From positions 186,001 to 250,000 of the forward strand of contig NZ_OPYL01000002.1 in the NCBI RefSeq assembly GCF_900343125.1: DNA of 64,000 nucleotides, in the 5' to 3' direction. Below the pieces are notes generated by a model. That model saw only the letters and a program-made list of their open reading frames with translations, was not told where the DNA came from and searched no databases. A program made the position numbers and the translations under genes. Shown here piece by piece: positions 1-64,000 of the stretch; the first letter of the stretch is position 1; every line of letters starts with the position of its first letter. The stretch comes from Dysgonomonas sp. Marseille-P4361. GTDB taxonomy: Bacteria > Bacteroidota > Bacteroidia > Bacteroidales > Dysgonomonadaceae.

Positions 1-554
1 TCGTTTTTTAGGGGGATAAAAGTATTCATTCTGTCCAAAAGAAGTTCGGAAGTATTGGCCTCTATCAGAAGGCTCTTGTATTCTTCTTTCAAAAAGCCTT
101 TTTCCATCATGCGTTGCGACATCATGATCAGAGGGTCGTAAAAGCCATCAATATTAAGTAATCCTATTGGTTTTTTATGAATTGCCAATTGTGCCCAAGT
201 CAACATTTCGAAGAGCTCTTCCATCGTTCCATATCCTCCGGGTAAGGCTATTACACCATCGCTAAGCTCGTTCATCAAAGCCTTACGTTGGTGCATCGTT
301 TCTACGATATGCAGCCTTGTGAGGTTTTTATGCTCTAGCTCTTTCTTTTGCAAAAAGCCGGGAATAACTCCGATAACTTCACCCCCTTGACTCAATGCTC
401 CATCTGCTACAGCACCCATCAATCCCACTCGGGCTCCACCATAAACAATTCCGTATCCTTGTTGGGCTATAGTTTGTCCTAAAATTGTAGCTTGTTTTAT
501 AAAGATGTCTTCGTTTCCTGACGAAGATCCGCAAAATACTGATATATAATTCAT
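1..554 (-). CDS. LOG-family / TIGR00730 Rossmann-fold protein (3' end cut by window)
   Basis: The minus-strand frame opens with ATG at 554 and stays open to base 1, giving at least 184 residues; the stop lies outside the window. The frame reads an N-terminal FCGSSSG segment, a YGGARVGLMG segment and the family hallmark PGGYGTMEE. This is the lysine decarboxylase-like (LOG) fold, whose studied members are nucleoside 5'-monophosphate phosphoribohydrolases that release cytokinin-type bases from their ribotides. The usual length is about 180-200 residues, so only the last few residues should be missing. It is a probable cytosolic enzyme. The substrate in this organism cannot be inferred from sequence, and the old name lysine decarboxylase should not be used. 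Confidence 0.85.
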   Translation of the reverse strand, partial: MNYISVFCGSSSGNEDIFIKQATILGQTIAQQGYGIVYGGARVGLMGAVADGALSQGGEVIGVIPGFLQKKELEHKNLTRLHIVETMHQRKALMNELSDGVIALPGGYGTMEELFEMLTWAQLAIHKKPIGLLNIDGFYDPLIMMSQRMMEKGFLKEEYKSLLIEANTSELLLDRMNTFIPLKN

Positions 555-647
555 TGATTGTTTCTTAAAAGATATATTCAAACAAAGATAATAATAAAAT
601 CATATATTTTTGTCAATGAAAAAGCTGGTTGAAAACATTTGTAAGTA

Positions 648-655
648 TATCTTTG
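648..655 (+). promoter_or_regulatory. Candidate -7 box (TATCTTTG) upstream of the lipoprotein gene
   Basis: TATCTTTG matches the Bacteroidetes primary-sigma -7 consensus TAnnTTTG and sits 28 bases before the ATG at 684. The nearest TTG (629-631) is only 16 bases upstream, shorter than the usual 19-21, so the -33 element is uncertain. Confidence 0.4.
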
Positions 656-683
656 TTTAAGAACCAAGTATAAAACAATTATT

Positions 684-1166
684 ATGAAATACTTTTATTG
701 TGCGATTTTAGTTTCTCTCTTTTTGATCGGTTGTAAAGCTACACAGCAAACAAATAATCTCCCGAAGGAAGAGGCTTGGGTAAATGTAGGAGTTGCCGAA
801 GACTTCGAATCATATATCGATACGGCAAGTATCCGGCAAGAAAACGGAATTTTCTTTGCTCAGGAAAAAAGAGTGTTTGTTACGCCAAAGGGTAGGGAAG
901 AGTATATTGCAAAAATAAGAGATAGGTATGCTAAAATGGGTAAGCCCGAAAAGGCTGACAAGTGGAACGATTTTAGCTACTATGTTTATTCTTGCGAATA
1001 TGATTGCACCAATAAACGTTTTCGGGTGTTGACGGCAGAGGACTATGATTCTACGGGAAAGCGCATCGTGAGGACTGTGACAACTAAGAAAAATCTGAAA
1101 TGGATAAACGTAGAAACGGAAACAATAGGAGACTATACTTTCTTCTTTGTGTGTGACTATGAGTAA
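684..1166 (+). CDS. Small lipoprotein, surface-adhesin E-like
   Basis: A 160-residue protein with a lipoprotein signal: basic N-terminus, hydrophobic core and a LIGC lipobox (lipidated Cys near residue 17). The mature part starts with a WVNVG segment, a predicted beta strand then IDTASI, and a later stretch with two cysteines (YSCEYDC) followed by FRVLTAEDYDSTG. This order resembles the small surface-adhesin protein E family: a Trp-containing first strand, a 'yid..si' turn and a colour-less beta domain. The match is by eye only. It probably sits in the outer or inner membrane facing the periplasm. It is a single gene between divergent and unrelated neighbours; function is unknown. Confidence 0.6.
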   Translation: MKYFYCAILVSLFLIGCKATQQTNNLPKEEAWVNVGVAEDFESYIDTASIRQENGIFFAQEKRVFVTPKGREEYIAKIRDRYAKMGKPEKADKWNDFSYYVYSCEYDCTNKRFRVLTAEDYDSTGKRIVRTVTTKKNLKWINVETETIGDYTFFFVCDYE

Positions 1167-1218
1167 AGAAAATTATCCGAAAATTCTTCGTATTTTTGTA
1201 GCCTAATAAGATAAATAA

Positions 1219-2979
1219 ATGATCGCGATACTAATTTCCTGGATTGCTATTCTGATAGTATTCCTCTCTTTTGGTGATTGTCTGATTTCGCTTTATAACA
1301 AACTTTGCAAGAGAAATGAGAATTACGAACTGATTGATGCATTCTTAATTGGGATGGGAGCAATGCTGATTCCATTGTCTCTTTCTTCGTTATGGTTGCC
1401 ATCTAATCATTATATTCTTTTGGCGAGCCTTTTGCTAAGTTTTATTTATTGGCTCGTTAGGAAAGATCATTTTAAGGCATTCTGTAAGAGATTGAAAAAT
1501 AGTATCCAGCGGTTTTCTGTTTTTCAGTTAGTTTTACTCTTCCTTATTGCTATCAGCTTTATGGTGGTGATAATATGGCAAGTAGGTGTATTTGATTCGT
1601 TACTATACCATCAACAAAATATTCGATGGAATGAAGAATATGCAGTGGTTCCTGGTTTAGGGAATGTAGAACACCGTTTTGGATTTAATTCAAATTACTT
1701 ACTTCTTGCGGCTGTGTTTGGCTTCCGATTCTTGTTTGGAGAAACGGTTTATAGTTTACACTCTCTTGTTCTATTGGCTGTCTTGTGTTGGATTGTGAAA
1801 GAAATAATAACTTCGGGGTATGAACTTCGCAGAATAGCACTTGTTATCCCTATCGTTGGGTTTATGCTAGTCTTTGGCTATTCTTTTACTGCGACATCTA
1901 CAGATCTTATCCCCAATATAGTAGCATTTTATTTGATTGCTAAATTATTAATTTATCCTTCTGACTTGAAAGATAAACTGTTATTACTATTCTTTGTTCC
2001 GGTTTGTTTAGTGACTTTCAAATTGTCTATTGCCCCAATTTGTTTGATCACTCTTTATATATTCATTTCTCAACTAAAGAGTAGGAATTATAGTACAATG
2101 GTATTTTTGCTATCTATTTCCTTTCTGGTAGTTGCTTTCTGGTGTGTCAGAAATGTGATACTATCCGGATATCTAGTCTTTCCTTTCTACGAACTCGATT
2201 TGTTTGCTGTAGACTGGAAAATACCGAAGCATGTAGCAATAGAAGAACGAGATTTTATCCTGTCTTGTGGAATTCGAGTGTTGGGAGATATGGTATGGAG
2301 AATCTCTAATTGGAGTTCGGATTTACAGTCGATGATTGATTGGTTTACATACGTTGCTTTCCTCGGCTCTATCATTATATCTCCTCTAATCGTACTCTAC
2401 GGTTTTCTCAGAAAGAAGTATCTTCCTAATACTGTTTACTTTGTCTATCTGATTCTTGTAGCTATCTTACTCGTATGGTACAAAGGTGGACCCGATCCTC
2501 GATTCGTGGGAGGAGTCTTATTTGCCTTAATCTATTTTCTACTATTTGTTCTTTTGTCGTCAAAAGAAGAAAAGAAGATGCCTCGAATAGGAGTCTTAGC
2601 TATTATTGCATTTACTGGATTTATGGTTGTTTGGTCTGTTAAAAGAACTGATCGGTTTATTAATATGTTTAATATCAGGCAATCGACAACTAATACCAGA
2701 CCTTTGTCGGACATTCTTGTAAAACAATATCCTTACAAAGAACTTCTAAGATCGAGAGGGTGGTATAAAGATGAATTTTTACCTATGACATTGGATAATG
2801 GAATTACTATTTATGTAAGCAAATCTCCGGAGGTACCTCAGGGCAGATTTGTTTGTTTCGAGACTTATTTTCCTTGTATTATTCTAAAGGAAGATGAATA
2901 CTCAAAATATCAGGATATAAGTGAAATAGAGGTTCGGGGGACTTCACTTCAAGATGGTTTTAAACCAATAAATAATTAG
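1219..2979 (+). CDS. Polytopic inner-membrane protein of unknown function
   Basis: A 586-residue protein made almost wholly of hydrophobic helices; roughly 12-14 membrane segments can be counted, followed by a soluble C-terminal tail of about 110 residues after the last helix (about residue 475). A long loop follows helix 4 (LLYHQQNIRWNEEYAVVPGL), with conserved-looking aromatic and charged residues. The shape, with many helices and an early loop rich in Asn, Arg and His, resembles GT-C type glycosyltransferases and the LIC_10190-like membrane proteins, but no catalytic motif can be assigned with confidence. A TATTTTTG box at 1191-1198 could be its -7 element. It follows the lipoprotein gene by about 50 bases and may be co-transcribed. 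Confidence 0.6.
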   Translation: MIAILISWIAILIVFLSFGDCLISLYNKLCKRNENYELIDAFLIGMGAMLIPLSLSSLWLPSNHYILLASLLLSFIYWLVRKDHFKAFCKRLKNSIQRFSVFQLVLLFLIAISFMVVIIWQVGVFDSLLYHQQNIRWNEEYAVVPGLGNVEHRFGFNSNYLLLAAVFGFRFLFGETVYSLHSLVLLAVLCWIVKEIITSGYELRRIALVIPIVGFMLVFGYSFTATSTDLIPNIVAFYLIAKLLIYPSDLKDKLLLLFFVPVCLVTFKLSIAPICLITLYIFISQLKSRNYSTMVFLLSISFLVVAFWCVRNVILSGYLVFPFYELDLFAVDWKIPKHVAIEERDFILSCGIRVLGDMVWRISNWSSDLQSMIDWFTYVAFLGSIIISPLIVLYGFLRKKYLPNTVYFVYLILVAILLVWYKGGPDPRFVGGVLFALIYFLLFVLLSSKEEKKMPRIGVLAIIAFTGFMVVWSVKRTDRFINMFNIRQSTTNTRPLSDILVKQYPYKELLRSRGWYKDEFLPMTLDNGITIYVSKSPEVPQGRFVCFETYFPCIILKEDEYSKYQDISEIEVRGTSLQDGFKPINN

Positions 2980-2991
2980 CATAGAAAGGGC

Positions 2992-3360
2992 TTATTCAAT
3001 CTTCTTGCCAAAAGGAACGAGGGCTAGATGTATCAGTTTGAAGTGCTGTTTGCCAAATGGTATACCTACTATTGTTAAGCAAAACACAATGCCCCAAAAT
3101 AGGTGAGTAAGAGCAATCCAGAATCCTCCTATAATAATCCAGATAATATTCATAACAAGGCTTAAGCAGCCGGAAGAAGATGTGTCTTCTACCACCTTAT
3201 GTCCGAAAGGCCATAGGGCAAGTATTCCCAGTTTAAATACTTGTAGACCAAAAGGAATACCTATAATTGTAATTATAAGTAAGAAACCTGCAATAAAATA
3301 CTCGAGGGCAATCATAAACCCACCAAAAATAACCCAGATAATATTTCCTAAAGTTTTCAT
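2992..3360 (-). CDS. YccF-domain membrane protein
   Basis: A 122-residue protein with two copies of the YccF (DUF307) inner-membrane domain. Each copy has a W-[VI]-I-[FI]-GGF start, a hydrophobic helix, then a GIPFG-Q-FKL turn and a WPFG or VPFG ending; the copies occupy about residues 8-55 and 66-120. The family is small and membrane-embedded with no established biochemical role. The gene is convergent with the large membrane protein gene, only 12 bases from its stop. Assignment to the family is confident; function is unknown. Confidence 0.85.
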   Translation of the reverse strand: MKTLGNIIWVIFGGFMIALEYFIAGFLLIITIIGIPFGLQVFKLGILALWPFGHKVVEDTSSSGCLSLVMNIIWIIIGGFWIALTHLFWGIVFCLTIVGIPFGKQHFKLIHLALVPFGKKIE

Positions 3361-3512
3361 GTTTTAAATAATTACAGATTTCTACTGTGTTTGCAAAACA
3401 AATATAATATGATTTACCTGGATAATGAATACTATAAATGAACAGTTTTTGGCTGAAGATGTTTTTTTATGAAAAATATATGTTATTTTGCACTAAATAA
3501 ATAGGTATTGAA

Positions 3513-3902
3513 ATGAAATATTGTATAGCTATAGTCTTCTCATTCATTCTGTTCTCTGTTATATCTTGTACACCCTACAATAGTGATGATGCAAATAGAA
3601 CTTTGATTCAAGGATCCTGGAAGTTGGTAAATGTGGAGCACAGTGTATATGATTCTGTATATGTTGACTATGCAAAGGAAGAAACATTCTTGATCTTCAA
3701 AGGGGATAGTTGTAGAGAATATATGGTGGATTTGGCTGATACTCTGGATCTCACTTTTATTATACGAGACTATCATTTGGCATTTGTGAGAAATGATACG
3801 ATTATAGGACGATTTAGTATTGACAGTCTGACAAATAAAACATTAATTCTGTCTTTCGAGAAAGATAAAAGAATATACAAAAAAGAGGCTATTGAAAAAT
3901 AG
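3513..3902 (+). CDS. Small lipoprotein, lipocalin-like
   Basis: A 129-residue protein with signal peptide and lipobox (VISC, Cys near 19). The mature part begins with a short Asn-rich linker and then LIQGSWKLVNVE, the GxW start typical of lipocalin-like domains in Bacteroidetes lipoproteins; the rest reads as alternating beta strands (FLIFKGDSCREYM, FIIRDYHLAFV). No ligand can be inferred. The last codons and the TAG stop lie inside a rho-independent terminator hairpin, so the 3' end of the mRNA must lie at or just past the stop. Confidence 0.65.
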   Translation: MKYCIAIVFSFILFSVISCTPYNSDDANRTLIQGSWKLVNVEHSVYDSVYVDYAKEETFLIFKGDSCREYMVDLADTLDLTFIIRDYHLAFVRNDTIIGRFSIDSLTNKTLILSFEKDKRIYKKEAIEK

Positions 3903-3914
3903 CCTCTTTTTATA
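3881..3914. terminator. Bidirectional intrinsic terminator overlapping a stop codon
   Basis: An 11-bp perfect stem (AAAAGAGGCTA with TAGCCTCTTTT), an 8-base loop and T/A tracts on both sides. It serves the plus-strand lipoprotein gene, whose TAG stop at 3900-3902 lies in the right arm, and the convergent minus-strand glycogen phosphorylase gene. Confidence 0.85.
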
Positions 3915-3935
3915 TGTCTAGTATTCTAATTCAGA

Positions 3936-6521
3936 TTAGATCCAACGAACATAAGCAAAGTCTTGGCGGTGAGCCATATCAGCATGTTTAGGGAACATGC
4001 GGAAAGAGAAATATGCTATGCCTGGAGTTTTCGCTTTTCTTTGTAGTTTGAAGTATAGTTTAGATCCCTCCTTTTTAACAAGTTCCAGTTCCTTAGAGAA
4101 TCTGAATTTGTGAGTTTGGTTTTCTGGATCAAAGTCTACAACTACCAGATCTATACCTAGGTCTCCGATCATATCCTTTTTGTCGACTATTATTTCGAAT
4201 ATACCGTCCTGACCTTCAAAAATATTATTGGAATTTACTAACGATCTTTCAGTTATTTCATGACCATCTACTGTTACCTTTTCTATAACTACAGAATCCC
4301 ATTTAGCAGCAGTATCTTCTTTCCATGCAGCAAGTTCTTTTGCTTTAGCATAGTTGTTAGAGTTAACTAGCAGTGAGCGCTCTTTGCTTGGTTTGTAGAA
4401 CTCTTTGATGTAGTCATCTATCATACGCTTAGTAGTATATTCAGGAGCTATGCTAGCGATAGACTTCTTTACATACTGCATCCACTCTGGAGAATATCCT
4501 TTAGAGTTGCGAGCATAATAAAGAGGTAAAATCACGTTTTCGAAAGTAGAATAGATTTCTGAAGCATCTAATTCATCTTGATAAGCTTGATTTGTATATG
4601 TACGCTTGTCTGTCAATGCCCATCCTGCTTCTTCTTTATAACCTTCGTACCACCATCCGTCAAGAACAGAGAAGTTTAATACTCCATTCATCACAGCCTT
4701 CTCTCCCGAAGTACCCGAAGCCTCAAGTGGACGAGTAGGAGTGTTAAGCCAGATGTCAACTCCTGAGATTAAACGTTTAGCTAAACGCATATCGTAGTTT
4801 TCTAGGAAAATGATTTTACCCATAAACTCAGGACGACGAGATATTTCAACAATTTGTTTGATAAGACCTTGTCCTGCTCCGTCAGCCGGGTGAGCTTTTC
4901 CTGTATATAAGAATTGAATCGGATATTTTTCATTATTTACCAATTTAGCAAGTCTGTCTAAATCTGTAAATAGTAGATGTGCACGTTTGTATGTCGCAAA
5001 ACGTCTACCAAAACCAACTAATAGAGCATCTGGATTGATTTTATCAACAACCGAAAGAATAGCAGATGGCGCTTTTTGGCGTTTCATCCAACCTTCTTTC
5101 ATTTGCTCTTGTACATAGCTGATAAGACGTTTTTTTAGCTGAGAGCGAAGAGCCCATAGCTTTTCATCCGGAACGCTATAGATGTTATCCCAAATTTCAT
5201 GATTTGACTGATCATCATAGAATTTCTTATCAAAAGTTTTTTCGTAAAGCTCTTTTGTTTCCTTTGCAGCCCAAGTTGGCATGTGTACACCATTTGTAAC
5301 GTGTCCTACGTGTATCTCTTCAGGGAAATAACCGGGCCATATAGGTTGGAACATTTTGCGGGAAACAATCCCGTGTAGGTAGCTAACTCCATTTGCTTCA
5401 AGACATGTATTCAGAGCGAAAACACTCATGCTGAATTTCTCTCCGCTTCCTGGGTGTTCACGTCCCATATCAACAAAATCTTGCCAAGAGATACCGAGAC
5501 GTGCAGGATAATGTCCAAGGTATTTACCAAGTAAGCCTTCGTCAAAGTAGTCATGCCCTGCAGGAACAGGAGTGTGTACTGTATAAAGACCAGAAGCGCG
5601 AACAACTTCCAGTGCTTGATTGAAAGTTAAACCTTCTCCTTCTATAAGATCAACCAGACGCTGAACGTTGATTAAGGCAGCATGTCCTTCGTTACAGTGA
5701 TATATTTCTTTCTTGATTCCAAGTTTGTTCAATAAAAGAATACCTCCAATACCAAGTAGATATTCTTGTTTCAGACGGTTTTCCCAGTCGCCACCATATA
5801 ACTGGTGTGTAATAGGACGGTCGTATTCACTATTTAGGTCAATATCGGTATCTAAAAGATAAAGGCTGATACGGCCTACATTTACTTTCCACACATTAGT
5901 ATAGATGTCTCTATCGTGGAAAGGAACTGCTAAAATCATTTGGTTACCATCCTCATTAAGTACGGGCTCAATAGGTAGTTCTCCAAAGTTTTGCGGCTCG
6001 TAGTTTGCTACTTGTTGTCCGTCAGGAGAAATAGATTGAGTAAAGTATCCATAACGGTACAAGAAGCCAACACCAGTAAGGTCTACGTGGCTGTCACTAG
6101 CTTCTTTCAGGTAGTCGCCTGCAAGAACTCCTAATCCTCCAGAATATATTTTCAAAACATGAGTAAAACCATACTCCATACTGAAATATGCTACAGATGT
6201 TTTTGATTTATCATATTCTTGAGACATATATTGTTCAAAATTCTTTATAACGCTTTTTACTCTTTTCATAAGAGCCGCGTCATTCAGAATTTCTTCAATT
6301 CTTTCACTTGCTATTTTTTGTAATAATACAACAGGGTTGTGTTCACAAGCTTCCCAAAGCTTTTTGTCAAAATCAGCAAAAAGATCAGTTGCGTCATTGT
6401 TCCATACCCACCATAGATTATGAGCTAATTTTTCCAAAGGAAGTAACTCTTTTGGTAGATTAACTTGAGTATGTACACCTCTCCATACCGGAGCGTTAGA
6501 ATAACTTGCTTTAATTTTCAT
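3936..6521 (-). CDS. glgP: Glycogen/alpha-glucan phosphorylase
   Basis: An 861-residue cytosolic enzyme of the bacterial alpha-glucan phosphorylase type (TIGR02094-like), which releases glucose-1-phosphate from glycogen or maltodextrin. Visible marks: the family N-terminal region with AHNLWWVWN, YFSMEYGF, GGLGVLAGDYLKEASD, HCNEGHAA, HVTNGVHMPTW, and the pyridoxal-phosphate region near residue 605 (SGEKAVMNG, then LDGWWYEGY). The C-terminal 100 residues form a beta-rich extension typical of this long form. It lies downstream of glycogen synthase on the same strand, about 157 bases away, and the two form a glycogen turnover pair. Conserved glycan-binding and PLP motifs look intact. Start chosen at the ATG that opens with MKIKASYSNAPVWRGV, which fits family members. 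Confidence 0.95.
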   Translation of the reverse strand: MKIKASYSNAPVWRGVHTQVNLPKELLPLEKLAHNLWWVWNNDATDLFADFDKKLWEACEHNPVVLLQKIASERIEEILNDAALMKRVKSVIKNFEQYMSQEYDKSKTSVAYFSMEYGFTHVLKIYSGGLGVLAGDYLKEASDSHVDLTGVGFLYRYGYFTQSISPDGQQVANYEPQNFGELPIEPVLNEDGNQMILAVPFHDRDIYTNVWKVNVGRISLYLLDTDIDLNSEYDRPITHQLYGGDWENRLKQEYLLGIGGILLLNKLGIKKEIYHCNEGHAALINVQRLVDLIEGEGLTFNQALEVVRASGLYTVHTPVPAGHDYFDEGLLGKYLGHYPARLGISWQDFVDMGREHPGSGEKFSMSVFALNTCLEANGVSYLHGIVSRKMFQPIWPGYFPEEIHVGHVTNGVHMPTWAAKETKELYEKTFDKKFYDDQSNHEIWDNIYSVPDEKLWALRSQLKKRLISYVQEQMKEGWMKRQKAPSAILSVVDKINPDALLVGFGRRFATYKRAHLLFTDLDRLAKLVNNEKYPIQFLYTGKAHPADGAGQGLIKQIVEISRRPEFMGKIIFLENYDMRLAKRLISGVDIWLNTPTRPLEASGTSGEKAVMNGVLNFSVLDGWWYEGYKEEAGWALTDKRTYTNQAYQDELDASEIYSTFENVILPLYYARNSKGYSPEWMQYVKKSIASIAPEYTTKRMIDDYIKEFYKPSKERSLLVNSNNYAKAKELAAWKEDTAAKWDSVVIEKVTVDGHEITERSLVNSNNIFEGQDGIFEIIVDKKDMIGDLGIDLVVVDFDPENQTHKFRFSKELELVKKEGSKLYFKLQRKAKTPGIAYFSFRMFPKHADMAHRQDFAYVRWI

Positions 6522-6678
6522 ATTTTTATATTTAAAACTATCGATATTGTTTCCTTTAGTCTTGTTGTTTGTTTAAAAATTACACGAAGGGCAAAGATAA
6601 TAAAAATCACCTCATTAAATAATTAAAATGCGATATATAAGTTCTTTATGAATGCAATCGTTTGCGCATAAAGTTTCA

Positions 6679-8328
6679 TTATCGTTTACTTGCTGCATCC
6701 AAAGCTATGCGGTATGCTTCTTCATAATGTTTATAAAAATGCGACCAGTCTGCGAGTGCTGCTCTATCTAAGGCTTCTTTGCGCAATAATCTTTCTTCTT
6801 CTTCACTTTTTGTTGACATTTCGAATACTCTATTGCATATATCTTCAGATACTTCTATGAAATTATAGTCATCACGTGTTATGACTTCAGCACCGTCATC
6901 CATACCTTTTTTATCTCCCATCTTGCGCATCCATAAACCGAATCCGGCAAGAGATGTGGTTATGGTAGGTACAGAGAAGGCAATACTTTCGTGAGGTGTA
7001 TATCCCCAAGGTTCGTAATAAGAAGGGAATACAGTGACATCTAAGCCTATAAGGAGATCATAATATGGCATATCAAATATACCATCATTACCATTTAGAT
7101 AAGATGGGACAAAGATTATTTTTACTTTGTCTTCTTTTCGGTTCCGCATGTTGAGGTAATTAATTTGCCCCATGACAGAATCATGATTCAAGTTTTTTAG
7201 CCAGTGTGTAATATGAGGGTAAGAAATAGGTGCTGTGTATTTATTTCCGTTTTTTAAGCGTTCTTGCAATTCTGCTCTTGGACCATCTATCCATGCAGGA
7301 ACCATGATGAAGGCAATCACATCTTTTTCTAGCTGTCTGATATGCTCTAGACGGTGCATTGCATCTATAAAAACATCAATCCCTTTGTTGCGATATTCAT
7401 ATCTTCCACTAGTGGCAACTAACAGAGCATCTTGCTGAACTTCGTATCCGAACAGTGCTTCAGCAACCTTTATTAGTTTTTTTCGCGCAGCAATTCTTTT
7501 TTCTTCGTGTTTTTCTCCTACAGGAATGAAATCTTTTTCAAAACCATTTGGAGTTACTACAGGATCTCTGCGTAATAATTGGTGACATTCTTTTGCAGTT
7601 ATATCACTAACGGTAGTGAAGCAATCTACTTGTTGAGCAGCAGCTTTTTCTACAGAGTGTTTTGCAACCATATTTAATTCTCTGGCCATCTGATCGCTGT
7701 CGTATGCCGAGAGATAGTTGTACAGAGGTTTTCCGTTGCCGGCAATAGATCGCCCGATGGAAGTGGCATGCGTTGTAAAGACAGTACCTACTTTAGGTAG
7801 TTTGTCCTTCACGTATAGCGCACCCATTCCAAGCATCCATTCATCAAAGTGAGCAATAACTTTTTTGTTCTCTAGTTTGTGGAACTTATAGAAGCTTTCG
7901 ATAACAACACCCGAAGCATATGCAAACATGCAAGACTCATCGTAGTCTCCATATGCATGGAGTGAGTCAACTTTAAATTTGTTCCACATATCTGCGTAAA
8001 TAGAATCTTTTATCGAAAAAAAGGAATTGAAGTCAACAAGAATAACGACTGGATTTCCCGGAACATCCCAATGACCAACTCTGACGATAAGTCCATCTTG
8101 CTCTTTAGCAACCTTTTTCCAATCTTGATATAATGAATGGTCTTCTTTAAACCATGGACTTTCAGTTTCTTTCCATACATCCGGACCAATGAATATAACT
8201 CTGTCTTTTCCTATACACTGCATCGACTTTGCTTTTGTCGATAGTACTGTATATATACCTCCAACCTTGTTACATACTTCCCAACTAGTTTCAAATATAT
8301 AGTCTGGAGTGTTGATCTTTTTACTCAT
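6679..8328 (-). CDS. Glycogen synthase, GT3 (eukaryote-like) type
   Basis: A 549-residue glycosyltransferase. The N-terminus, FETSWEVCNKVGGIYTVLSTKA, is typical of the animal/fungal-type (GT3) glycogen synthases rather than the bacterial GlgA (GT5) KTGGLADV pattern. Near residue 440 the donor-site region SYYEPWGYTPHE carries the E-x7-E-like glutamates of retaining GT-B enzymes. The protein should extend alpha-1,4-glucan chains from a UDP- or ADP-glucose donor in the cytosol; the donor cannot be told from sequence. It is the upstream gene of the synthase-phosphorylase pair. A TATCTTTG -7 box on the minus strand lies at 8459-8466, upstream of the ATG. This GT3 form is common in Bacteroidetes. 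Confidence 0.9.
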   Translation of the reverse strand: MSKKINTPDYIFETSWEVCNKVGGIYTVLSTKAKSMQCIGKDRVIFIGPDVWKETESPWFKEDHSLYQDWKKVAKEQDGLIVRVGHWDVPGNPVVILVDFNSFFSIKDSIYADMWNKFKVDSLHAYGDYDESCMFAYASGVVIESFYKFHKLENKKVIAHFDEWMLGMGALYVKDKLPKVGTVFTTHATSIGRSIAGNGKPLYNYLSAYDSDQMARELNMVAKHSVEKAAAQQVDCFTTVSDITAKECHQLLRRDPVVTPNGFEKDFIPVGEKHEEKRIAARKKLIKVAEALFGYEVQQDALLVATSGRYEYRNKGIDVFIDAMHRLEHIRQLEKDVIAFIMVPAWIDGPRAELQERLKNGNKYTAPISYPHITHWLKNLNHDSVMGQINYLNMRNRKEDKVKIIFVPSYLNGNDGIFDMPYYDLLIGLDVTVFPSYYEPWGYTPHESIAFSVPTITTSLAGFGLWMRKMGDKKGMDDGAEVITRDDYNFIEVSEDICNRVFEMSTKSEEEERLLRKEALDRAALADWSHFYKHYEEAYRIALDAASKR

Positions 8329-8491
8329 GTTTAACTTGTTTCTATTATTTAGTTTTGTCCCGATCTTTATTGTTTGTCTTAAAGATTCTTCTCAATTTCC
8401 ATTAATAGTACTTCGAATTTCGTACCTTTGTGCTTATCAATAATATTGATGAACTGAGCAAAGATACAAAAACTTATAAAAGATATAGTCT

Positions 8492-8776
8492 ATGAGTAGT
8501 AGAAGAAAACTTAAAAAGAGTATAAGAGAAACAATGGGGTTATTATATGTAGATTGTTTCTTTTACAAAACTTTCGTAGTGGATGCTGATAAAGCAGCAG
8601 CAGATAAAGTGTTGGTACGTATAATCGATGCAGAAGAAGAATTGATTAAGCGTGCAAATGTGAATGAGGGTAAAGAAGTAAAAGGAAGAGTAAAAGCATA
8701 TTACCAAAAGCTGAGAAAAGAGATAGCTGAACAAGCAAATGCGATTGCTAAAGAAATATCAGAATTGGGTAAATGA
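8492..8776 (+). CDS. Conserved small helical protein, coupled to acyltransferase gene
   Basis: A 94-residue, strongly charged, alpha-helical protein without signal peptide or membrane segment, containing one short hydrophobic stretch (LLYVDCFFYKTFVV). I know no functional domain for it; it resembles small hypothetical proteins found in Bacteroidales. Its stop overlaps the start of the following acyltransferase (ATGA at 8773-8776), so the two are translationally coupled. A TACCTTTG -7 box lies at 8423-8430. A role linked to membrane lipid acylation is a guess based only on the overlap. Confidence 0.6.
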   Translation: MSSRRKLKKSIRETMGLLYVDCFFYKTFVVDADKAAADKVLVRIIDAEEELIKRANVNEGKEVKGRVKAYYQKLRKEIAEQANAIAKEISELGK

Positions 8777-9312
8777 GAAGTTTTTCTAAATTTATACTAA
8801 ACCTTTTTGGTTGGAAAGTAACAGGAGAAACTAATCTGCCCAACAAAAGTGTGATCTGTGTTGCTCCTCATACCAGTAACTGGGACTTAATACTGGGCTT
8901 GCTTGTTTATAAGTCGATGGGAAGAACAGCCTCATTTTTAATCAAGAAGGAATGGTTCTTCTTTCCTATGAATCTTTTGTTTAAGTCTTTAGGAGGAATA
9001 CCTGTTGACCGTTCAAAGAAAACATCGTTGACAGAGCAACTGGCCGAGGTATATGCAGAAAAAGACGAATTTCAACTGGCTATTACACCAGAGGCCACAC
9101 GAAAGCTGAATACAGAATGGAAAAAAGGCTTTTATTTCATTGCTCAGGCTGCGAATGTGCCAATTGTGGTTGCTGCTTTGGATTATGGACTAAAAGAGGC
9201 TCAGTTCAAAAAAGTATTTATTCCTACTGGAGATGTAGATGCTGATATAGAACAGATCAAGTCTTACTATAAAGGGGTTACTGCAAAACATCCAGCTCTT
9301 TTTTCTCTATAA
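8773..9312 (+). CDS. PlsC-like 1-acyl-glycerol-3-phosphate acyltransferase family protein
   Basis: A 179-residue acyltransferase. The catalytic HX4D motif is present as HTSNWD near residue 33. A glycine-rich block (GGIPVDRSKK) near residue 75 and a PEATRK block near residue 97 correspond to the later acyl-acceptor motifs of the PlsC family. It is shorter than classical PlsC (about 240 residues) and begins with an amphipathic segment (FSKFILNLFGWKV) suited to membrane association. It should transfer an acyl chain to a lyso-lipid or similar acceptor at the cytoplasmic face; the acceptor is not predictable. Start overlaps the preceding gene by four bases. Confidence 0.85.
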   Translation: MRSFSKFILNLFGWKVTGETNLPNKSVICVAPHTSNWDLILGLLVYKSMGRTASFLIKKEWFFFPMNLLFKSLGGIPVDRSKKTSLTEQLAEVYAEKDEFQLAITPEATRKLNTEWKKGFYFIAQAANVPIVVAALDYGLKEAQFKKVFIPTGDVDADIEQIKSYYKGVTAKHPALFSL

Positions 9313-9331
9313 TTTCTTATTAAAATTTATT

Positions 9332-10120
9332 ATGCAGCAAGAAGATAAACTAAGGTTGTCTCTTGTGCAATGCGATATTGCTTGGGAAGACAAACGTACA
9401 AATCTGGAATTTATCCACAGTACACTAAAAGAACTTTCTGGAAATACAGATATTGCTGTTTTTCCGGAGATGTGTACAACAGGTTTTTCGATGAATAGCA
9501 AAGCGTTAGCGGAAACCAATGATGGAGAAACTATCAGTTTGCTGAAAGAGTGGACAGAGGCATACCAGATAGCTGTATGTGGAAGCTTTATTGCCGATAA
9601 CGGAGACGGACATTTTTATAACAGAGCTTTTTTTATAACCCCTGACAAAGAATTTTATTACGATAAGAAACATCTGTTTAGGATGGGAAGTGAATTAAAT
9701 TATTTCTCAGCCGGAAAAAGTCGTACTGTTTTTGAACACAAGGGCTTTAGTATTTGTTTACAAGTTTGTTACGATCTTAGATTTCCTGTATGGAGCAGAA
9801 ATGTAGATAACGAATACGATTTGTTGATCTACGTAGCTAGCTGGCCGGTTTCTCGAATCAAAGCCTGGGATGCGTTGCTTCCTGCAAGGGCAATAGAGAA
9901 TATGTGCTATGTATGTGGAGTGAATAGGGTAGGTCAGGATGGTAATGGCTTAATTTATAATGGAAGTTCTAAGCTCATAAATGCAAAAGGAGACGAAATT
10001 TCTACTATGAAATTAAACTTTTCGCAGACTGAAACAGTCTATATATCTAAATCGGAATTGGAAAGATTCAGGATGAAATTTCCTGTATGGAAAGATGGGG
10101 ACAAATTTGAAATAATTTAA
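9332..10120 (+). CDS. Omega-amidase-like nitrilase-family amidohydrolase
   Basis: A 262-residue carbon-nitrogen hydrolase. All three catalytic residues of the family can be seen: Glu in FPEMCTTGF near residue 46, Lys in YDKKHLF near 114, and Cys in LQVCYDLRFPVW near 148. The CYDLRFP motif and length fit the YafV/Nit2 branch, which hydrolyses alpha-ketoglutaramate and alpha-ketosuccinamate in the glutamine transamination repair pathway. It is cytosolic. It starts 19 bases after the acyltransferase gene on the same strand and may share its transcript. Confidence 0.9.
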   Translation: MQQEDKLRLSLVQCDIAWEDKRTNLEFIHSTLKELSGNTDIAVFPEMCTTGFSMNSKALAETNDGETISLLKEWTEAYQIAVCGSFIADNGDGHFYNRAFFITPDKEFYYDKKHLFRMGSELNYFSAGKSRTVFEHKGFSICLQVCYDLRFPVWSRNVDNEYDLLIYVASWPVSRIKAWDALLPARAIENMCYVCGVNRVGQDGNGLIYNGSSKLINAKGDEISTMKLNFSQTETVYISKSELERFRMKFPVWKDGDKFEII

Positions 10121-10139
10121 TAATATTAAAAATTACAGT

Positions 10140-10934
10140 ATGAAACAATCTCTAATAACAAAGATGTTACTTATAGGAACTCTGATTTTGTCATTTGGCT
10201 TCCAGAGTTGTAGTTCGGTGAAAACAATAGATCAAAGTAAGTTGGAAGGCTACTGGCAACTGAAGACATTGAAGGGTGAAAGTGCTAATGAGGCATTTAA
10301 GACACCAGTTCCGGACTTGAAATTTAATTTTGCTGAAAATAATATCTATGGTACAGGAGGTTGTAATAGATATACAGGTGTATTTTCGTTAACAGATAAG
10401 AATGAATTTTCTGCTAAAAATCCGGTGGCAACCATGAGAGCTTGTATGGATGCAAATAAAGAACCTCAATTTTTTGCAGCATTGTCAACTCCTAATATGA
10501 AGTTGTCTTTGGAGAATGAAGGCAATACACTTTTGTTTAGCAAAGGAAGTGATGTTATTCTCGAATTTGTGAAATCAGAAGAGTTAATATCTCAAAAAGA
10601 TATTCTAGGTCAATAGGTGTTGACCTATATAGCAAATGGGGATGTAAACAAGCTTTTTGAAACGAAGAAGCCAACGCTAAATCTTACAGAGGATGGGAAT
10701 GTAGTTGGACAAGGAGGTTGTAATTCTATTCGTACGAGCTATAGCTTAGAAGGGAATACAATCAAGTTTAATGCTATTATGTCTACAAAGATGGCTTGTC
10801 CTAGCCTTGAGGGTGAAGGGATGTTTACTTCTCTCCTTTCTACACCTTTACAGATAGAGGCTAAGGATGGTAAGCTAAGCTTGTTCAAAGATAAAGTCCT
10901 GGTTCTAGAATTTGGTAAAGAAACTATCGAATAA
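10140..10934 (+). pseudogene. Two-domain META/HslJ lipoprotein gene split by in-frame TAG
   Basis: One frame runs from the ATG at 10140 to the TAA at 10932-10934, broken only by TAG at 10614-10616. The N-terminal part (158 residues) has a signal with FQSC lipobox and one META domain (LEGYW, GTGGCNRY, RACMD). The 105 residues after the TAG form a second META domain (GQGGCNSI, KMACPSL). Aligning the repeats, LEGYW of domain 1 matches ILGQ-stop of domain 2, so the stop falls exactly on the conserved Trp; TGG to TAG needs one base. The first half could still be made as a lipoprotein; the second would start at GTG 10617 with no signal. Sequencing error, a recent null mutation or readthrough are all possible. 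Confidence 0.85.
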
Positions 10935-10953
10935 TTGAAATAATAAAATAAGA

Positions 10954-10995
10954 GAAAGAGGCTGTATTCTAAATGGATACAGCCTCTTTCTTTTA
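10954..10995 (+). terminator. Intrinsic terminator
   Basis: A 14-bp perfect stem (GAAAGAGGCTGTAT and its complement at 10977-10990) with a 9-base loop, followed by a TTTTA tract. It closes the META lipoprotein transcript and separates it from the DUF4252/sigma operon. Confidence 0.85.
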
Positions 10996-11020
10996 TTTGT
11001 GTAATTTTTTTACTTTTTCG

Positions 11021-11047
11021 TGTAACAAAATTTTGAGGTAGTTCGTC
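11021..11047 (+). promoter_or_regulatory. Candidate ECF-type promoter for the DUF4252/sigma operon
   Basis: TGTAAC at 11021-11026 and CGTC at 11044-11047 are separated by 17 bases. This is the general layout of ECF sigma promoters (AAC-containing -35, CGTC-like -10). It lies 69 bases before the first gene of an operon that encodes an ECF sigma factor, which would fit autoregulation. The assignment is inference from motif and position. Confidence 0.45.
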
Positions 11048-11115
11048 TTAATAAATGAGAACAGAAAGATGCATCAATTATAGAATAAATTAATAATACA
11101 AATAAAGTCTCTATT

Positions 11116-11589
11116 ATGAAGAAGTTTTTGATTTGCTTGGTTTTAATCTCATTTGTTAGTTTGTCGGGATATAGTCAGGGTGTGGATAATCTGCTTAAAA
11201 AAGCATCCTCTGACAGAAATGTAGAGAAAGTAAAAGTAGACGGTTTTATGATGTTCCTTGGTAAAATGCTCGGTGGTATGAGTGATAAGCCTGTAATGAA
11301 AGGAATTAAATCGGTGGAAGTATTTGAATTGTCGGATGGTGATGCTAAACTGAAAAGTGATTTCTTTAACTTATTCAACAATACAAAAAACGAAAAAGGC
11401 TACGAAACTCTTATCTTTGTCAAAGATAAAGAAGATGGAATCCGTATCTTGATGAAAAAAGAAAAAGATATCATAAAAGATCTGGTCTTATTATGCAAGG
11501 ATGAAAAAGAACCCGTAATAATAAGATTTACAGGAAAAATAAAAGAACAAGACATAGATAAGTTAGTAAACCAATACAATAATAAATAA
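11116..11589 (+). CDS. DUF4252 domain secreted protein (first paralog)
   Basis: A 157-residue protein with a signal peptide (cleavage near YSQG, residue 21). The mature region follows the DUF4252 pattern: NLLKKASSDRNVEKVKVDGFM, a GIKSVEVFELSDGD segment, YETLIFVKDKEDGIRILMKK, and a closing VIIRFTGKIKEQDIDKL. It faces the periplasm or outer membrane. It is the first gene of a five-gene operon with another DUF4252 gene 15 bases downstream, an ECF sigma factor, an anti-sigma-like protein and a third DUF4252 gene. Biochemical function of the domain is not known to me. Confidence 0.85.
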   Translation: MKKFLICLVLISFVSLSGYSQGVDNLLKKASSDRNVEKVKVDGFMMFLGKMLGGMSDKPVMKGIKSVEVFELSDGDAKLKSDFFNLFNNTKNEKGYETLIFVKDKEDGIRILMKKEKDIIKDLVLLCKDEKEPVIIRFTGKIKEQDIDKLVNQYNNK

Positions 11590-11604
11590 CACGTAAATAA
11601 ACTT

Positions 11605-12108
11605 ATGAAAAAGCTACTAGTATCCTTAGTCCTAATTATGGCGGTTGTGTCATCCACTTTTGCTCAAGATATAGACCAATTTATCTCAGATTTGTCTAAG
11701 TTAGAAGGAGTTCAACATCAACGGGTAGATCGAGAAATGCTTGATGGGCAGCTAAAGGCGGCTACAGAAGCAGATCCGAGCGGGAAGCTAAAATCTCAAC
11801 TTCCCCCTTTCTTGGAGAAAATCGATTTAATAGAAGTAGTTGTTTCAGAAGATTCTTCTGCCGATATTAAGAGTGAATTTGCATCTAAATTATCAGATCT
11901 TAAAGTTGGTGAAGACTTCGAAACATTATTGAAAGTAAAAGAGGTGGATACGGTCGTTCAAATTCTTCTGAAAAAAGAGGAGGAAAAATCGACTATATAT
12001 GTACTTGTAACAGACGAAGATGATATTGTTGCCGTAAAAATGCACGGAGACTTTACAGAGGAAGATATTACCAATATTGTCAAAGAACAACAAAAAAACT
12101 TTAACTAA
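11605..12108 (+). CDS. DUF4252 domain secreted protein (second paralog)
   Basis: A 167-residue paralog of the preceding gene with its own signal peptide (cleavage after STFAQ). Shared features: an IDQFISDLSKLEGVQHQRVDREML start, KIDLIEVVVSEDSSAD, FETLLKVKEVDTVVQILLKK, and the closing MHGDFTEEDITNIV. The Cys-free mature part is rich in acidic residues. Its stop is one base before the sigma factor ATG at 12110, so the two are tightly linked. It may act as an envelope input or output of the sigma system; that is inference. Confidence 0.85.
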   Translation: MKKLLVSLVLIMAVVSSTFAQDIDQFISDLSKLEGVQHQRVDREMLDGQLKAATEADPSGKLKSQLPPFLEKIDLIEVVVSEDSSADIKSEFASKLSDLKVGEDFETLLKVKEVDTVVQILLKKEEEKSTIYVLVTDEDDIVAVKMHGDFTEEDITNIVKEQQKNFN

Positions 12109-12109
12109 G

Positions 12110-12622
12110 ATGGATGCAGAAACTTTCAAGAAAGAGTTTCTCCCCTATCATCAAAAATTGTATAGAATAGCCTTCCGGATTGTACACGACGCTGACAGTG
12201 CAGAAGATATGGTTCAAGATGCATTTGTTAAACTATGGAATAAACGAGACGAAATGAGCAAGATAGAAAATACAGAAGCGTTTGCTATTATCATCTTACG
12301 AAATACATGTCTGGATTATCTTAGAAAAACAAAAGACGAATATAACATAGAGTACGATAAGGAAATACCCGAAGAGGTATCTCTTTCGAAAGAAATAGAG
12401 CAGCGGGACCAAGTACAGAATATTAAAGGTTTGATAAACAAATTGCCCGATCAACAGCGGCAAGTGATGATGATGAAACATTGGGATGGATACTCGGATG
12501 AGGAAATAGAAGAGATGACAGGACTTAGTTCTGGAAATATACGGGTTATTTTGTCAAGGGCAAGAAAAACAATCAGAGAGCAATTCTTAAAAATAGAACG
12601 ACAATGGACACTAGCGAAGTAA
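12110..12622 (+). CDS. ECF (sigma-70 family) RNA polymerase sigma factor
   Basis: A 170-residue sigma factor starting MDAETFKKEF. Region 2 is clear (YRIAFRIVHDADSAEDMVQDAFVKLW, with the DAxDMVQD-type core and FVKLW), as is region 4 (LPDQQRQVMMMKHWDGYSDEEIEEMTGLSSGNIRVILSRARK helix-turn-helix). There is no region 1 or 3, so it is an ECF-type factor. An upstream ATG at 12077 would add 11 residues but overlaps the DUF4252 gene by 32 bases, whereas 12110 follows its stop directly. It overlaps the next gene by 19 bases, typical of sigma/anti-sigma pairs. Confidence 0.93.
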   Translation: MDAETFKKEFLPYHQKLYRIAFRIVHDADSAEDMVQDAFVKLWNKRDEMSKIENTEAFAIIILRNTCLDYLRKTKDEYNIEYDKEIPEEVSLSKEIEQRDQVQNIKGLINKLPDQQRQVMMMKHWDGYSDEEIEEMTGLSSGNIRVILSRARKTIREQFLKIERQWTLAK

Positions 12623-13119
12623 AAAAACTAATTGAGGACTTCTATAATGGAGAAACAACATTGGAAGAAGAACGCTTATTGTATGACTACTTTAAGGGAG
12701 ACAACATTGCTAATGAATTGCTTGACGAACAACAAATCTTTTTAGAAATGTATAACTCCGAAGAAGTAGAGGTGCCTAAGGATTTGGAAATGAAACTAAC
12801 AAATCTTATAGATGATCTTGCCTCTAAAGAAGAAAAGAAAAAGACAAGTAAGAAACGTAACTTATTTGTATGGGCAACAAGTATTGCAGCCGGAATAGCT
12901 ATACTTATATTTGCCGGGATACATTTTAATAATCAACAACCATCTGTGCAGCCGACGATGGCTAATGTTTCAACCGAAGAGCAACTTAAAATAGAAGAAG
13001 CACAGAAAGCATTGTTGCTATTATCATCAAATTTTAATAAGGGAGTAAGCCAATTATCAGTGGTCTCCACAAGTATTGATAAAACGAATGAAGTATTAAG
13101 TAGAACATTGGATCAGTAA
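12604..13119 (+). CDS. Single-pass membrane protein, putative anti-sigma factor
   Basis: A 171-residue protein with an acidic, helical cytosolic part (about residues 1-75; EVKKLIEDFYNGETTLEEERLLYDYF resembles the N-terminal zinc-free anti-sigma start), a basic stretch (KKKTSKKRN), one transmembrane helix (about 82-102) and a periplasmic tail of about 65 residues. Position, topology and the 19-base overlap with the ECF sigma gene suggest a membrane anchor that holds the sigma factor. No HxxxCxxC zinc motif is present. Identification as anti-sigma is inference from context. Confidence 0.75.
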   Translation: MDTSEVKKLIEDFYNGETTLEEERLLYDYFKGDNIANELLDEQQIFLEMYNSEEVEVPKDLEMKLTNLIDDLASKEEKKKTSKKRNLFVWATSIAAGIAILIFAGIHFNNQQPSVQPTMANVSTEEQLKIEEAQKALLLLSSNFNKGVSQLSVVSTSIDKTNEVLSRTLDQ

Positions 13120-13130
13120 AATATAACAAT

Positions 13131-13607
13131 ATGAAAACAAGAATATTACTAATGACAATTTTGTCTTTGTGTAGCATGCTGGGGCTTAAAGCTCAGGAAA
13201 ATATGTTTGACAGATTGTCTAATCATGATGATATCACGACTGTTTATATCTCTAAATCTCTGCTAAAATTGATGCCCGATATCGATGCCGGAGGTACAGA
13301 TATAAAAGGCTTGGCCGGAAAGTTAGATCAGATGGAGATCTATAGTTGTGATAAAAATAAAGACGCTATGAAAATGATGAAGCAGGAGGTTGCTTCCCTT
13401 GTGAAAACAAAACAATATGAGATATTAATGAAGGTGAAGGAAAAAAGCAATAATGTGACTTTCTATTCGCATAAAGAAAATGAACGCATCAAAGACCTTG
13501 TAATGTTTGTAGACGATACAGATAATTGTACAATCATTCGCATACAAGGAAACTTCACGACAGAAGATATTCAGAAAGTCGTTGATGGCTCAGGAAAAAA
13601 GAAATAG
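13131..13607 (+). CDS. DUF4252 domain secreted protein (third paralog)
   Basis: A 158-residue protein with signal peptide (cleavage near LKAQE). The mature part has the same order as the two upstream paralogs: FDRLSNHDDITTVYISKSLLKLM, a LDQMEIYSCDKN segment, YEILMKVKEKSNNVTFYS and a closing RIQGNFTTEDIQKVVDG. It follows the anti-sigma-like gene by 11 bases and is the last gene before a terminator. Three divergent copies around one sigma/anti-sigma pair point to envelope components of one regulatory system. Confidence 0.85.
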   Translation: MKTRILLMTILSLCSMLGLKAQENMFDRLSNHDDITTVYISKSLLKLMPDIDAGGTDIKGLAGKLDQMEIYSCDKNKDAMKMMKQEVASLVKTKQYEILMKVKEKSNNVTFYSHKENERIKDLVMFVDDTDNCTIIRIQGNFTTEDIQKVVDGSGKKK

Positions 13608-13645
13608 GCTGTAAGTCAGAAAAGAAAATTAATATATAAATCTTA

Positions 13646-13690
13646 AAGCAATAATCGGATTAAAAAAAATCGGGTTATTGCTTTTTATAT
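13646..13690 (+). terminator. Intrinsic terminator of the DUF4252/sigma operon
   Basis: A stem of about 12 bp (AAAGCAATAATC with GGGTTATTGCTTT, one G-T pair), an A-rich loop and a T tract. It ends the five-gene operon. Confidence 0.75.
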
Positions 13691-13774
13691 TTGTCTAATA
13701 TTGTGTGACCATCAACAATTTTTTGCTAGTTTTGTAAGTATACAAACATAATTCTAATCACTAAAAAACGCGAT

Positions 13775-14968
13775 ATGAAAAAAGTAGCATTGTTTATACT
13801 ATTTTCCGTTATTAGTTACTGTGCTTTTGCACAACAAGCCTTGTGGCAAGCAGGAGATATTATCTCTCCCGAAATTCATGAGAATAAAACAGTAACATTC
13901 CGATTGTTTGCACCTAATGCCGAAAAAGTGCAAGTTACAGGAGACTTTTTACCAACAGAGAAAGTTAATACTCCATTCGGAGAGTTTGATGGTCCTGGAA
14001 AAGCTGATTTGATACGTAACGATAAGGGAGTCTGGGAATATACCTCGGAAGTCCTTTCTCCCGAATTGTATAGTTACTCATTTCTTATCGACGACTTTAA
14101 GACAACAGATCCAAGCAATGTTTATCTGATCAGAGACGTGGCTTCGTTGACAAATGTATTTATTATTGACGGAGATTATGCCAGTTTATTCAACGTAAAT
14201 AAAGTGCCTCATGGTACAGTTTCGCGTCGATGGTATCACAGTCCGACACTGAATATGGATAGACGAATAACTATTTATACACCTCCGGGCTATGAAAGTT
14301 CAACCGAAAACTATCCGGTCTTATACTTGCTTCATGGGATGGGAGGAGATGAAGAGGCTTGGATTGCTTTGGGAAGAACAGCACAAATAATGGATAATCT
14401 GATAGCCGAAGGGAAAGCAAAGCCAATGATAGTAGTGATGACAAACGGCAATGCAGCTCAAGAAGCTGCTCCCGGTGAATCTTCTCTAGGTTTTCAAAAA
14501 CCATCGATGCAACAGCCAAAGACTATGGAAGGAAGTATGGAAACAAGCTTTCCTGATGTAATCAGTTTTATTGACAGTAATTACAGAACAATAAAAGAAA
14601 AGTCAGGACGTGCTATTTCGGGGCTTTCGATGGGAGGGTTTCACTCTTTGCATATCTCGAAAGAGTATCCGGATACATTCGATTATGTAGGTCTTTTTTC
14701 AGCAGCTATTTTTCCAAATAAGGAAGCTCAGTCTCCGATTTATCAGAATATGGAAGAAAAACTAAAAATTCAATTTAGCAAGAATCCTAAGCTCTATTGG
14801 ATTGCTATAGGAAAAACAGATTTCTTGTATCAGGCAAATGTAGATTATAGAAAGTTGCTGGATGATAATGGCTATAAATACACTTACTACGAATCGGAGG
14901 GAGGACATATTTGGAAAAACTGGCGAATTTATCTATCTATGTTCGCGCCAATGCTGTTCACCGAATAA
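13775..14968 (+). CDS. Secreted esterase with N-terminal CBM48-like domain
   Basis: A 397-residue secreted protein (signal MKKVALFILFSVISYCAFA). Residues about 25-125 form an E-set/CBM48-like domain (VTFRLFAPNAEKVQVTGDF, SYSFLIDDFKTTDPSN). The rest is an alpha/beta-hydrolase of the esterase D / feruloyl-esterase (CE1-like) class: oxyanion segment YLLHGMGGDEEAW, nucleophile in GLSMGGFHS near residue 283, acid likely in GKTDFLY, and His in GGHIWKNW. This two-domain design is common in polysaccharide-degrading Bacteroidetes, where it removes acyl or feruloyl groups from plant glycans. The true substrate is not predictable. It is a single gene with its own terminator. Confidence 0.88.
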   Translation: MKKVALFILFSVISYCAFAQQALWQAGDIISPEIHENKTVTFRLFAPNAEKVQVTGDFLPTEKVNTPFGEFDGPGKADLIRNDKGVWEYTSEVLSPELYSYSFLIDDFKTTDPSNVYLIRDVASLTNVFIIDGDYASLFNVNKVPHGTVSRRWYHSPTLNMDRRITIYTPPGYESSTENYPVLYLLHGMGGDEEAWIALGRTAQIMDNLIAEGKAKPMIVVMTNGNAAQEAAPGESSLGFQKPSMQQPKTMEGSMETSFPDVISFIDSNYRTIKEKSGRAISGLSMGGFHSLHISKEYPDTFDYVGLFSAAIFPNKEAQSPIYQNMEEKLKIQFSKNPKLYWIAIGKTDFLYQANVDYRKLLDDNGYKYTYYESEGGHIWKNWRIYLSMFAPMLFTE

Positions 14969-14993
14969 CATATATTTCTCTTAATAGATATAC

Positions 14994-15028
14994 AAACGGG
15001 TATTTATCGAATAAATACCCGTTTTTTT
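14994..15028 (+). terminator. Intrinsic terminator
   Basis: A perfect 14-bp stem (AAACGGGTATTTAT at 14994-15007, complement at 15011-15024), a 3-base loop and a run of seven T. It ends the esterase transcript. Confidence 0.88.
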
Positions 15029-15124
15029 GTAACAATAATCTTATTTGTTAAAAAGAGAAAAGGTATTTTCCCTTATTATTATTACTTTTAAAGTCAGAAA
15101 TCTAAAATCATAAAACAAGAAACA

Positions 15125-15853
15125 ATGAAAAAAATCACATTCTTTATTGCTACTCTGTTGTTTACGAGTAGTATTTATGCCCAAATGAAGCCTGAAAGTA
15201 CAGAATGGCATTATCCAAAACCTGAGAAAGTGACTCCGGCTACAGTAAACGGGAATGCTCCGTCGGACGCTATCATTTTATTCGATGGGAAAGATTTATC
15301 AAAGTGGGCTTCTGCTAAAGGTGGAGATGCACCATGGAAAGTAGTAAATGGAGAAATGACAGTTGTTCCCGGTACAGGTGATATTTGCACAAGAGAATTC
15401 TTCGGCGACTGTCAATTGCATATAGAGTTTAAATCACCAGCTCCGGAAAACCATTCAGGGCAAAATAGAGGAAATAGCGGGGTCTTCTTACAAAGTACCT
15501 ATGAAGTACAAGTGTTGGATGCGGATAACAACGAAACTTATGTAAACGGTATGGTAGGTAGTATCTACAAGCAAAAAGCACCGAGTGTAAATGCTTATAC
15601 CAAAAACGGAGAGTGGCAAGTTTATGATATTTATTGGAAAGCACCGGTGTTTGGTACAGATGGAGAGTTAGAGTCTCCGGCTATGATAACCGTTGTATTG
15701 AATGGTATTCTGGTTCAAAACAATTTTATACTGAAAGGGGATACGCCTTATATTGGCTTCCCCAAATATACTCCTCATGGAAGACTCCCTTTGAAACTGC
15801 AAGATCATGGAACGGGAGTTGCTTTCCGTAATATTTGGATCAGAAATCTGTAA
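15125..15853 (+). CDS. DUF1080 (3-keto-disaccharide hydrolase-like) secreted protein
   Basis: A 242-residue protein with signal peptide (cleavage near IYAQ). The mature domain shows the DUF1080/PF06439 pattern: IILFDGKDLSKWAS, WKVVNGEMTVVPGTGDI, an HIEFKSPAPENHSGQNRGNSG core, GVFLQSTYEVQVLD, and closing VAFRNIWIR. The fold is a concanavalin-like jelly roll. Studied members cleave 3-keto-glycosides or bind glycans. It would act in the periplasm or outside the cell. It is independently transcribed but next to the esterase, so both may serve glycan breakdown. Confidence 0.88.
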   Translation: MKKITFFIATLLFTSSIYAQMKPESTEWHYPKPEKVTPATVNGNAPSDAIILFDGKDLSKWASAKGGDAPWKVVNGEMTVVPGTGDICTREFFGDCQLHIEFKSPAPENHSGQNRGNSGVFLQSTYEVQVLDADNNETYVNGMVGSIYKQKAPSVNAYTKNGEWQVYDIYWKAPVFGTDGELESPAMITVVLNGILVQNNFILKGDTPYIGFPKYTPHGRLPLKLQDHGTGVAFRNIWIRNL

Positions 15854-15873
15854 AAGAAATCTTTAAAATAAAA

Positions 15874-15905
15874 AAAGGCTGCTAACAAAAGATAGCGGCC
15901 TTTCT
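15874..15905 (+). terminator. Intrinsic terminator
   Basis: An 11-bp stem (AAAGGCTGCTA at 15874-15884 with TAGCGGCCTTT at 15893-15903, one T-G pair), 8-base loop and short T tract after the DUF1080 gene. Confidence 0.7.
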
Positions 15906-16029
15906 TGTATTAAATCAAATTTTTTAGTTATTCATATAAATAGAGAACTACAGATAATCACTACCTGTAGTTCCCCAAAGTGGTATGAAGAATAATAAAG
16001 TATTTAAGAAATACTTCTAAAAGATTGAT

Positions 16030-17175
16030 CTATTCTTTGAAAATTTCAATATGTGATATGACATCATACTCTTTTCCATAAACACCACCGAAACCTCCGT
16101 CTTTTCTGTTTCCTGCAATCTTGATTCCCTGAGTCACTCGCTTTAAAAAATAGGAATCAGCAAAGCCTTCACTAGAGTGGTAGAAAGTGAATAAATTTCC
16201 ATCTCCTACTGTTGTATATCTTGCAGGATAGAAATATGAAGTTGTCTTACTTACAGCTCCATGCGCTCTATTATCAGATAGAACACCACTTGATGTATAT
16301 TGAAAAGCATAAATTAAGCACACCAAGCTTTTAATTTTTGGATCATTTTCAGGATCTTCAAAGTTTGGATCTAGAATCGCAGGTATAAAGCGGAGTTCTC
16401 CTTTGTGATTGTCATCATCAAGAAACTGTAGTGGTATTTCCCTAGGTATTCCACTCTCGAAAGTACCTTTTATTGTGAATGTTTTATTCTCCTCTCTTTC
16501 TACAATCTCTATATCTGTTGTCACTCGTTCTTCTTTAGAGTTGGTATAAGTCATCTTTGCAGGTCCTAACAATTCTTTATACCCCAGATAGTCAAACTGG
16601 CTAATCTTGATCTCGATTGTTTTCTCCAGATACTTGAAGATGACTTTTCCTTCACGTCTTTCTTTCGACTCTTTTACTAGTATTTTTTGAGAACTATTTT
16701 CTAACTTCTCTACTTCGATCCAGTCTTTGCACTCCTCCGGAATAACAACTTCATAATTAATATTGGTCAATAGTTGAGTAGTTCTATCTCCTCCCTTTAA
16801 CCCGAAATTGTACTGAACAATCTTATCGCCTGCAAACTCAAAAAGAATACCGGTCTGAGTTACAGGAACACGATATTGAGTGTCACCTGATGTTATAATA
16901 ACTTCAACAGTTCTGTTGTGGAAATCGTAATTTGCTCCGGCTTCCAACTTAAGGATGTTTCCTTCTTTTGTGACGTTGCACCAATCGTTACTGACTGTAA
17001 ATTCGAAGTCGGAAGTAGATACCTCTATCTGACCTTCCAGTTTAGCAGGGTCACCATCTATAGTAGTCTTTACTATCTTAAAGTTAGGAGCATCTTTTTC
17101 ATCCTCACAGGCTGATATGAAGAGCAGCAATAGGGGGATGAATAATAAATATATAGCGTATTTATAGGTTTTCAT
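16030..17175 (-). CDS. BACON-type lipoprotein
   Basis: A 381-residue lipoprotein (lipobox ISAC near residue 23). Two BACON-like beta-sandwich repeats follow: DFEFTVSNDWCNVTKEGNILKL then VPVTQTG, and NINYEVVIPEECKDWIEVEK then IKISQFD. The remaining about 200 residues are a beta-rich domain that I cannot name. BACON domains occur in outer-membrane surface proteins that bind glycans or mucin. It is the last gene of a minus-strand operon with DUF4302, a zinc metallohydrolase and SusD, of which SusD and DUF4302 are damaged here. This gene itself looks intact. Confidence 0.75.
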   Translation of the reverse strand: MKTYKYAIYLLFIPLLLLFISACEDEKDAPNFKIVKTTIDGDPAKLEGQIEVSTSDFEFTVSNDWCNVTKEGNILKLEAGANYDFHNRTVEVIITSGDTQYRVPVTQTGILFEFAGDKIVQYNFGLKGGDRTTQLLTNINYEVVIPEECKDWIEVEKLENSSQKILVKESKERREGKVIFKYLEKTIEIKISQFDYLGYKELLGPAKMTYTNSKEERVTTDIEIVEREENKTFTIKGTFESGIPREIPLQFLDDDNHKGELRFIPAILDPNFEDPENDPKIKSLVCLIYAFQYTSSGVLSDNRAHGAVSKTTSYFYPARYTTVGDGNLFTFYHSSEGFADSYFLKRVTQGIKIAGNRKDGGFGGVYGKEYDVISHIEIFKE

Positions 17176-17179
17176 AATC

Positions 17180-18517
17180 TTATTGTTTTACAAAAATTGG
17201 ATTACTGATAGTTACTGTCTTGTTTTTAATGACATCACCACTGCTTACTGTTGTCTGGTTCTTGAACTCAACTACACGTATACCTACTACATGAGTAGGG
17301 AAAATAAGTGTGACGTATGTTGTTGGCAAGAAACGTAATTCAGGTTTCTCTGGTGAATATCTGTACCAGCTACCGCTGTATGGATAAGTAGCGTGGTAGC
17401 CGCTAGAATTACCTATAATGAAATTTAATCTTGTAGCAACAGTTAATTTTGTAGCATAGCCTGTTTTGGGGTCTACCTCTAAAGTTTGAGTTTTTATTCC
17501 TAACTGATTGTTTTCTCCTACCTCGATGTCAAATTCGTAATCAAGATTTTCATCAAATGCACGGAGGAAATCGCTCGAAACTCGAATCGTTTTACCATCA
17601 CCTTTGTCTCTGAATTCAACCTCAACGGGTTCTTCTATGTTATCTGTAGTTACAAGGTATTTACCCAGTAGCTGTTGGAATTGAATAAATGTTGGAATTA
17701 GTTCTACATCGGTTCCTTTATCAAGGTCTACAAACTTAGAGTTTTCTTTATCCTACACCAGTCGCTTAAGTACATTGTTGCTTATGTTTAAAGAATCGTA
17801 TAGATTAATACTTTCATTGGTTACGGTATACTTACTGATTTTGATATCAGGCCTATCTGTATCGTGAATCTCATAGTCTCCAGTCCACATAGTAGTATAG
17901 CCAACATGTTGACCCGACTTATTGATAGAGAAACGAGTGTAATTTGATAAGATCTCCTCTAATTCTACAACCTCGGCACAATATTGATCCCAGTCTTTTT
18001 CTGCTTTCATCGGGCGCATAACAATGATCTGTTTTTGCTTAATCCCTTTTAAAATGAATTCTTCCTTGGAGGCTTTCAGTATCATAAACTCAAAATCTCC
18101 TCCATATCCGTAAGGGTCGCTTATGCTTCCTGGATCGGCAAATGGGTGCAAAACTTTATTGTATGTTCCAAAGCTTAAACATGGACCTTGCATACGGTTT
18201 ATAGAATATGAGGATTCTATTTTTTCGCCCAGATTTTTATAATCACCCATGGTGAAGGCGCCAGCCATGATTGCTTTACCTTCCTCAAATTTGCATATTA
18301 TTTGGTAACCTCCAATTCTGTCTTCTCCAAATCCAGCATAGTAATCCATAGCCCAACCGTTTTCGGCAGAACTAAGAAGCTTATCGTACTCAGCCTGAGC
18401 TTCCATTAGTCGCTCGGCTGACGATTTGTCAAATATATTTTCTTCTTCTTTTAAGCAAGATTGTAAAGACAACAAGCCAACTAGTAGTATTATTATGCTG
18501 CTAATTATATTCTTCAT
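17180..18517 (-). pseudogene. DUF4302 lipoprotein gene interrupted by in-frame TAG
   Basis: The frame opens at ATG 18517 with a lipobox (LQSC) and a typical DUF4302 start (LMEAQAEYDKLLSSAENGWAMDYY). It meets TAG at 17753-17755 (codon 255). Reading on in the same frame gives 190 more sensible codons (for example DKENSKFVDLDKG, LLGKYLVTTDN, YPYSGSWYRYSP) up to TAA at 17180-17182, four bases before the BACON lipoprotein ATG. Together they give about 445 codons, the size expected of a full DUF4302 protein. A single change such as TGG or CAG to TAG would explain the break. A shortened 254-residue lipoprotein could still be made. The loss fits decay of the whole operon after SusC/SusD damage. Confidence 0.88.
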
Positions 18518-18523
18518 AATACA

Positions 18524-19450
18524 TTAATTAGTAAATTCCTTAAATGATATAAACTCTATATCTTCTGCTTTTACAGCTCTTATCTGAGCACTTTCCTTTA
18601 GCTTTCTAAGATTGGTATTCCAAGCTTCTTCCATATAGTCAGATACCATCTTGAGCTTCTGTTCTATTTTTTCTCTACCATATGCACTAACTACGTTTCC
18701 TTTCGAGTCAAACTCTGTAGCATTAGTTAGTATATTTTCCCACTCTTCGTCAGTAGTAGTTAGGTATATCGAGTACACTTCGGCAAAATCTTCATCAGCT
18801 TCAGAGCTTGCATATTCAGAAACAAAGCCCAATTTGTAGTATTCTTCTATTTTGTTATAAGCATCAGGCCAGTTGTCGCCTACGTAATCTTTCTCGCTAA
18901 TAGCTCCAAAAGAAAGATCTTTTTCTCTCTTTTGATCCAAAATATGAGAAAACTCATGATGCATACGGTGCATATATTGGATAATCGATTCGTAATTGAT
19001 CTCTTTTACTAGGTTTAATTCATATAAAACAACACGTAACCCACCACTTGCTGTCGCTAAAACCTTAGTGTTTGTTGCAGGGTCTAGGCCTTCACTACCT
19101 ATAAGGTATATTTGCTTAGGTGCAGTCTCTCTGGTGAAATGCATACCCGCAACCTCGTCGTAACACTCGAACCAACAATATTTAATAATCTGTGTAAACT
19201 TGGTCGATATATCAAAGGTTGCAGGAGTCAGATTGTAGCTGAAATCCGTATCCATATAATCGAATTGATAAGCGATCTGAATGTTGTACGGAACTCTGAA
19301 GTTGTCTTCTAGCCATAAGTCGAATTCGTTCTTCTTAGGAAGGCTTTCACTGTCAAAGACGCTATTGTTTCTGTCTACATCGTCATTGTCGCAGCCTACT
19401 ACGAATGCTGCAAATAGAATGACTAAACAATATATTATATTTTTTTTCAT
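18524..19450 (-). CDS. SusD-associated zinc metallohydrolase lipoprotein
   Basis: A 308-residue lipoprotein (VGC lipobox, Cys near 20) with an HExxH zinc motif (MHHEFSHIL near residue 167) and a downstream EDFAEVYSIY segment that can supply the third ligand. This matches the 'substrate import-associated zinc metallohydrolase lipoprotein' family (TIGR04549-like), which is nearly always encoded beside SusC/SusD pairs and DUF4302. It should act at the cell surface or periplasm on an imported substrate. The gene lies between truncated SusD and split DUF4302 and appears intact. Confidence 0.88.
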   Translation of the reverse strand: MKKNIIYCLVILFAAFVVGCDNDDVDRNNSVFDSESLPKKNEFDLWLEDNFRVPYNIQIAYQFDYMDTDFSYNLTPATFDISTKFTQIIKYCWFECYDEVAGMHFTRETAPKQIYLIGSEGLDPATNTKVLATASGGLRVVLYELNLVKEINYESIIQYMHRMHHEFSHILDQKREKDLSFGAISEKDYVGDNWPDAYNKIEEYYKLGFVSEYASSEADEDFAEVYSIYLTTTDEEWENILTNATEFDSKGNVVSAYGREKIEQKLKMVSDYMEEAWNTNLRKLKESAQIRAVKAEDIEFISFKEFTN

Positions 19451-19476
19451 AATTGTCTGAAGTATTATATCTGTTC

Positions 19477-20361
19477 TTATCTTGGATTTGCTTGCATTCC
19501 GGCTACTACCATCTGCTGAGGTATTTGGAATACTCTTCTAGGGTCATCTACTGTAAGCTTGTCGGTAGGAACAGGTGTTCCATCATAAATCTTACGTCTG
19601 TAGATTTCTATTTTGTATCTGTTGATATCAAACCATCTAGTTCCTTCATGTAGGGTTAAGGCTCTCTTTGCCAACAATATTCCTTGTAGGACGTCTTTTT
19701 GATCTTCGGTAAGTCCTTCCAAATTAATTTCTTTCTTGAATTTTCCGGGATCTACACCTTTGGGATCATACTCGTGTTTTGTTTTTTTGCTAGGATCGTC
19801 TGTGTCTTCTAGTCTCATAAATGCTATAAGCTTCTCAGGACTTTCTGTATGTCTGTAAGATGCATTATAGTATGTGAAAGCTCGTAGGAATGTATCTAAA
19901 TCCTTTGTAGCAGAAACCAAATCTCCGGAAAGAGCATATGCTTCAGCTCTTGTGAGTAAAGTTTCGTCAGCAGTGAATACGGCTTGTACAATGTGTGTCC
20001 AACCAATACCTGCAACCTTGTCAAGGTACTCAAAAAACTCTCCAACTTTAGGCATTACAGCAATCGCACCCTGAGAGGTAACTAAACATCTGTATCTAAC
20101 CCATCCTCCGATAGGAAGGCTTGCATCAGGTGTTATTTCATTATAAGTTATGTTTTGCATTGCAAATTTCTTCCCGATACTAGGGTAGGGACCTGAAACT
20201 CTTCCCCAAATAGACTCTGCAGCTACCAATAAGAAGTTTGCTGTTTGTTCTGGCTCAATATATCTATTGAAAGCTATATCTAACTTACTTACACTTTCAC
20301 CAAATGCCCTTTTTGTATCAAAAAACCTATTTATACTATATTCTTGTCTATTCAAAAACAA
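19477..20361 (-). pseudogene. SusD/RagB family protein, N-terminally truncated remnant
   Basis: A 294-residue frame holding only the C-terminal part of a SusD/RagB protein: LLTRAEAYALSGDLVSATKDLD (TPR-like helix), RALTLHEGTRWFDINRY (the conserved 'E..R.fDl.R' block) and a closing VFQIPQQ. Full SusD proteins have about 500 residues, a lipoprotein signal and a SusC partner just upstream. Here the frame enters the 98-bp tRNA-associated direct repeat at 20343, so its first six codons are repeat DNA. No signal peptide, N-terminal domain or SusC is present. It cannot be a working surface lipoprotein as it stands. Confidence 0.88.
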
Positions 20362-20440
20362 TCCTTATCTTTGCATCCACAAAGAATTTAACCACACTAA
20401 GGAGAGGTGCTCGAGTGGTTGAAGAGGCACGCCTGGAAAG
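20343..20440 (+). repeat. Left attachment repeat (attL): tRNA-Ser promoter and 5' half
   Basis: A 98-base segment identical to 26349-26446. It contains a full promoter (TTG 20344-20346, 19 bases, TATCTTTG 20366-20373) and the first 40 bases of tRNA-Ser from 20401. Identity stops just after the anticodon loop: the left copy then continues TAAGC, not tRNA sequence. It therefore makes no tRNA but keeps a promoter pointing into the element. Confidence 0.92.
20344..20373 (+). promoter_or_regulatory. Orphan tRNA-Ser promoter at the left end
   Basis: TTG at 20344-20346 and TATCTTTG at 20366-20373 with 19-base spacing match the Bacteroidetes housekeeping promoter. It drives the 5' half of tRNA-Ser and then reads into the element, antisense to its genes. 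Confidence 0.7.
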
Positions 20441-20534
20441 TAAGCTTCTATATAAAAAAACTACTCTGTAAATAATATTAAATCAATAACTTACCGATAA
20501 TATTTTCACTTAGATTTTCCTCAATCGTAATATT

Positions 20535-20552
20535 GTACACACTTTTGTGCAC
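20535..20552. repeat. Left 18-mer of a paired end sequence (possible integrase arm site)
   Basis: GTACACACTTTTGTGCAC here and GTGCACACTTTTGTACAC at 26275-26292 differ at two positions only, giving consensus GTRCACACTTTTGTRCAC. Each has partial dyad symmetry (GTRCAC ends). One copy lies near each end of the element, which suits arm-type binding sites for the recombinase or its directionality factor. Function is inferred. Confidence 0.55.
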
Positions 20553-20634
20553 GCTATGCGTGATTAATACTAATTTTATTTATTTAGTTACATCTAACCT
20601 CTAATAGATAAAAGCTAGATGTACGATTTAATGC

Positions 20635-20751
20635 TTAACCTTGTATGTCTGAACACATTTTCATTATAAATACGATTACACCTATAGCAACCCACCATGC
20701 ATTCTTTGACCACCAAGATTCTTTTTCTTTTTGTTCATTCTGATTTTCCAT
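20635..20751 (-). CDS. 38-residue single-pass membrane peptide (element gene)
   Basis: A short frame starting four bases after the stop of the 366-residue gene upstream. It has a charged N-terminus (MENQNEQKEKES), two Trp pairs (WWSKNAWW) that mark a membrane border, a hydrophobic helix (VAIGVIVFIM) and a short tail with one Cys. The close spacing and clear membrane design support a real gene translated with its neighbour. No homolog is recognised. It could be a partner subunit of the upstream membrane-anchored protein, or a small toxin or holin-like peptide; nothing in the sequence decides. Confidence 0.5.
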   Translation of the reverse strand: MENQNEQKEKESWWSKNAWWVAIGVIVFIMKMCSDIQG

Positions 20752-20755
20752 AATT

Positions 20756-21856
20756 TTAATTTATTTTAAATGACTCAATAACAGTTTTTATTATTTGTTC
20801 TTCACTAGCATATTCATCTTGTGCAACAGTAAATGTTATTATGTATAAAATACCGTCTTTAGTTGTTGCATATTGAACAGCCCTCACAGGATAGTTGCTT
20901 AGTGTATAGTCTGCTATAATTTGATAATAATTGAGATTATTCATTGCCAAATATCCTTGTGAAATGATTTCAAAATCATCAAAATATGATTGCATTTGTT
21001 GTATTGATAGTAATGCTGCATCTGCAATGTTTTTAGAAGTGTTAGACATTATAATATTAAAATTACTTCTGAAATTATAATTATCCTCTGGACTTATAAA
21101 AGCAGCAATAACCCCTTGATTTGGTTGAGATACTACTTCATAATTCTTAGGGTACTTTATCGAAAATTCTTTGTAGGCATTATTCTCGAATATTTTATAG
21201 CCAGTATCATTTGAGGAATATTGAATAGTATTGTCATCATAGAAATGAATACTATTTGTTAATTTGTTAAATCTCTCATTTAGATTATTATTAGAAATGA
21301 CAACTAGACAAAAAACATAATCTTCTCTGAAAAAATATATACATTTTGAGCCATAACCATTAAATGTAGTATAAGCCACATAGGCATCTAGTTCTTCATG
21401 ACTAAACCTTACATATTCGGAAGAAACGTCTTGAGTTAATTTATCTAAAATAGATTTTCTAACTTGTTCTTTTTCTTGATGGCTTGATGCTCGATAAGAT
21501 ATTGGTAATTCTATGACCATTAATTGATAAACAGCCATTTTGGTAGGATTATTTTCATTCTCAATAGCACCATATTCTAAATCAAAATCGTTAGAGCTTT
21601 GAAATGAAATATCTTTGAGCGTTATAGGTGTTTTTATGGCTAAATTATATTGAGAGAAAATTTGATAACCTTTCTGTCTATAATAAGCTTCATCCTTTCT
21701 TTCAGAAGATTCAACTTCTCCTGTAATTATAGAATGATCTCTTTTACTCGGTGTGCTAAAATCTTTGTTTGAAGAGTTACAAAGTATTGCTACTACTATT
21801 AACGCTATCATACTAGCTGCAACTATGGCTACAATGTTTTTCTCATTTTCGTTCAT
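20756..21856 (-). CDS. Membrane-anchored protein with two PsbP/DcrB-like domains (element gene)
   Basis: A 366-residue protein with a short cytosolic N-terminus, one membrane helix (IVAIVAASMIALIVVAIL, about 8-25) and a large extracytoplasmic part. The second half (about residues 230-366) has the PsbP/DcrB-like order: FSIKYPKNYEVV, VIAAFISPEDNYNFRSNFNIIMSN, then PVRAVQYATTKDGILYIITFTV. The first half (about 65-215) has a similar order (LAIKTPITLKDISF, MAVYQLMVIELPI, YIFFREDYVFCLVVIS), suggesting a duplicated domain. No catalytic motif is visible. It lies between a second membrane-anchored gene and a tiny membrane peptide in the element. Its role as cargo, for instance in surface exclusion or defence, is open. 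Confidence 0.6.
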   Translation of the reverse strand: MNENEKNIVAIVAASMIALIVVAILCNSSNKDFSTPSKRDHSIITGEVESSERKDEAYYRQKGYQIFSQYNLAIKTPITLKDISFQSSNDFDLEYGAIENENNPTKMAVYQLMVIELPISYRASSHQEKEQVRKSILDKLTQDVSSEYVRFSHEELDAYVAYTTFNGYGSKCIYFFREDYVFCLVVISNNNLNERFNKLTNSIHFYDDNTIQYSSNDTGYKIFENNAYKEFSIKYPKNYEVVSQPNQGVIAAFISPEDNYNFRSNFNIIMSNTSKNIADAALLSIQQMQSYFDDFEIISQGYLAMNNLNYYQIIADYTLSNYPVRAVQYATTKDGILYIITFTVAQDEYASEEQIIKTVIESFKIN

Positions 21857-21947
21857 TAGATGTGCAATTTAATATTGTTAAAAAAATAAGGCATGGTGCT
21901 TCCTCACGTGATTCAAGGTATCGCCAAACACTCACTGCCAGAATAAG

Positions 21948-21979
21948 GTAAAGTTCATGCCTTGTAACACGAACTTTAC
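21948..21979. other. Inverted repeat between two element genes
   Basis: GTAAAGTTC at 21948-21956 and GAACTTTAC at 21971-21979 form a 9-bp perfect stem with a 14-base loop. It lacks a T tract, so it is not a typical terminator; it may be an operator or RNA processing site between the 135- and 366-residue genes. Confidence 0.4.
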
Positions 21980-21996
21980 TATTTTCCCATCACTCA

Positions 21997-22404
21997 TCAA
22001 TCTAGTAGATTCTTTGTTCTCACACCCAAATCAATATCTTCAATCATTTTCTCTTGAGGATATGATAATTCAAACTCCCATTCCTTCACCTTGTCCTTCC
22101 TTTTATTTCTAATAGATATACTCATGGTATTATAATGTTTTCCATATAACATAAATGTTACTTCATACTTCTCATTAATAGCAGAAAGTACGCTTCTTCC
22201 ATCTGCAACCTCAAGTTTACCTAAAGTATTGTGTAAATAATCAAATAGTCTGTTAAGTAGCACAGGTAGCCCTCCTTTATTCTGAACATTTTCTATTAGA
22301 TACTTAATCTCTTTATTTCTTCTCTTCTCACTAGCTTTTGAGTCTAATGATACAACAACATACATTACAATGCCAATTAAAGCACCAATAAATAAAGCTT
22401 CCAT
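21997..22404 (-). CDS. Membrane-anchored protein of unknown function (element gene)
   Basis: A 135-residue protein if started at the ATG at 22404 (MEALFIGALIGIVMYVVVSLD), which gives a clean N-terminal membrane helix; the longer frame from 22494 adds 30 residues with no plausible signal and is less likely. The cytosolic part has a helical charged region (KASEKRRNKEIKYLIENVQNKGG) and then a beta-rich domain (YEVTFMLYGKHYNTMSISI, WEFELSYPQEKMIED). I recognise no family. It is the first cargo gene downstream of the long non-coding stretch and could be co-transcribed with the 366-residue gene. Confidence 0.5.
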   Translation of the reverse strand: MEALFIGALIGIVMYVVVSLDSKASEKRRNKEIKYLIENVQNKGGLPVLLNRLFDYLHNTLGKLEVADGRSVLSAINEKYEVTFMLYGKHYNTMSISIRNKRKDKVKEWEFELSYPQEKMIEDIDLGVRTKNLLD

Positions 22405-22878
22405 AATTTTTTCTTTTTTATAGCCATACTCACAAAAAGAAGATGTGGCATCCACTATTAGAGTCCAAGGTATTACCACACACCTAAACCACATAACAAT
22501 GAAGCCACACCTATAAAAGATGTAGCATTCACTTTGTTACTGTTGTGGTTTGTCTTTAAAGTGGTAATTTTAGGACTTCACTAGTAAAAAGCAAATACTT
22601 CTTTTTATTAATATGTCTTAGTTAAACTTATATATTCATTCGCAATTATTTGATTTTTGGTTTATTGCAAAAATACGAGATTTAAACAGATATATACCAA
22701 GTTTGAAACTGCTTTTTTGAATTAAATTTTTTCTAATTCATATCTAGGTGTGGCTTAAATGAATGTTATTATGTGTGTTATGAATTATTTAGATTCTACA
22801 TTTTTAAAATCAGAAGTAACTTATTATAGGAAAATACAATTTCAGGATCAACTTTTGTAGAAGATAAAATGTGCAAAT

Positions 22879-22968
22879 TCACTTCTTTCCATCTTTCTTC
22901 CAAATCCAGTATATATACAAAATGAAGCTAATAAATAGCCAAATCAAAGTATTCAAAGCATCTTTCAT
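22879..22968 (-). CDS. Possible 29-residue membrane peptide
   Basis: An ATG at 22968 opens a short frame ending TGA at 22879. The product would have a hydrophobic helix (LIWLFISFILYIYWIW) between a short polar N-terminus and a basic tail (KKDGKK). Design fits a tiny membrane peptide, but a hydrophobic short frame can arise by chance in AT-rich DNA, so support is weak. Confidence 0.25.
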   Translation of the reverse strand: MKDALNTLIWLFISFILYIYWIWKKDGKK

Positions 22969-23160
22969 AAGATTTTGATTTTAAATTAATATTTGCAGGG
23001 GGCTTAACCCCATTACCAAGCATAAGGGGGAGTGTTTTTAAGACTATGCAGCTCTTATATATACAGTATATTTTGTTAAACCTTATGTTATCTTATGAAT
23101 GAATGCAAATTCTTTAAATAGCTTTAAAATGCATTAAACACACTATCTCTTGCTCAAAAG

Positions 23161-23198
23161 AAAAATCCAGTAGTTCTGATTATAAGTTTACTACTGGA
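23161..23198 (-). terminator. Intrinsic terminator of the polymerase gene
   Basis: A 9-bp perfect stem (TCCAGTAGT at 23166-23174 with ACTACTGGA at 23190-23198) followed, on the minus strand, by five T residues. It lies 31 bases after the polymerase stop. Confidence 0.75.
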
Positions 23199-23228
23199 CT
23201 ATTAGTCTTTTTGTAATATGACTGCTAC

Positions 23229-24929
23229 TTATTCTGTAGAGAGTAATGTCTTTTCTATAATTTCTGCATCTAGATCTCCATTGTTTATGTTCCAATACTC
23301 AAATTTCATTTCAGGGGATACTCCGATACATTCTTCTAATTCTTCCTTCATTATCGCATAGACATAACCTTCTTGTCCTATAGTTGTGACAATAGAATCA
23401 TGTATTGTGAAAATTGGTACTTGTTGAGGAGCTTCATCCCATATTCTTTTGCAGCACCTATGGAGTATAATTTCACTTTCTATTGCTTGTAATAAGCAAG
23501 CTAAACGTGCATATTGTCTTTCTATTTTTAAGTCAGAGTATATCCTTTTTATAGTCTTGAATACTTTCATCACAGATGGAAACTTCTCTTCATAATACTG
23601 TTTTAGCCAATAGTTCTCATCTTCAGGATTATTTGCATTGCTTGAAAATAATATCTGAAACATTGTTGTTTTAGCAGTTCCTCGAGATATTTCAATATCT
23701 TTTTCATTTTTAACCCATTCTTTTATCGTTTCATATATTTCTCCTGATGCAACGACTTTTTTATATTCGTCAAAAGTTCCATCAGGCAGATTATTTAACA
23801 AATTTCCCAACATAATGGGGAGGGATTCTCTTGTAGGGTATTTGTGTAGGAAGGATTGTTTTATATTATCTGGTAGGTTGAATAGATTTATGGGTAGGTT
23901 AGAATTTTCTCTCCAAAATTCAGGGTTGAATAATAAACAGGCAAGATAAGGTTGAGAATTTTTAATATCTACGGCAACAAGGGGTTCTCCATCATATGTA
24001 ATGAAGTTCCTATAGTCTTTTTGCATATTCGTTAATACAGAATGTAGCCGATGCACATTTGTGTCAATCATAGCTTTGTAGTCATGTATTTTCAATGCTT
24101 CAAGATTATATCTGAATGAATTATATTGCAGTGAGGGATTTTTTCTTTTCCCTGTATTTTTATTCAAATCCCATTGATCTATATTCTGCTTAACTTTCTT
24201 CTCCTTTAGATTTTTAGCATATAGTTTTGCCCTGTTTATATCTATTTTTAGCTTTTTCTGTTCATACCAATATGATAGATAAGGGCAATGTCGCAATTGA
24301 TTTTCATTGTTACCATCTCTATTATTTTTTATGATAGAATCAATTGCTTTTAAATTCCCTTTCTTGTCAAAAGCTCTAGCATAATAATAAGGCTCAAGTT
24401 CGGCATCAATATATTTATCAGACCATTTATAAGATCTAGAATATCCTCTTTCATTAGGAGTTGATGATTTATAGGATTTATTGCATTCGATTACTCCTGT
24501 ATTCTCTAAGTAGTCAAAATATAGCCTATAGTCACGCATAAAACGATTTAAGTATTCTGCGTTTATTGGCACAAAATCATCATCACCTATTAAATCTTTG
24601 TTCCTAGCAGGGATGGAGCTTAATAAGCCGAGTATATAAATAATCTTTTCTTTATCAAAACGTAAACCATATTTTGCTTCATCAAACCCATTTTCTAAAG
24701 GAGGATATTCACCTATATGAGCATCTACATCTAAATTCTCTGGAAGTAATGCGTAATAGCCAGAGCGGCTAAGCATTACTAATATATAACTAGGAATATT
24801 TAAATCTGAATTTTCCTTAAAATCTAAAATATCTGGATCAATATCAGAAACATCATCTAATATCACATCATCTAATTTATTCTTCTCACCTCTAGAGAAC
24901 CACTCTCTTATCTTATTTATTATATCCAT
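23229..24929 (-). CDS. Single-subunit polymerase-like protein (family A palm motifs)
   Basis: A 566-residue protein with three blocks that match the active site of family A polymerases and T7-type RNA polymerases. Motif A: AVDIKNSQPYL (Asp321, Gln326). Motif B (O helix): SRGTAKTTMFQILF, giving R416-x3-K420-x3-F424. Motif C: FTIHDSIVTT (His510, Asp511). The Ser after HD recalls T7 RNA polymerase (HDS); DNA polymerase I has HDE. The Asp-to-Gln spacing in motif A differs from both. No exonuclease domain or PolA-like N-terminus is visible; the first 300 residues are mostly charged and helical and are unassigned. It most likely copies or primes the element's DNA. Whether it makes DNA or RNA, and whether it needs a primer, cannot be told. 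Confidence 0.7.
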   Translation of the reverse strand: MDIINKIREWFSRGEKNKLDDVILDDVSDIDPDILDFKENSDLNIPSYILVMLSRSGYYALLPENLDVDAHIGEYPPLENGFDEAKYGLRFDKEKIIYILGLLSSIPARNKDLIGDDDFVPINAEYLNRFMRDYRLYFDYLENTGVIECNKSYKSSTPNERGYSRSYKWSDKYIDAELEPYYYARAFDKKGNLKAIDSIIKNNRDGNNENQLRHCPYLSYWYEQKKLKIDINRAKLYAKNLKEKKVKQNIDQWDLNKNTGKRKNPSLQYNSFRYNLEALKIHDYKAMIDTNVHRLHSVLTNMQKDYRNFITYDGEPLVAVDIKNSQPYLACLLFNPEFWRENSNLPINLFNLPDNIKQSFLHKYPTRESLPIMLGNLLNNLPDGTFDEYKKVVASGEIYETIKEWVKNEKDIEISRGTAKTTMFQILFSSNANNPEDENYWLKQYYEEKFPSVMKVFKTIKRIYSDLKIERQYARLACLLQAIESEIILHRCCKRIWDEAPQQVPIFTIHDSIVTTIGQEGYVYAIMKEELEECIGVSPEMKFEYWNINNGDLDAEIIEKTLLSTE

Positions 24930-25050
24930 TATGTTGGGAAAAATATGAAATTATTTTTTTACTGTAGCTTGAATATGTAGGATAGGTTATTATCATATGT
25001 GAGTAATTAGTGATTCGAAAGAAGATGAAAATACATCTTCCCCTTCAAAT

Positions 25051-26268
25051 TTACAACAAATTCTTCATAGCTTCATCAATTTGGCTATTTTCAAAGCTAT
25101 CTAGATATATTTGTGTTGTCTTTAAATCTGAATGACCAAGCGTTTCACTTATTATGGCTATATTAACTCCAGACCGTTTTAAAACTGTTGCATATGAATG
25201 TCTTGCAACGTATGTAGTCAGAGGTATTGAGAGATTGATACTTTCTCCAATCTTCTTTAGATTTTTATTTGCCACAAAGGTAATCTTTTTAACTCTTCTA
25301 AATTGCTGTTCTGGTGTAGGGTGTATAGAATCATCTAAAATAGGGAAAATATAGTCTCTGTCAGGATCTTGGTATCTTTGTATTATTTCTAGAGCATAGG
25401 GCTGTAATAAGAAACTAATTTGTTTACCTGTCTTATGCCTTTTGTAGACTACTCTATTTGATACAATATTACTCTTCTTCAAATATGCTATATCAATCAT
25501 ATTGATGCCACATCCTAAATAGCTGAATAAGAATAAATCTTTGCTGAATTGTAATAAAGATTGAGGTCTTTTGCTAATAGTCTTTACATCCAGAGATATG
25601 ATTTTCTGAATATCTTCTTTTGTAATTGACCTTTTAGGGGTTGATTCTTTGAGTTTAGAGACATTATAATCATCAAATGGGTAATAATCCTTCTTTACTG
25701 CTTTTTCTTTAATAGCCTTGTTGTATGTAGCTCGTAAGGTACGCATCTTAATACTTATTGTATTATCTTTATTACCTCGACTCCTTAGATATGTTTCGTA
25801 TCTGTTCAAGTAGGCTACGTCAATATCTGAGAATATTATATTTAACTTTGAGAACTGGAGTAAAGAATTAAATAAGGCTTTGTAGTGTTCAGCATTTCCT
25901 ATTTTCTTTTCATTGATGAGATTTGATATTATCGTTTTTAAATAGTCTTCAACTGTTATTCTCTTTATTGGATTTTCAACCTTTTCGACTAAAGTTGTCA
26001 AAGAATAATCTCTCGCTATTGATTGAAATTCTAAAACTTGTTGTTGGTACTCTTTTAACTTTTCAGTTATAATCGCTTCTATATATTCTCTGTTAGGGCA
26101 ATTCGGCTTTGGTTTGTTTTTAACAAAATCCCAGTGATTGGGTTTTAGTGTAATTCCTGTTCTAAGGTATTTTCTTTTATTATTCTTCGTTAATTTCACT
26201 ACTAAAGGAATTGTTCCATCTGCTAAAGGCCTTCTTGCATCGCAAGTTACAGTAATAATTGTTTTCAT
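25051..26268 (-). CDS. Tyrosine recombinase (integrase) of the element
   Basis: A 405-residue site-specific recombinase. An arm-binding domain at the N-terminus (TVTCDARRPLADGTIPLVVKLTKNNKRKYLRTGI) is followed by a SAM-like core-binding domain and the catalytic domain. Visible catalytic parts: ARHSYAT (box II Arg), LGHSDLKTTQIYLD (His and nucleophile Tyr). The usual box I Arg region reads YLGCGINMIDIAYL and lacks a clear Arg, and box II has Tyr where many enzymes have His. Both variants occur in Bacteroidetes integrases. The start at 26268 is chosen because the longer frame from 26319 runs through the right 18-mer and lacks the conserved beginning. It sits beside the right attachment site, as expected. 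Confidence 0.92.
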   Translation of the reverse strand: MKTIITVTCDARRPLADGTIPLVVKLTKNNKRKYLRTGITLKPNHWDFVKNKPKPNCPNREYIEAIITEKLKEYQQQVLEFQSIARDYSLTTLVEKVENPIKRITVEDYLKTIISNLINEKKIGNAEHYKALFNSLLQFSKLNIIFSDIDVAYLNRYETYLRSRGNKDNTISIKMRTLRATYNKAIKEKAVKKDYYPFDDYNVSKLKESTPKRSITKEDIQKIISLDVKTISKRPQSLLQFSKDLFLFSYLGCGINMIDIAYLKKSNIVSNRVVYKRHKTGKQISFLLQPYALEIIQRYQDPDRDYIFPILDDSIHPTPEQQFRRVKKITFVANKNLKKIGESINLSIPLTTYVARHSYATVLKRSGVNIAIISETLGHSDLKTTQIYLDSFENSQIDEAMKNLL

Positions 26269-26274
26269 TTTTAT

Positions 26275-26292
26275 GTGCACACTTTTGTACAC
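26275..26292. repeat. Right 18-mer of the paired end sequence
   Basis: GTGCACACTTTTGTACAC, the partner of 20535-20552, lies 7 bases upstream of the integrase ATG and 56 bases from the right repeat. Binding here could affect both recombination and integrase expression. Confidence 0.55.
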
Positions 26293-26348
26293 ATAGCTTG
26301 CTTGAAAGTGTCTAAACACGTTGAAATATCAGCTTATACTACTCCTTC

Positions 26349-26446
26349 CTTGTCTATTCAAAAACAATCCTTATCTTTGCATCCACAAAGAATTTAACCA
26401 CACTAAGGAGAGGTGCTCGAGTGGTTGAAGAGGCACGCCTGGAAAG
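26349..26446 (+). repeat. Right attachment repeat (attR), part of intact tRNA-Ser
   Basis: The 98 bases are identical to 20343-20440 and include the promoter and first 40 bases of tRNA-Ser. Here the tRNA continues normally, so the element's right end supplies promoter and 5' half to rebuild the gene. Most tRNA-integrating elements instead restore the 3' end. Confidence 0.92.
26350..26379 (+). promoter_or_regulatory. tRNA-Ser promoter
   Basis: TTG at 26350-26352, 19 bases, TATCTTTG at 26372-26379: a full match to the Bacteroidetes primary-sigma promoter, 27 bases before the tRNA 5' end. The direct repeat begins one base before the TTG. Confidence 0.8.
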
Positions 26447-26494
26447 CGTGTATACCCCTAAAGGGTATCGAGAGTTCGAATCTCTTCCTCTCCG
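26407..26494 (+). tRNA. tRNA-Ser (anticodon GGA)
   Basis: An 88-base class II tRNA. Acceptor GGAGAGG (26407-26413) pairs with CCTCTCC (26487-26493), discriminator G. Anticodon arm CACGC-CTGGAAA-GCGTG gives anticodon GGA (serine, UCC/UCU). A long variable arm (TATACCCC...GGGTAT) and a GTTCGAATC T-loop are present. CCA is not encoded. It is the integration target of the 6-kb element, which rebuilds its 5' part. Confidence 0.95.
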
Positions 26495-26503
26495 CTTATA
26501 AAT

Positions 26504-26539
26504 AAAAAAGGATCAGTAATTATTACTGATCCTTTTTTT
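26504..26539. terminator. Bidirectional intrinsic terminator after tRNA-Ser
   Basis: A 16-bp stem (AAAAAAGGATCAGTAA with its complement at 26523-26538), a 3-base loop and flanking A and T tracts. It serves tRNA-Ser on plus and the lipoprotein gene on minus. Confidence 0.88.
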
Positions 26540-26576
26540 GTATGTAGTTGTCCTTAGATGAAAGGGCATTATGTCT

Positions 26577-27590
26577 TCATTCTAAAATTCGCTTTATGTA
26601 AATTTTAGTTTCGACAGTGATACTTATATTTTCAGCATATCGCGATTTTTTATAATCAATAAAATTATCACTGCCTATAGTCTTATCCTCCCCCCAGCTT
26701 GTAACCCATAGAAAGATACTGGCATCTTCTAATTCAACATTTCCTTCTTCATCTTTAACTTCTTCTTTGTATAATAAATGTACCACATCGTCGATCAATA
26801 AAACAGGGTAATCTATAGATACAAGTTTTTCTGTGTTGTCATTCCATTCGGTCATTATACACCTTTTATTCCCTTTGTCGTTTACATAAAACTTAAAAGA
26901 TGTACTTTGGAGTTTTGTCGTCATTTCTATAGAATATGCCTCTTTTATTTTACCATTTTCATATTCTCTGAATAAGTAAATCTGCCATTTGCCTTTGCAT
27001 AGGTCGTCGAAGTCAATCATATGCTTCTTGGGAGTAACTCCTTCTGTAGTAGTAGGAGCTGTTTTTATGTTGCGGGCAGTTTTAACATCAGTTATTTTAT
27101 ACCATGTGTCGTCGTTTTTAGTTGTGCCGTAATAAGACTGGTCAATCATAAGAATGCCTTTCTCCGGATTAAACTCTCGTACTCTTTGCCAGCTACGAAT
27201 AATTGTATCCCTGCCATCTTCGGTTTTGTCCGCTCTGGCATATTTTATAGTATCATCTTTTATATGGAAATCTGCTTGAAACGCTAAGTTTCCTGCTAAG
27301 TTATAGTCTTTGGCTATATACTTTCCATTTTCTTTGACAAAAGAACTTCTGAAACCATCGTAATCGATATAACGTAATCCTTGATAAGGTCGTTCTTGTC
27401 CACCTGCACCTCCGGGATTGACTGTAATTTGTTTCTCGTAATAATATGTCTCCCAAGTTCCTAAAAGAGCATCTTCGGTAGGAACGACTACCGGTGGTTC
27501 TGGTTTTATTGGCCCGTCGGGTTCATCGTTTGAGCAGGCCGTTAAGAGTGTTAGCCCTAATATAAAGAGTAAAGTAAGATTTTTTTTCAT
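26577..27590 (-). CDS. Lipoprotein with two lipocalin-like domains
   Basis: A 337-residue lipoprotein, started at the second Met (27590) since MKKNLTLLFILGLTLLTAC is a standard lipoprotein signal; the first Met adds five residues ahead of it. After a Pro-rich linker, two regions begin in the same way: LLGTWETYYYEKQ and LCKGKWQIYLFREYENG, each followed by beta strands, suggesting a duplicated lipocalin-like fold. A TATCTTTG -7 box on minus lies at 27632-27639. It probably sits at the cell envelope. No ligand or role is evident. Confidence 0.7.
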   Translation of the reverse strand: MKKNLTLLFILGLTLLTACSNDEPDGPIKPEPPVVVPTEDALLGTWETYYYEKQITVNPGGAGGQERPYQGLRYIDYDGFRSSFVKENGKYIAKDYNLAGNLAFQADFHIKDDTIKYARADKTEDGRDTIIRSWQRVREFNPEKGILMIDQSYYGTTKNDDTWYKITDVKTARNIKTAPTTTEGVTPKKHMIDFDDLCKGKWQIYLFREYENGKIKEAYSIEMTTKLQSTSFKFYVNDKGNKRCIMTEWNDNTEKLVSIDYPVLLIDDVVHLLYKEEVKDEEGNVELEDASIFLWVTSWGEDKTIGSDNFIDYKKSRYAENISITVETKIYIKRILE

Positions 27591-27753
27591 TGTTTTGTAA
27601 AACAAGCTATATTCGTTGTGTATCGTTGCTGCAAAGATACAATAATTTTAATATAAATAGAGTCTTATAGCTTTATTGTTTGGGTGTTATAGTTACCCAA
27701 ACAGCTGTCAGTGCTTAATAAACGGATAACTGCTTAGAATATTATGTTATACT

Positions 27754-28176
27754 TTATTGTCTTTTTAGTTTCATCTGATATTTATAGTCATAATCTTGGA
27801 TGCTGACAAGCATTTCATTCTTGTTTTTATCAATAGACAATACTTCAAATTTTATGCTTTTTGGTTTTTGGTCTTTTGCTGTTTTGTCCATATAATCTTT
27901 GTAAGTAATAACGATTGTATTTTCTTCAACAGAATACTTCCCCGCAATATTGAAAAGAATCAGACCTTCTGAGGCTTCGCCTTTATGGTAAATATGATTA
28001 TCTCTAAAGATATAGGTGTCGTTATTAGCCGTTATTTCTGATGTCTGATCGCCTTCGGTTCTTTCAATTTCAATCCACCGTCCGACAATATCTTTTTCGG
28101 TGAAAATTATATTCTGAGAATTAATTGCCAGAGTGGAGAGTATGAGTAATAGAGAGTAAAGGATAAATCTTTTCAT
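27754..28176 (-). CDS. Small secreted lipocalin-like protein
   Basis: A 140-residue protein with a signal peptide (cleavage near INSQN, no lipobox Cys). The mature part opens with DIVGRWIEIERTEGDQ, the GxW start of lipocalin-like domains, and continues in beta strands (TYIFRDNHIYHKG, NTIVITYKDYMDK, SIKFEVLSIDKNKNEMLVSI). It is a periplasmic or secreted protein of unknown ligand. It has the same general design as the lipoproteins at 3.5 kb and 26.6 kb. Confidence 0.65.
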   Translation of the reverse strand: MKRFILYSLLLILSTLAINSQNIIFTEKDIVGRWIEIERTEGDQTSEITANNDTYIFRDNHIYHKGEASEGLILFNIAGKYSVEENTIVITYKDYMDKTAKDQKPKSIKFEVLSIDKNKNEMLVSIQDYDYKYQMKLKRQ

Positions 28177-28223
28177 TTTGTAAGTTGGTGTTTTTGTTGT
28201 AAATGTATAATTTCTATTCTAAA

Positions 28224-28262
28224 AAAATAACAGGGTACATATTAAATAAATAGTGTACCCTG
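28224..28262 (-). terminator. Intrinsic terminator (minus strand)
   Basis: An 8-bp stem (CAGGGTAC at 28231-28238 with GTACCCTG at 28255-28262) and, on the minus strand, a T-rich tail. It lies downstream of the Asn-rich protein gene. Confidence 0.7.
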
Positions 28263-28323
28263 TATTCAAACCTAAATTACCTAAAACTTAAATGTATTAT
28301 CGTATTATCTAAACCTTTCTTTT

Positions 28324-29130
28324 TTATCTTCCTCTGCTCGATCTTTCGCTTCCTGATACCAATCTGTATTCTTTCGATTGATTAGTCGATCTGCTAGAGT
28401 TAGCTTTTCTAACATTGCTTGTTGATCTGCTGCTTGAATTTGATCTGTTAGAGCTTGAAGAATTATATGTTCTATTATTATTTCTTACAGTATTTTTATC
28501 AGATCTGGATTCCGCAGGTTTGTAGTCTTTCTTTTTATTCGAGTTGTTGGAATTATATTTTTGATTATTGTTGTTCGAATTTCTATTGTTGTTATTCTTA
28601 TATTCTTTATTGTTATTGCTTGAAGAATATCTATTGTTGGTATATCTGTTATTGTTATACCCATTATCTTTTTTGTTATTATAATGCTTATTGTCGTTAG
28701 AATACCATGTTACGCGGTTGTTTCTGCTATCGCGGTAGCGCATATCTCTACTGTCGCGGATTACATACTGATTTTTATGACCTCTGTATTTCGCATAATT
28801 TCTGTAGTGAACGTGATGTTGTCTCCAAGGATCGCGACCATTCAATACAACTTTGTATAGATTATACAAATCGTAGTGACGATATGCGTAAGGTAAGTAA
28901 CGCGCCGATATCCATCTGCCTCTGTTCATGTAATAGAACAGTTGCATATTCACATCGTAGTAACAATCTATATCAGGAAAATAATAATATCCTGCATAAT
29001 CGTATCCTACAGGGCCCCATGCTGGTTGGCGACCAATATTTATACTGATATTTATATTTTGAGCTTCAGCTGAATTGTAGAAAGAAGCTATTCCAGTCAA
29101 TAGTACAAGTGCTAATATAAACTTTTTCAT
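28324..29130 (-). CDS. Secreted Tyr/Asn/Ser-rich low-complexity protein
   Basis: A 268-residue protein with a signal peptide (cleavage near AEAQN). Residues about 25-120 form a Tyr-, Trp- and His-rich folded region (GYDYAGYYYFPDIDCYYDVN, NRGRWISARYLPYAYRHYDLY). From about 145 to the end it is a low-complexity tail of Asn, Lys, Tyr, Ser and Arg with runs of Asn. The N-terminal part resembles small Bacteroidetes envelope proteins with YYY..P..YY..N segments seen beside stress genes. The tail is basic and likely disordered, so binding to polyanions or the cell surface is possible. Function is unknown. Confidence 0.65.
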   Translation of the reverse strand: MKKFILALVLLTGIASFYNSAEAQNINISINIGRQPAWGPVGYDYAGYYYFPDIDCYYDVNMQLFYYMNRGRWISARYLPYAYRHYDLYNLYKVVLNGRDPWRQHHVHYRNYAKYRGHKNQYVIRDSRDMRYRDSRNNRVTWYSNDNKHYNNKKDNGYNNNRYTNNRYSSSNNNKEYKNNNNRNSNNNNQKYNSNNSNKKKDYKPAESRSDKNTVRNNNRTYNSSSSNRSNSSSRSTSNVRKANSSRSTNQSKEYRLVSGSERSSRGR

Positions 29131-29331
29131 AATCGTAAAGATTAAAATGGTGAATACTATTTTTATCTCTTTGTTTCTTTGATTTGTTTTTAAAGAGAAA
29201 GATTAATCAACCCTAAGATCTTTAACCTTAATTAACGATACTGGTGAAAAGATCTGAATTTTACCAACTCTCGTTACCTTTAAAGAAATGTGAAAATGAT
29301 TTATAAAAAAGTATTTGTTTTTAAGATTGTA

Positions 29332-29360
29332 TTGGCGTTGTAATAAAAAAACTATATTTG
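29332..29360 (+). promoter_or_regulatory. Promoter for the lipoprotein at 29425
   Basis: TTG at 29332-29334 and TATATTTG at 29353-29360 with 18-base spacing, 64 bases before the ATG. Confidence 0.6.
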
Positions 29361-29424
29361 CAACTCAAATTAGTTGTTCAATACAAACTGTATTATGTAT
29401 TTTTAAACACAAAAAAGAACTATT

Positions 29425-29964
29425 ATGAAAAAAATGATTTTAGCTTTATTTACAATAAGCGCGATGTTTGTCTTATCTTCATGTGGAAGTGACGATCCGG
29501 AAAAAATACAAAAAACATTTAAAGGAGTAGGAACTCAGACTATTGTGTTAGAGTCAGCGGCAGGTAGCACAACAACTCCTCCAGCGAATAAGATTAAATT
29601 GGATGAATTGTTTAAAGGGAGTGCAGACTATGGAGCTCCAATTGTAGGATGGAATTATAACCTTCGCGAATGTGAAATGAATATAGTCGGTTTACCTGAA
29701 GGTACTTCATTAGAAAATTTTAAATTGACAATAAATGATAAACCATGGCTTTTCAAGGAGACTATAACAACTAAAAATGTAAGTCTGGATAGTCAAGGCA
29801 ATGAAGTGTACAAATACTTTCAAGAAGTTCTTGCTGATATTGCTCATAAAAAACATATTGAGACTACTGTAACATTTACCCCAACTCAGTCTACTATTGG
29901 TAAGAATGTTAAATTAGAAATTAAACTTGCCGGAACATGTACATACGAGGTTGAGGTTAAGTAA
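29425..29964 (+). CDS. Small lipoprotein of unknown function
   Basis: A 179-residue lipoprotein (lipobox LSSC, Cys near 20). The mature part begins with a charged stretch, then beta strands such as TQTIVLESAAGS and a region with CEMNIVGLPEGTSLENFKLTIND, ending in VKLEIKLAGTCTYEVEV. The last segment looks like a beta-sandwich strand with a Cys that could pair with the Cys near residue 90. I know no family. It is transcribed alone from its own promoter to its own terminator. Confidence 0.65.
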   Translation: MKKMILALFTISAMFVLSSCGSDDPEKIQKTFKGVGTQTIVLESAAGSTTTPPANKIKLDELFKGSADYGAPIVGWNYNLRECEMNIVGLPEGTSLENFKLTINDKPWLFKETITTKNVSLDSQGNEVYKYFQEVLADIAHKKHIETTVTFTPTQSTIGKNVKLEIKLAGTCTYEVEVK

Positions 29965-29997
29965 GCCTCAGATACGATAATTACATAGAACTAAATA

Positions 29998-30037
29998 GAA
30001 AGCTGGATGGTATAACCATTCAGCTTTCGTCTTTTTT
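29998..30037 (+). terminator. Intrinsic terminator
   Basis: A stem of about 13 bp (GAAAGCTGGATGG with CCATTCAGCTTTC, one wobble) and a T tract after the lipoprotein gene. Confidence 0.8.
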
Positions 30038-30125
30038 AATAACCTCAAACGGGGAACTTTTTAGCTTAGATCGTTGTTATGATTAATAGACAAATTAATC
30101 CTTAATAACTAAAATGTTAATAACC

Positions 30126-31628
30126 ATGGAAGAAAACAAGAAAAGAATGACTACCAATCAAGGTATTCCGGTTGACAACGATCAAGCTTCTATCACAACG
30201 GATAAGCAACATATGACACTTCTGTCAGATACACATCTGGTGGAAAAACTTGCACATTTTGATAGAGAACGGATTCCTGAGCGTGTAGTTCATGCCAAAG
30301 GAGCTGGGGCTCATGGTTACTTTGAGGTAACTAATGATGTGACTCAGTACACTCGTGCAGCTTTTTTGTCAAAGGTTGGAAAAAAAACAGAAGTCTTTGC
30401 CCGTTTCTCTACAGTAGGAGGGGGGAGAGGTTCTGCCGATAGCGCACGTGACCCTCGCGGTTTTGCTGTTAAGTTTTATACTGAAGATGGGAACTACGAT
30501 ATGGTAGGGAACAATACACCGGTATTTTTTATTCGCGATGCAATAAAATTCCCTGATTTTATCCATACTCAAAAGAAAAACCCTCAATCAAATTTGGATG
30601 ATGCAGATGCATTCTGGGACTTTATGTCGCTAACGCCCGAAAGTGTACATCAGGCAACAATATTATTCTCAGACAGAGGTACTCCTGCATCCTATAGAAA
30701 TATGCACGGGTTCACGAGTCATGCATATATGTGGTACAACGAAAAAGGAGAGCATTTTTGGATTAAGCTCCATTTTAAAACAGATCAGGGAATTAAGAAT
30801 CTGACAAGAGAAGAAGCTACTGCATTGGCAGGTACAGATCCGGATCATGCAACACGCGACTTGTTTGAAGCTATTGAAAAGAAAGATTATCCATCATGGA
30901 GTGTGTATGTGCAAGTGATGAAGCCGGAAGAGGCTGAGAGATATGGTTTCGATGCTTTCGATGTGACAAAAACGTGGTCTCAAAAAGATTATCCTCTGAT
31001 CCCAGTAGGTAAAATGGTGTTGGATAAGAACCCTGCAAACTATTTCTCAGAAGTGGAGCAAGCAGCATTCTCTCCTGGTAACCTTGTGCCCGGAGTAGCT
31101 ATTTCTCCAGATAAAATGCTTCAAGGACGTGTGTTCAGTTACCCTGATACGCATCGTCACCGTTTAGGAACCAACTTTGATATGCTGCCAATAAACGCAC
31201 CGAAAGCGCAAGTGAATACATATCAGAGAGATGGTGCTATGAATATGCATAGTTATACTGGTCCTAACTATTATCCGAATAGTTTTGATGGAGCAACTCC
31301 GGATAAAAAATATGCTGCGCCTCCAGTTGATACGGCAGGAATAGCAGCTCGTCACGAATATGTATTGTCTGACGCAGATTATGTTCAGGCAGGAGTTTTG
31401 TACGGACAAGTGCTTTCAGACTACGATCGGAAAAATCTGGTAGGGAATATTGTGGCTCACTTAGGTAATGCTCAAAAACGTATTCAGCTACGTCAAACAG
31501 CAATATTCTACAAGGCAAATGAAGATTATGGAACTCAGGTTGCTAAAGGAATCGGGCTCGATATAGAAGAAGTGAAAAAGTTAGCAGCCATGTCGCACGA
31601 AGATCGTGTGAAAGCTACTGCTAAATAA
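30126..31628 (+). CDS. katA: Catalase (monofunctional, haem)
   Basis: A 500-residue catalase that breaks hydrogen peroxide into water and oxygen. The distal His lies in [16 protein letters not shown]; the distal Asn region is [33 protein letters not shown]; the proximal haem ligand Tyr lies in [15 protein letters not shown]. Length and lack of a C-terminal flavodoxin domain fit the small-subunit (clade 3) KatA type. The ATG at 30126 (MEENKKRM) fits family N-termini better than the ATG at 30114, which adds four residues. It is a single gene. In anaerobic or microaerophilic Bacteroidales this enzyme is part of the oxidative-stress response along with the AhpC and Dps genes in this window. Confidence 0.96.
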
Positions 31629-31648
31629 AATAGTATGGAATGATAGAA

Positions 31649-31679
31649 AAAGAGACCTCAAAGCAGGTCTCTTTTTTTA
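31649..31679 (+). terminator. Intrinsic terminator of catalase gene
   Basis: A 10-bp stem (AAAGAGACCT with AGGTCTCTTT), 6-base loop and T run. Confidence 0.85.
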
Positions 31680-31704
31680 TTTAAGGATTTCTCTTTTATA
31701 AGGT

Positions 31705-32367
31705 CTAAACGGATGCAATCTTTTCTATTTCATCCGATTCGTAGATATGGTAACCTACGGTGTTTTTTTGTGCAATCTGATACATAACATAAGCTACTGT
31801 CTGAACTTTGATTGCCCTGTACTTTCTTAGTCCCCCAATCATAAATATGGATAATAACCTCATTAAGATTTCTCCTATTTTTTCTCTCAGTCTGAATTCT
31901 TTTCTGTTTCCGACTAACAATGAGGGACGAAAAATAGAAGTGGACTGAAACCCTAATTTTCTAAGTTCTTCTTCGCATTTCCCCTTAGTTCTTAAATAGA
32001 AATTGCCGGAATTAGGGTTTGCTCCTAAAGATGATATCATTGAAAACTGCTTCACTCCATTTGTTGCTGCTACTTTAGCTAACTGTACGGGGTATTCTAA
32101 ATCTACTTTTTGAAATGCAGATTGACTGCCCGCTTTTTTTATAGTTGTACCCAAGCAGCAGAACATATCATTCCCTTCTATCAGACTTTCGTAAGATTCA
32201 GGGTTGTCAAAATCGACAACATACTGTTCTAGTTTTGGGTGAGATATTTTTATATCGCTTCTGACTAAGCTTATTACTCTGTCGTATATGTCGCTTGTTA
32301 ATAAAATTTTCAACAATCGAGTTCCTGTTAGCCCCGTTCCCCCTATGATTATCGCTGTCTTAGTCAT
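31705..32367 (-). CDS. NAD(P)-binding atypical SDR / HTATIP2-like protein
   Basis: A 220-residue Rossmann-fold protein. It opens with the dinucleotide-binding motif GGTGLTG (residues about 9-15) and has DxxN-like VVDFDNPES, a FCCLGTTIKKAGS segment and SMISSLGANPNSGNFYLRTKGKCEEELRK, where YLRTKG holds the YxxxK active-site pair. The SSLGAN and YxxxK pattern places it with the atypical SDRs of the HTATIP2/YbjT type. It is probably a cytosolic oxidoreductase or a redox-sensing protein; the substrate is unknown. It lies downstream of mutS2 on the same strand, 66 bases apart. Confidence 0.82.
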   Translation of the reverse strand: MTKTAIIIGGTGLTGTRLLKILLTSDIYDRVISLVRSDIKISHPKLEQYVVDFDNPESYESLIEGNDMFCCLGTTIKKAGSQSAFQKVDLEYPVQLAKVAATNGVKQFSMISSLGANPNSGNFYLRTKGKCEEELRKLGFQSTSIFRPSLLVGNRKEFRLREKIGEILMRLLSIFMIGGLRKYRAIKVQTVAYVMYQIAQKNTVGYHIYESDEIEKIASV

Positions 32368-32433
32368 TCGTTCTCTTTCCTTTGATTAGATGTAAATATA
32401 AGTATAAACTGCTTGATAAAGAAATAAATGTGC

Positions 32434-34893
32434 TTATTCCAGATCTATAACTGTGATTCCTGCACCTCCAAACTGTACATGTTCGTCTTGATAATTGCTG
32501 ACTCCGGGTACTGTTCGCAGGTAGTCTCGAATGATTTGTCGGAGTGCACCCGTTCCGGTACCATGTAGAATACGAACACGAGACATTCCTACTAATATAG
32601 CATCGTCGATGAAATACATAACAGCTTGCAAGGCTTCATCGCCACGCATTCCGCGCACATCTATGTCTTGCTTGAAGTTTAGTTTTTTATCGCGTATATT
32701 GTCGCTGGAAATAGCATTGACGGTTGTCACTTTTGTTTCTTTTTTCACCTGATTGCGACTGACATATTCCAGCGATTCCAATTTTACGGTCGATTTTATC
32801 ATGCCGAAAGCAACGATTGCATTCCCTTTTTGTATATCCAAAACTTCACCTATCGAATTCTGTCCTTTCATACGAACATTGTCACCGATGGTGATTTTGA
32901 CTTCTTGACGTTTTTCGGTTGCTTTGTTTTTCTGTTTTTTATTTTTCTCTTTATCCTTCAGCTTTTGAATCTTACGAGCTATTTTATCATCTATTTCAGT
33001 TTCAGTGTTAAGACCTTCTTTAAACTCGGAAAGATTCTGTCTTGCCAGCTTCGTTTTCTCCTTTTCCGCTTGAGCTTCTCTGATTGTACGTATCGTATTT
33101 TCTATCTTAGCATTTGCTTCGGACAGAATTCTTTCAGCTTCGCTTTTAGCTTGTCTGAGTATTTCTTTACGTTGCTTTTCTATGCTGATCAGATCTGTTT
33201 CGTAGTTTTCTGTAATCTCTTCCAGTCGTTTTTCTTTCTGACGGATATTTTGTCTTTTAGTTTCCCAGTAGCGTTTGTCTCTTACTATATCCTGAAGGTA
33301 TTTATCCATATTGATATAGTCACTTCCTACAATGTCAGAAGCATCAGCTATAACATCTTCGGGCAAACCTATCTTGCGGGCAATTTCAATAGCAAAGGAA
33401 CTTCCCGGATTGCCAATCGATAGGGTGAATAATGGCTGCATCAGATGGCGATCGTAGAGCATGGCTCCATTTATAACCCCTTTGTTCTCATTTGCAAAAT
33501 GCTTTAGATTTTGGTAGTGAGTTGTGATAACGCCAAAAGCTTCTTTCTCATTAAATCGTTTGAGAAGAGACTCAGCTATTGCTCCACCTATCTGCGGTTC
33601 TGTACCACCTCCGAATTCGTCAATCAAAAGAATTGTCTTTTTGTCACAATTGCGAACAAAGAATTTCATATTCGTCAGGTGAGAACTATAGGTGCTGAGG
33701 TCGTTTTCTATAGACTGCTCATCACCTATATCTATAAAGATATTGTCAAAAATACCAACAACCGATCGTTCGTCTATCGGAATAGGAATTCCGCACTGCA
33801 CCATATACTGAAGCAATCCTACAGTCTTAAGGCAAACTGATTTTCCTCCCGCATTTGGTCCGGAGATGATAAGAAGTCGGTTTTCGCCTTCGAGTTCTAT
33901 ATCCAAAGGAACGATTTCTTTGTTTTGTTTGCGGTGCGAGATGAAAAGTAAAGGGTGTTTTGCCCTGTACCACCGTATAATCTGTTTGTCTTCTATGATG
34001 GGTCTTATAGCTCCTAAATCGATCGATAAAGAGGCCTTGGCTCTTATGAAATCTATAGTTGCAAGAAATTCGTAAGACTGAAGTATATCCGGAACCAATG
34101 GGCGAAGGGTGTCTGTGAAACTGATCAATATCTTGATTATTTCGCGACGTTCTTCACTTTCCAGCTCTCGTATGCGGTTGTTTGCTTCTACTACTTCGGC
34201 AGGTTCTATAAATACGGTTTTTCCCGATGCCGATTCGTCGTGTACTATCCCTTTTATCCTCCGCTTAAACGCAGGAGCTACAGGAATAACCAATCTGCCA
34301 TCGCGCATGGTTGGCGTTACATCCTTTTCTACAAGACCTTCGCTTTGAGCAGAGCGTAGAATACTGTTAAGGCTTTTCGAAATGCCACTGGATACATGTG
34401 TTATTTCTCTTCTGATCCGACTGAGTTCGGGAGAAGCATTGTCTTTTATCTTACCAAATTTATCTAAAATGTGGTCTATCTGGCTTAGAAGTTGAGGAAA
34501 GACCGCTATCTCTCCAGCTAAAGCATATAGGTGAGGATAGGGAGTGTTTTCTTCCTCTTCTTTTTTTAGAAAGCTAACAATGTCTCGTATTGTTTGCAGC
34601 GAGCGTCGTAAGTCGAAAAGCGCACTTTCGTCTATCCATGTGCCTTCTATGCGTATACTCTTTAGCGAATGACGAACATCTATAAAATAGTTGGTAGGAA
34701 AATTGTCCTCTTCCTGTATGATGCGTATAAATTCCTCCGTTTGAGATAATTCACTTTGTATAAAAGAAAAATCGGAAGAAAAGGCTAAGTTAGAAACTTT
34801 CTCTTCTCCTAATGGACTAAGGCATTTTGCACTTAAAAGCTGCCTTATTTTGTTAAAACCGATTTTTACTTCAAAATTATTAGGGTAAATCAC
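32434..34893 (-). CDS. mutS2: MutS2 family ATPase/endonuclease
   Basis: An 819-residue MutS2 protein starting at GTG 34893 (VIYPNNFEVKIGF), which matches family N-termini. The longer frame from TTG 34935 would read through a TATCTTTG -7 box (34917-34924), so it is rejected. Domains: clamp/lever region, ATPase core with Walker A SGPNAGGKSVCLKT and Walker B LLIDEFGGGTEP, a long coiled coil (about residues 500-620), and a C-terminal Smr nuclease domain (DVRGMRGDEAL, ILHGTGTGALR). MutS2 limits homologous recombination or rescues collided ribosomes, depending on species. It acts in the cytosol. Confidence 0.94.
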   Translation of the reverse strand: MIYPNNFEVKIGFNKIRQLLSAKCLSPLGEEKVSNLAFSSDFSFIQSELSQTEEFIRIIQEEDNFPTNYFIDVRHSLKSIRIEGTWIDESALFDLRRSLQTIRDIVSFLKKEEEENTPYPHLYALAGEIAVFPQLLSQIDHILDKFGKIKDNASPELSRIRREITHVSSGISKSLNSILRSAQSEGLVEKDVTPTMRDGRLVIPVAPAFKRRIKGIVHDESASGKTVFIEPAEVVEANNRIRELESEERREIIKILISFTDTLRPLVPDILQSYEFLATIDFIRAKASLSIDLGAIRPIIEDKQIIRWYRAKHPLLFISHRKQNKEIVPLDIELEGENRLLIISGPNAGGKSVCLKTVGLLQYMVQCGIPIPIDERSVVGIFDNIFIDIGDEQSIENDLSTYSSHLTNMKFFVRNCDKKTILLIDEFGGGTEPQIGGAIAESLLKRFNEKEAFGVITTHYQNLKHFANENKGVINGAMLYDRHLMQPLFTLSIGNPGSSFAIEIARKIGLPEDVIADASDIVGSDYINMDKYLQDIVRDKRYWETKRQNIRQKEKRLEEITENYETDLISIEKQRKEILRQAKSEAERILSEANAKIENTIRTIREAQAEKEKTKLARQNLSEFKEGLNTETEIDDKIARKIQKLKDKEKNKKQKNKATEKRQEVKITIGDNVRMKGQNSIGEVLDIQKGNAIVAFGMIKSTVKLESLEYVSRNQVKKETKVTTVNAISSDNIRDKKLNFKQDIDVRGMRGDEALQAVMYFIDDAILVGMSRVRILHGTGTGALRQIIRDYLRTVPGVSNYQDEHVQFGGAGITVIDLE

Positions 34894-35465
34894 TATTTTC
34901 TTCTTTATTTTGCATGCAAAGATAATTATTATCAATAATAGAGCTTCTAAAGTTTGTTATTTAAAAAATATTGTAGTAGATTTAATGTGCAAATAATAAC
35001 AAACAAGGCTTATATTACACAGGAAAATTTAAAATTTATTAATTAAATTCTTGGTTAGAAGAAGTTGTGTCTTTTTCTTATGGTCGTTTTTTGATATTGC
35101 TGATAAGTCTTTAAAAGATTAAAATATAAGACAATGCCAGTGCGATAGAGTTTATTTCGGATATATTGGGCATTTATTACTCCGACAATGGCTTTTTATT
35201 CAAATAAAGAGTTTCATATTTCGGCTTGAGAAAGTAGATTGTGGAATTTAGTCATTGAAAGATAAAATTCTATAGCACTGGTTTGTTTTTTTCTATTGTT
35301 CTGTACTTCCCTACTTATTTTTAAGATACTTTTCACAAGGTTTCAAAAGCCTTTTGATAGATGCTATTTATTTTATATTGATTCTAAATAATAGGATGAA
35401 TTCCTGTTTGTTTGTGATAAAAAAATACGATCTTTGTGAACCAAAATAATAGATGATTATATTTT
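34894..35465. other. Long intergenic stretch between mutS2 and feoAB
   Basis: About 570 AT-rich bases separating the divergent mutS2 and feoAB genes. Apart from a mutS2 -7 box at 34917-34924 (minus) and a feoAB promoter candidate at 35408-35436, I see no gene, strong hairpin or known riboswitch. Confidence 0.5.
35408..35436 (+). promoter_or_regulatory. Candidate feoAB promoter
   Basis: TTG at 35408-35410 and GATCTTTG at 35429-35436 with 18-base spacing, 29 bases before the ATG. The -7 box deviates from TAnnTTTG at its first base. No clear Fur-like palindrome was found near it. Confidence 0.4.
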
Positions 35466-37949
35466 ATGCTTCTATCAGATCTGAAAACAGGCGAAAAGGG
35501 TATCATTGTGAAAGTGAATGGTAGCGGAGCCTTTCGTAAGCGAATCTTAGAAATGGGCTTTATTAAAGGGAAATCGATCAAGGTCGTATTGAATGCCCCT
35601 TTAAAAGATCCAATCAAATATAAAATAATGGACTATGAGGTTTCGCTTCGCAGAAGTGAAGCTAGTCTTATAGAGGTAGTATATTCTGATCCTACTATTG
35701 TATCTGATTCTACATCTGTAGTAAATGATAGCAATGGTATTATAGAGGAATATGTGAAGTCGGAAGACTTGTTCGTACATAAAAATAATGCTGAAAATAA
35801 AAAGATAATAAAGGTAGCTTTGGTTGGGAATCCCAATGCAGGTAAAACTTCCTTGTTTAATATAGCTTCGGGTGCGCACGAGCATGTAGGTAATTATGGT
35901 GGTGTGACTGTAGACTCTAAAGAGGGGCATTTTAAACATGGTGGTTACCTATTTCAAATTGTAGATCTTCCCGGAACTTATTCTCTTTCTGCCTATACAC
36001 CCGAAGAACTTTTTGTCCGGAAGCATATTGTAGAAGAAAAACCTGATATTGTTATAAATATTGTTGCGGCTTCAAACTTAGAGCGGAATCTTTATCTGAC
36101 AACAGAGTTGATAGATATGGAGGTTCCTGTCGTTATCGCCCTTAATATGTATGACGAGTTATTGGCTAGTGGAGGTAAATTCGATTACGAGATGTTGTCG
36201 AAGATGATTGGTATACCAATGATTCCTACAGTAGCAAAGACCGGAACCGGAATAAACGATTTGTTTGATGCTGTTATTCGTACATACGAAAATCAGGAGC
36301 CGACAGTTCGCCGGGTACATATTTCGTATGGTAATACAATAGAGAACTCTATCAGTAAATTGAATATAAAGCTGGAGAAGGAAAAAGATGTACAGCTTTT
36401 GTTCCCTCGTCGCTATATTTCAATAAAACTTTTAGAAAAAGATAAAGATATTGATTCTTATGTAAGAACATTACCTCATAGTAAAGAAATCTTAGAACTA
36501 AAAGATGCTGAAATAAAGGCTATAGAGGATAGAATAGGAGAGGATACTGAGTCTGCTCTTACTAATGCCCGTTATGGGTTCATTGCAGGAGGACTGAAAG
36601 AAACGCTGAAAGAAAAAATAAATGAATCAGATTCTACTCGTATAATAGATTCTATTGTAACCAATAAATACTTAGGCTTTCCACTCTTCTTCTTCTTTAT
36701 GTGGTTGATGTTTGAGTGTACCTTCCGCTTGGGGGGCTATCCGATGGAGTGGATCGAGAAAGGAGTAGAGATTCTTGGCAATTATGTCCGCGACATCATG
36801 TCTGATGGTATGCTCAAGGATCTTATTGTGGATGGTATTATTGGTGGGGTTGGAGGAGTAATCGTCTTTTTACCTAATATATTAATATTGTATGCATTCA
36901 TCTCGTTCATGGAAGATTCGGGTTATATGGCTCGAGCCGCCTTTATAATGGATAAGGTTATGCATAAGATGGGAGTGCATGGAAAATCTTTCATACCCTT
37001 GGTTATGGGTTTTGGATGTAATGTGCCTGCTATATTAGCAACCCGGACGATCGAAAGCCGTAATAGTAGAATGATTACTATGCTGATAAATCCATTCATG
37101 TCGTGTAGTGCCCGACTGCCAGTATATTTGCTGTTTGTAGGAATATTCTTTAAGGAATATGCTAGTCTGGTCTTGTTTGGACTGTATATTGTGGGTATTT
37201 TGATAGCGGTTATTTCTGCACGACTATTTAAGCGTTTCTTGTTTCCTAAAGAAGATACACCTTTTGTTATGGAACTACCCCCTTATCGTATGCCTACATT
37301 CAAGGCTGTGATTATACATATGTGGGATAAGTCGAGACAGTATCTGCAAAAAATGGGAGGTGTTATTCTTATTGCTTCAATCATTATTTGGTTCTTGGGA
37401 TACTTCCCTCTTAACAAAGAAAGGGATGCTGCTTTTGAAAAGCAGATAGCTCAGATTGAAACTCAGGTCGAGTCGGGTGAAATAAATGTGGAAGATGGTG
37501 AAGGACTGAAAGGAGAAATTGAGGTTCAGCGAAATATAATCCATCAGGAAGACTCTTATATAGGTCGGATAGGAAAAACAATAGAGCCAGTGATGCGACC
37601 TTTAGGCTTTGATTGGAAAATAAGTGTAAGTCTTCTTTCGGGTATGGCAGCTAAGGAAGTTGTAGTAAGTACATTGGGCGTTTTGTATACAGGTGATTCG
37701 GAGAATCAGGAATCCTTGGAAGAACGATTGTTGAGTGAAAAGAATGCTGATGGAACTTCAATCTTTACACCTTTGGTTGTTATTAGCTTGCTGTTGTTTG
37801 TTTTGATATATTTCCCTTGTGTGGCTACTATTGCCGCAATTAAAGAAGAGTCCGGATCGTGGAGATGGGGGTTGTTTAGTGTCGTTTACACGACATTGCT
37901 TGCTTGGGTGGTGGCATTTCTTGTCTATCAAATTGGAAGTTTGTTCTAA
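35466..37949 (+). CDS. feoB: FeoA-FeoB fusion ferrous iron transporter
   Basis: An 827-residue protein. Residues 1-75 are a FeoA (SH3-like) domain (LLSDLKTGEKGIIVKV, RILEMGFIKG). After a linker comes the FeoB G domain with G1 GNPNAGKTS (about 121-129), G3 DLPGTYSLS, G4-like ALNMYDE and an NFeoB helical region. The membrane part contains two gate regions (MARAAFIMDKVMHKMGVHGKSF, GCNVPAI; later GMAAKEVVVSTLGVLY). It imports ferrous iron across the inner membrane in a nucleotide-dependent way. FeoA-FeoB fusions are usual in Bacteroidetes. The small Cys-rich partner lies about 6 kb downstream instead of adjacent. Confidence 0.95.
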   Translation: MLLSDLKTGEKGIIVKVNGSGAFRKRILEMGFIKGKSIKVVLNAPLKDPIKYKIMDYEVSLRRSEASLIEVVYSDPTIVSDSTSVVNDSNGIIEEYVKSEDLFVHKNNAENKKIIKVALVGNPNAGKTSLFNIASGAHEHVGNYGGVTVDSKEGHFKHGGYLFQIVDLPGTYSLSAYTPEELFVRKHIVEEKPDIVINIVAASNLERNLYLTTELIDMEVPVVIALNMYDELLASGGKFDYEMLSKMIGIPMIPTVAKTGTGINDLFDAVIRTYENQEPTVRRVHISYGNTIENSISKLNIKLEKEKDVQLLFPRRYISIKLLEKDKDIDSYVRTLPHSKEILELKDAEIKAIEDRIGEDTESALTNARYGFIAGGLKETLKEKINESDSTRIIDSIVTNKYLGFPLFFFFMWLMFECTFRLGGYPMEWIEKGVEILGNYVRDIMSDGMLKDLIVDGIIGGVGGVIVFLPNILILYAFISFMEDSGYMARAAFIMDKVMHKMGVHGKSFIPLVMGFGCNVPAILATRTIESRNSRMITMLINPFMSCSARLPVYLLFVGIFFKEYASLVLFGLYIVGILIAVISARLFKRFLFPKEDTPFVMELPPYRMPTFKAVIIHMWDKSRQYLQKMGGVILIASIIIWFLGYFPLNKERDAAFEKQIAQIETQVESGEINVEDGEGLKGEIEVQRNIIHQEDSYIGRIGKTIEPVMRPLGFDWKISVSLLSGMAAKEVVVSTLGVLYTGDSENQESLEERLLSEKNADGTSIFTPLVVISLLLFVLIYFPCVATIAAIKEESGSWRWGLFSVVYTTLLAWVVAFLVYQIGSLF

Positions 37950-37992
37950 TAAAAAATCTGTTAATTTAGATATTTATACATATCAATATAGT

Positions 37993-38030
37993 GCTATGGG
38001 ATGGTTTTATAGCTATCTCATAGCTGTTTT
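37993..38030 (+). terminator. Intrinsic terminator of feoAB
   Basis: A stem of about 10 bp (GCTATGGGAT with ATCTCATAGC, one G-T pair) followed by TGTTTTT. A shorter alternative hairpin (AGCTAT/ATAGCT) shares the right arm. Confidence 0.6.
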
Positions 38031-38238
38031 TAGAGAATTGTGATAAAAAAGTGTTAAAAAGAGCCTTTTTTTTTATCACTTGGTTCTCTATTGCTGATAA
38101 ATGTAATCTATTTTAGGGCTATTTTATTTATCTAAATGCTTCTGTTAACTAAAATTTACTTTTGGTGTGTGTGTTTTTATACAAAAAGTAAGACTTTGTA
38201 TATCAATTTGCTATTTTTTATATTAAATAAGCTAAAAT

Positions 38239-38268
38239 TTGTTGTTTCGTGAAAAATGTATAAATTTG
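38239..38268 (+). promoter_or_regulatory. Promoter of the susC/susD operon
   Basis: TTG at 38239-38241, 19 bases, TAAATTTG at 38261-38268: exact match to the Bacteroidetes consensus. It leaves a leader of about 85 bases before the susC-like ATG. Confidence 0.7.
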
Positions 38269-38359
38269 CAGGTCGATGAATAAACTGACGCGAAAAAGCC
38301 ATGATTGGTAATAATGTGTTAGAATGAAATTTTGAAAATTCTAAATAAAGTAGTGTTGT

Positions 38360-41300
38360 ATGAAGAAAAAAGTGTTGTTGATTTTATCCTGCTTATTCCT
38401 AAGCATAGGATTTATTATGGCGCAAACAACAAGAGCAACTGGTACTGTCGTTGACAGTAACGGAGAGCCTGTTATTAGTGCGTCGGTCGTAGTGAAAGGA
38501 ACAACTGTAGGTACAGTTACTGACATTGATGGAAATTTCTCTGTTAATGTTCCTGATGGAAAAAATACATTAGTGTTTACACTGATTGGTATGAAATCCG
38601 TGGAAGCACGAGCTTCTGAAAACATGAAGATCGTAATGGAAGAAGATACTCATGCATTAACAGAAGTTGTACTTGAAGTCCCTTATGGTGTAGCAAAGAA
38701 AGAATCTTTTACGGGTTCGGCAGAGGTGATTAGTAATACGAAGATTACTAAACGTCCGGTGGCGAATGTAACAAAAGCTATAGAAGGGCAGGTTACTGGT
38801 ATTAGAACTACATCTGGCACAGGGCAACCAGGAGAAGGAGCTACTATCCGTATTCGTGGAGTAGGATCTATCAACGCTTCAAGTGATCCTCTATATGTAG
38901 TTGATGGTGCACCTTATGATGGTTCTATCAGTGCAATTAACCCAAATGATATTGCTACTATTACAGTATTGAAAGATGCTGCAGCTGGAGCTCTGTACGG
39001 TGCTCGTGGTGCTAATGGTGTGATTATGATTACAACAAGAAAAGGAGAAGCTGGTAAACTTCAGGTTAACTTAAAAGCTAACTGGGGTGTTTCTTCTCGT
39101 TTTATCCCTCGTTATGAGACTATGGATGAACGCGAATATATTCAATCTATATTCTATTCGTTAAGAGGAGGAGATGTGTCTGAGGCAGCAGGAAGAAAGG
39201 CTATTAATGCTATGTTCAGTGATGCTGCTAATCGAGTGTTTGGAGAAAATGGACAATATTTCCCTTTTAAAGTTCCTGAAGGAAGTTCGGCGCAAGGTAT
39301 GATTGATCCTTTGACAGGACTAGTTGATCCTTCTGCTCAATTAAGATATAGTGACGATTGGTTAGGACATGTAACTGCTAGTAACCCTTTGCGTCAAGAA
39401 TATAATTTGACAGCCTCAGGGGGGAATGAGAAAAATAAATATATGTTCTCTTTAGGATATCTAAGCGAGAATGGACTTTTGGAAACAACTAAATTTGAAC
39501 GTTTCTCTGGACGTTTAGGTGTTGACTCAGAACTTCATAAGTGGGTGAGAGCAGGCCTGAATGTTAACTTTGCGAAGAATACTTCTAATATGTCAAATAC
39601 ATCAGGATCTGCAAGTTCTAATGTGTTTTATTCTGCTCAGTTGATCGCTCCTGTTTACCCTATATGGGAAAGAAATGCAGATGGAAGCTTCGTTATAGAT
39701 GATCTTACTGGTGACCGTGTTTTTGATTATGGTGATAATAGAGCATCAGGAGCATCTCAAGGTTTTAATTCTGTAGCTACATTATATGATGATAAATATG
39801 GTTCGGAAAGTGATAACTTTAGTGGAAGAACTTATGTAGAACTAGGCAACTTCAAAGGTACAGCTCTTGATGGATTAAAATTGACAACCAATTTAAGTGT
39901 CGATTATCAAGGTGGAGCTTCAATGACTTACTATAATCCTTATTTTGGTAACTCTGAAGCTGTAAAAGGAACTTTAGCTAAATCAAACGCACGCCTATTT
40001 AGTTATACATTCAATCAATTATTGTATTATGACAAAGATATAAATGAAGATCATCATATATCAGCAATGGTTGGCCATGAATTCTATAGAAGAGATTACT
40101 CTTACTTGGGAGCAACTAAAACAGGATTCCCTTTTGGAGGTATTCATGAACTAGATGCGGCAACAAATATATCTTCAGCAAGCTCATACAAAGATAAGCA
40201 TACAATAGAGTCTGTACTGTCAAGTGTGAACTATGATTATAAAGATAAATATTATTTATCAGCAAGTTTACGTTCTGATGCATCTTCACGTTTCCATAAA
40301 GACGATCGCTGGGGTACTTTCTGGTCGGCTGGAGCAAGTTGGCGTATTAGCCAAGAAGACTTCTTGAAAGATAAAGAGTGGTTAGATAATATGACTATTA
40401 AAGCTAGTTATGGACTTCAGGGAAATGATGCTGTCGGTAGCTATTATGCATGGCAAGCATTCTATGATCTGACTTGGTCTAATGCAACTCAGAGTGGAGC
40501 TTTAGCTTCTTCTCTTGAAAATAAAGAACTTAAATGGGAAAAGAATGCTAACCTAAATGTAGGTGTAGAAGCTAGATTTTTAAACCGATTAAATGCTAGT
40601 ATTGAGTATTTTAGTCGTAAAACAACAGATTTGCTTTTGCATTATCCAATGGCTCCTTCTACAGGATTTGATGGTTATTACAGAAATGTAGGTGAAATGA
40701 AAAACTATGGTTGGGATATCATGGTTGGTGCTGATATCGTAAGAACAAACGACTTCAACTGGAACTTAACCCTAATGGGTACATATCTGAAAAATGAAGT
40801 AACATCACTATCTACTAGACCTGATATTACAGGAACTAATACAATTGTAAGAGTGGGTGAAGCTATTAACTCATTTTATGTTGCAGAGTCTGCAGGGGTT
40901 GATCCAGCAACAGGAAATCAACTGTTTTGGGTATATGATACAGTGGACGGAAAGAAAGGTGAGCGTTATGTGAGTTCTAGTACTTCGAAAGCTTCTGCAA
41001 GTAGAGATGTTCACGGTAGCCGTTTCCCTGATTTCGAAGGATCAATAAATAATGAGTTTAGATACAAGGATTTTGACCTGTCTGTACTATGTACTTATTC
41101 ATTAGGTGGTGAAATTTTAGATGGAGCTTATTTGGGCTTGTTGAGACCTACTTATGTTGGTCAAGCTGCTCACGTAAATAGAGCTGATGCATGGGTAAAA
41201 CCTGGAGATATTACAGATATTCCTCGTTTGGTTGTAAATAAAACATATGTAACAACAACAGATGATCTAATTGATGCTTCATATTTTGCAATTAAAAATA

Positions 41301-41503
41301 TCTCTTTAGGTTATAATATACCTAAGACTTTGATTAGTAAAACAGGTTTAGGTGCTATTCGTTTCACTGCTACAGCAGATAACGTAGTGTTATTTAATCA
41401 TATGAAAGGTATGAATAACCAATCTAGCTTAGCAGGAACAAACTCTATTGGAGTATATGTGCCATCTAGAACAATTTCTTTTGGAGTTGATATTAAATTC
41501 TAA
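38360..41503 (+). CDS. SusC/RagA-type TonB-dependent outer-membrane transporter
   Basis: A 1047-residue TonB-linked protein. Order: signal peptide (cleavage near IMAQT), carboxypeptidase-regulatory-like domain (about 25-105; GTVVDSNGEPVISASVVVKGT, TDIDGNFSVNV), TonB-box/plug (about 110-235; VRIRGVGSI-like IRIRGVGSINASSDPLYVVDGAP, VLKDAAAGALYGARGANGVIMI), then a 22-strand barrel ending in ISFGVDIKF with aromatic C-terminal residue. It imports a substrate across the outer membrane with energy from TonB. No glycoside hydrolase lies nearby, so the substrate could be a peptide, glycan or iron-related compound. It is the first gene of a three-gene operon. Confidence 0.95.
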   Translation: MKKKVLLILSCLFLSIGFIMAQTTRATGTVVDSNGEPVISASVVVKGTTVGTVTDIDGNFSVNVPDGKNTLVFTLIGMKSVEARASENMKIVMEEDTHALTEVVLEVPYGVAKKESFTGSAEVISNTKITKRPVANVTKAIEGQVTGIRTTSGTGQPGEGATIRIRGVGSINASSDPLYVVDGAPYDGSISAINPNDIATITVLKDAAAGALYGARGANGVIMITTRKGEAGKLQVNLKANWGVSSRFIPRYETMDEREYIQSIFYSLRGGDVSEAAGRKAINAMFSDAANRVFGENGQYFPFKVPEGSSAQGMIDPLTGLVDPSAQLRYSDDWLGHVTASNPLRQEYNLTASGGNEKNKYMFSLGYLSENGLLETTKFERFSGRLGVDSELHKWVRAGLNVNFAKNTSNMSNTSGSASSNVFYSAQLIAPVYPIWERNADGSFVIDDLTGDRVFDYGDNRASGASQGFNSVATLYDDKYGSESDNFSGRTYVELGNFKGTALDGLKLTTNLSVDYQGGASMTYYNPYFGNSEAVKGTLAKSNARLFSYTFNQLLYYDKDINEDHHISAMVGHEFYRRDYSYLGATKTGFPFGGIHELDAATNISSASSYKDKHTIESVLSSVNYDYKDKYYLSASLRSDASSRFHKDDRWGTFWSAGASWRISQEDFLKDKEWLDNMTIKASYGLQGNDAVGSYYAWQAFYDLTWSNATQSGALASSLENKELKWEKNANLNVGVEARFLNRLNASIEYFSRKTTDLLLHYPMAPSTGFDGYYRNVGEMKNYGWDIMVGADIVRTNDFNWNLTLMGTYLKNEVTSLSTRPDITGTNTIVRVGEAINSFYVAESAGVDPATGNQLFWVYDTVDGKKGERYVSSSTSKASASRDVHGSRFPDFEGSINNEFRYKDFDLSVLCTYSLGGEILDGAYLGLLRPTYVGQAAHVNRADAWVKPGDITDIPRLVVNKTYVTTTDDLIDASYFAIKNISLGYNIPKTLISKTGLGAIRFTATADNVVLFNHMKGMNNQSSLAGTNSIGVYVPSRTISFGVDIKF

Positions 41504-41524
41504 TCCTAATATTAAAAAGTAGAT

Positions 41525-43087
41525 ATGAAAAAAATATTATATATAACAACTCTTATATGTGCAACATTGTTTGCTTCATGTAGTGATGAGTTAGATACAA
41601 ATCCAACAAATGAGGTTTCGGAAGAAATGATGTTGGCAACAGCAGATGGGGGGCAAGCCGTGATAAATGGTATCTATCGTGCTATGTATGTGGGGAACTG
41701 GGGCCCATCTTGGCAACAAGAAAACTCAGGTATTATGGCTTTTGTTCAGGCAGGAGATTTAATGGGTGAAGATCATGTAATGCGTGAAGCCGGTCAAGGA
41801 TGGTTTTACTATGATTATAATTTTGGTATAGGTAGTGACTGGACATCAGCTTCGGGTAGACAAGCTCAAACTTGGAATTTTTTCTATACAATTATAAGTA
41901 ATGCTAATGTTGTAATAAATAAAGAAGATGTATGGGCTAGTACACCTCTATCCAGAGCTGTTATTGGGCAAGCATATGCTATGCGTGCTTTTGCTTATTA
42001 CTATCTTGTTCAATTCTTCCAACAAGCTTATGTTGAAGGAGCGGATAATCCGGGTGTGCCAATTTACACAAAACCAACAACTAAGGATACGGAGGGAGCA
42101 CCTCGTGGAAAAGTGGAAGATGTTTATAATCTGATGAATAGCGATATTGATACGGCTATAGATTATTTGAAAAGTGCTCAATTCCCTACTGATGATAAAG
42201 AAACTCCATGGGCAAGAGAACATGAATCATATGTTGATTATTATGTGGCAAATGGTATTAAAGCAAGAATAGCTTTGGCTCAAGGTATTGATTATAAGAG
42301 AGTAAGAGAAGGTGCTTTAGAGGCTCTTAAAAAACCGGGTTTTTCAGTTTCTTCTGTTTCTGACTTCTTAGGATGGAATAAAAGAAGTAGCAAGAATGTA
42401 TTGTGGGCTTTAGAGGTAATCGCTTCACAAAGTGAGCATTTCAATGGTTTCTTCTCTCATATGGATGCTGATGCTCCGGGTATGTATGCTTCAAAAGCTA
42501 GACGTCAGATCGCTTCTGGGTTATATAACTTGATTCCAGACACAGATGATCGTAAAAAACAATGGTGGAGAGGTGAATTAGATAAGGAAGAATCTGGAAA
42601 TTCAAATGTAAGCTATGCACAATTAAAATTCCGTTTTTCTAGTATAAGTACTCGTACTGGTGATTATTTGATCATGAGAGGAGAGGAGATGTTGCTTATG
42701 GCAGCAGAAGCAGAATGTCGATTGAATCAATACGCTGCTGCTCGTCAATACTTAACTCAGTTAGGAGAAAAGAGAGATGCAGCTTATGCTGAAAGATTAG
42801 CAAAAATGAAAAATGAAGCAACATACGGAGATAATACACTACTGGCTCCGCAAACATTGATGGAGGAGATTTTACTTCAACGTAGAATTGAGCTTTGGGG
42901 TGAGTTTCCACGTGCATTTGATTTGAAACGCCTCCAGCTAGGATATAATAGGTCATATAATGGATCAAATCATTCTGCAAAAGTATCCTTAGATCCAGCA
43001 GATGTTAGTTTCGTTTATGCTATCCCTCGTGTTGAATTTGATGGTAATATAAACATGGATATTGCAACAGATCAAAATCCTATGTAA
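41525..43087 (+). CDS. SusD/RagB family outer-membrane lipoprotein
   Basis: A 520-residue lipoprotein (lipobox FASC). It shows the full SusD order missing from the copy at 19.5 kb: the N-terminal SusD-like region (LDTNPTNEVSEE, VINGIYRAMY), TPR-like core (QAYAMRAFAYYYLVQFFQ, SDIDTAIDYL), and the C-terminal RagB region (GEEMLLMAAEAECRLNQYAAARQYL, LQRRIELWGEFPRAFDLKR). It forms the lid of the adjacent SusC-type transporter, 21 bases upstream, and captures its substrate outside the cell. Confidence 0.95.
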   Translation: MKKILYITTLICATLFASCSDELDTNPTNEVSEEMMLATADGGQAVINGIYRAMYVGNWGPSWQQENSGIMAFVQAGDLMGEDHVMREAGQGWFYYDYNFGIGSDWTSASGRQAQTWNFFYTIISNANVVINKEDVWASTPLSRAVIGQAYAMRAFAYYYLVQFFQQAYVEGADNPGVPIYTKPTTKDTEGAPRGKVEDVYNLMNSDIDTAIDYLKSAQFPTDDKETPWAREHESYVDYYVANGIKARIALAQGIDYKRVREGALEALKKPGFSVSSVSDFLGWNKRSSKNVLWALEVIASQSEHFNGFFSHMDADAPGMYASKARRQIASGLYNLIPDTDDRKKQWWRGELDKEESGNSNVSYAQLKFRFSSISTRTGDYLIMRGEEMLLMAAEAECRLNQYAAARQYLTQLGEKRDAAYAERLAKMKNEATYGDNTLLAPQTLMEEILLQRRIELWGEFPRAFDLKRLQLGYNRSYNGSNHSAKVSLDPADVSFVYAIPRVEFDGNINMDIATDQNPM

Positions 43088-43108
43088 TAATAAAATAATA
43101 TTGATCAG

Positions 43109-43942
43109 ATGAAAAAATATATATTCATACTATTATCTAGTATTGTGTTCTTTAGTTCTTGTTCAGAACATGAGGGTACGATTTATCAAGGAGAAGAAGT
43201 TCAAGCTTTATTCTTTTCTAAAACATATTCTTATTCTGTTGTAGAAGAAGAGGAAGGTGTATTTGCTGTAACTCTTTTTAGAGGGAACACAGTTGGTGCA
43301 GCTGAAGTAGATGTTACATTGACTTGGGAGGATGAATCAGAAAAGCCTGAAGATTCTCCTAAATTTAAGCTTGTTTCTAATGTAATAAAGTTTGAGGATG
43401 GACAGAGTCAAGCTGCAGTATTGATCGAATACGATTTTAATAAATTAGGCTTGACCGATTCATATGATATGACTTTGGCTTTGACTAATCCCGAAGAGCA
43501 AGGACCTATTTATGCAACAGCAAGTGATAAGGCTTATTCTGCTACAAATATAACAGTTGCTCGTAAGTTAGATTATGAATTAGTAGGAGAGGGTACTTTT
43601 ACTTCGGCTCTATTTGGCCAATCATGGAAGCAACCTATTTATAAGGCTAAAGTAGAAGGAGTTCAGTTGTTTAAATTAGAAGATCTTTACTACGAAGGAT
43701 ATTCTCTCGTATTTCAAATGAATAATGATTTGACTGAAATTGTGAAATTCAGTTTACAGCCAATGGGACATGTTCATAGTACATATGGAATGTGTTATTT
43801 TAACCTATCAGGCTATGAATTGAAAGATAACGTGTTATCTATGAATGCGAAATTCTTAGTAGAATATCAAGGAGGTATGGCTACTTTATATAATGAATCA
43901 GCCTCATTAGTGTTACCTGATGCTTTTTTTGGAAAGAGATAA
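43109..43942 (+). CDS. Surface lipoprotein of the SusCD operon
   Basis: A 277-residue lipoprotein (lipobox FSSC) 21 bases after susD. Residues about 25-155 are a Calx-beta/Ig-like beta sandwich (ALFFSKTYSYSVVEEEEGVFAVTLFRGN, VIKFEDGQSQAAVLIEYD, YDMTLALTNPEE). The second half starts with VGEGTFTSALFGQSW and is beta-rich (EGYSLVFQMNNDL, GMCYFNLSGYEL). This layout is common for the third gene of SusCD operons, where the product assists substrate capture at the surface. Specific family is not named. It is the last gene, followed by a terminator. Confidence 0.75.
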   Translation: MKKYIFILLSSIVFFSSCSEHEGTIYQGEEVQALFFSKTYSYSVVEEEEGVFAVTLFRGNTVGAAEVDVTLTWEDESEKPEDSPKFKLVSNVIKFEDGQSQAAVLIEYDFNKLGLTDSYDMTLALTNPEEQGPIYATASDKAYSATNITVARKLDYELVGEGTFTSALFGQSWKQPIYKAKVEGVQLFKLEDLYYEGYSLVFQMNNDLTEIVKFSLQPMGHVHSTYGMCYFNLSGYELKDNVLSMNAKFLVEYQGGMATLYNESASLVLPDAFFGKR

Positions 43943-43966
43943 TCGTTGGTGCATTAATAAATATAG

Positions 43967-43997
43967 AAAAGGAGAGCAACAATTGCTCTCCTTTTTT
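43967..43997 (+). terminator. Intrinsic terminator of the SusCD operon
   Basis: A 13-bp perfect stem (AAAAGGAGAGCAA with TTGCTCTCCTTTT), 3-base loop and T run. Confidence 0.88.
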
Positions 43998-44019
43998 CGT
44001 TTATTTTAACTTGTAGTAA

Positions 44020-44051
44020 TTGAAAAAATACTTAAACATTACATATCTTTG
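44020..44051 (+). promoter_or_regulatory. Promoter of the Cys-rich protein gene
   Basis: TTG at 44020-44022, 21 bases, TATCTTTG at 44044-44051. It lies 24 bases before the ATG at 44076 and rules out the alternative start at 44049, which falls inside the -7 box. Confidence 0.65.
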
Positions 44052-44075
44052 TTATGTAGAATCAATATAAATAGT

Positions 44076-44234
44076 ATGTGGCAAGAAATAATAGTAGGAG
44101 TAATTGGAGTTGTTGTCCTTTTGTTAGTTATCTATAAGATTTACAGGTTTTTCTTTTCGAATAACAAGCAAAATGCAAGCTGTGGATGCTCAGGCTGCGG
44201 ATGTAATACTGCTAAAAAGCATGTTAAATATTGA
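44076..44234 (+). CDS. FeoB-associated Cys-rich membrane protein
   Basis: A 52-residue protein with an N-terminal membrane helix (EIIVGVIGVVVLLLVIYKIY) and a short cytosolic tail bearing CGCSGCGC, matching the FeoB-associated Cys-rich membrane protein family (PF12669-like). Members are usually encoded next to feoB and may help handle ferrous iron at the transporter. Here it is transcribed from its own promoter about 6 kb from feoAB, with a SusCD operon between. Start 44076 is set by promoter position and family length. Confidence 0.82.
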   Translation: MWQEIIVGVIGVVVLLLVIYKIYRFFFSNNKQNASCGCSGCGCNTAKKHVKY

Positions 44235-44242
44235 GTAAATGT

Positions 44243-44273
44243 TTGGATTCTTAAATAATACTACATACCTTTG
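44243..44273 (+). promoter_or_regulatory. Promoter of the candidate ncRNA
   Basis: TTG at 44243-44245, 20 bases, TACCTTTG at 44266-44273. Predicted start of transcription is near 44280, about 20 bases before the closing helix of the structured RNA. Confidence 0.65.
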
Positions 44274-44279
44274 AATTAG

Positions 44280-44510
44280 AGATAAAGCTTGATAAATAGT
44301 CGTGTTGGTCGATTGGGAAGCTCATCAATTAAAAAAATACCGAGACAAGCTTTTGATTCTAATGGCGGGCCACACCTTCGGGTTGCTTAGCGCAGTGGAT
44401 TACAAAGGGATCGGAGCACTCAAATCCTGTTTTAAGGAGTTTCGGCTATATCCACCAATACGACTTTTATATAAAAAAGAGGGTTACTTTTTACGAAGTA
44501 ATCCTCTTTT
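44280..44510 (+). ncRNA. Candidate free-standing structured RNA of unknown class
   Basis: Between two protein genes lies a unit with its own promoter, a long-range structure and a terminator. The closing helix is GTCGTGTTGGT (44299-44309) with ACCAATACGAC (44454-44464), 11 bp with one G-T pair. A second helix pairs CCGAGAC (44340-44346) with GTTTCGG (44439-44445). Inner segments allow GATT/AATC and CCAC/GTGG pairs and a UUCG-capped hairpin. The rod-like shape of about 165 bases recalls 6S RNA, but no diagnostic 6S, SRP, tmRNA or RNase P motif was recognised. No reasonable protein is encoded: the open frame over it runs through the terminator. Confidence 0.65.
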
Positions 44511-44512
44511 GT
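44475..44512 (+). terminator. Intrinsic terminator of the candidate ncRNA
   Basis: A long stem (AAAAGAGGGTTACTT with AAGTAATCCTCTTTT, one G-T pair), a short loop and T-rich tail, just after the closing helix. Confidence 0.85.
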
Positions 44513-44622
44513 TTTTAACCTCTACCTTCACTTTTCTTCACGTCATAAATTCTTTTATTAATATCTATAATTGTATATTTGTAATCCGATAAAAAGAATA
44601 TTGTTACTTATTATTAATAGAA

Positions 44623-45252
44623 ATGAACACGTTAGAAAAATTAACCGCAGAAAAGCTACTTAGTATCAGAGCAATCAAATTGCAACCATCAAACCCCTTT
44701 ACTTGGGCTTCGGGTTGGAAGTCTCCTATTTATTGTGACAATAGAAAATTAATATCATATCCTAAGATTCGTACATTTATTAAAATAGAGCTTTCGCGTC
44801 TTATTATTGAAAACTTCCCGGAAGTAGATGCTATTGCCGGTGTAGCTACAGGAGCTATCGCTCCTGGTGCATTAGTTGCAGATGCTTTAGGTTTACCTTT
44901 TGTATATATCCGTGCAACACCTAAAGGACACGGTCTTGAGAACCTTATCGAAGGTGAATTAAAACCGGGCAGTAAAGTTGTAGTAGTAGAAGATTTAGTA
45001 TCTACGGGTTCAAGTAGTCTTAAGGCAGTAGATGCAATACGTAAAGACGGTTCAGAGGTGATAGGGATGGTAGCAAACTTCACCTACGGATTTCCTATTG
45101 CAAGAGAGAAATTCGAAGAAGCAAATGTAGAACTGATTACTTTAACTAATTACGATGCAGTATTAAACGAAGCATTGCGTATAGACTATATAGCAGAGTC
45201 GGATTTGGAGACACTTCAAGAATGGAGAAAAGCTCCGGCTGATTGGAAATAA
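44623..45252 (+). CDS. pyrE: Orotate phosphoribosyltransferase
   Basis: A 209-residue enzyme of pyrimidine synthesis that joins orotate and PRPP to give OMP. Visible: ASGWKSPIYCDNR near the N-terminus (orotate site), the flexible-loop segment RATPKGHG and the PRPP loop VVVVEDLVSTGSSSLKAV near residue 127. A TATATTTG -7 box at 44574-44581 precedes it. It leads a run of four same-strand genes (pyrE, SRPBCC, argH, serB) separated by 6-35 bases, likely one transcript. Confidence 0.95.
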   Translation: MNTLEKLTAEKLLSIRAIKLQPSNPFTWASGWKSPIYCDNRKLISYPKIRTFIKIELSRLIIENFPEVDAIAGVATGAIAPGALVADALGLPFVYIRATPKGHGLENLIEGELKPGSKVVVVEDLVSTGSSSLKAVDAIRKDGSEVIGMVANFTYGFPIAREKFEEANVELITLTNYDAVLNEALRIDYIAESDLETLQEWRKAPADWK

Positions 45253-45267
45253 TCTAATAAACCTCTA

Positions 45268-45705
45268 ATGGCAGAATTTGTAAGCGAAATTAAAACAATT
45301 CCGTATTCAGATGCGGATGTTTATGCTGTGCTTTCCGATTTGAATAATCTGGAATTAGCAAAAGATAAAATACCACAAGATAGAGTAAAAGATTTCTCTT
45401 TCGATACAGACTCATGTACCGTATCGGTAGATCCGGTAGGGAAGATTAAATTTGTAATTATAGAAAGAGAGCCTAACAAAACAATTAAATTTCAGGCAGA
45501 GCAATTACCCTTTGGCGTGAATATGTGGATACAATTGGTTTCGACTGGCGAAACAGAAACAAAGCTTAAGATGACAATAAAAGCAGAGTTGAATGCTTTT
45601 GTTGCCCCTATGGTATCTAAACCATTACAAGCAGGGATCGATAAAGTTGCCGATTTGTTGGCTAAACTGCCATACAATGAAATTTTAAATAAAGGAACAT
45701 TATAA
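45268..45705 (+). CDS. SRPBCC-fold protein
   Basis: A 145-residue protein with the START/Bet v 1 (SRPBCC) fold pattern: an N-terminal strand (EFVSEIKTIPYSDADVYAVLSDLNNL), middle strands (CTVSVDPVGKIKFVIIEREPNKTIKF), WIQLVSTGETETKLKMTIKAEL and a long C-terminal helix (LQAGIDKVADLLAKLP). The fold binds hydrophobic ligands or lipids. Found between pyrE and argH, 15 and 6 bases from them; this order is common in Bacteroidales. Function is unknown. Confidence 0.8.
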   Translation: MAEFVSEIKTIPYSDADVYAVLSDLNNLELAKDKIPQDRVKDFSFDTDSCTVSVDPVGKIKFVIIEREPNKTIKFQAEQLPFGVNMWIQLVSTGETETKLKMTIKAELNAFVAPMVSKPLQAGIDKVADLLAKLPYNEILNKGTL

Positions 45706-45711
45706 GCAAGA

Positions 45712-47052
45712 ATGAAACTTTGGGAAAAAAGTGTTCAGGTAAATAAAGACGTTGAGTCTTATACAGTAGGTCGCGACAGAGAGCTTGATCTTTACCTCGC
45801 TCCATACGATGTGTTGGGATCTATGGCACACATCAAGATGTTGCAGTCGATAGGTCTTTTAACAGCCGATGAATTACAGATTCTTTTAAAAGAACTGAAA
45901 GAAATCTATCAGATAGCCATTTCGGGAAAATTCGTAATAGAAGAAGGTATAGAAGATGTGCATTCTCAGGTAGAATTGATGCTTACCCGTAAACTAGGCG
46001 ACGTAGGTAAAAAGATACACAGCGGACGCTCTCGAAACGATCAGGTTCTGATAGACTTGAAGCTATTTACTCGCGATCATATTCATATGCTCGTAGAGTC
46101 TGTATCCGGTCTTGTTGATACACTTATAGCCCAAAGCGAGAAATATAAAAGCGTATTGATGCCGGGCTATACCCATTTGCAAATAGCAATGCCTTCATCT
46201 TTCGGTCTTTGGTTTGGAGCCTATGCCGAAAGTTTGGTCGATGATTTGCAAATGCTGTTAGCTGCATATCGCATTTGTAATAGAAACCCATTAGGATCAG
46301 CAGCAGGATACGGATCGTCCTTCCCTTTGAATAGGCAGATGACAACGGATTTGTTGGGTTTCGACTCGATGAATTATAACGTTGTGTATGCCCAGATGGG
46401 TAGGGGTAAGATGGAACGGACTGTAGCTTATGCTATTGCTTCTATTGCCGGCACTATTTCTAAATTATCATACGATGCATGTCTTTACAATAGTCAGAAC
46501 TTTGGCTTTATAAAGTTGCCGGACGAGTATACTACCGGTTCTAGCATTATGCCTCATAAGAAAAACCCTGATGTGTTTGAACTTACGCGTGCAAAATGCA
46601 ATAAGCTTCAAGCCTTGCCTAACGATATTACACTTCTCATAAATAATCTTCCTTCAGGATATTTCAGAGACTTACAAATTACAAAAGAAGTTTTCATTCC
46701 ATCTTTTGAAGAAATGGGAGATTGCTTGCAGATGGTAAATCGCATGATGAAGGAGATTAAAGTAAATGAGCATATTCTTGACGATCCTAAGTATTTGCTG
46801 ATATTTAGTGTCGAAGAAGTAAATCGTTTAGTGTTGGAAGGTGTGCCATTCAGAGATGCCTATAAACAAGTAGGACTAGAGATCGAAAAAGGCAACTTCT
46901 CGCATTCCAAAGAAGTGCAACATACACACGAAGGCAGTATTGGCAATTTATATAACGATCATATTGCTTCGCTGAAAGAACAAATAATAGATCAATTCAA
47001 TTTCGATAGAGTTATTTTGGCCGAAAAGCAAATGTTAGACTCTATTGATTAA
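45712..47052 (+). CDS. argH: Argininosuccinate lyase
   Basis: A 446-residue enzyme of the fumarase/aspartase superfamily that splits argininosuccinate into arginine and fumarate. Visible: DVHSQVELMLTRKLG, the HSGRSRNDQV region, a GYTHLQIAMPSS segment and the family signature TGSSIMPHKKNPD near residue 278. It is slightly shorter than some ArgH (about 460) but complete. It is the third gene of the pyrE run. Confidence 0.95.
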   Translation: MKLWEKSVQVNKDVESYTVGRDRELDLYLAPYDVLGSMAHIKMLQSIGLLTADELQILLKELKEIYQIAISGKFVIEEGIEDVHSQVELMLTRKLGDVGKKIHSGRSRNDQVLIDLKLFTRDHIHMLVESVSGLVDTLIAQSEKYKSVLMPGYTHLQIAMPSSFGLWFGAYAESLVDDLQMLLAAYRICNRNPLGSAAGYGSSFPLNRQMTTDLLGFDSMNYNVVYAQMGRGKMERTVAYAIASIAGTISKLSYDACLYNSQNFGFIKLPDEYTTGSSIMPHKKNPDVFELTRAKCNKLQALPNDITLLINNLPSGYFRDLQITKEVFIPSFEEMGDCLQMVNRMMKEIKVNEHILDDPKYLLIFSVEEVNRLVLEGVPFRDAYKQVGLEIEKGNFSHSKEVQHTHEGSIGNLYNDHIASLKEQIIDQFNFDRVILAEKQMLDSID

Positions 47053-47086
47053 TTCATAATATAAAAAAGATTTTCCTATTAAATAG

Positions 47087-48307
47087 ATGGAAGGTTCAGA
47101 GATAATAATGGCGAGTCTTTCGGGAGAAGACAAGCCTGGAGTGACAGCTTCGCTTACAGCAGTATTAGCAAATCACAATGCAAATATATTGGATATAGGG
47201 CAAGCTAATGTTCACCACTCACTCTCGTTGGCGATAATGTTTGAAGCTCAAAATGCTGGAGAGGTAATCAAAGATTTATTGTTTAAGGCATCCGAAATAG
47301 GGGTGATGATTCGTTTCTCGCCTATCAGCAAAGATGAATACAATAGTTGGGTATGTTTGCAGGGGACAAAGAACCGTTATATTGTAACCATGCTTGGACG
47401 TACATTGAAGCCCGAACAAATATCTGCTGTAGCAAATATCAGCCAGAAACATAAGCTTAATATAGAAAAGATTATCCGTCTGACAGGGCGTGTTCCTCTC
47501 GAGGAGTTAGGAGCTCAAAATCGTTCGTGTCTCGAACTGGCTATCAGAGGGACAGTAGAAGATACAGACTTGTTGAAGCACGACTTTATGAAGTTGGCTG
47601 ACGAGCAGGGTATAGATATTGCTTTTCAGGTGGAGAGTATGTACCGCCGTATGCGTCGTCTTGTGTGCTTCGACATGGATTCTACGCTGATTCAGACAGA
47701 GGTTATTGATGAATTGGCTGAACGTGCCGGAGTAGGAGAGGAAGTAAAAGCAATTACAGAATCGGCTATGCGTGGAGAAATAGACTTTAGTGAAAGTTTC
47801 AAAAAGCGTGTGAGCCTGCTTAAAGGTCTGGATGAATCTGTAATGAAAGAAATAGCCGAAAATTTACCTATCACCGAAGGTATGGGACGCTTGATCCGTA
47901 TCCTTAAAAAAGGAGGTTACAAATTGGCGATCTTGTCTGGAGGGTTTACATATTTTGGTAACTATTTGAAAGATAAATACGGGTTCGACTATGTATATGC
48001 CAATGAACTGGAAATCGTGGATGGTAAATTGACGGGGAATTATGTGGGCGATATTGTAGACGGTAAACGCAAAGCAGAATTGCTGCGCTTATTGGCACAA
48101 GTAGAGAAAGTAGATATGCGCCAGACGGTGGCTGTTGGTGATGGTGCTAATGACCTGCCAATGCTGGCTATTGCAGGGCTAGGCATTGCCTTCCATGCTA
48201 AACCAAAAGTAAAAGAAAATGCAAAACAATCTTTGTCTACAGTTGGTCTTGATGGTATCCTTTATTTCTTGGGCTATCGGGACTCTATGTTGGTAGGGGA
48301 AGAGTAG
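47087..48307 (+). CDS. serB: Phosphoserine phosphatase with ACT domains
   Basis: A 406-residue SerB. The N-terminal about 185 residues hold two ACT-like regulatory domains (IIMASLSGEDKPGVTASLTAVLANHNANILDIGQ, YIVTMLGRTLKPEQISAVANI). The HAD phosphatase follows with the nucleophile motif CFDMDSTLIQTE near residue 196, a LAILSGGF motif II and VAVGDGANDLPML motif IV. It makes serine from phosphoserine. ACT domains suggest feedback by serine or a related amino acid. It is the last gene of the pyrE run, closed by a terminator. Confidence 0.94.
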   Translation: MEGSEIIMASLSGEDKPGVTASLTAVLANHNANILDIGQANVHHSLSLAIMFEAQNAGEVIKDLLFKASEIGVMIRFSPISKDEYNSWVCLQGTKNRYIVTMLGRTLKPEQISAVANISQKHKLNIEKIIRLTGRVPLEELGAQNRSCLELAIRGTVEDTDLLKHDFMKLADEQGIDIAFQVESMYRRMRRLVCFDMDSTLIQTEVIDELAERAGVGEEVKAITESAMRGEIDFSESFKKRVSLLKGLDESVMKEIAENLPITEGMGRLIRILKKGGYKLAILSGGFTYFGNYLKDKYGFDYVYANELEIVDGKLTGNYVGDIVDGKRKAELLRLLAQVEKVDMRQTVAVGDGANDLPMLAIAGLGIAFHAKPKVKENAKQSLSTVGLDGILYFLGYRDSMLVGEE

Positions 48308-48332
48308 TTTAAAATTGTTATAAGAAGGAAAG

Positions 48333-48369
48333 CGTTGAGTCTCATTTAAGTGAGGTTCAACGTTTTTTT
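48333..48369 (+). terminator. Intrinsic terminator after serB
   Basis: A 12-bp stem (CGTTGAGTCTCA with TGAGGTTCAACG, two wobble pairs), 6-base loop and a run of seven T. Confidence 0.82.
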
Positions 48370-48527
48370 ATTTCTTAAAATCCTTTATGCATAAGCTTTT
48401 CTCTTATTAAGTTCTTCTATCTGTTGATAGAAAATACTCATCTAGAATTATAGATTAAATCTATTTTATTTGAGAGATATTGACTATCTTTACTGATACA
48501 GAATAACAATCAAATAAAGTTAAGAAT

Positions 48528-48989
48528 ATGAAAACATTAGATTATTTAGGCTTAGATGCCGCTGAAGCAAAAGGTACAGTATCGGAATTGCAACAATTAT
48601 TAGCAGACTTGCATGTGTTTTACATGAATTTGCGTGGATTCCACTGGAATATTGAAGGAAATCAGTTTTTCTTGTTACACGAGCAGTTTGAAGAACTTTA
48701 CGATGCCGTAGAAGAACAAATTGACGAAGTAGCTGAAAGAATCCTTATGCTAGGAGAAAACCCTGAAAGCAAATTTAGTAACTATCTGAAAATTGCTAAA
48801 GTTCAAGAGGCTGGTCTGGTTAAAGATACTAAAGGTACTCTTACCGGAACACTTGATGGTATAAAAGCTATAATGGATCAAATCAAGAAAGTAATTGAAG
48901 TTGCAGATCAAGGTACTGCCGATATGGTTGGTGGTTATCTTGGAGGCTATCAGAAAAAAGTGTGGATGCTTGTGGCATTTATGAAATAA
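48528..48989 (+). CDS. dps: Dps-family ferritin-like protein
   Basis: A 153-residue four-helix ferritin-like protein. The inter-subunit ferroxidase residues of Dps are present: His in NLRGFHWNIEG, His/Glu in FFLLHEQFEELYDA and Asp/Glu in EQIDEVAERI. It would form a 12-subunit shell that oxidises ferrous iron with peroxide and protects DNA. It is transcribed alone, with a TATCTTTA box about 50 bases upstream. With catalase and AhpC it forms the oxidative-stress set of the window. Confidence 0.93.
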   Translation: MKTLDYLGLDAAEAKGTVSELQQLLADLHVFYMNLRGFHWNIEGNQFFLLHEQFEELYDAVEEQIDEVAERILMLGENPESKFSNYLKIAKVQEAGLVKDTKGTLTGTLDGIKAIMDQIKKVIEVADQGTADMVGGYLGGYQKKVWMLVAFMK

Positions 48990-49008
48990 AAATAACCATT
49001 TTGTAATA

Positions 49009-49043
49009 AAAAAAGCCAGTCTCTTAAGAGACTGGCTTTTTTA
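49009..49043. terminator. Bidirectional intrinsic terminator
   Basis: A near-perfect palindrome (AAAAGCCAGTCTCTT with its complement, TTAA at the centre) flanked by A and T runs; shared by dps and the convergent ABC-F gene. Confidence 0.88.
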
Positions 49044-49058
49044 TTTAGTAGCTATTTT

Positions 49059-50735
<1,677 letters not shown>

Positions 50736-50780
50736 TCAAAGGGGGATAGAAGATTGTGGGATAAGTATACTTAAAGTTTC

Positions 50781-50819
50781 GAAAATAAAAAAGCTGCAAC
50801 ATGATTAGTTGCAGCTTTT
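50781..50819 (-). terminator. Intrinsic terminator (minus strand)
   Basis: A 12-bp stem (AAAAGCTGCAAC with GTTGCAGCTTTT), 7-base loop and, on minus, a T-rich tail. It ends the peroxiredoxin transcript. Confidence 0.85.
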
Positions 50820-50875
50820 GCGAGCTTTAAAGTTTAATTAATCTTTAAAAATTTTCCCTTATTATGAAATTGCTC

Positions 50876-51508
50876 TTATTTGTTTGAAAGGTAATCAGAG
50901 ATTCCTTCTTGAGTAGCTTTAAGTGCTTTATCTCCTTTTTTCCAGTTAGCAGGGCATACTTCGCCATACTCTTCTGTAAATTGCAGAGCGTCGATCAGAC
51001 GTAAGATTTCGTCTACGCTACGACCAAGAGGCATATCGTTCACTACCTGGTGACGTACAACACCCTCTTTGTCGATAAGGAAAAGACCACGATAAGCTTG
51101 AGGTGTTCCTACAAAAATATCCTGACCTTCGTCGTTATAGTCAAATGATCCGGCTAGTACATCGTAAGCAGAAGAGATCATAAGAGATTGGTCTGCTACA
51201 AGTGGATATTTAACTCCTTTGATACCACCATCATTTTGTTCTGTTTGTAACCATTTCCAGTGCGAAAAAGCTGAGTCTGTTGAAGCTCCAACAACTGCTA
51301 CGTTGCGAGATTCGAATTCAGCCATTTTTTCTTGGAAAGCGATAATTTCTGTTGGACATACAAAAGTAAAGTCTGCAGGATAGAAAAAGAATACTACATA
51401 TTTTTTACCTTTGAATTGCTCTAATGAGAAACCTTCTACGATTTCATTTCCGTTGATTACAGCGCTTGTGCTGAAAACCGGTGCTTGTTTACCTACTAAT
51501 ACTGACAT
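50876..51508 (-). CDS. 2-Cys peroxiredoxin (AhpC/Prx1 type)
   Basis: A 210-residue peroxiredoxin that reduces hydrogen peroxide and organic peroxides. Peroxidatic Cys51 lies in DFTFVCPTEI and the resolving Cys in EVCPANWKKG near the C-terminus, making it a typical 2-Cys enzyme of the Prx1/AhpC group. No AhpF lies beside it, so electrons may come from thioredoxin or a distant reductase. A good promoter lies at 51555-51585 (minus). Confidence 0.94.
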   Translation of the reverse strand: MSVLVGKQAPVFSTSAVINGNEIVEGFSLEQFKGKKYVVFFFYPADFTFVCPTEIIAFQEKMAEFESRNVAVVGASTDSAFSHWKWLQTEQNDGGIKGVKYPLVADQSLMISSAYDVLAGSFDYNDEGQDIFVGTPQAYRGLFLIDKEGVVRHQVVNDMPLGRSVDEILRLIDALQFTEEYGEVCPANWKKGDKALKATQEGISDYLSNK

Positions 51509-51554
51509 AGATTTTTTTTGTTTAATGTTATATTATATGATTCTTATTTTTATA

Positions 51555-51585
51555 CAAATATAATCTCCTTTTGGTGATAAATCAA
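51555..51585 (-). promoter_or_regulatory. Promoter of the peroxiredoxin gene
   Basis: On the minus strand, TTG (51585-51583), 20 bases, TATATTTG (51562-51555), about 47 bases before the ATG. Confidence 0.65.
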
Positions 51586-51709
51586 ATAGATATTTGTTAT
51601 TGATATATCTATATGGTCTATTTTGTAGGTCTATCTCGTTGACACTCTAAATGCTTTCTTTTATTAGCGAAAATACAAACTAAATAGTTAATTTTGCTGT
51701 CTGAAAAAT

Positions 51710-52894
51710 ATGTCAATTCTATACTTTAATCCAGGTCATGAGACTGCTGTACTGAATGCGTCTAAATACTACACGGCACCGGCTAATGTGGTTGCTATGC
51801 AGAGGGAATTGTCGTTTCTTCCGGCTTGGTATGGAAGTTCGAATGATGTGGTATTGGTGGAATCATTGACTGAATATGAAGACTTTTATCCAGCCATATC
51901 TAAACAATTTCCACTCTTGCCGAAACCTATAGATGCAACAAGTATAAGGGATTATAAGAATGAAGAAGTTGTGTTGTGGGGAATATCACCTCAGGCTATT
52001 CATTATATGAGAAGCATTTGCGATACAAGTTGTATTATACCCGATTGGGAAAGAGAATGCTTGTTATTGCATAGTAGAGAAACTGCTAAAGAGTGCTTAA
52101 TAAAGCTTATTGATACTGTTGAAGGAATATCTAAAAGTATAATACCTCAGTTTCATACTCAATTAGAGACGATTGAAGAAACTGTAAATATATCTTCCTC
52201 TCAGTTATTGGCTAAAGCTCCTTATTCATCTTCAGGCAGGGGCTTGCTTTGGTTGCATCAGACGGGGATAACTCGCACCGAAAAACAGATTCTACATGGT
52301 ATTCTCAAGAAGCAGGGGGCAGTATCAGTTGAACAGGTACTGGAAAAGGATATGGATTTTGCAATGGAGTTTATTGTTGATAATCAGGGAGATATATCTT
52401 TTGAGGGGTATTCTTTATTTTTTACAAACGCAAAAGGTTCATACTTAGGTAATTATCTGATGAGCCAAAAAGAGATAATAGCTCAATTGACCTGTAAAAT
52501 ATCTTCAGGTGTACTCTTGCAAGTACAAGAAAAATTAACACTGATTCTGAAAGAAAAATATGCCCCTGTTTATAAGGGTTGCATTGGTGTAGATATGATG
52601 CTGTATAAAGAAAATGGGGAATATAAGCTCCATCCTTGTCTTGAAATCAACATGCGTTACAATATGGGGTACTTGGCTACTAAGCTATACGAGAGGTATG
52701 TTGATCCAACATCTAAAGGCATGTTTAAAATAGACTTTAGTGCAAAGAGTGGTGATATATTTACTCGCCATCAAGAGAATATAAATAATCATCCTCTTTC
52801 TCTCGAAGGGGGTAGAATACAAAAGGGCTATCTCCCTTTATGCCCTGTAACAGAGGATTCCCATTATTGGGCATATATCCTTATTGAGAATTAA
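51710..52894 (+). CDS. ATP-grasp-like protein of unknown function
   Basis: A 394-residue protein lacking signal and membrane segments. The N-terminus MSILYFNPGHETAVLN is unusual; the middle has LLAKAPYSSSGRGLLW (a glycine/serine loop like ATP-grasp lid loops) and the C-terminal part has VEQVLEKDMDFAMEFIV, GCIGVDMMLY and HPCLEINMRYNMG, where ExNxR resembles the metal/ATP site of ATP-grasp ligases (ExNpR). It may ligate an acid to an amine or phosphorylate a substrate. No closer family is known to me. Its stop overlaps the stop of the convergent methyltransferase gene. Confidence 0.6.
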   Translation: MSILYFNPGHETAVLNASKYYTAPANVVAMQRELSFLPAWYGSSNDVVLVESLTEYEDFYPAISKQFPLLPKPIDATSIRDYKNEEVVLWGISPQAIHYMRSICDTSCIIPDWERECLLLHSRETAKECLIKLIDTVEGISKSIIPQFHTQLETIEETVNISSSQLLAKAPYSSSGRGLLWLHQTGITRTEKQILHGILKKQGAVSVEQVLEKDMDFAMEFIVDNQGDISFEGYSLFFTNAKGSYLGNYLMSQKEIIAQLTCKISSGVLLQVQEKLTLILKEKYAPVYKGCIGVDMMLYKENGEYKLHPCLEINMRYNMGYLATKLYERYVDPTSKGMFKIDFSAKSGDIFTRHQENINNHPLSLEGGRIQKGYLPLCPVTEDSHYWAYILIEN

Positions 52895-53643
52895 AAAACT
52901 CTCCTTCTAAACTCGGCACAAACTATAGCTGTAGCTATGGATACATTAAGCGACTCGGAGGTTAATTCCCCTAGGGGATAGTTTGGGATAAAAAGTTTCT
53001 TTGTAATGAGTTTGGCTATTTCGGGACGAATGCCATTCCCTTCATTTCCCATCACTATAATGCCATTGGAGGTTATATGCTGCTCATACATATTCTCTCC
53101 ATCCAAAAGAGTGCCATAGATAGGATATTCGTTACTCTCCTTTAGAAAATATTCTAAGTCGGTATATTGTAGATTGACACGGGCAATGGCTCCCATTGTA
53201 GCTTGTACTACTTTGGGGTTGTAGATGTCGGCAGTATCATTCGAACAAATTATATGTTTGATTCCATACCAATCGGCAACACGTACAATCGTACCTAAAT
53301 TACCGGGATCTTGTACTCCATCTAAGGCAAGAATAAGGTCTTCTTTCAGGTTTATCTCCGTTTCTGACTTTTGCTGATAAAAGACAGCTATAGCTTGTTG
53401 AGGATTTTGAAGAAAACTTGCTTGATCCAACTGATCTTGCTTAACTTCAATAACTTCTTCCGCTAGGGATGTATCTATGCCTTGTAGATAATTAGGCGTA
53501 GCTACAAGTAGTTGACACTTTATGTGAGGAAGTAAGTCTGCTATTAACTTATTCCCTTCTGCCACAAAAGTACCATGCTCGGTACGGTGTTTCTTATCCT
53601 TTAACGAACGAATATATTTTAGTTTACTTTTACTTAAACTCAT
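52891..53643 (-). CDS. TrmH/SpoU family RNA 2'-O-methyltransferase
   Basis: A 250-residue RNA methyltransferase of the knotted SPOUT class. Substrate-binding N-terminus (SKSKLKYIRSLKDKKHRTEHGTFVAEG) is followed by motifs 1-3: ALDGVQDPGNLGTIVRVADW, IIVMGNEGNGI and FIPNYPLGELTSESLNVSIATAI. It transfers a methyl group from SAM to a ribose 2'-OH of rRNA or tRNA; the target is not predictable (RlmB-like is one option). It lies 6 bases downstream of the VOC gene and ends in a 4-base convergent overlap. Confidence 0.9.
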   Translation of the reverse strand: MSLSKSKLKYIRSLKDKKHRTEHGTFVAEGNKLIADLLPHIKCQLLVATPNYLQGIDTSLAEEVIEVKQDQLDQASFLQNPQQAIAVFYQQKSETEINLKEDLILALDGVQDPGNLGTIVRVADWYGIKHIICSNDTADIYNPKVVQATMGAIARVNLQYTDLEYFLKESNEYPIYGTLLDGENMYEQHITSNGIIVMGNEGNGIRPEIAKLITKKLFIPNYPLGELTSESLNVSIATAIVCAEFRRRVF

Positions 53644-53649
53644 GTACTT

Positions 53650-54042
53650 CTATTTATAGATGATTTCTAATCTGTTGCCTTCCGGGTCTAGTGTCTCAAA
53701 CTCATAGTATCCATCTCCTGTAACTCTAGGTCCTCTTAAGATAGGGTAGCCGGCCTGTGATAATTCTTTAGCTTTTTCGTCCACCTTTTCTTCTGAGGTT
53801 ACTTCTATTGCTAAATGTATATACCCCAGATGTTGCTTGAGAGTATCGTTCAGGTTTTTGGGAATATCAATTCGGTGCATGATCTCAATCTGGCATCCTG
53901 AATCGAAGCGAAGAAAGTAACTACTAAATCCTGTAGCCTGATTAATATAGAGCTCATTTGATGAAGCGTCAAAATGCTTTATGTAGTAATTTCTTACTTT
54001 TTCTATATCGTTCACCCATATAGCAATGTGATGTATCTTCAT
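53650..54042 (-). CDS. VOC (glyoxalase/dioxygenase fold) protein
   Basis: A 130-residue vicinal-oxygen-chelate protein: MKIHHIAIWVNDIEKVRNYYIKHF start, GCQIEIMHRI, HLAIEVTSEEKVDEKAKELSQAGYPI and a final YYEFETLDPEGNRLEII. Potential metal ligands are His in HHIAIWV, Glu in EIMH, His in YIHLAIEV and Glu in RLEI. It may be a lyase or isomerase of small molecules. It is co-directional with the RNA methyltransferase gene, 6 bases apart. Confidence 0.85.
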   Translation of the reverse strand: MKIHHIAIWVNDIEKVRNYYIKHFDASSNELYINQATGFSSYFLRFDSGCQIEIMHRIDIPKNLNDTLKQHLGYIHLAIEVTSEEKVDEKAKELSQAGYPILRGPRVTGDGYYEFETLDPEGNRLEIIYK

Positions 54043-54156
54043 TATAAGTGAAAATTGAATAAATTAATAGCTCTTTTTACAACAAAACTACGAAAAGAAA
54101 CAATTAAAACCCTAAATTTGTCATTCATTTCGTAAAAAGGGCTTATTTCGTTTTCA

Positions 54157-56589
54157 ATGAGGTGTAAAATATTAATCTTTATTATTGTTCTTATTTGTGC
54201 TGCAATATGGCAATCGTGTAGCATGACTAAGTTTGTTCCCGAAGGTGAGTACTTATTATCGAGTACCGCTATAAAGAGTGATAAGAAAGTACTGCCATCT
54301 TATGAGATGGAACCGCATATAAAACAAAAGCCTAATTATAAAACATTTGCCATATTTAAACTGCCCCTTTTTATATATAGTCTATCAGGGAAAGATACTA
54401 CTAAGTGGGTGAACAGAACACTGCGTAATGCAGGAGATCCTCCCGTAATATATGATAGCACGATGTTGCATCAGACAGTTGTTGACCTGAAACGATTGAT
54501 GACAAACAAGGGCTATTTGGATGCCGAAGTAACTCCTGAGGTAAAGTTGCATAATAAGAAAGCAGATGTTACATATAATATAGCAGTAGGAGAACCATAT
54601 CGTATAGATGATTACAAAATAGCTGTAGACGATAGTATTATGGGCGATCCGATGTTGCCTACTCGGATGCTGTCTTTGTTGAAGAAACCCAATGTATTAG
54701 AAACCGATAGTCTGGCATCTATCCGTATTTTAGATACATTGCTATATCGTAACTCCTTAGTGAAAAAAGGTACATTGTTTGACTTAGATATGTTGGATCA
54801 GGAGAGAGATCGTATTACATCTGAATTCAGACGATTGGGGTACTATGGTTTTAATAAAGAATATATAGGATTTGAGGCTGATACAACATTAGGAAAACAT
54901 AATGTAGGACTAGACCTGTCGCTATATCCTTTTATGGCTAGTGCTCCTGATGGCAAAGTTATCAATACTCCTCATAAACAATATAGAGTAAAAAGTGTAG
55001 AACTTTATGTGGATTATAATCCTATTGAAGATGGAGATTTAAGCTTGTATAAAGAGTCTTCTACTTATGAGAAAAATGGCTATGTAATCCGTTATGGACA
55101 ACGAGGTGAATATATAAAACCCCATATAATACTAAGTAGCTGTTACATTGTCCCCGGGACTATGTATGACGAGAACATGACTTCTCTTACGTATAGTGCC
55201 TTATCTCAATTACGTATTCTGAAAAATGTGAATATTTCGTGGGAATATGAATCTCCTGCCGAATTGCGTTGTGTTATTACTTGTGTGCCAGACAAAAGAC
55301 AAGGGGCATCCTGGGATGTAGAAGGAACAAATTCCGGAGGAGCGTTTGGCGTTGGTGCCGGAGTTGGCTATTTACATAGAAATGCATTCAGAGGCTCTGA
55401 ACAATTTAATATAAAACTTAGAGGGGCTTATGAGGCTGGAGCTTATAAATCAGGGAAATCTTCTAATTTCGCAAATTTTGAAGATAACTACTTTGAGATG
55501 GGGGGAGAGGCCTCCCTTACCTTTCCTCGTTTTATGTTCCCTTTCTTGAAGAAAGACTTCAGACGGAATATTCATGCTTCTACTCAATTGAATCTTAACT
55601 ATACATACCAAAGACGCCCGGGGATGTTTACCCGTACGGTTTCTTCCGCAGGGTTAAGATATATATGGCAGGATAGAAGAATGTCTCTGAATAGACATAT
55701 ATTCGATTTTATAAATGTAAGTTATGTTCATTTACCTAAAGGAAGCCTTGATAGTACGTTTTATGCAAATCTATCTGAGTCGGCAAGACAGTACAGTTTT
55801 AACGACCACTTTATTTTAAGCTCGGGTTATACTTTTTCTAGAACAAATGCGACTAGCCCAACTAGAGGCAATAGACCAATCTATTCTTTACGAGCATCGG
55901 TAGAAACTGCAGGGAATCTTCTTTCTTTAGCTACAGCTTTGAGAGGGGTTGAATCAGACTCATTAGGGTCGAAACAAGTGTTCGGAACAAATTATGCACA
56001 ATACTTAAGAGGAACAGTCGACTATAGCAGGACTTATCAGGTGGATGAGAAAAACTCTATTGCCTGGAGGTTAGGAGGAGGTATCGCTTTTCCTTATGGA
56101 AACAGTAAGCAGATTCCAATTCAAAAACGATTCTTTTCGGGTGGGGCAAATGGTGTAAGAGGATGGCCTGTGAGAGAATTAGGACCAGGGTCTTATTATT
56201 TTAAACCAAGTGATATTCCTGGTGATAGTGATAATTTTTATTATCATTCGGGGGATATTAGACTTGACGCTAGTATCGAATATCGTAGTAAGCTATTCTG
56301 GATTATTGAATTGGCAGCTTTTATTGATGCCGGTAATATATGGACAATCAGAGAGTATGACAAGCAAGAAGGTGGAGTCTTTAAGCTAGATAGTTTCTAC
56401 AAAGAGATTGCTTTTGCTTGGGGCTTAGGTCTTCGTCTCGACTTCAACTATGTGCTTCTTCGTCTCGACTGTGGATGGAAAGCATATGATCCATCAAATG
56501 ATCCAAATACGAAAAGGTGGCCAATTCTTCAGCCACATAAATTCAGTAAGAATGTAGCATGGCATATTGCTGTAGGCTATCCGTTCTAA
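54157..56589 (+). CDS. tamL: TamL-type BamA-family outer-membrane lipoprotein
   Basis: An 810-residue protein with a lipoprotein signal (WQSC), POTRA-like repeats (for example YRIDDYKIAVDD, NKEYIGFEADTTLGKHNVGLDLSLYPF, YRVKSVELYVDYN), and an Omp85 barrel ending in NVAWHIAVGYPF. FFSGGANGVRGWPVRELGPGSY is the BamA/TamA 'GxxxxRGY' region. A lipidated BamA-like protein is the TamL of Bacteroidetes, which works with TamB to move proteins or lipids to the outer membrane. TamB is not adjacent here. Confidence 0.9.
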   Translation: MRCKILIFIIVLICAAIWQSCSMTKFVPEGEYLLSSTAIKSDKKVLPSYEMEPHIKQKPNYKTFAIFKLPLFIYSLSGKDTTKWVNRTLRNAGDPPVIYDSTMLHQTVVDLKRLMTNKGYLDAEVTPEVKLHNKKADVTYNIAVGEPYRIDDYKIAVDDSIMGDPMLPTRMLSLLKKPNVLETDSLASIRILDTLLYRNSLVKKGTLFDLDMLDQERDRITSEFRRLGYYGFNKEYIGFEADTTLGKHNVGLDLSLYPFMASAPDGKVINTPHKQYRVKSVELYVDYNPIEDGDLSLYKESSTYEKNGYVIRYGQRGEYIKPHIILSSCYIVPGTMYDENMTSLTYSALSQLRILKNVNISWEYESPAELRCVITCVPDKRQGASWDVEGTNSGGAFGVGAGVGYLHRNAFRGSEQFNIKLRGAYEAGAYKSGKSSNFANFEDNYFEMGGEASLTFPRFMFPFLKKDFRRNIHASTQLNLNYTYQRRPGMFTRTVSSAGLRYIWQDRRMSLNRHIFDFINVSYVHLPKGSLDSTFYANLSESARQYSFNDHFILSSGYTFSRTNATSPTRGNRPIYSLRASVETAGNLLSLATALRGVESDSLGSKQVFGTNYAQYLRGTVDYSRTYQVDEKNSIAWRLGGGIAFPYGNSKQIPIQKRFFSGGANGVRGWPVRELGPGSYYFKPSDIPGDSDNFYYHSGDIRLDASIEYRSKLFWIIELAAFIDAGNIWTIREYDKQEGGVFKLDSFYKEIAFAWGLGLRLDFNYVLLRLDCGWKAYDPSNDPNTKRWPILQPHKFSKNVAWHIAVGYPF

Positions 56590-56690
56590 ATAAAATATAT
56601 TCTCACATCTTTTAATCCTTTTTAGATAATATGTTTTATTTAAACCGGTTATATTAGGTGTAACTTTGCTCCCTGAATAAAAACATACTT

Positions 56691-57518
56691 ATGATTAAAA
56701 AAAATATACTTCTTCTTTTGTTGTCTATAATGATATTGTCTCCACTTTCGGGCCAAACATATGAAGAAATAGTTGATAAAGCTCTCGAACTTACCGAAAA
56801 TAAAGACTTTGAAGCTGCAGAGCAAACAATAAAAGTCGCTCTGAGAAAAGAGCCGGGAAATCCCAATAATATACTTTTGATGGTAAACTTGGGTACAATA
56901 CAGCGGAATTTAGGAAAACTAGAAGAAGCTCTTATCTCTTATAATGTAGCAATAGAGAAATATCCGAATAGTGCATTTATCCGTCACAATAGAGCTGCTT
57001 TGTATTGTGAAATGAACAGATTTGAAGATGCTCTGACTGACTATAATACAATGTTATTAGCCAACTCTGTAGATGTAGAAGCATTGCATCGCAGAGGATT
57101 AATATATCTAAGCCAGAAGAATCTACTGGCGGCAGAAGAAGACTTTGAAAAGATGTTAGAACTAGATGCTGACAACTTAATAGCTAAGGCTGGTCTTGCT
57201 GCTATAATGAAGCGCAGAAGCGAATGGAAAGAAGCTGAAGAAGTGTATAGCTATCTTATTTATAAAGATGCAAATGTAGCAGAACTTTATCTAAACAGAG
57301 CTGAATGTTATATGGAGCTTGATAAGTTAGGGAAAGCCTTAGATGATGTGAAAAAGACTATTGAGTTAGGTTACAATACAGCAGAGGTATATATCTTGAA
57401 AGGAAAAATTCGCTTGGCTCAATACGACAAGCAGTTTGCGAAAGAAGATTTTTTGAAAGCGAAAGAGCTAGGTGCAAATGCTGAATATATAGAGGAACTT
57501 TTATCTTATTGCAAATAG
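56691..57518 (+). CDS. Secreted TPR-repeat protein
   Basis: A 275-residue protein with signal peptide (cleavage near LSGQT) followed by about six to seven tetratricopeptide repeats (for example LVNLGTIQRNLGKLEEALISYNVAIEKYP, RHNRAALYCEMNRFEDALTDYNTML, LYLNRAECYMELDKLGKALDDVKKTIEL). It is likely periplasmic and serves as a protein-protein scaffold. A TAACTTTG -7 box lies at 56661-56668. It is convergent with the DUF4835 gene. Confidence 0.85.
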   Translation: MIKKNILLLLLSIMILSPLSGQTYEEIVDKALELTENKDFEAAEQTIKVALRKEPGNPNNILLMVNLGTIQRNLGKLEEALISYNVAIEKYPNSAFIRHNRAALYCEMNRFEDALTDYNTMLLANSVDVEALHRRGLIYLSQKNLLAAEEDFEKMLELDADNLIAKAGLAAIMKRRSEWKEAEEVYSYLIYKDANVAELYLNRAECYMELDKLGKALDDVKKTIELGYNTAEVYILKGKIRLAQYDKQFAKEDFLKAKELGANAEYIEELLSYCK

Positions 57519-57526
57519 AATTCTGC

Positions 57527-58420
57527 TTATTGAATAGTGTTGATAATATTTCCTTTTGCTGGAAATAGCTGAGTAAGTAATTTTTTTAGTCCTTGTTTTT
57601 CTTCCGCTGTAGCTTGTGAAGCTACTCTGGCTATTTCATCTATTTTTGATTCAGAGATTATTGTAAGTAGAGGCGAATTAGGTCTGTTCTTTTTTAATTC
57701 CTGTATTTCGTCGACAGACTCAATAATTCTTATTCTACCACGCGATGAATTAGCTGCCATTTCGTCTAGTCCCAAACGATGGTATTTGTAAAACATAGTA
57801 TGGAAGTTGCTCGAACTTTCTTCAGTCAGAGCCATAGCAAGATCGTATCTGTTCGAATTCCTTCCCGAAAAAGGTTCCCATCCCTTAGAGCCTAAAGATT
57901 GAGCCATATTGGCTATCTCCATAGCTTTTGCATAGTAAGGTTTCCCCCCATTCGAAGAGAAAGAATCAGCATCAAGTCCGATAATTATATTTGCATAATA
58001 GGCAATAACGGCAATCAAATTATTTTCAATCGATGAACTGTTGTAATCTAGGGGTTGTCCTAGCATATAATTGAATTCGAATTGAGTATCTTTGAAGTTG
58101 AAAAGGGTTGTAACATAGGATGAATTATAGACCGGGCGGCGCGAGGATATTAGCATCTCGGCCTCAAAATTATTGCCCTCCGATACTTTGTTTATTGTAA
58201 TAGCAAAAGTACAGTCGATTCGTTCATTTTTGGAGTATGTCAGATTAGTCCATTTTTGTTCGTTAAGTATCTGGCTCAGTATTTTTTCTAATGAAGAAAA
58301 AAGTTCTTTGTCGGCAGATTGAATTTTTTGAGTGTTTATTGTAAGTCTGGCGTTCAACTCTTGGCTAAATGCCTGAGCCGAAAATATAACTACAAATAGT
58401 AATGTAAATATTAATCTCAT
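57527..58420 (-). CDS. DUF4835 secreted protein
   Basis: A 297-residue protein with signal peptide (cleavage near AFSQE). The whole mature part fits DUF4835: LNARLTINTQKIQSADKELF, QKWTNLTYSKNERIDCTFAITINKVSEG, FEFNYMLGQPLDYNSSSIENNLIAVIAYYANIIIGLDADSF and GRNSNRYDLAMALTEESSSNFHTMFYKYHRLGLD. Role is unknown; in many Bacteroidetes it neighbours flavoprotein or DNA-repair genes. Here it lies 2 bases after the PorE-like gene, so the two form an operon. Confidence 0.88.
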   Translation of the reverse strand: MRLIFTLLFVVIFSAQAFSQELNARLTINTQKIQSADKELFSSLEKILSQILNEQKWTNLTYSKNERIDCTFAITINKVSEGNNFEAEMLISSRRPVYNSSYVTTLFNFKDTQFEFNYMLGQPLDYNSSSIENNLIAVIAYYANIIIGLDADSFSSNGGKPYYAKAMEIANMAQSLGSKGWEPFSGRNSNRYDLAMALTEESSSNFHTMFYKYHRLGLDEMAANSSRGRIRIIESVDEIQELKKNRPNSPLLTIISESKIDEIARVASQATAEEKQGLKKLLTQLFPAKGNIINTIQ

Positions 58421-58422
58421 AG

Positions 58423-60408
58423 TTATTCTAAATTATACGTTACACTAAGAACCTTAAATTCTGTACGACGATTCACCTGATCAGCCATTTCTTGTTGTTC
58501 CGGAGTTAGTTGTTCTACAAACTCAGGGGTAAGAACTGCTCCCTCTTCAAGAAAATCAAATTTCTTTACAACAGCTTTTGTTACTCTCTTTGGCTCTTTT
58601 TTGCCTTTGCCTACTGCTGTTAGTCTATCTTTGGCTATTCCACCTTCTATCAGATAGTTTACGACAGATTCTGCTCTTCTTTGTGACAAAGACTGATTGT
58701 ATTCATCGCTTCCCTTTCGGTCGGTATGTGCCGAAAGTTCAATTGTTACATTTGGGTTTAGGGTTAACAGGTCAATCAGTTCATCCAAACCTTCTTTAGA
58801 TTCTGGACGCAATGTTGCTTTGTCGAAATCGTAAAATATATTCTCCAGTACAACGGGTTTATTGATAGGCGTCAATACAAAATCAACAAAGTAAGTGGAA
58901 TCTTTATCCATTTCTAATGTACTCAAAGACATCTTCGTATTCAAATGATCTTTTGCACTTGCCAAGAATACATAATCTACCCCTTGATTTACATCTAATG
59001 TATAAGTGCCATCAATCTTTCCAGGAAATCTCTTATTTGTACCGTCTTTGCCCACTACTCTGATAGTCGGGTTTATAACAAATTCGTCATCAGTATCTAC
59101 AATATATCCTTCTATATTTGTTTTTATGATTGGATATTCGAATGAATAAATATGGTCAAAGCCTTTAACATCACCTCTGTTAGAACTGAAAAAACCTCGC
59201 TCATTTGCTCCTTCGAAAGTGATACCAAAGTCATCAGACTGAGAATTTATCGGATATTTAAGATTGTCGATAGTCCATCTGTTCAGACTGCTATGGAATT
59301 GTGCTTTGTATATATCTAATCCTCCCATACCAATATGACCATCCGAAGAGAAATAGAGAGTAGAATCATTTCTAAGATAAGGGAACATCTCATCACCAGC
59401 GGTATTAATATCGGGTCCAAGATTCTCTATTGACTCTACAAGGTCTCCAACCATTTTTGCCCGCCATATATCTTTACCTCCGTATCCTCCGGGCATATCA
59501 GAAACAAAATAGAGATACTGTCCGCTAGAATTTATTGTAGGATGTGCATATACGCTGGTTGAGTCCTGTTTATTTATAGTTAATAAAGTTCCAGCATTCC
59601 AAGCCCCTCCTGATCGACGGGATATATAGATGCGCGGATATGTGCTGGTAATCGAGTCGGCTAACGGTGTATGAGTATAATACATAGATCCTCCTTCGGA
59701 AGAAAAGAATACAGTACCTTCATCCGATTCTGTATTTACGGGAGAGTCTACATGTTCGGGTTTCATCCATTCTCCATTTTCATCTTTTCTGGACATGAAT
59801 ATATCATTCAGTTTTGCTCCGGTTATACCGCTAATGGTATCACCTATTGCTTCTTTTCTGTTGGATGCGAAATAAACCTGATCGTAATCTGGGGGTAATA
59901 GCATAGGACTAAATTCAGCTCTGTTAGAGTTGAATAATCCCATTTTTTTTACCGTATATTTGGTAGGGTTTATTCTCCAGTCAGGAGCAACCCTCGTCCC
60001 TTCTAATCCATTTAGTGCAAACTGATTATCAGGTTGTATTTCTAAGAATTCTTCATAATACTTTGCTGCCGATTTATAATCTCCGGCCTTGTGTAACGAA
60101 CGGGCATATTGAAGAGTCATGGTGCTATCTTCTGCCTTATATCTTATGGCATTGGCATAGGCTGCATTTGCACGAACCGGATAATTGATTAAACGGTAAC
60201 TTTCGGCCATTCTAAGTGCAACCTCACCTCTTAGTTCCCTCTTTTTAGGGGATGTTTTTCTATATATTGTACGATACATGTCGGCTGCAACAAAGTATTC
60301 ACCTTGCGCAAATTTCTCATCAGCATCTTCCAGTTTTACTTGTTTACAAGAGTAGGATAGAGGCAGAAGGATAATGGAAGTCAATATATAATATAAACAG
60401 TTCTTCAA
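58423..60408 (-). CDS. PorE-like OmpA-family lipoprotein
   Basis: A 661-residue lipoprotein (YSC lipobox) with TPR repeats (about 25-150), a WD40/PD40-like propeller (about 160-410; SNRKEAIGDTI, FVSDMPGGYGGKDIWR, FSSDGHIGMGGLDIY, FFSSNRGDVKGFDHIY), a carboxypeptidase regulatory-like domain (about 425-505), and an OmpA peptidoglycan-binding domain (NIFYDFDKATLRPES, LSAHTDRKGSDEYNQSLSQRRAESVVNYL). This is the domain order of PorE, which anchors the type IX secretion system in Porphyromonas. Many Bacteroidales without that system also have such proteins, so the role here is open. Confidence 0.9.
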   Translation of the reverse strand: MKNCLYYILTSIILLPLSYSCKQVKLEDADEKFAQGEYFVAADMYRTIYRKTSPKKRELRGEVALRMAESYRLINYPVRANAAYANAIRYKAEDSTMTLQYARSLHKAGDYKSAAKYYEEFLEIQPDNQFALNGLEGTRVAPDWRINPTKYTVKKMGLFNSNRAEFSPMLLPPDYDQVYFASNRKEAIGDTISGITGAKLNDIFMSRKDENGEWMKPEHVDSPVNTESDEGTVFFSSEGGSMYYTHTPLADSITSTYPRIYISRRSGGAWNAGTLLTINKQDSTSVYAHPTINSSGQYLYFVSDMPGGYGGKDIWRAKMVGDLVESIENLGPDINTAGDEMFPYLRNDSTLYFSSDGHIGMGGLDIYKAQFHSSLNRWTIDNLKYPINSQSDDFGITFEGANERGFFSSNRGDVKGFDHIYSFEYPIIKTNIEGYIVDTDDEFVINPTIRVVGKDGTNKRFPGKIDGTYTLDVNQGVDYVFLASAKDHLNTKMSLSTLEMDKDSTYFVDFVLTPINKPVVLENIFYDFDKATLRPESKEGLDELIDLLTLNPNVTIELSAHTDRKGSDEYNQSLSQRRAESVVNYLIEGGIAKDRLTAVGKGKKEPKRVTKAVVKKFDFLEEGAVLTPEFVEQLTPEQQEMADQVNRRTEFKVLSVTYNLE

Positions 60409-60483
60409 ATCAAGTTTGTTGATATAGATACAAATATAACTTATTTATACTTATAATATTGTTTACTGAGCCCGAGTATCTGT

Positions 60484-61119
60484 TTAATCTTCTCCTTTCA
60501 GGGTTGGTAAACTAAGCTTATATTTGGTTGCGATTACTCTGACTACAACAACAAAGACTGCAGTAGATACTTCTATGACGATGTCTTCTACTCCGAAATA
60601 AAGTAAAATACTAAAAAGAATACCTCCTAATATACAGGCAATAGCATAGAGTTCTTGAGTGAAGATAATAGGAATTTCGTTGATAAGAATGTCACGAATA
60701 ATTCCTCCTACAATCCCTGTAATTGTAGCCATGGATACACATACCCATACCGGATAATAAAGAGCGTGAGCTTTTTCGTATCCTACTACAACAAAGAGTC
60801 CGAGTCCTATACAGTCGAACCAAAATATTGTATTGTTGAGATGGACCAGATATTTTCGGAAAAGAAGAACAAAGATAAACGCAAATAAAGTACACCATAT
60901 ATAGCGGCTTGTCTGCATCCAGAATATGGGTACATCGAGTAATAGGTCGCGTAATGTTCCTCCTCCAACAGCAGTGACAAAGCCTACGACGATAGCTCCA
61001 AACCAGTCGAATCGTTTTGCCGATGCTAAGCGGATTCCGCTGATAGCAAAAGCGATAGTCCCTAAAAATTCGATAATATCAACAAATTCTATTTGTGCAA
61101 GATCATTGAAAAGGAACAT
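60484..61119 (-). CDS. TRIC-type (UPF0126) membrane protein
   Basis: A 211-residue inner-membrane protein with seven predicted helices and two internal repeats. Each carries the GG motif of the UPF0126/TRIC family: AVGGGTLRDLLLDVPIFW and GIVGGIIRDILINEIPIIF. Bacterial TRIC homologs form potassium or other monovalent cation channels. It lies 28 bases downstream of mnmA on the same strand. Confidence 0.9.
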   Translation of the reverse strand: MFLFNDLAQIEFVDIIEFLGTIAFAISGIRLASAKRFDWFGAIVVGFVTAVGGGTLRDLLLDVPIFWMQTSRYIWCTLFAFIFVLLFRKYLVHLNNTIFWFDCIGLGLFVVVGYEKAHALYYPVWVCVSMATITGIVGGIIRDILINEIPIIFTQELYAIACILGGILFSILLYFGVEDIVIEVSTAVFVVVVRVIATKYKLSLPTLKGED

Positions 61120-61147
61120 AATAGTGGTATAGATTATTGTTTTTTAA

Positions 61148-62221
61148 TTAACCTTCATTTGCTATCATTCCGCTACCAATGCATAGTTTAGATGCAGAAT
61201 CGTATACCACACCAAACTGTCCGGCAGCAATGCCTTGTATTTTTTCGTCAGAATGGATTCTGAAAAGATCGCCTATTTTCTCAATACGACCTTGGGTGAA
61301 CTCTGGTGTATGACGTATTTTGAAAGTTATATCTTTTGTACCCTCAAAGTTTCCCCATATATCTTCGGTGATAAAAGAGAAGCCAGCTAAGTTTACTACC
61401 TTGCCGTATTGTGTTTCCGGATCATAACCATTAGAAACATAGATAATGTTCTCTTCTGTATCTTTTTGGATTACAAACCAAGGTCCACCACTTAGTCCTA
61501 GACCTTTTCGTTGTCCTATGGTATGGAACCAATAGCCATCGTGACTACCAAGAACTTTGCCTGTTTCCAATTCTACAATTTTACCTTTTTTCTCACCTAA
61601 GTAGCGACGAATAAAATCGTTGTAGTTGATCTTGCCTAAGAAGCAGATTCCCTGACTATCTTTTCGTTGAGCCGAAGGAAGGTTTTGCAGAGCCGCAATT
61701 GCTCGTACTTCGCTTTTTAGTAGGTCGCCGATAGGAAACATTAATTTAGATACTTGTAAATAGTCTATTTGTCCCAGAAAATAAGTCTGGTCTTTTACAT
61801 GATCTTTTGCTGTAGAAAGCCATGTCTTTCCGTTCAATTCGGTTGTAGTTGCATAATGACCGGTAGCAATTTTATCAAATTCGTGTCCCCATTTTTGTTC
61901 GAAACAGCCAAATTTGATCATCTTGTTACACATCATATCAGGATTGGGAGTTAAGCCTCTTTTCACAGCTTCGATAGTATAGCTAACTACATTTTCCCAA
62001 TATTCTTCATGCAATGAAACAACTTCCATCTTACAACCATATTTCTTGGCTATATATGTAGTTATCTCGATATCTTCTTCAGCAGGACAATCTATGTATC
62101 CTTGTTCGTCTTCCATCCCTATGCGGATGTAGAATATTGTAGGGTCATAGCCTTGTTCTTTTAGTTGGTGTACAACAACAGAACTGTCAACACCTCCTGA
62201 AACTAATGCAGCAATTTTCAT
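61148..62221 (-). CDS. mnmA: tRNA-specific 2-thiouridylase
   Basis: A 357-residue thiouridylase that puts sulphur on U34 of tRNA-Lys, -Glu and -Gln. Visible: PP-loop ATPase motif [12 protein letters not shown] at the N-terminus, the first catalytic Cys in [14 protein letters not shown] near residue 100, TGHYA, and the second Cys in [16 protein letters not shown] near residue 195, then the [15 protein letters not shown] region. Bacteroidales often have two mnmA paralogs; this one has CPAEEDIEI where others have a different segment. Cytosolic. Confidence 0.92.
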
Positions 62222-62287
62222 TTATTATAATAGAACTTGTATGTTATAAATTTAAAAGACCTCTTTTCTTCATAAAAAGAGAGTTTG

Positions 62288-62800
62288 TTATCTTATTCGT
62301 GTTTTCGCAAACATCTTAAATGTACCTAGTCCGAAGTTTAAACCAAATCGGACGAAAAATTGTTCTCTATTACCTGTTACATTAAAGTCGTATCCAGTTT
62401 TTACAAAGAAACTTTTGTAATCAACATAAACATTCGGCGATATAATGATTCCATCTTTACCATGCTTGAAGTTAAACAGATAACCGGCATCGCATCCAAC
62501 CAATATTGTAACCGGAAAATTATTGAACAGCGATTCACTTATATAAGAAGTGAATTGTAGGGGTTTAATATTAAGTCCTGCAACCGGAGAACTACCCCCT
62601 GTATAATCTATTCCGCTGGCTATAAACATATTTAATGAGTTCTTCTTGTGCCAAACTGGAAAAGATGCATTTGCTGCAAATTGGATTGCATTGCCAGCTC
62701 CTTTTGCATCCGCATATTGGGCACCTACTCCGATCAACTGAGCCGAAGAAGTCATTGGTATAATTAGCAGTAAGAAGATGATTTTTATAACTTTCATCAT
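62288..62800 (-). CDS. Small secreted outer-membrane-barrel-like protein
   Basis: A 170-residue protein with signal peptide (cleavage near SSAQL). The mature part is a row of amphipathic beta strands (LIGVGAQYADAKGAGNAIQFAANASFPVW, NMFIASGIDYTGGSS, FVKTGYDFNVTG, FFVRFGLNFGLGTF), which suits an eight-stranded outer-membrane barrel. It ends in basic residues, not in the usual aromatic. No family name can be given. Confidence 0.6.
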   Translation of the reverse strand: MMKVIKIIFLLLIIPMTSSAQLIGVGAQYADAKGAGNAIQFAANASFPVWHKKNSLNMFIASGIDYTGGSSPVAGLNIKPLQFTSYISESLFNNFPVTILVGCDAGYLFNFKHGKDGIIISPNVYVDYKSFFVKTGYDFNVTGNREQFFVRFGLNFGLGTFKMFAKTRIR

Positions 62801-62830
62801 GTCAATATAATTAAGCTACAAAATTACACT

Positions 62831-63769
62831 TTATTTTTCAATTTTTACTTTTTCTATATCCAAGTCTGCTTTAGACTTACTAACAGTCACTAGATATACG
62901 CCACCAAAAATAAGTAGTGCCGCAATTAATTTTTCCATTGTGAACCGATCCATCCCCATTGATATTGCAACACCTGATGCTATTAAAGGCTGAAGATTGT
63001 TGTACATAGAAATAGTTGTTGGTCTTATTCTTCGTTGGGCTAAAGGAATACACAGGTAAGTGATAAATGTTGCCCCTATCAATGCAAATCCTAGACAAAG
63101 GAATGGAGTGATATCGGTTTGTTGAAACAATGGGGCTTCCATTACATACTTGTACCCGATAGGTAAATCGATTATTGCAGCAAATAAGAACATCCATTTC
63201 ATCATCGTTATAGGAGAGTATTTTGTCGATAATGGGCGGGTGATTACCAAATAGAAGGAATAAAAAAGTTGAGCCCCAAGTACAGAAAGGTCTCCAAATA
63301 GAGCAGACCCTTCGCCAGCACTAGCTACATTGTTACTCGTATAGACTAAAAATATAGCTCCTGCTCCTCCAACGACAACTCCTCCTGCTTTTTTGAAGGT
63401 TATTGGTTCTTTCAATATAATGGCTGCTAAAATCATAGCAAACAAAGGGCCACTTGTTGTGATAATAGAAGCGTCTACCGATGAGGTCTGTCCTAAGCCA
63501 ATAGCAAACAGACTCTGATTAATTAACATGCCGCTAAGACCTCCAATGCAAAGTATCAGTAAGTCTTTTCTTTCAACTTTCTCTTTCTTTGTAAACAGAG
63601 AAACGAACCAAAAAGCAGTAGCTGCAAAGCCCATGCGTAGCAGGGTCATTGCCATAGGAGAAAGAAAGCCCTCGGTGTAAAGGTACTTATTGATTGGAAT
63701 ATTCAATCCGAATATCGTCATAACGAAGAGCATGATAAGATGCCCTTGTTGTTTTTGAGAGAGAGTCAT
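62831..63769 (-). CDS. EamA/DMT-superfamily transporter
   Basis: A 312-residue inner-membrane protein with ten predicted helices in two EamA halves (FGLNIPINKYLYTEGFLSPMAMTLLRMGFAA; ALFGDLSVLGAQLFYSFYLVITRPLS). The pattern FVTIFGLNIPINK plus TSGPLFAMILAAIILKEPITF is standard for drug/metabolite exporters of this family. Substrate is unknown. It ends with a short basic cytosolic tail. Confidence 0.9.
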   Translation of the reverse strand: MTLSQKQQGHLIMLFVMTIFGLNIPINKYLYTEGFLSPMAMTLLRMGFAATAFWFVSLFTKKEKVERKDLLILCIGGLSGMLINQSLFAIGLGQTSSVDASIITTSGPLFAMILAAIILKEPITFKKAGGVVVGGAGAIFLVYTSNNVASAGEGSALFGDLSVLGAQLFYSFYLVITRPLSTKYSPITMMKWMFLFAAIIDLPIGYKYVMEAPLFQQTDITPFLCLGFALIGATFITYLCIPLAQRRIRPTTISMYNNLQPLIASGVAISMGMDRFTMEKLIAALLIFGGVYLVTVSKSKADLDIEKVKIEK

Positions 63770-63798
63770 ATTTTATAAACGAAACAACGTTTTCTTGT

Positions 63799-64000
63799 TC
63801 AATCCTTTTTTGTATTCTCTAGTTTGTGAATCTGCTTGTCTTGGAGTTTAGAGAAAAATAGGAGCATACATATAGCTCCAATCATAGCACAAAACATATC
63901 AGACTGCGTATCCCATTCATATCCCTGCATTCCTAGAAAGTCATCAGCTCCATCTTTGGAAAGGAGTGCGACCCACCATTCTATAAGTTCATAAACAGCA
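63799..64000 (-). CDS. DUF2238 (YjdF-like) membrane protein, C-terminal fragment at window edge
   Basis: The minus frame runs in from the window edge and ends at TGA 63799-63801. The visible 67 residues read YELIEWW, FLGMQGYEWDTQSDM, a hydrophobic helix (CAMIGAICMLLFF) and a charged tail. The GxQGxxWDxQxDM pattern is the mark of DUF2238/YjdF membrane proteins. The N-terminal part lies outside the window. Function of the family is unknown. Confidence 0.8.
   Translation of the reverse strand, partial: AVYELIEWWVALLSKDGADDFLGMQGYEWDTQSDMFCAMIGAICMLLFFSKLQDKQIHKLENTKKD

Follow-up and report, generated by a model that had tools for sequence, protein, structure and literature searches.

We found that a 566-amino-acid protein encoded in the window, the 64,000-nucleotide stretch of Dysgonomonas DNA analysed here, is best explained as a TV-Pol, a nuclease-free A-family enzyme that would prime and synthesize DNA in the replication of a small element integrated in a tRNA-Ser gene. 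We put the probability of this reading at about 0.62. TV-Pols were described in 2008 by Iyer, Abhiman and Aravind (PMC2579912) as polymerases of mobile elements, those of Bacteroidetes included, that consist of a minimal A-family core and are found with integrases or resolvases; they were predicted there both to prime and to polymerise. A sequence-only reading had described a divergent single-subunit polymerase; that it is a new kind was not borne out, as the protein fits the 2008 description and appears to be an ordinary though well-delimited representative of a family already known and little studied. Its guess of a primase-polymerase is plausible, in agreement with the 2008 prediction and with a single-chain A-family palm and fingers without a recognised nuclease domain. 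The features discussed below are collected in Table 1.

Table 1. Positions of the polymerase gene, its motifs and domains, and the other parts of the element (numbering of the window).
Feature	Position	Strand	Basis
TV-Pol-like A-family polymerase ORF, 566 aa, ATG start	23229..24929	-	ORF listing
Winged-helix-like N-terminal domain, residues ~58-175	24405..24758	-	Fold prediction and search
Predicted thumb, palm and fingers of A-family polymerase, residues ~204-552	23274..24320	-	Fold alignment ranges mostly ~195-552
Arg294 of GR(L/F)H(S/T)-type motif, counterpart of Pol I GRLSS	24048..24050	-	112/113 relatives
Motif A, residues 321-327, DIKNSQP	23949..23969	-	Alignment of relatives
Motif B, residues 416-428, RxxxKxxxFxxxF	23646..23684	-	Alignment; helix 416-428 in model
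LLQAIES, residues 479-485	23475..23495	-	L-L/I-Q-x-x-E segment common to TV-Pols examined
Motif C, residues 508-513, TIHDSI	23391..23408	-	Alignment of relatives
Left attachment repeat with first part of tRNA-Ser	20343..20440	+	98 nt identical to right copy
366-aa PsbP_2-like element protein (cargo?)	20756..21856	-	PF18933, E 5.5e-9
165-aa element protein, no family	21997..22494	-	Weak matches only, E 0.0077 at best
734-nt stretch downstream of polymerase gene, candidate origin/control region	22495..23228	.	No ORF of at least 60 aa listed
Tyrosine integrase (Arm-DNA-bind_5, Phage_int_SAM_5, Phage_integrase)	25051..26319	-	Pfam
Right attachment repeat, ends in anticodon loop	26349..26446	+	98-nt repeat
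tRNA-Ser(GGA), integration target, intact on right side	26407..26495	+	tRNA call; Rfam RF00005

Sequence searches with the polymerase gave no match in Pfam (E up to 10, the DNA_pol_A model PF00476 included), PHROGs, PADLOC or PDB sequences, and no nuclease domain was matched in Pfam, PHROGs or NCBIfam. A weak beta-lactamase entry in NCBIfam was meaningless, and so was the single match that each of the family profiles A1 and A3 gave among PDB sequences. When the predicted structure was compared with the PDB, the check that the sequence-only reading had proposed, all 50 matches listed for the whole model were family A DNA polymerases; T7 RNA polymerase is not among these 50, which is no evidence against kinship with it. 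The model has D321 at the end of strand 315-322 and D511 in the turn that joins strands 507-509 and 512-516, while helix 416-428 carries R416 and K420; this predicted placement is what palm and fingers should show. As described for TV-Pols, the predicted palm is of the RRM type with two catalytic Asp residues, and a beta-hairpin with a conserved Arg comes ahead of motif A: R294 and R307, either of which may be that Arg, stand just before strands 310-312 and 315-322. Ahead of the palm come helices 231-247 and 265-280, candidates for the two antiparallel thumb helices of TV-Pols. For the conserved Asp in the fingers of TV-Pols there are two candidate acidic columns, 385 (Glu in 60 and Asp in 39 of 113 relatives) and 400 (Glu in 71, Asp in 17), neither of them uniformly Asp. 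The N-terminal 300 residues had been said to match no domain, a view that has to be amended for two stretches: residues from about 204 to 300 fall within the stretch aligned with A-family polymerases, and those from about 58 to 175 have a winged-helix-like predicted fold. A fold search with this N-terminal domain returned mostly winged helices, all of them weak matches, and in the model residues from about 60 to 175 look like a winged helix.

The catalytic residues are conserved among relatives. We aligned 113 non-redundant members. They come from 162 closed ORFs with a length of 380 aa or more (those that were shorter or end-cut were left out), after removal of every row at least 85% identical to a kept row. 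D321, Q326, H510 and D511 are each kept in 112 of the 113 and S512 in 108, counts that are partly circular because most relatives had been collected with patterns containing D..NSQP and T.HDS. One row, L137:12362-14023, is as aligned without D321, Q326 and D511. R294 (112/113), R307 (110/113), Y399 (112/113), K420 (112/113), Q481 (110/113) and E484 (113/113) were absent from the collection patterns, and their counts are not circular. Position 416 is Arg in 94 and Lys in 16 members, and position 424 is the loosest of the named motif residues (Phe 46, Tyr 36, Leu 21 of 113). These results confirmed the motifs at the residues first proposed (D321 in AVDIKNSQP, R416-x3-K420-x3-F424, H510-D511-S512); their order and spacing, those of an A-family palm and fingers, are likewise supported by the 113 relatives and the predicted fold, which rule out a chance occurrence of motifs A, B and C. 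Furthermore, a near-identical pair from the same genus (L002/L003) differs at 18 synonymous and 12 non-synonymous sites (pS 0.058, pN 0.009), indicating purifying selection.

The protein had also been described as carrying mixed DNA- and RNA-polymerase marks, and a real hybrid of the two was not supported. The remark of the sequence-only reading that motif A has Asp and Gln five apart, unlike either type, is right for the sets of Pol I, T7 DNA polymerase and T7 RNA polymerase examined. Motif A reads DYSQIE in 27 of 30 Pol I proteins of the same order (the other three are without the pattern), DASGLE in all 79 close relatives of T7 DNA polymerase and DGSCSG in 73 of 74 such relatives of T7 RNA polymerase. 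The +5 residue is thus Glu in Pol I and T7 DNA polymerase, Gly in T7 RNA polymerase, His in three TV-Pols and Gln in this family, where as judged from the alignment it is a real oddity and nearly invariant. The Glu found there in Pol I, T7 DNA polymerase and CCPol, the SCCmec enzyme, helps to exclude ribonucleotides. As for motif C, HDS occurs in 71 of 74 T7-type RNA polymerases, and HDG stands in its place in two Polaromonas TV-Pol-type proteins and, as aligned, in a protein of Microcystis phage LMM01. The third residue therefore drifts among the TV-Pols examined, and HDS appears to be a weak RNA-polymerase mark and no safe signature here. In members such as the large-phage relative L009, motif B (RAEAKTLIYKVFFG) is near the RDNAKTFIYGFLYG found in T7-type DNA polymerases, and it does not resemble the R(K/S)VTKRSVMTLAYG found in T7-type RNA polymerases; the window protein itself has DIKNSQ and RGTAKTTMFQILFS where the latter have DGSCSG and TKRSVMTLAYG. 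Motif B and the predicted fold both point to the DNA polymerases. That the protein is instead a single-subunit RNA polymerase, transcribing the genes of the element or making RNA primers, is in our estimate quite improbable: the HDS of motif C, the replacement of the motif-A Glu by Gln and the DNA-binding-like character of the predicted N-terminal domain would suit such an enzyme, whereas motif B is without the T7 RNA polymerase pattern and the PDB matches listed are DNA polymerases throughout, by which RNA polymerases are not excluded.

It is likely, and in our view strongly so, though short of proof, that the polymerase belongs to the TV-Pol family. For comparison we used three proteins, that of Microcystis phage LMM01, the one named TV-Pol among them, and two Polaromonas plasmid proteins. 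The LMM01 gene, annotated just as hypothetical, was singled out because of its motifs and the transposase next to it; one Polaromonas protein was found with the LMM01 protein as query, and the second with the first. The Arg294 motif precedes motif A in the same order as in Pol I and the Polaromonas proteins, and the LLQAIES segment has counterparts in all three TV-Pols (LLQGVE, LIQGVE and LLQRIE). Motif A of the trio is D-x-x-x-C-H (DIENCH and DLSNCH in Polaromonas), compared with D(I/L)xNSQ in the family. Among the profile comparisons, just the ranking against background is informative, since alignments made with hhalign to Pol I, T7 DNA and RNA polymerase and the Ma-LMM01 protein had low probabilities (0.9-3.1%). 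Against the family profile, the trio scored 31.7, the best of all profiles tried, yet with an E value of just 0.004, and Pol I of the same order scored 29.9; the best of 250 background ORFs, which include the Ma-LMM01 TV-Pol itself (22.8), reached 26.4. The score of the trio is biased upward, because it represents three sequences and background members are single ones, and its members taken singly scored 22.1-25.0, inside the background range. T7 RNA polymerase (24.7) also fell within the background, as did T7 DNA polymerase (24.6), and this comparison therefore does not decide between them. The best alignment of two trio members is with the N-terminal domain (residues 57-175 and 118-176 of the window protein), which hints that this domain too may be common to the TV-Pols examined.

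The polymerase gene lies in an element of about 6 kb that is bracketed by a 98-nt exact repeat and holds the integrase, the polymerase and two cargo ORFs. In the congeneric genomes G005 and G024, the gene of a relative likewise has a half tRNA copy on one side and a full tRNA-Ser(GGA) on the other, the two lying about 15 kb apart in G005 and about 50 kb in G024. The six half and full copies of the window, G005 and G024 share, without a difference, a 41-nt core whose end lies in the anticodon loop. Half and full copies diverge directly at that end in the window and in G024; in G005 they stay identical for three more bases. This common core and break point show site-specific integration. Near both element ends are 19-nt near-identical repeats, TGT[AG]CACACTTTTGT[AG]CAC, at 20534-20552 and 26274-26292. 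With two mismatches allowed the pattern is at chance level (5 found, 4.8 expected); just the two exact copies close to the element ends are suggestive, as possible arm sites of the integrase. We looked for origin-like iterons within the element and found none that were convincing; its non-coding stretch contains an imperfect 29-nt inverted repeat, I1 (22497-22525 and 22733-22761, with GCCACACCTA/TAGGTGTGGC). Beside the element, a SusD-like gene (19477-20361) has a weak family match and a listed start inside the left attachment repeat, and is perhaps 5'-truncated.

Relatives occur in four genomes of the same genus (34-54% identity); within the family, matches were found in 5 of 101 genomes, this one included. 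One Hymenobacter plasmid and six records of uncultured phages (595-735 kb) carry others. A sample spread evenly over the phylum and restricted to genomes with a completeness of 90% or more gave matches at E <= 0.001 in 19 of 296, six of them weak and partial (E 3e-5 to 1e-3). We used the best 80 of 98 stretches from viral contigs, which are 79 distinct loci, and the best 80 of 120 from genome contigs; the latter are nearly all from Bacteroidota, the exceptions being a 'Rickettsiales' MAG (L155 and L156) and a planctomycete (L161). Among these best 80 genome loci, near-duplicate and end-cut ones included, an integrase lies at most six genes from the polymerase in 63 and at most two genes away in 45. 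Sampling of the initial portion of 58 non-redundant genome loci gave 147 neighbouring proteins; in the 137 of them run against Pfam there were integrase domains (19-20), HTH_17 (10), ResIII (6), Eco57I (4) and N6_Mtase (3). Single elements carry type III restriction-modification, DpdB, MzaB, SIR2 or P-type ATPase genes. Proteins of recurring sizes stand beside the polymerase in L104, L106, L112-L115, L139, L141 and L143 (about 106, 729 and 138 aa, then often 135 and 650). Some Bacteroidales elements have a 726-804-aa protein between integrase and polymerase (L090:5702-7882, L092:5485-7839, L094:5488-7839, L097:5443-7857); the 726-aa copy of L090 had by eye suggested a helicase, and Pfam, PHROGs and PDB gave it no match.

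This cargo bears on the idea that the polymerase is a component of a defence system on the element, to which we assign very little probability. Restriction-modification genes are often among the neighbours, DpdB, MzaB and SIR2 are found in single elements, and a defence role has been raised as a possibility for PolA-SSB pairs (Rice 2023, PMC10061031). The cargo, however, is variable where integrase and polymerase are constant, L104 has genes for a TonB-dependent receptor and a P-type ATPase instead, and PADLOC had no match for the polymerase itself.

Most of the phage relatives group together. In a tree of 112 rows (quick method, midpoint root), 39 of 50 phage rows fall in one clade with SH-aLRT 100, and the phage label changes 6 times, compared with 37 in shuffles. 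The large-phage clade lies among L008, L009 and L019-L088, with records of up to 735 kb. We scanned 20 large member-carrying records chosen by size, most of them possibly incomplete and two (L007 and L072) outside the 39-row clade. The DnaG N-terminal domain was found in none of the 20, and DNA_pol_A (PF00476) in one, LR756511 (L007), in the gene directly after the TV-Pol and not in the TV-Pol itself. The same gene order is seen in L014, a viral-contig relative of L007: a TV-Pol is followed by a 428-429-aa PF00476 gene (L014:8768-11217, L007:5863-8309), giving two adjacent A-family polymerases. Fourteen of the 20 records, again chosen by size, were scanned further; the polymerases of two of them, L052 and L054, score equal and may be near-copies. 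DNA_pol_B was matched in 12 of the 14, in all cases partially (best E 5e-7 to 4e-13), DnaB_C in 10 (8 over cut-off), Toprim_2 in 5 at E <= 0.001 (3 over cut-off), DNA_pol3_alpha in LR756511 only and Prim-Pol in none. LR756511, outside the clade, thus has polymerase III-type and A-family polymerases, not family B. In W02, W03, G436, G443 and G444 (behind L008, L009, L033, L065 and L068) the family-B matches come in pieces at two or three places, and the genes are perhaps split or duplicated.

Because a family-B polymerase match accompanies the TV-Pol in 12 of 14 large phages, priming is the likely open slot. The Toprim_2 matches in 5 of 14 records may themselves be primases. With DnaG N-terminal, Prim-Pol and Toprim_2 as primase models, it may fairly be inferred that the TV-Pol fills the primase slot in most large phages examined, all of them TV-Pol carriers. 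Jumbo phages with a T4-like family-B polymerase are described as carrying DnaG-like primases in one overview (PMC7824862), and the available parts of that overview and of a review (PMC13282480) do not mention 'TV-Pol'; in the open-access literature we found no report of TV-Pols as primases of huge phages, which is no proof of novelty. We tentatively suggest that in very large phages the clade could supply the primase, working alongside a family-B replicase and a DnaB-like helicase and without relationship to DnaG or PrimPol. In the integrative elements the same enzyme, with its initiator-like winged helix, could be a one-protein initiator-primase. How phages prime their DNA when neither DnaG nor PrimPol is recognised in them is a question to which the clade gives a testable answer. 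These observations also bear on a primer-dependent polymerase that repairs or fills gaps in the element and is no primase. The DNA-polymerase fold and motif B would fit such an enzyme, as would the lack of a partner SSB in the element by Pfam; we nevertheless consider it unlikely, given the location of family members with integrases and the coexistence of the large-phage members with another polymerase.

For the element of the window, we favour the TV-Pol as a replication enzyme that primes and extends DNA. It would act once the tyrosine integrase has excised the element, or upon entry of the element into a cell in single-stranded form. The winged-helix N-terminal domain would bind element DNA, and palm and fingers would then start and extend a strand there, probably de novo and of DNA rather than RNA, with host helicase, SSB and polymerase III doing the rest. 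The gene is a compact, well-bounded test case, in a 6-kb element with a known attachment site and no recognised helicase or SSB partner, and with a nearly invariant Gln in place of the Glu of Pol I, T7 DNA polymerase and CCPol.

Among known systems, T7 RNA polymerase shares HDS, the palm Asp pair and RxxxK with this protein, and differs in its GSCSG of motif A and TKRSVMTLAYG of motif B, both missing here, and in length (883 compared with 566 aa). DNA polymerase I and T7 DNA polymerase share the fold, a GRLSS-like motif, the Asp of motif A, RxxxK, the Gln of the LLQ segment and the HD of motif C; the protein differs from them in having no exonuclease domains, Gln for Glu in motif A and HDS for HDE, and is too distant for the Pfam DNA_pol_A model. 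CCPol-MP of SCCmec (PMC7581432) and the PolA-SSB pairs of Bacillota (PMC10061031) are also A-family polymerases encoded by mobile elements with recombinase genes. They differ in an OB-fold partner and an adjacent helicase that are not recognised here (Pfam found no SSB or helicase family among the window neighbours of the polymerase) and in retaining, wholly or partly, a 3'-5' exonuclease domain, of which no trace was seen here; the PolA-SSB survey (Rice 2023) found them in Bacillota only. CCPol keeps the counterparts of E710 and F762, and the SCCmec paper (Bebel 2020, PMC7581432) states that, to its authors' knowledge, no TV-Pol but CCPol has been characterised. PolA1-3 and PolA1-like groups are distinguished in a survey of the polymerases of bacteria from 2026 (PMC12926913), which is not one of the five open-access papers in which the term 'TV-Pol' was found. 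Pipolins are likewise integrative elements with their own polymerase, an analogy only since piPolB is of family B. From the TV-Pols the protein differs in Gln, compared with His in the three examined, at motif-A +5, in HDS compared with HDG of the Polaromonas proteins, and in a winged-helix-like N-terminal domain where an all-helical one was predicted for a subset (PMC2579912). It shares with them the minimal A-family core with two palm Asp residues, RxxxK and no nuclease, the location in mobile elements with lambda-type integrases and, with the three relatives examined, L(L/I)QxxE and a motif A of the form D-x-x-x-(C/S)-(H/Q).
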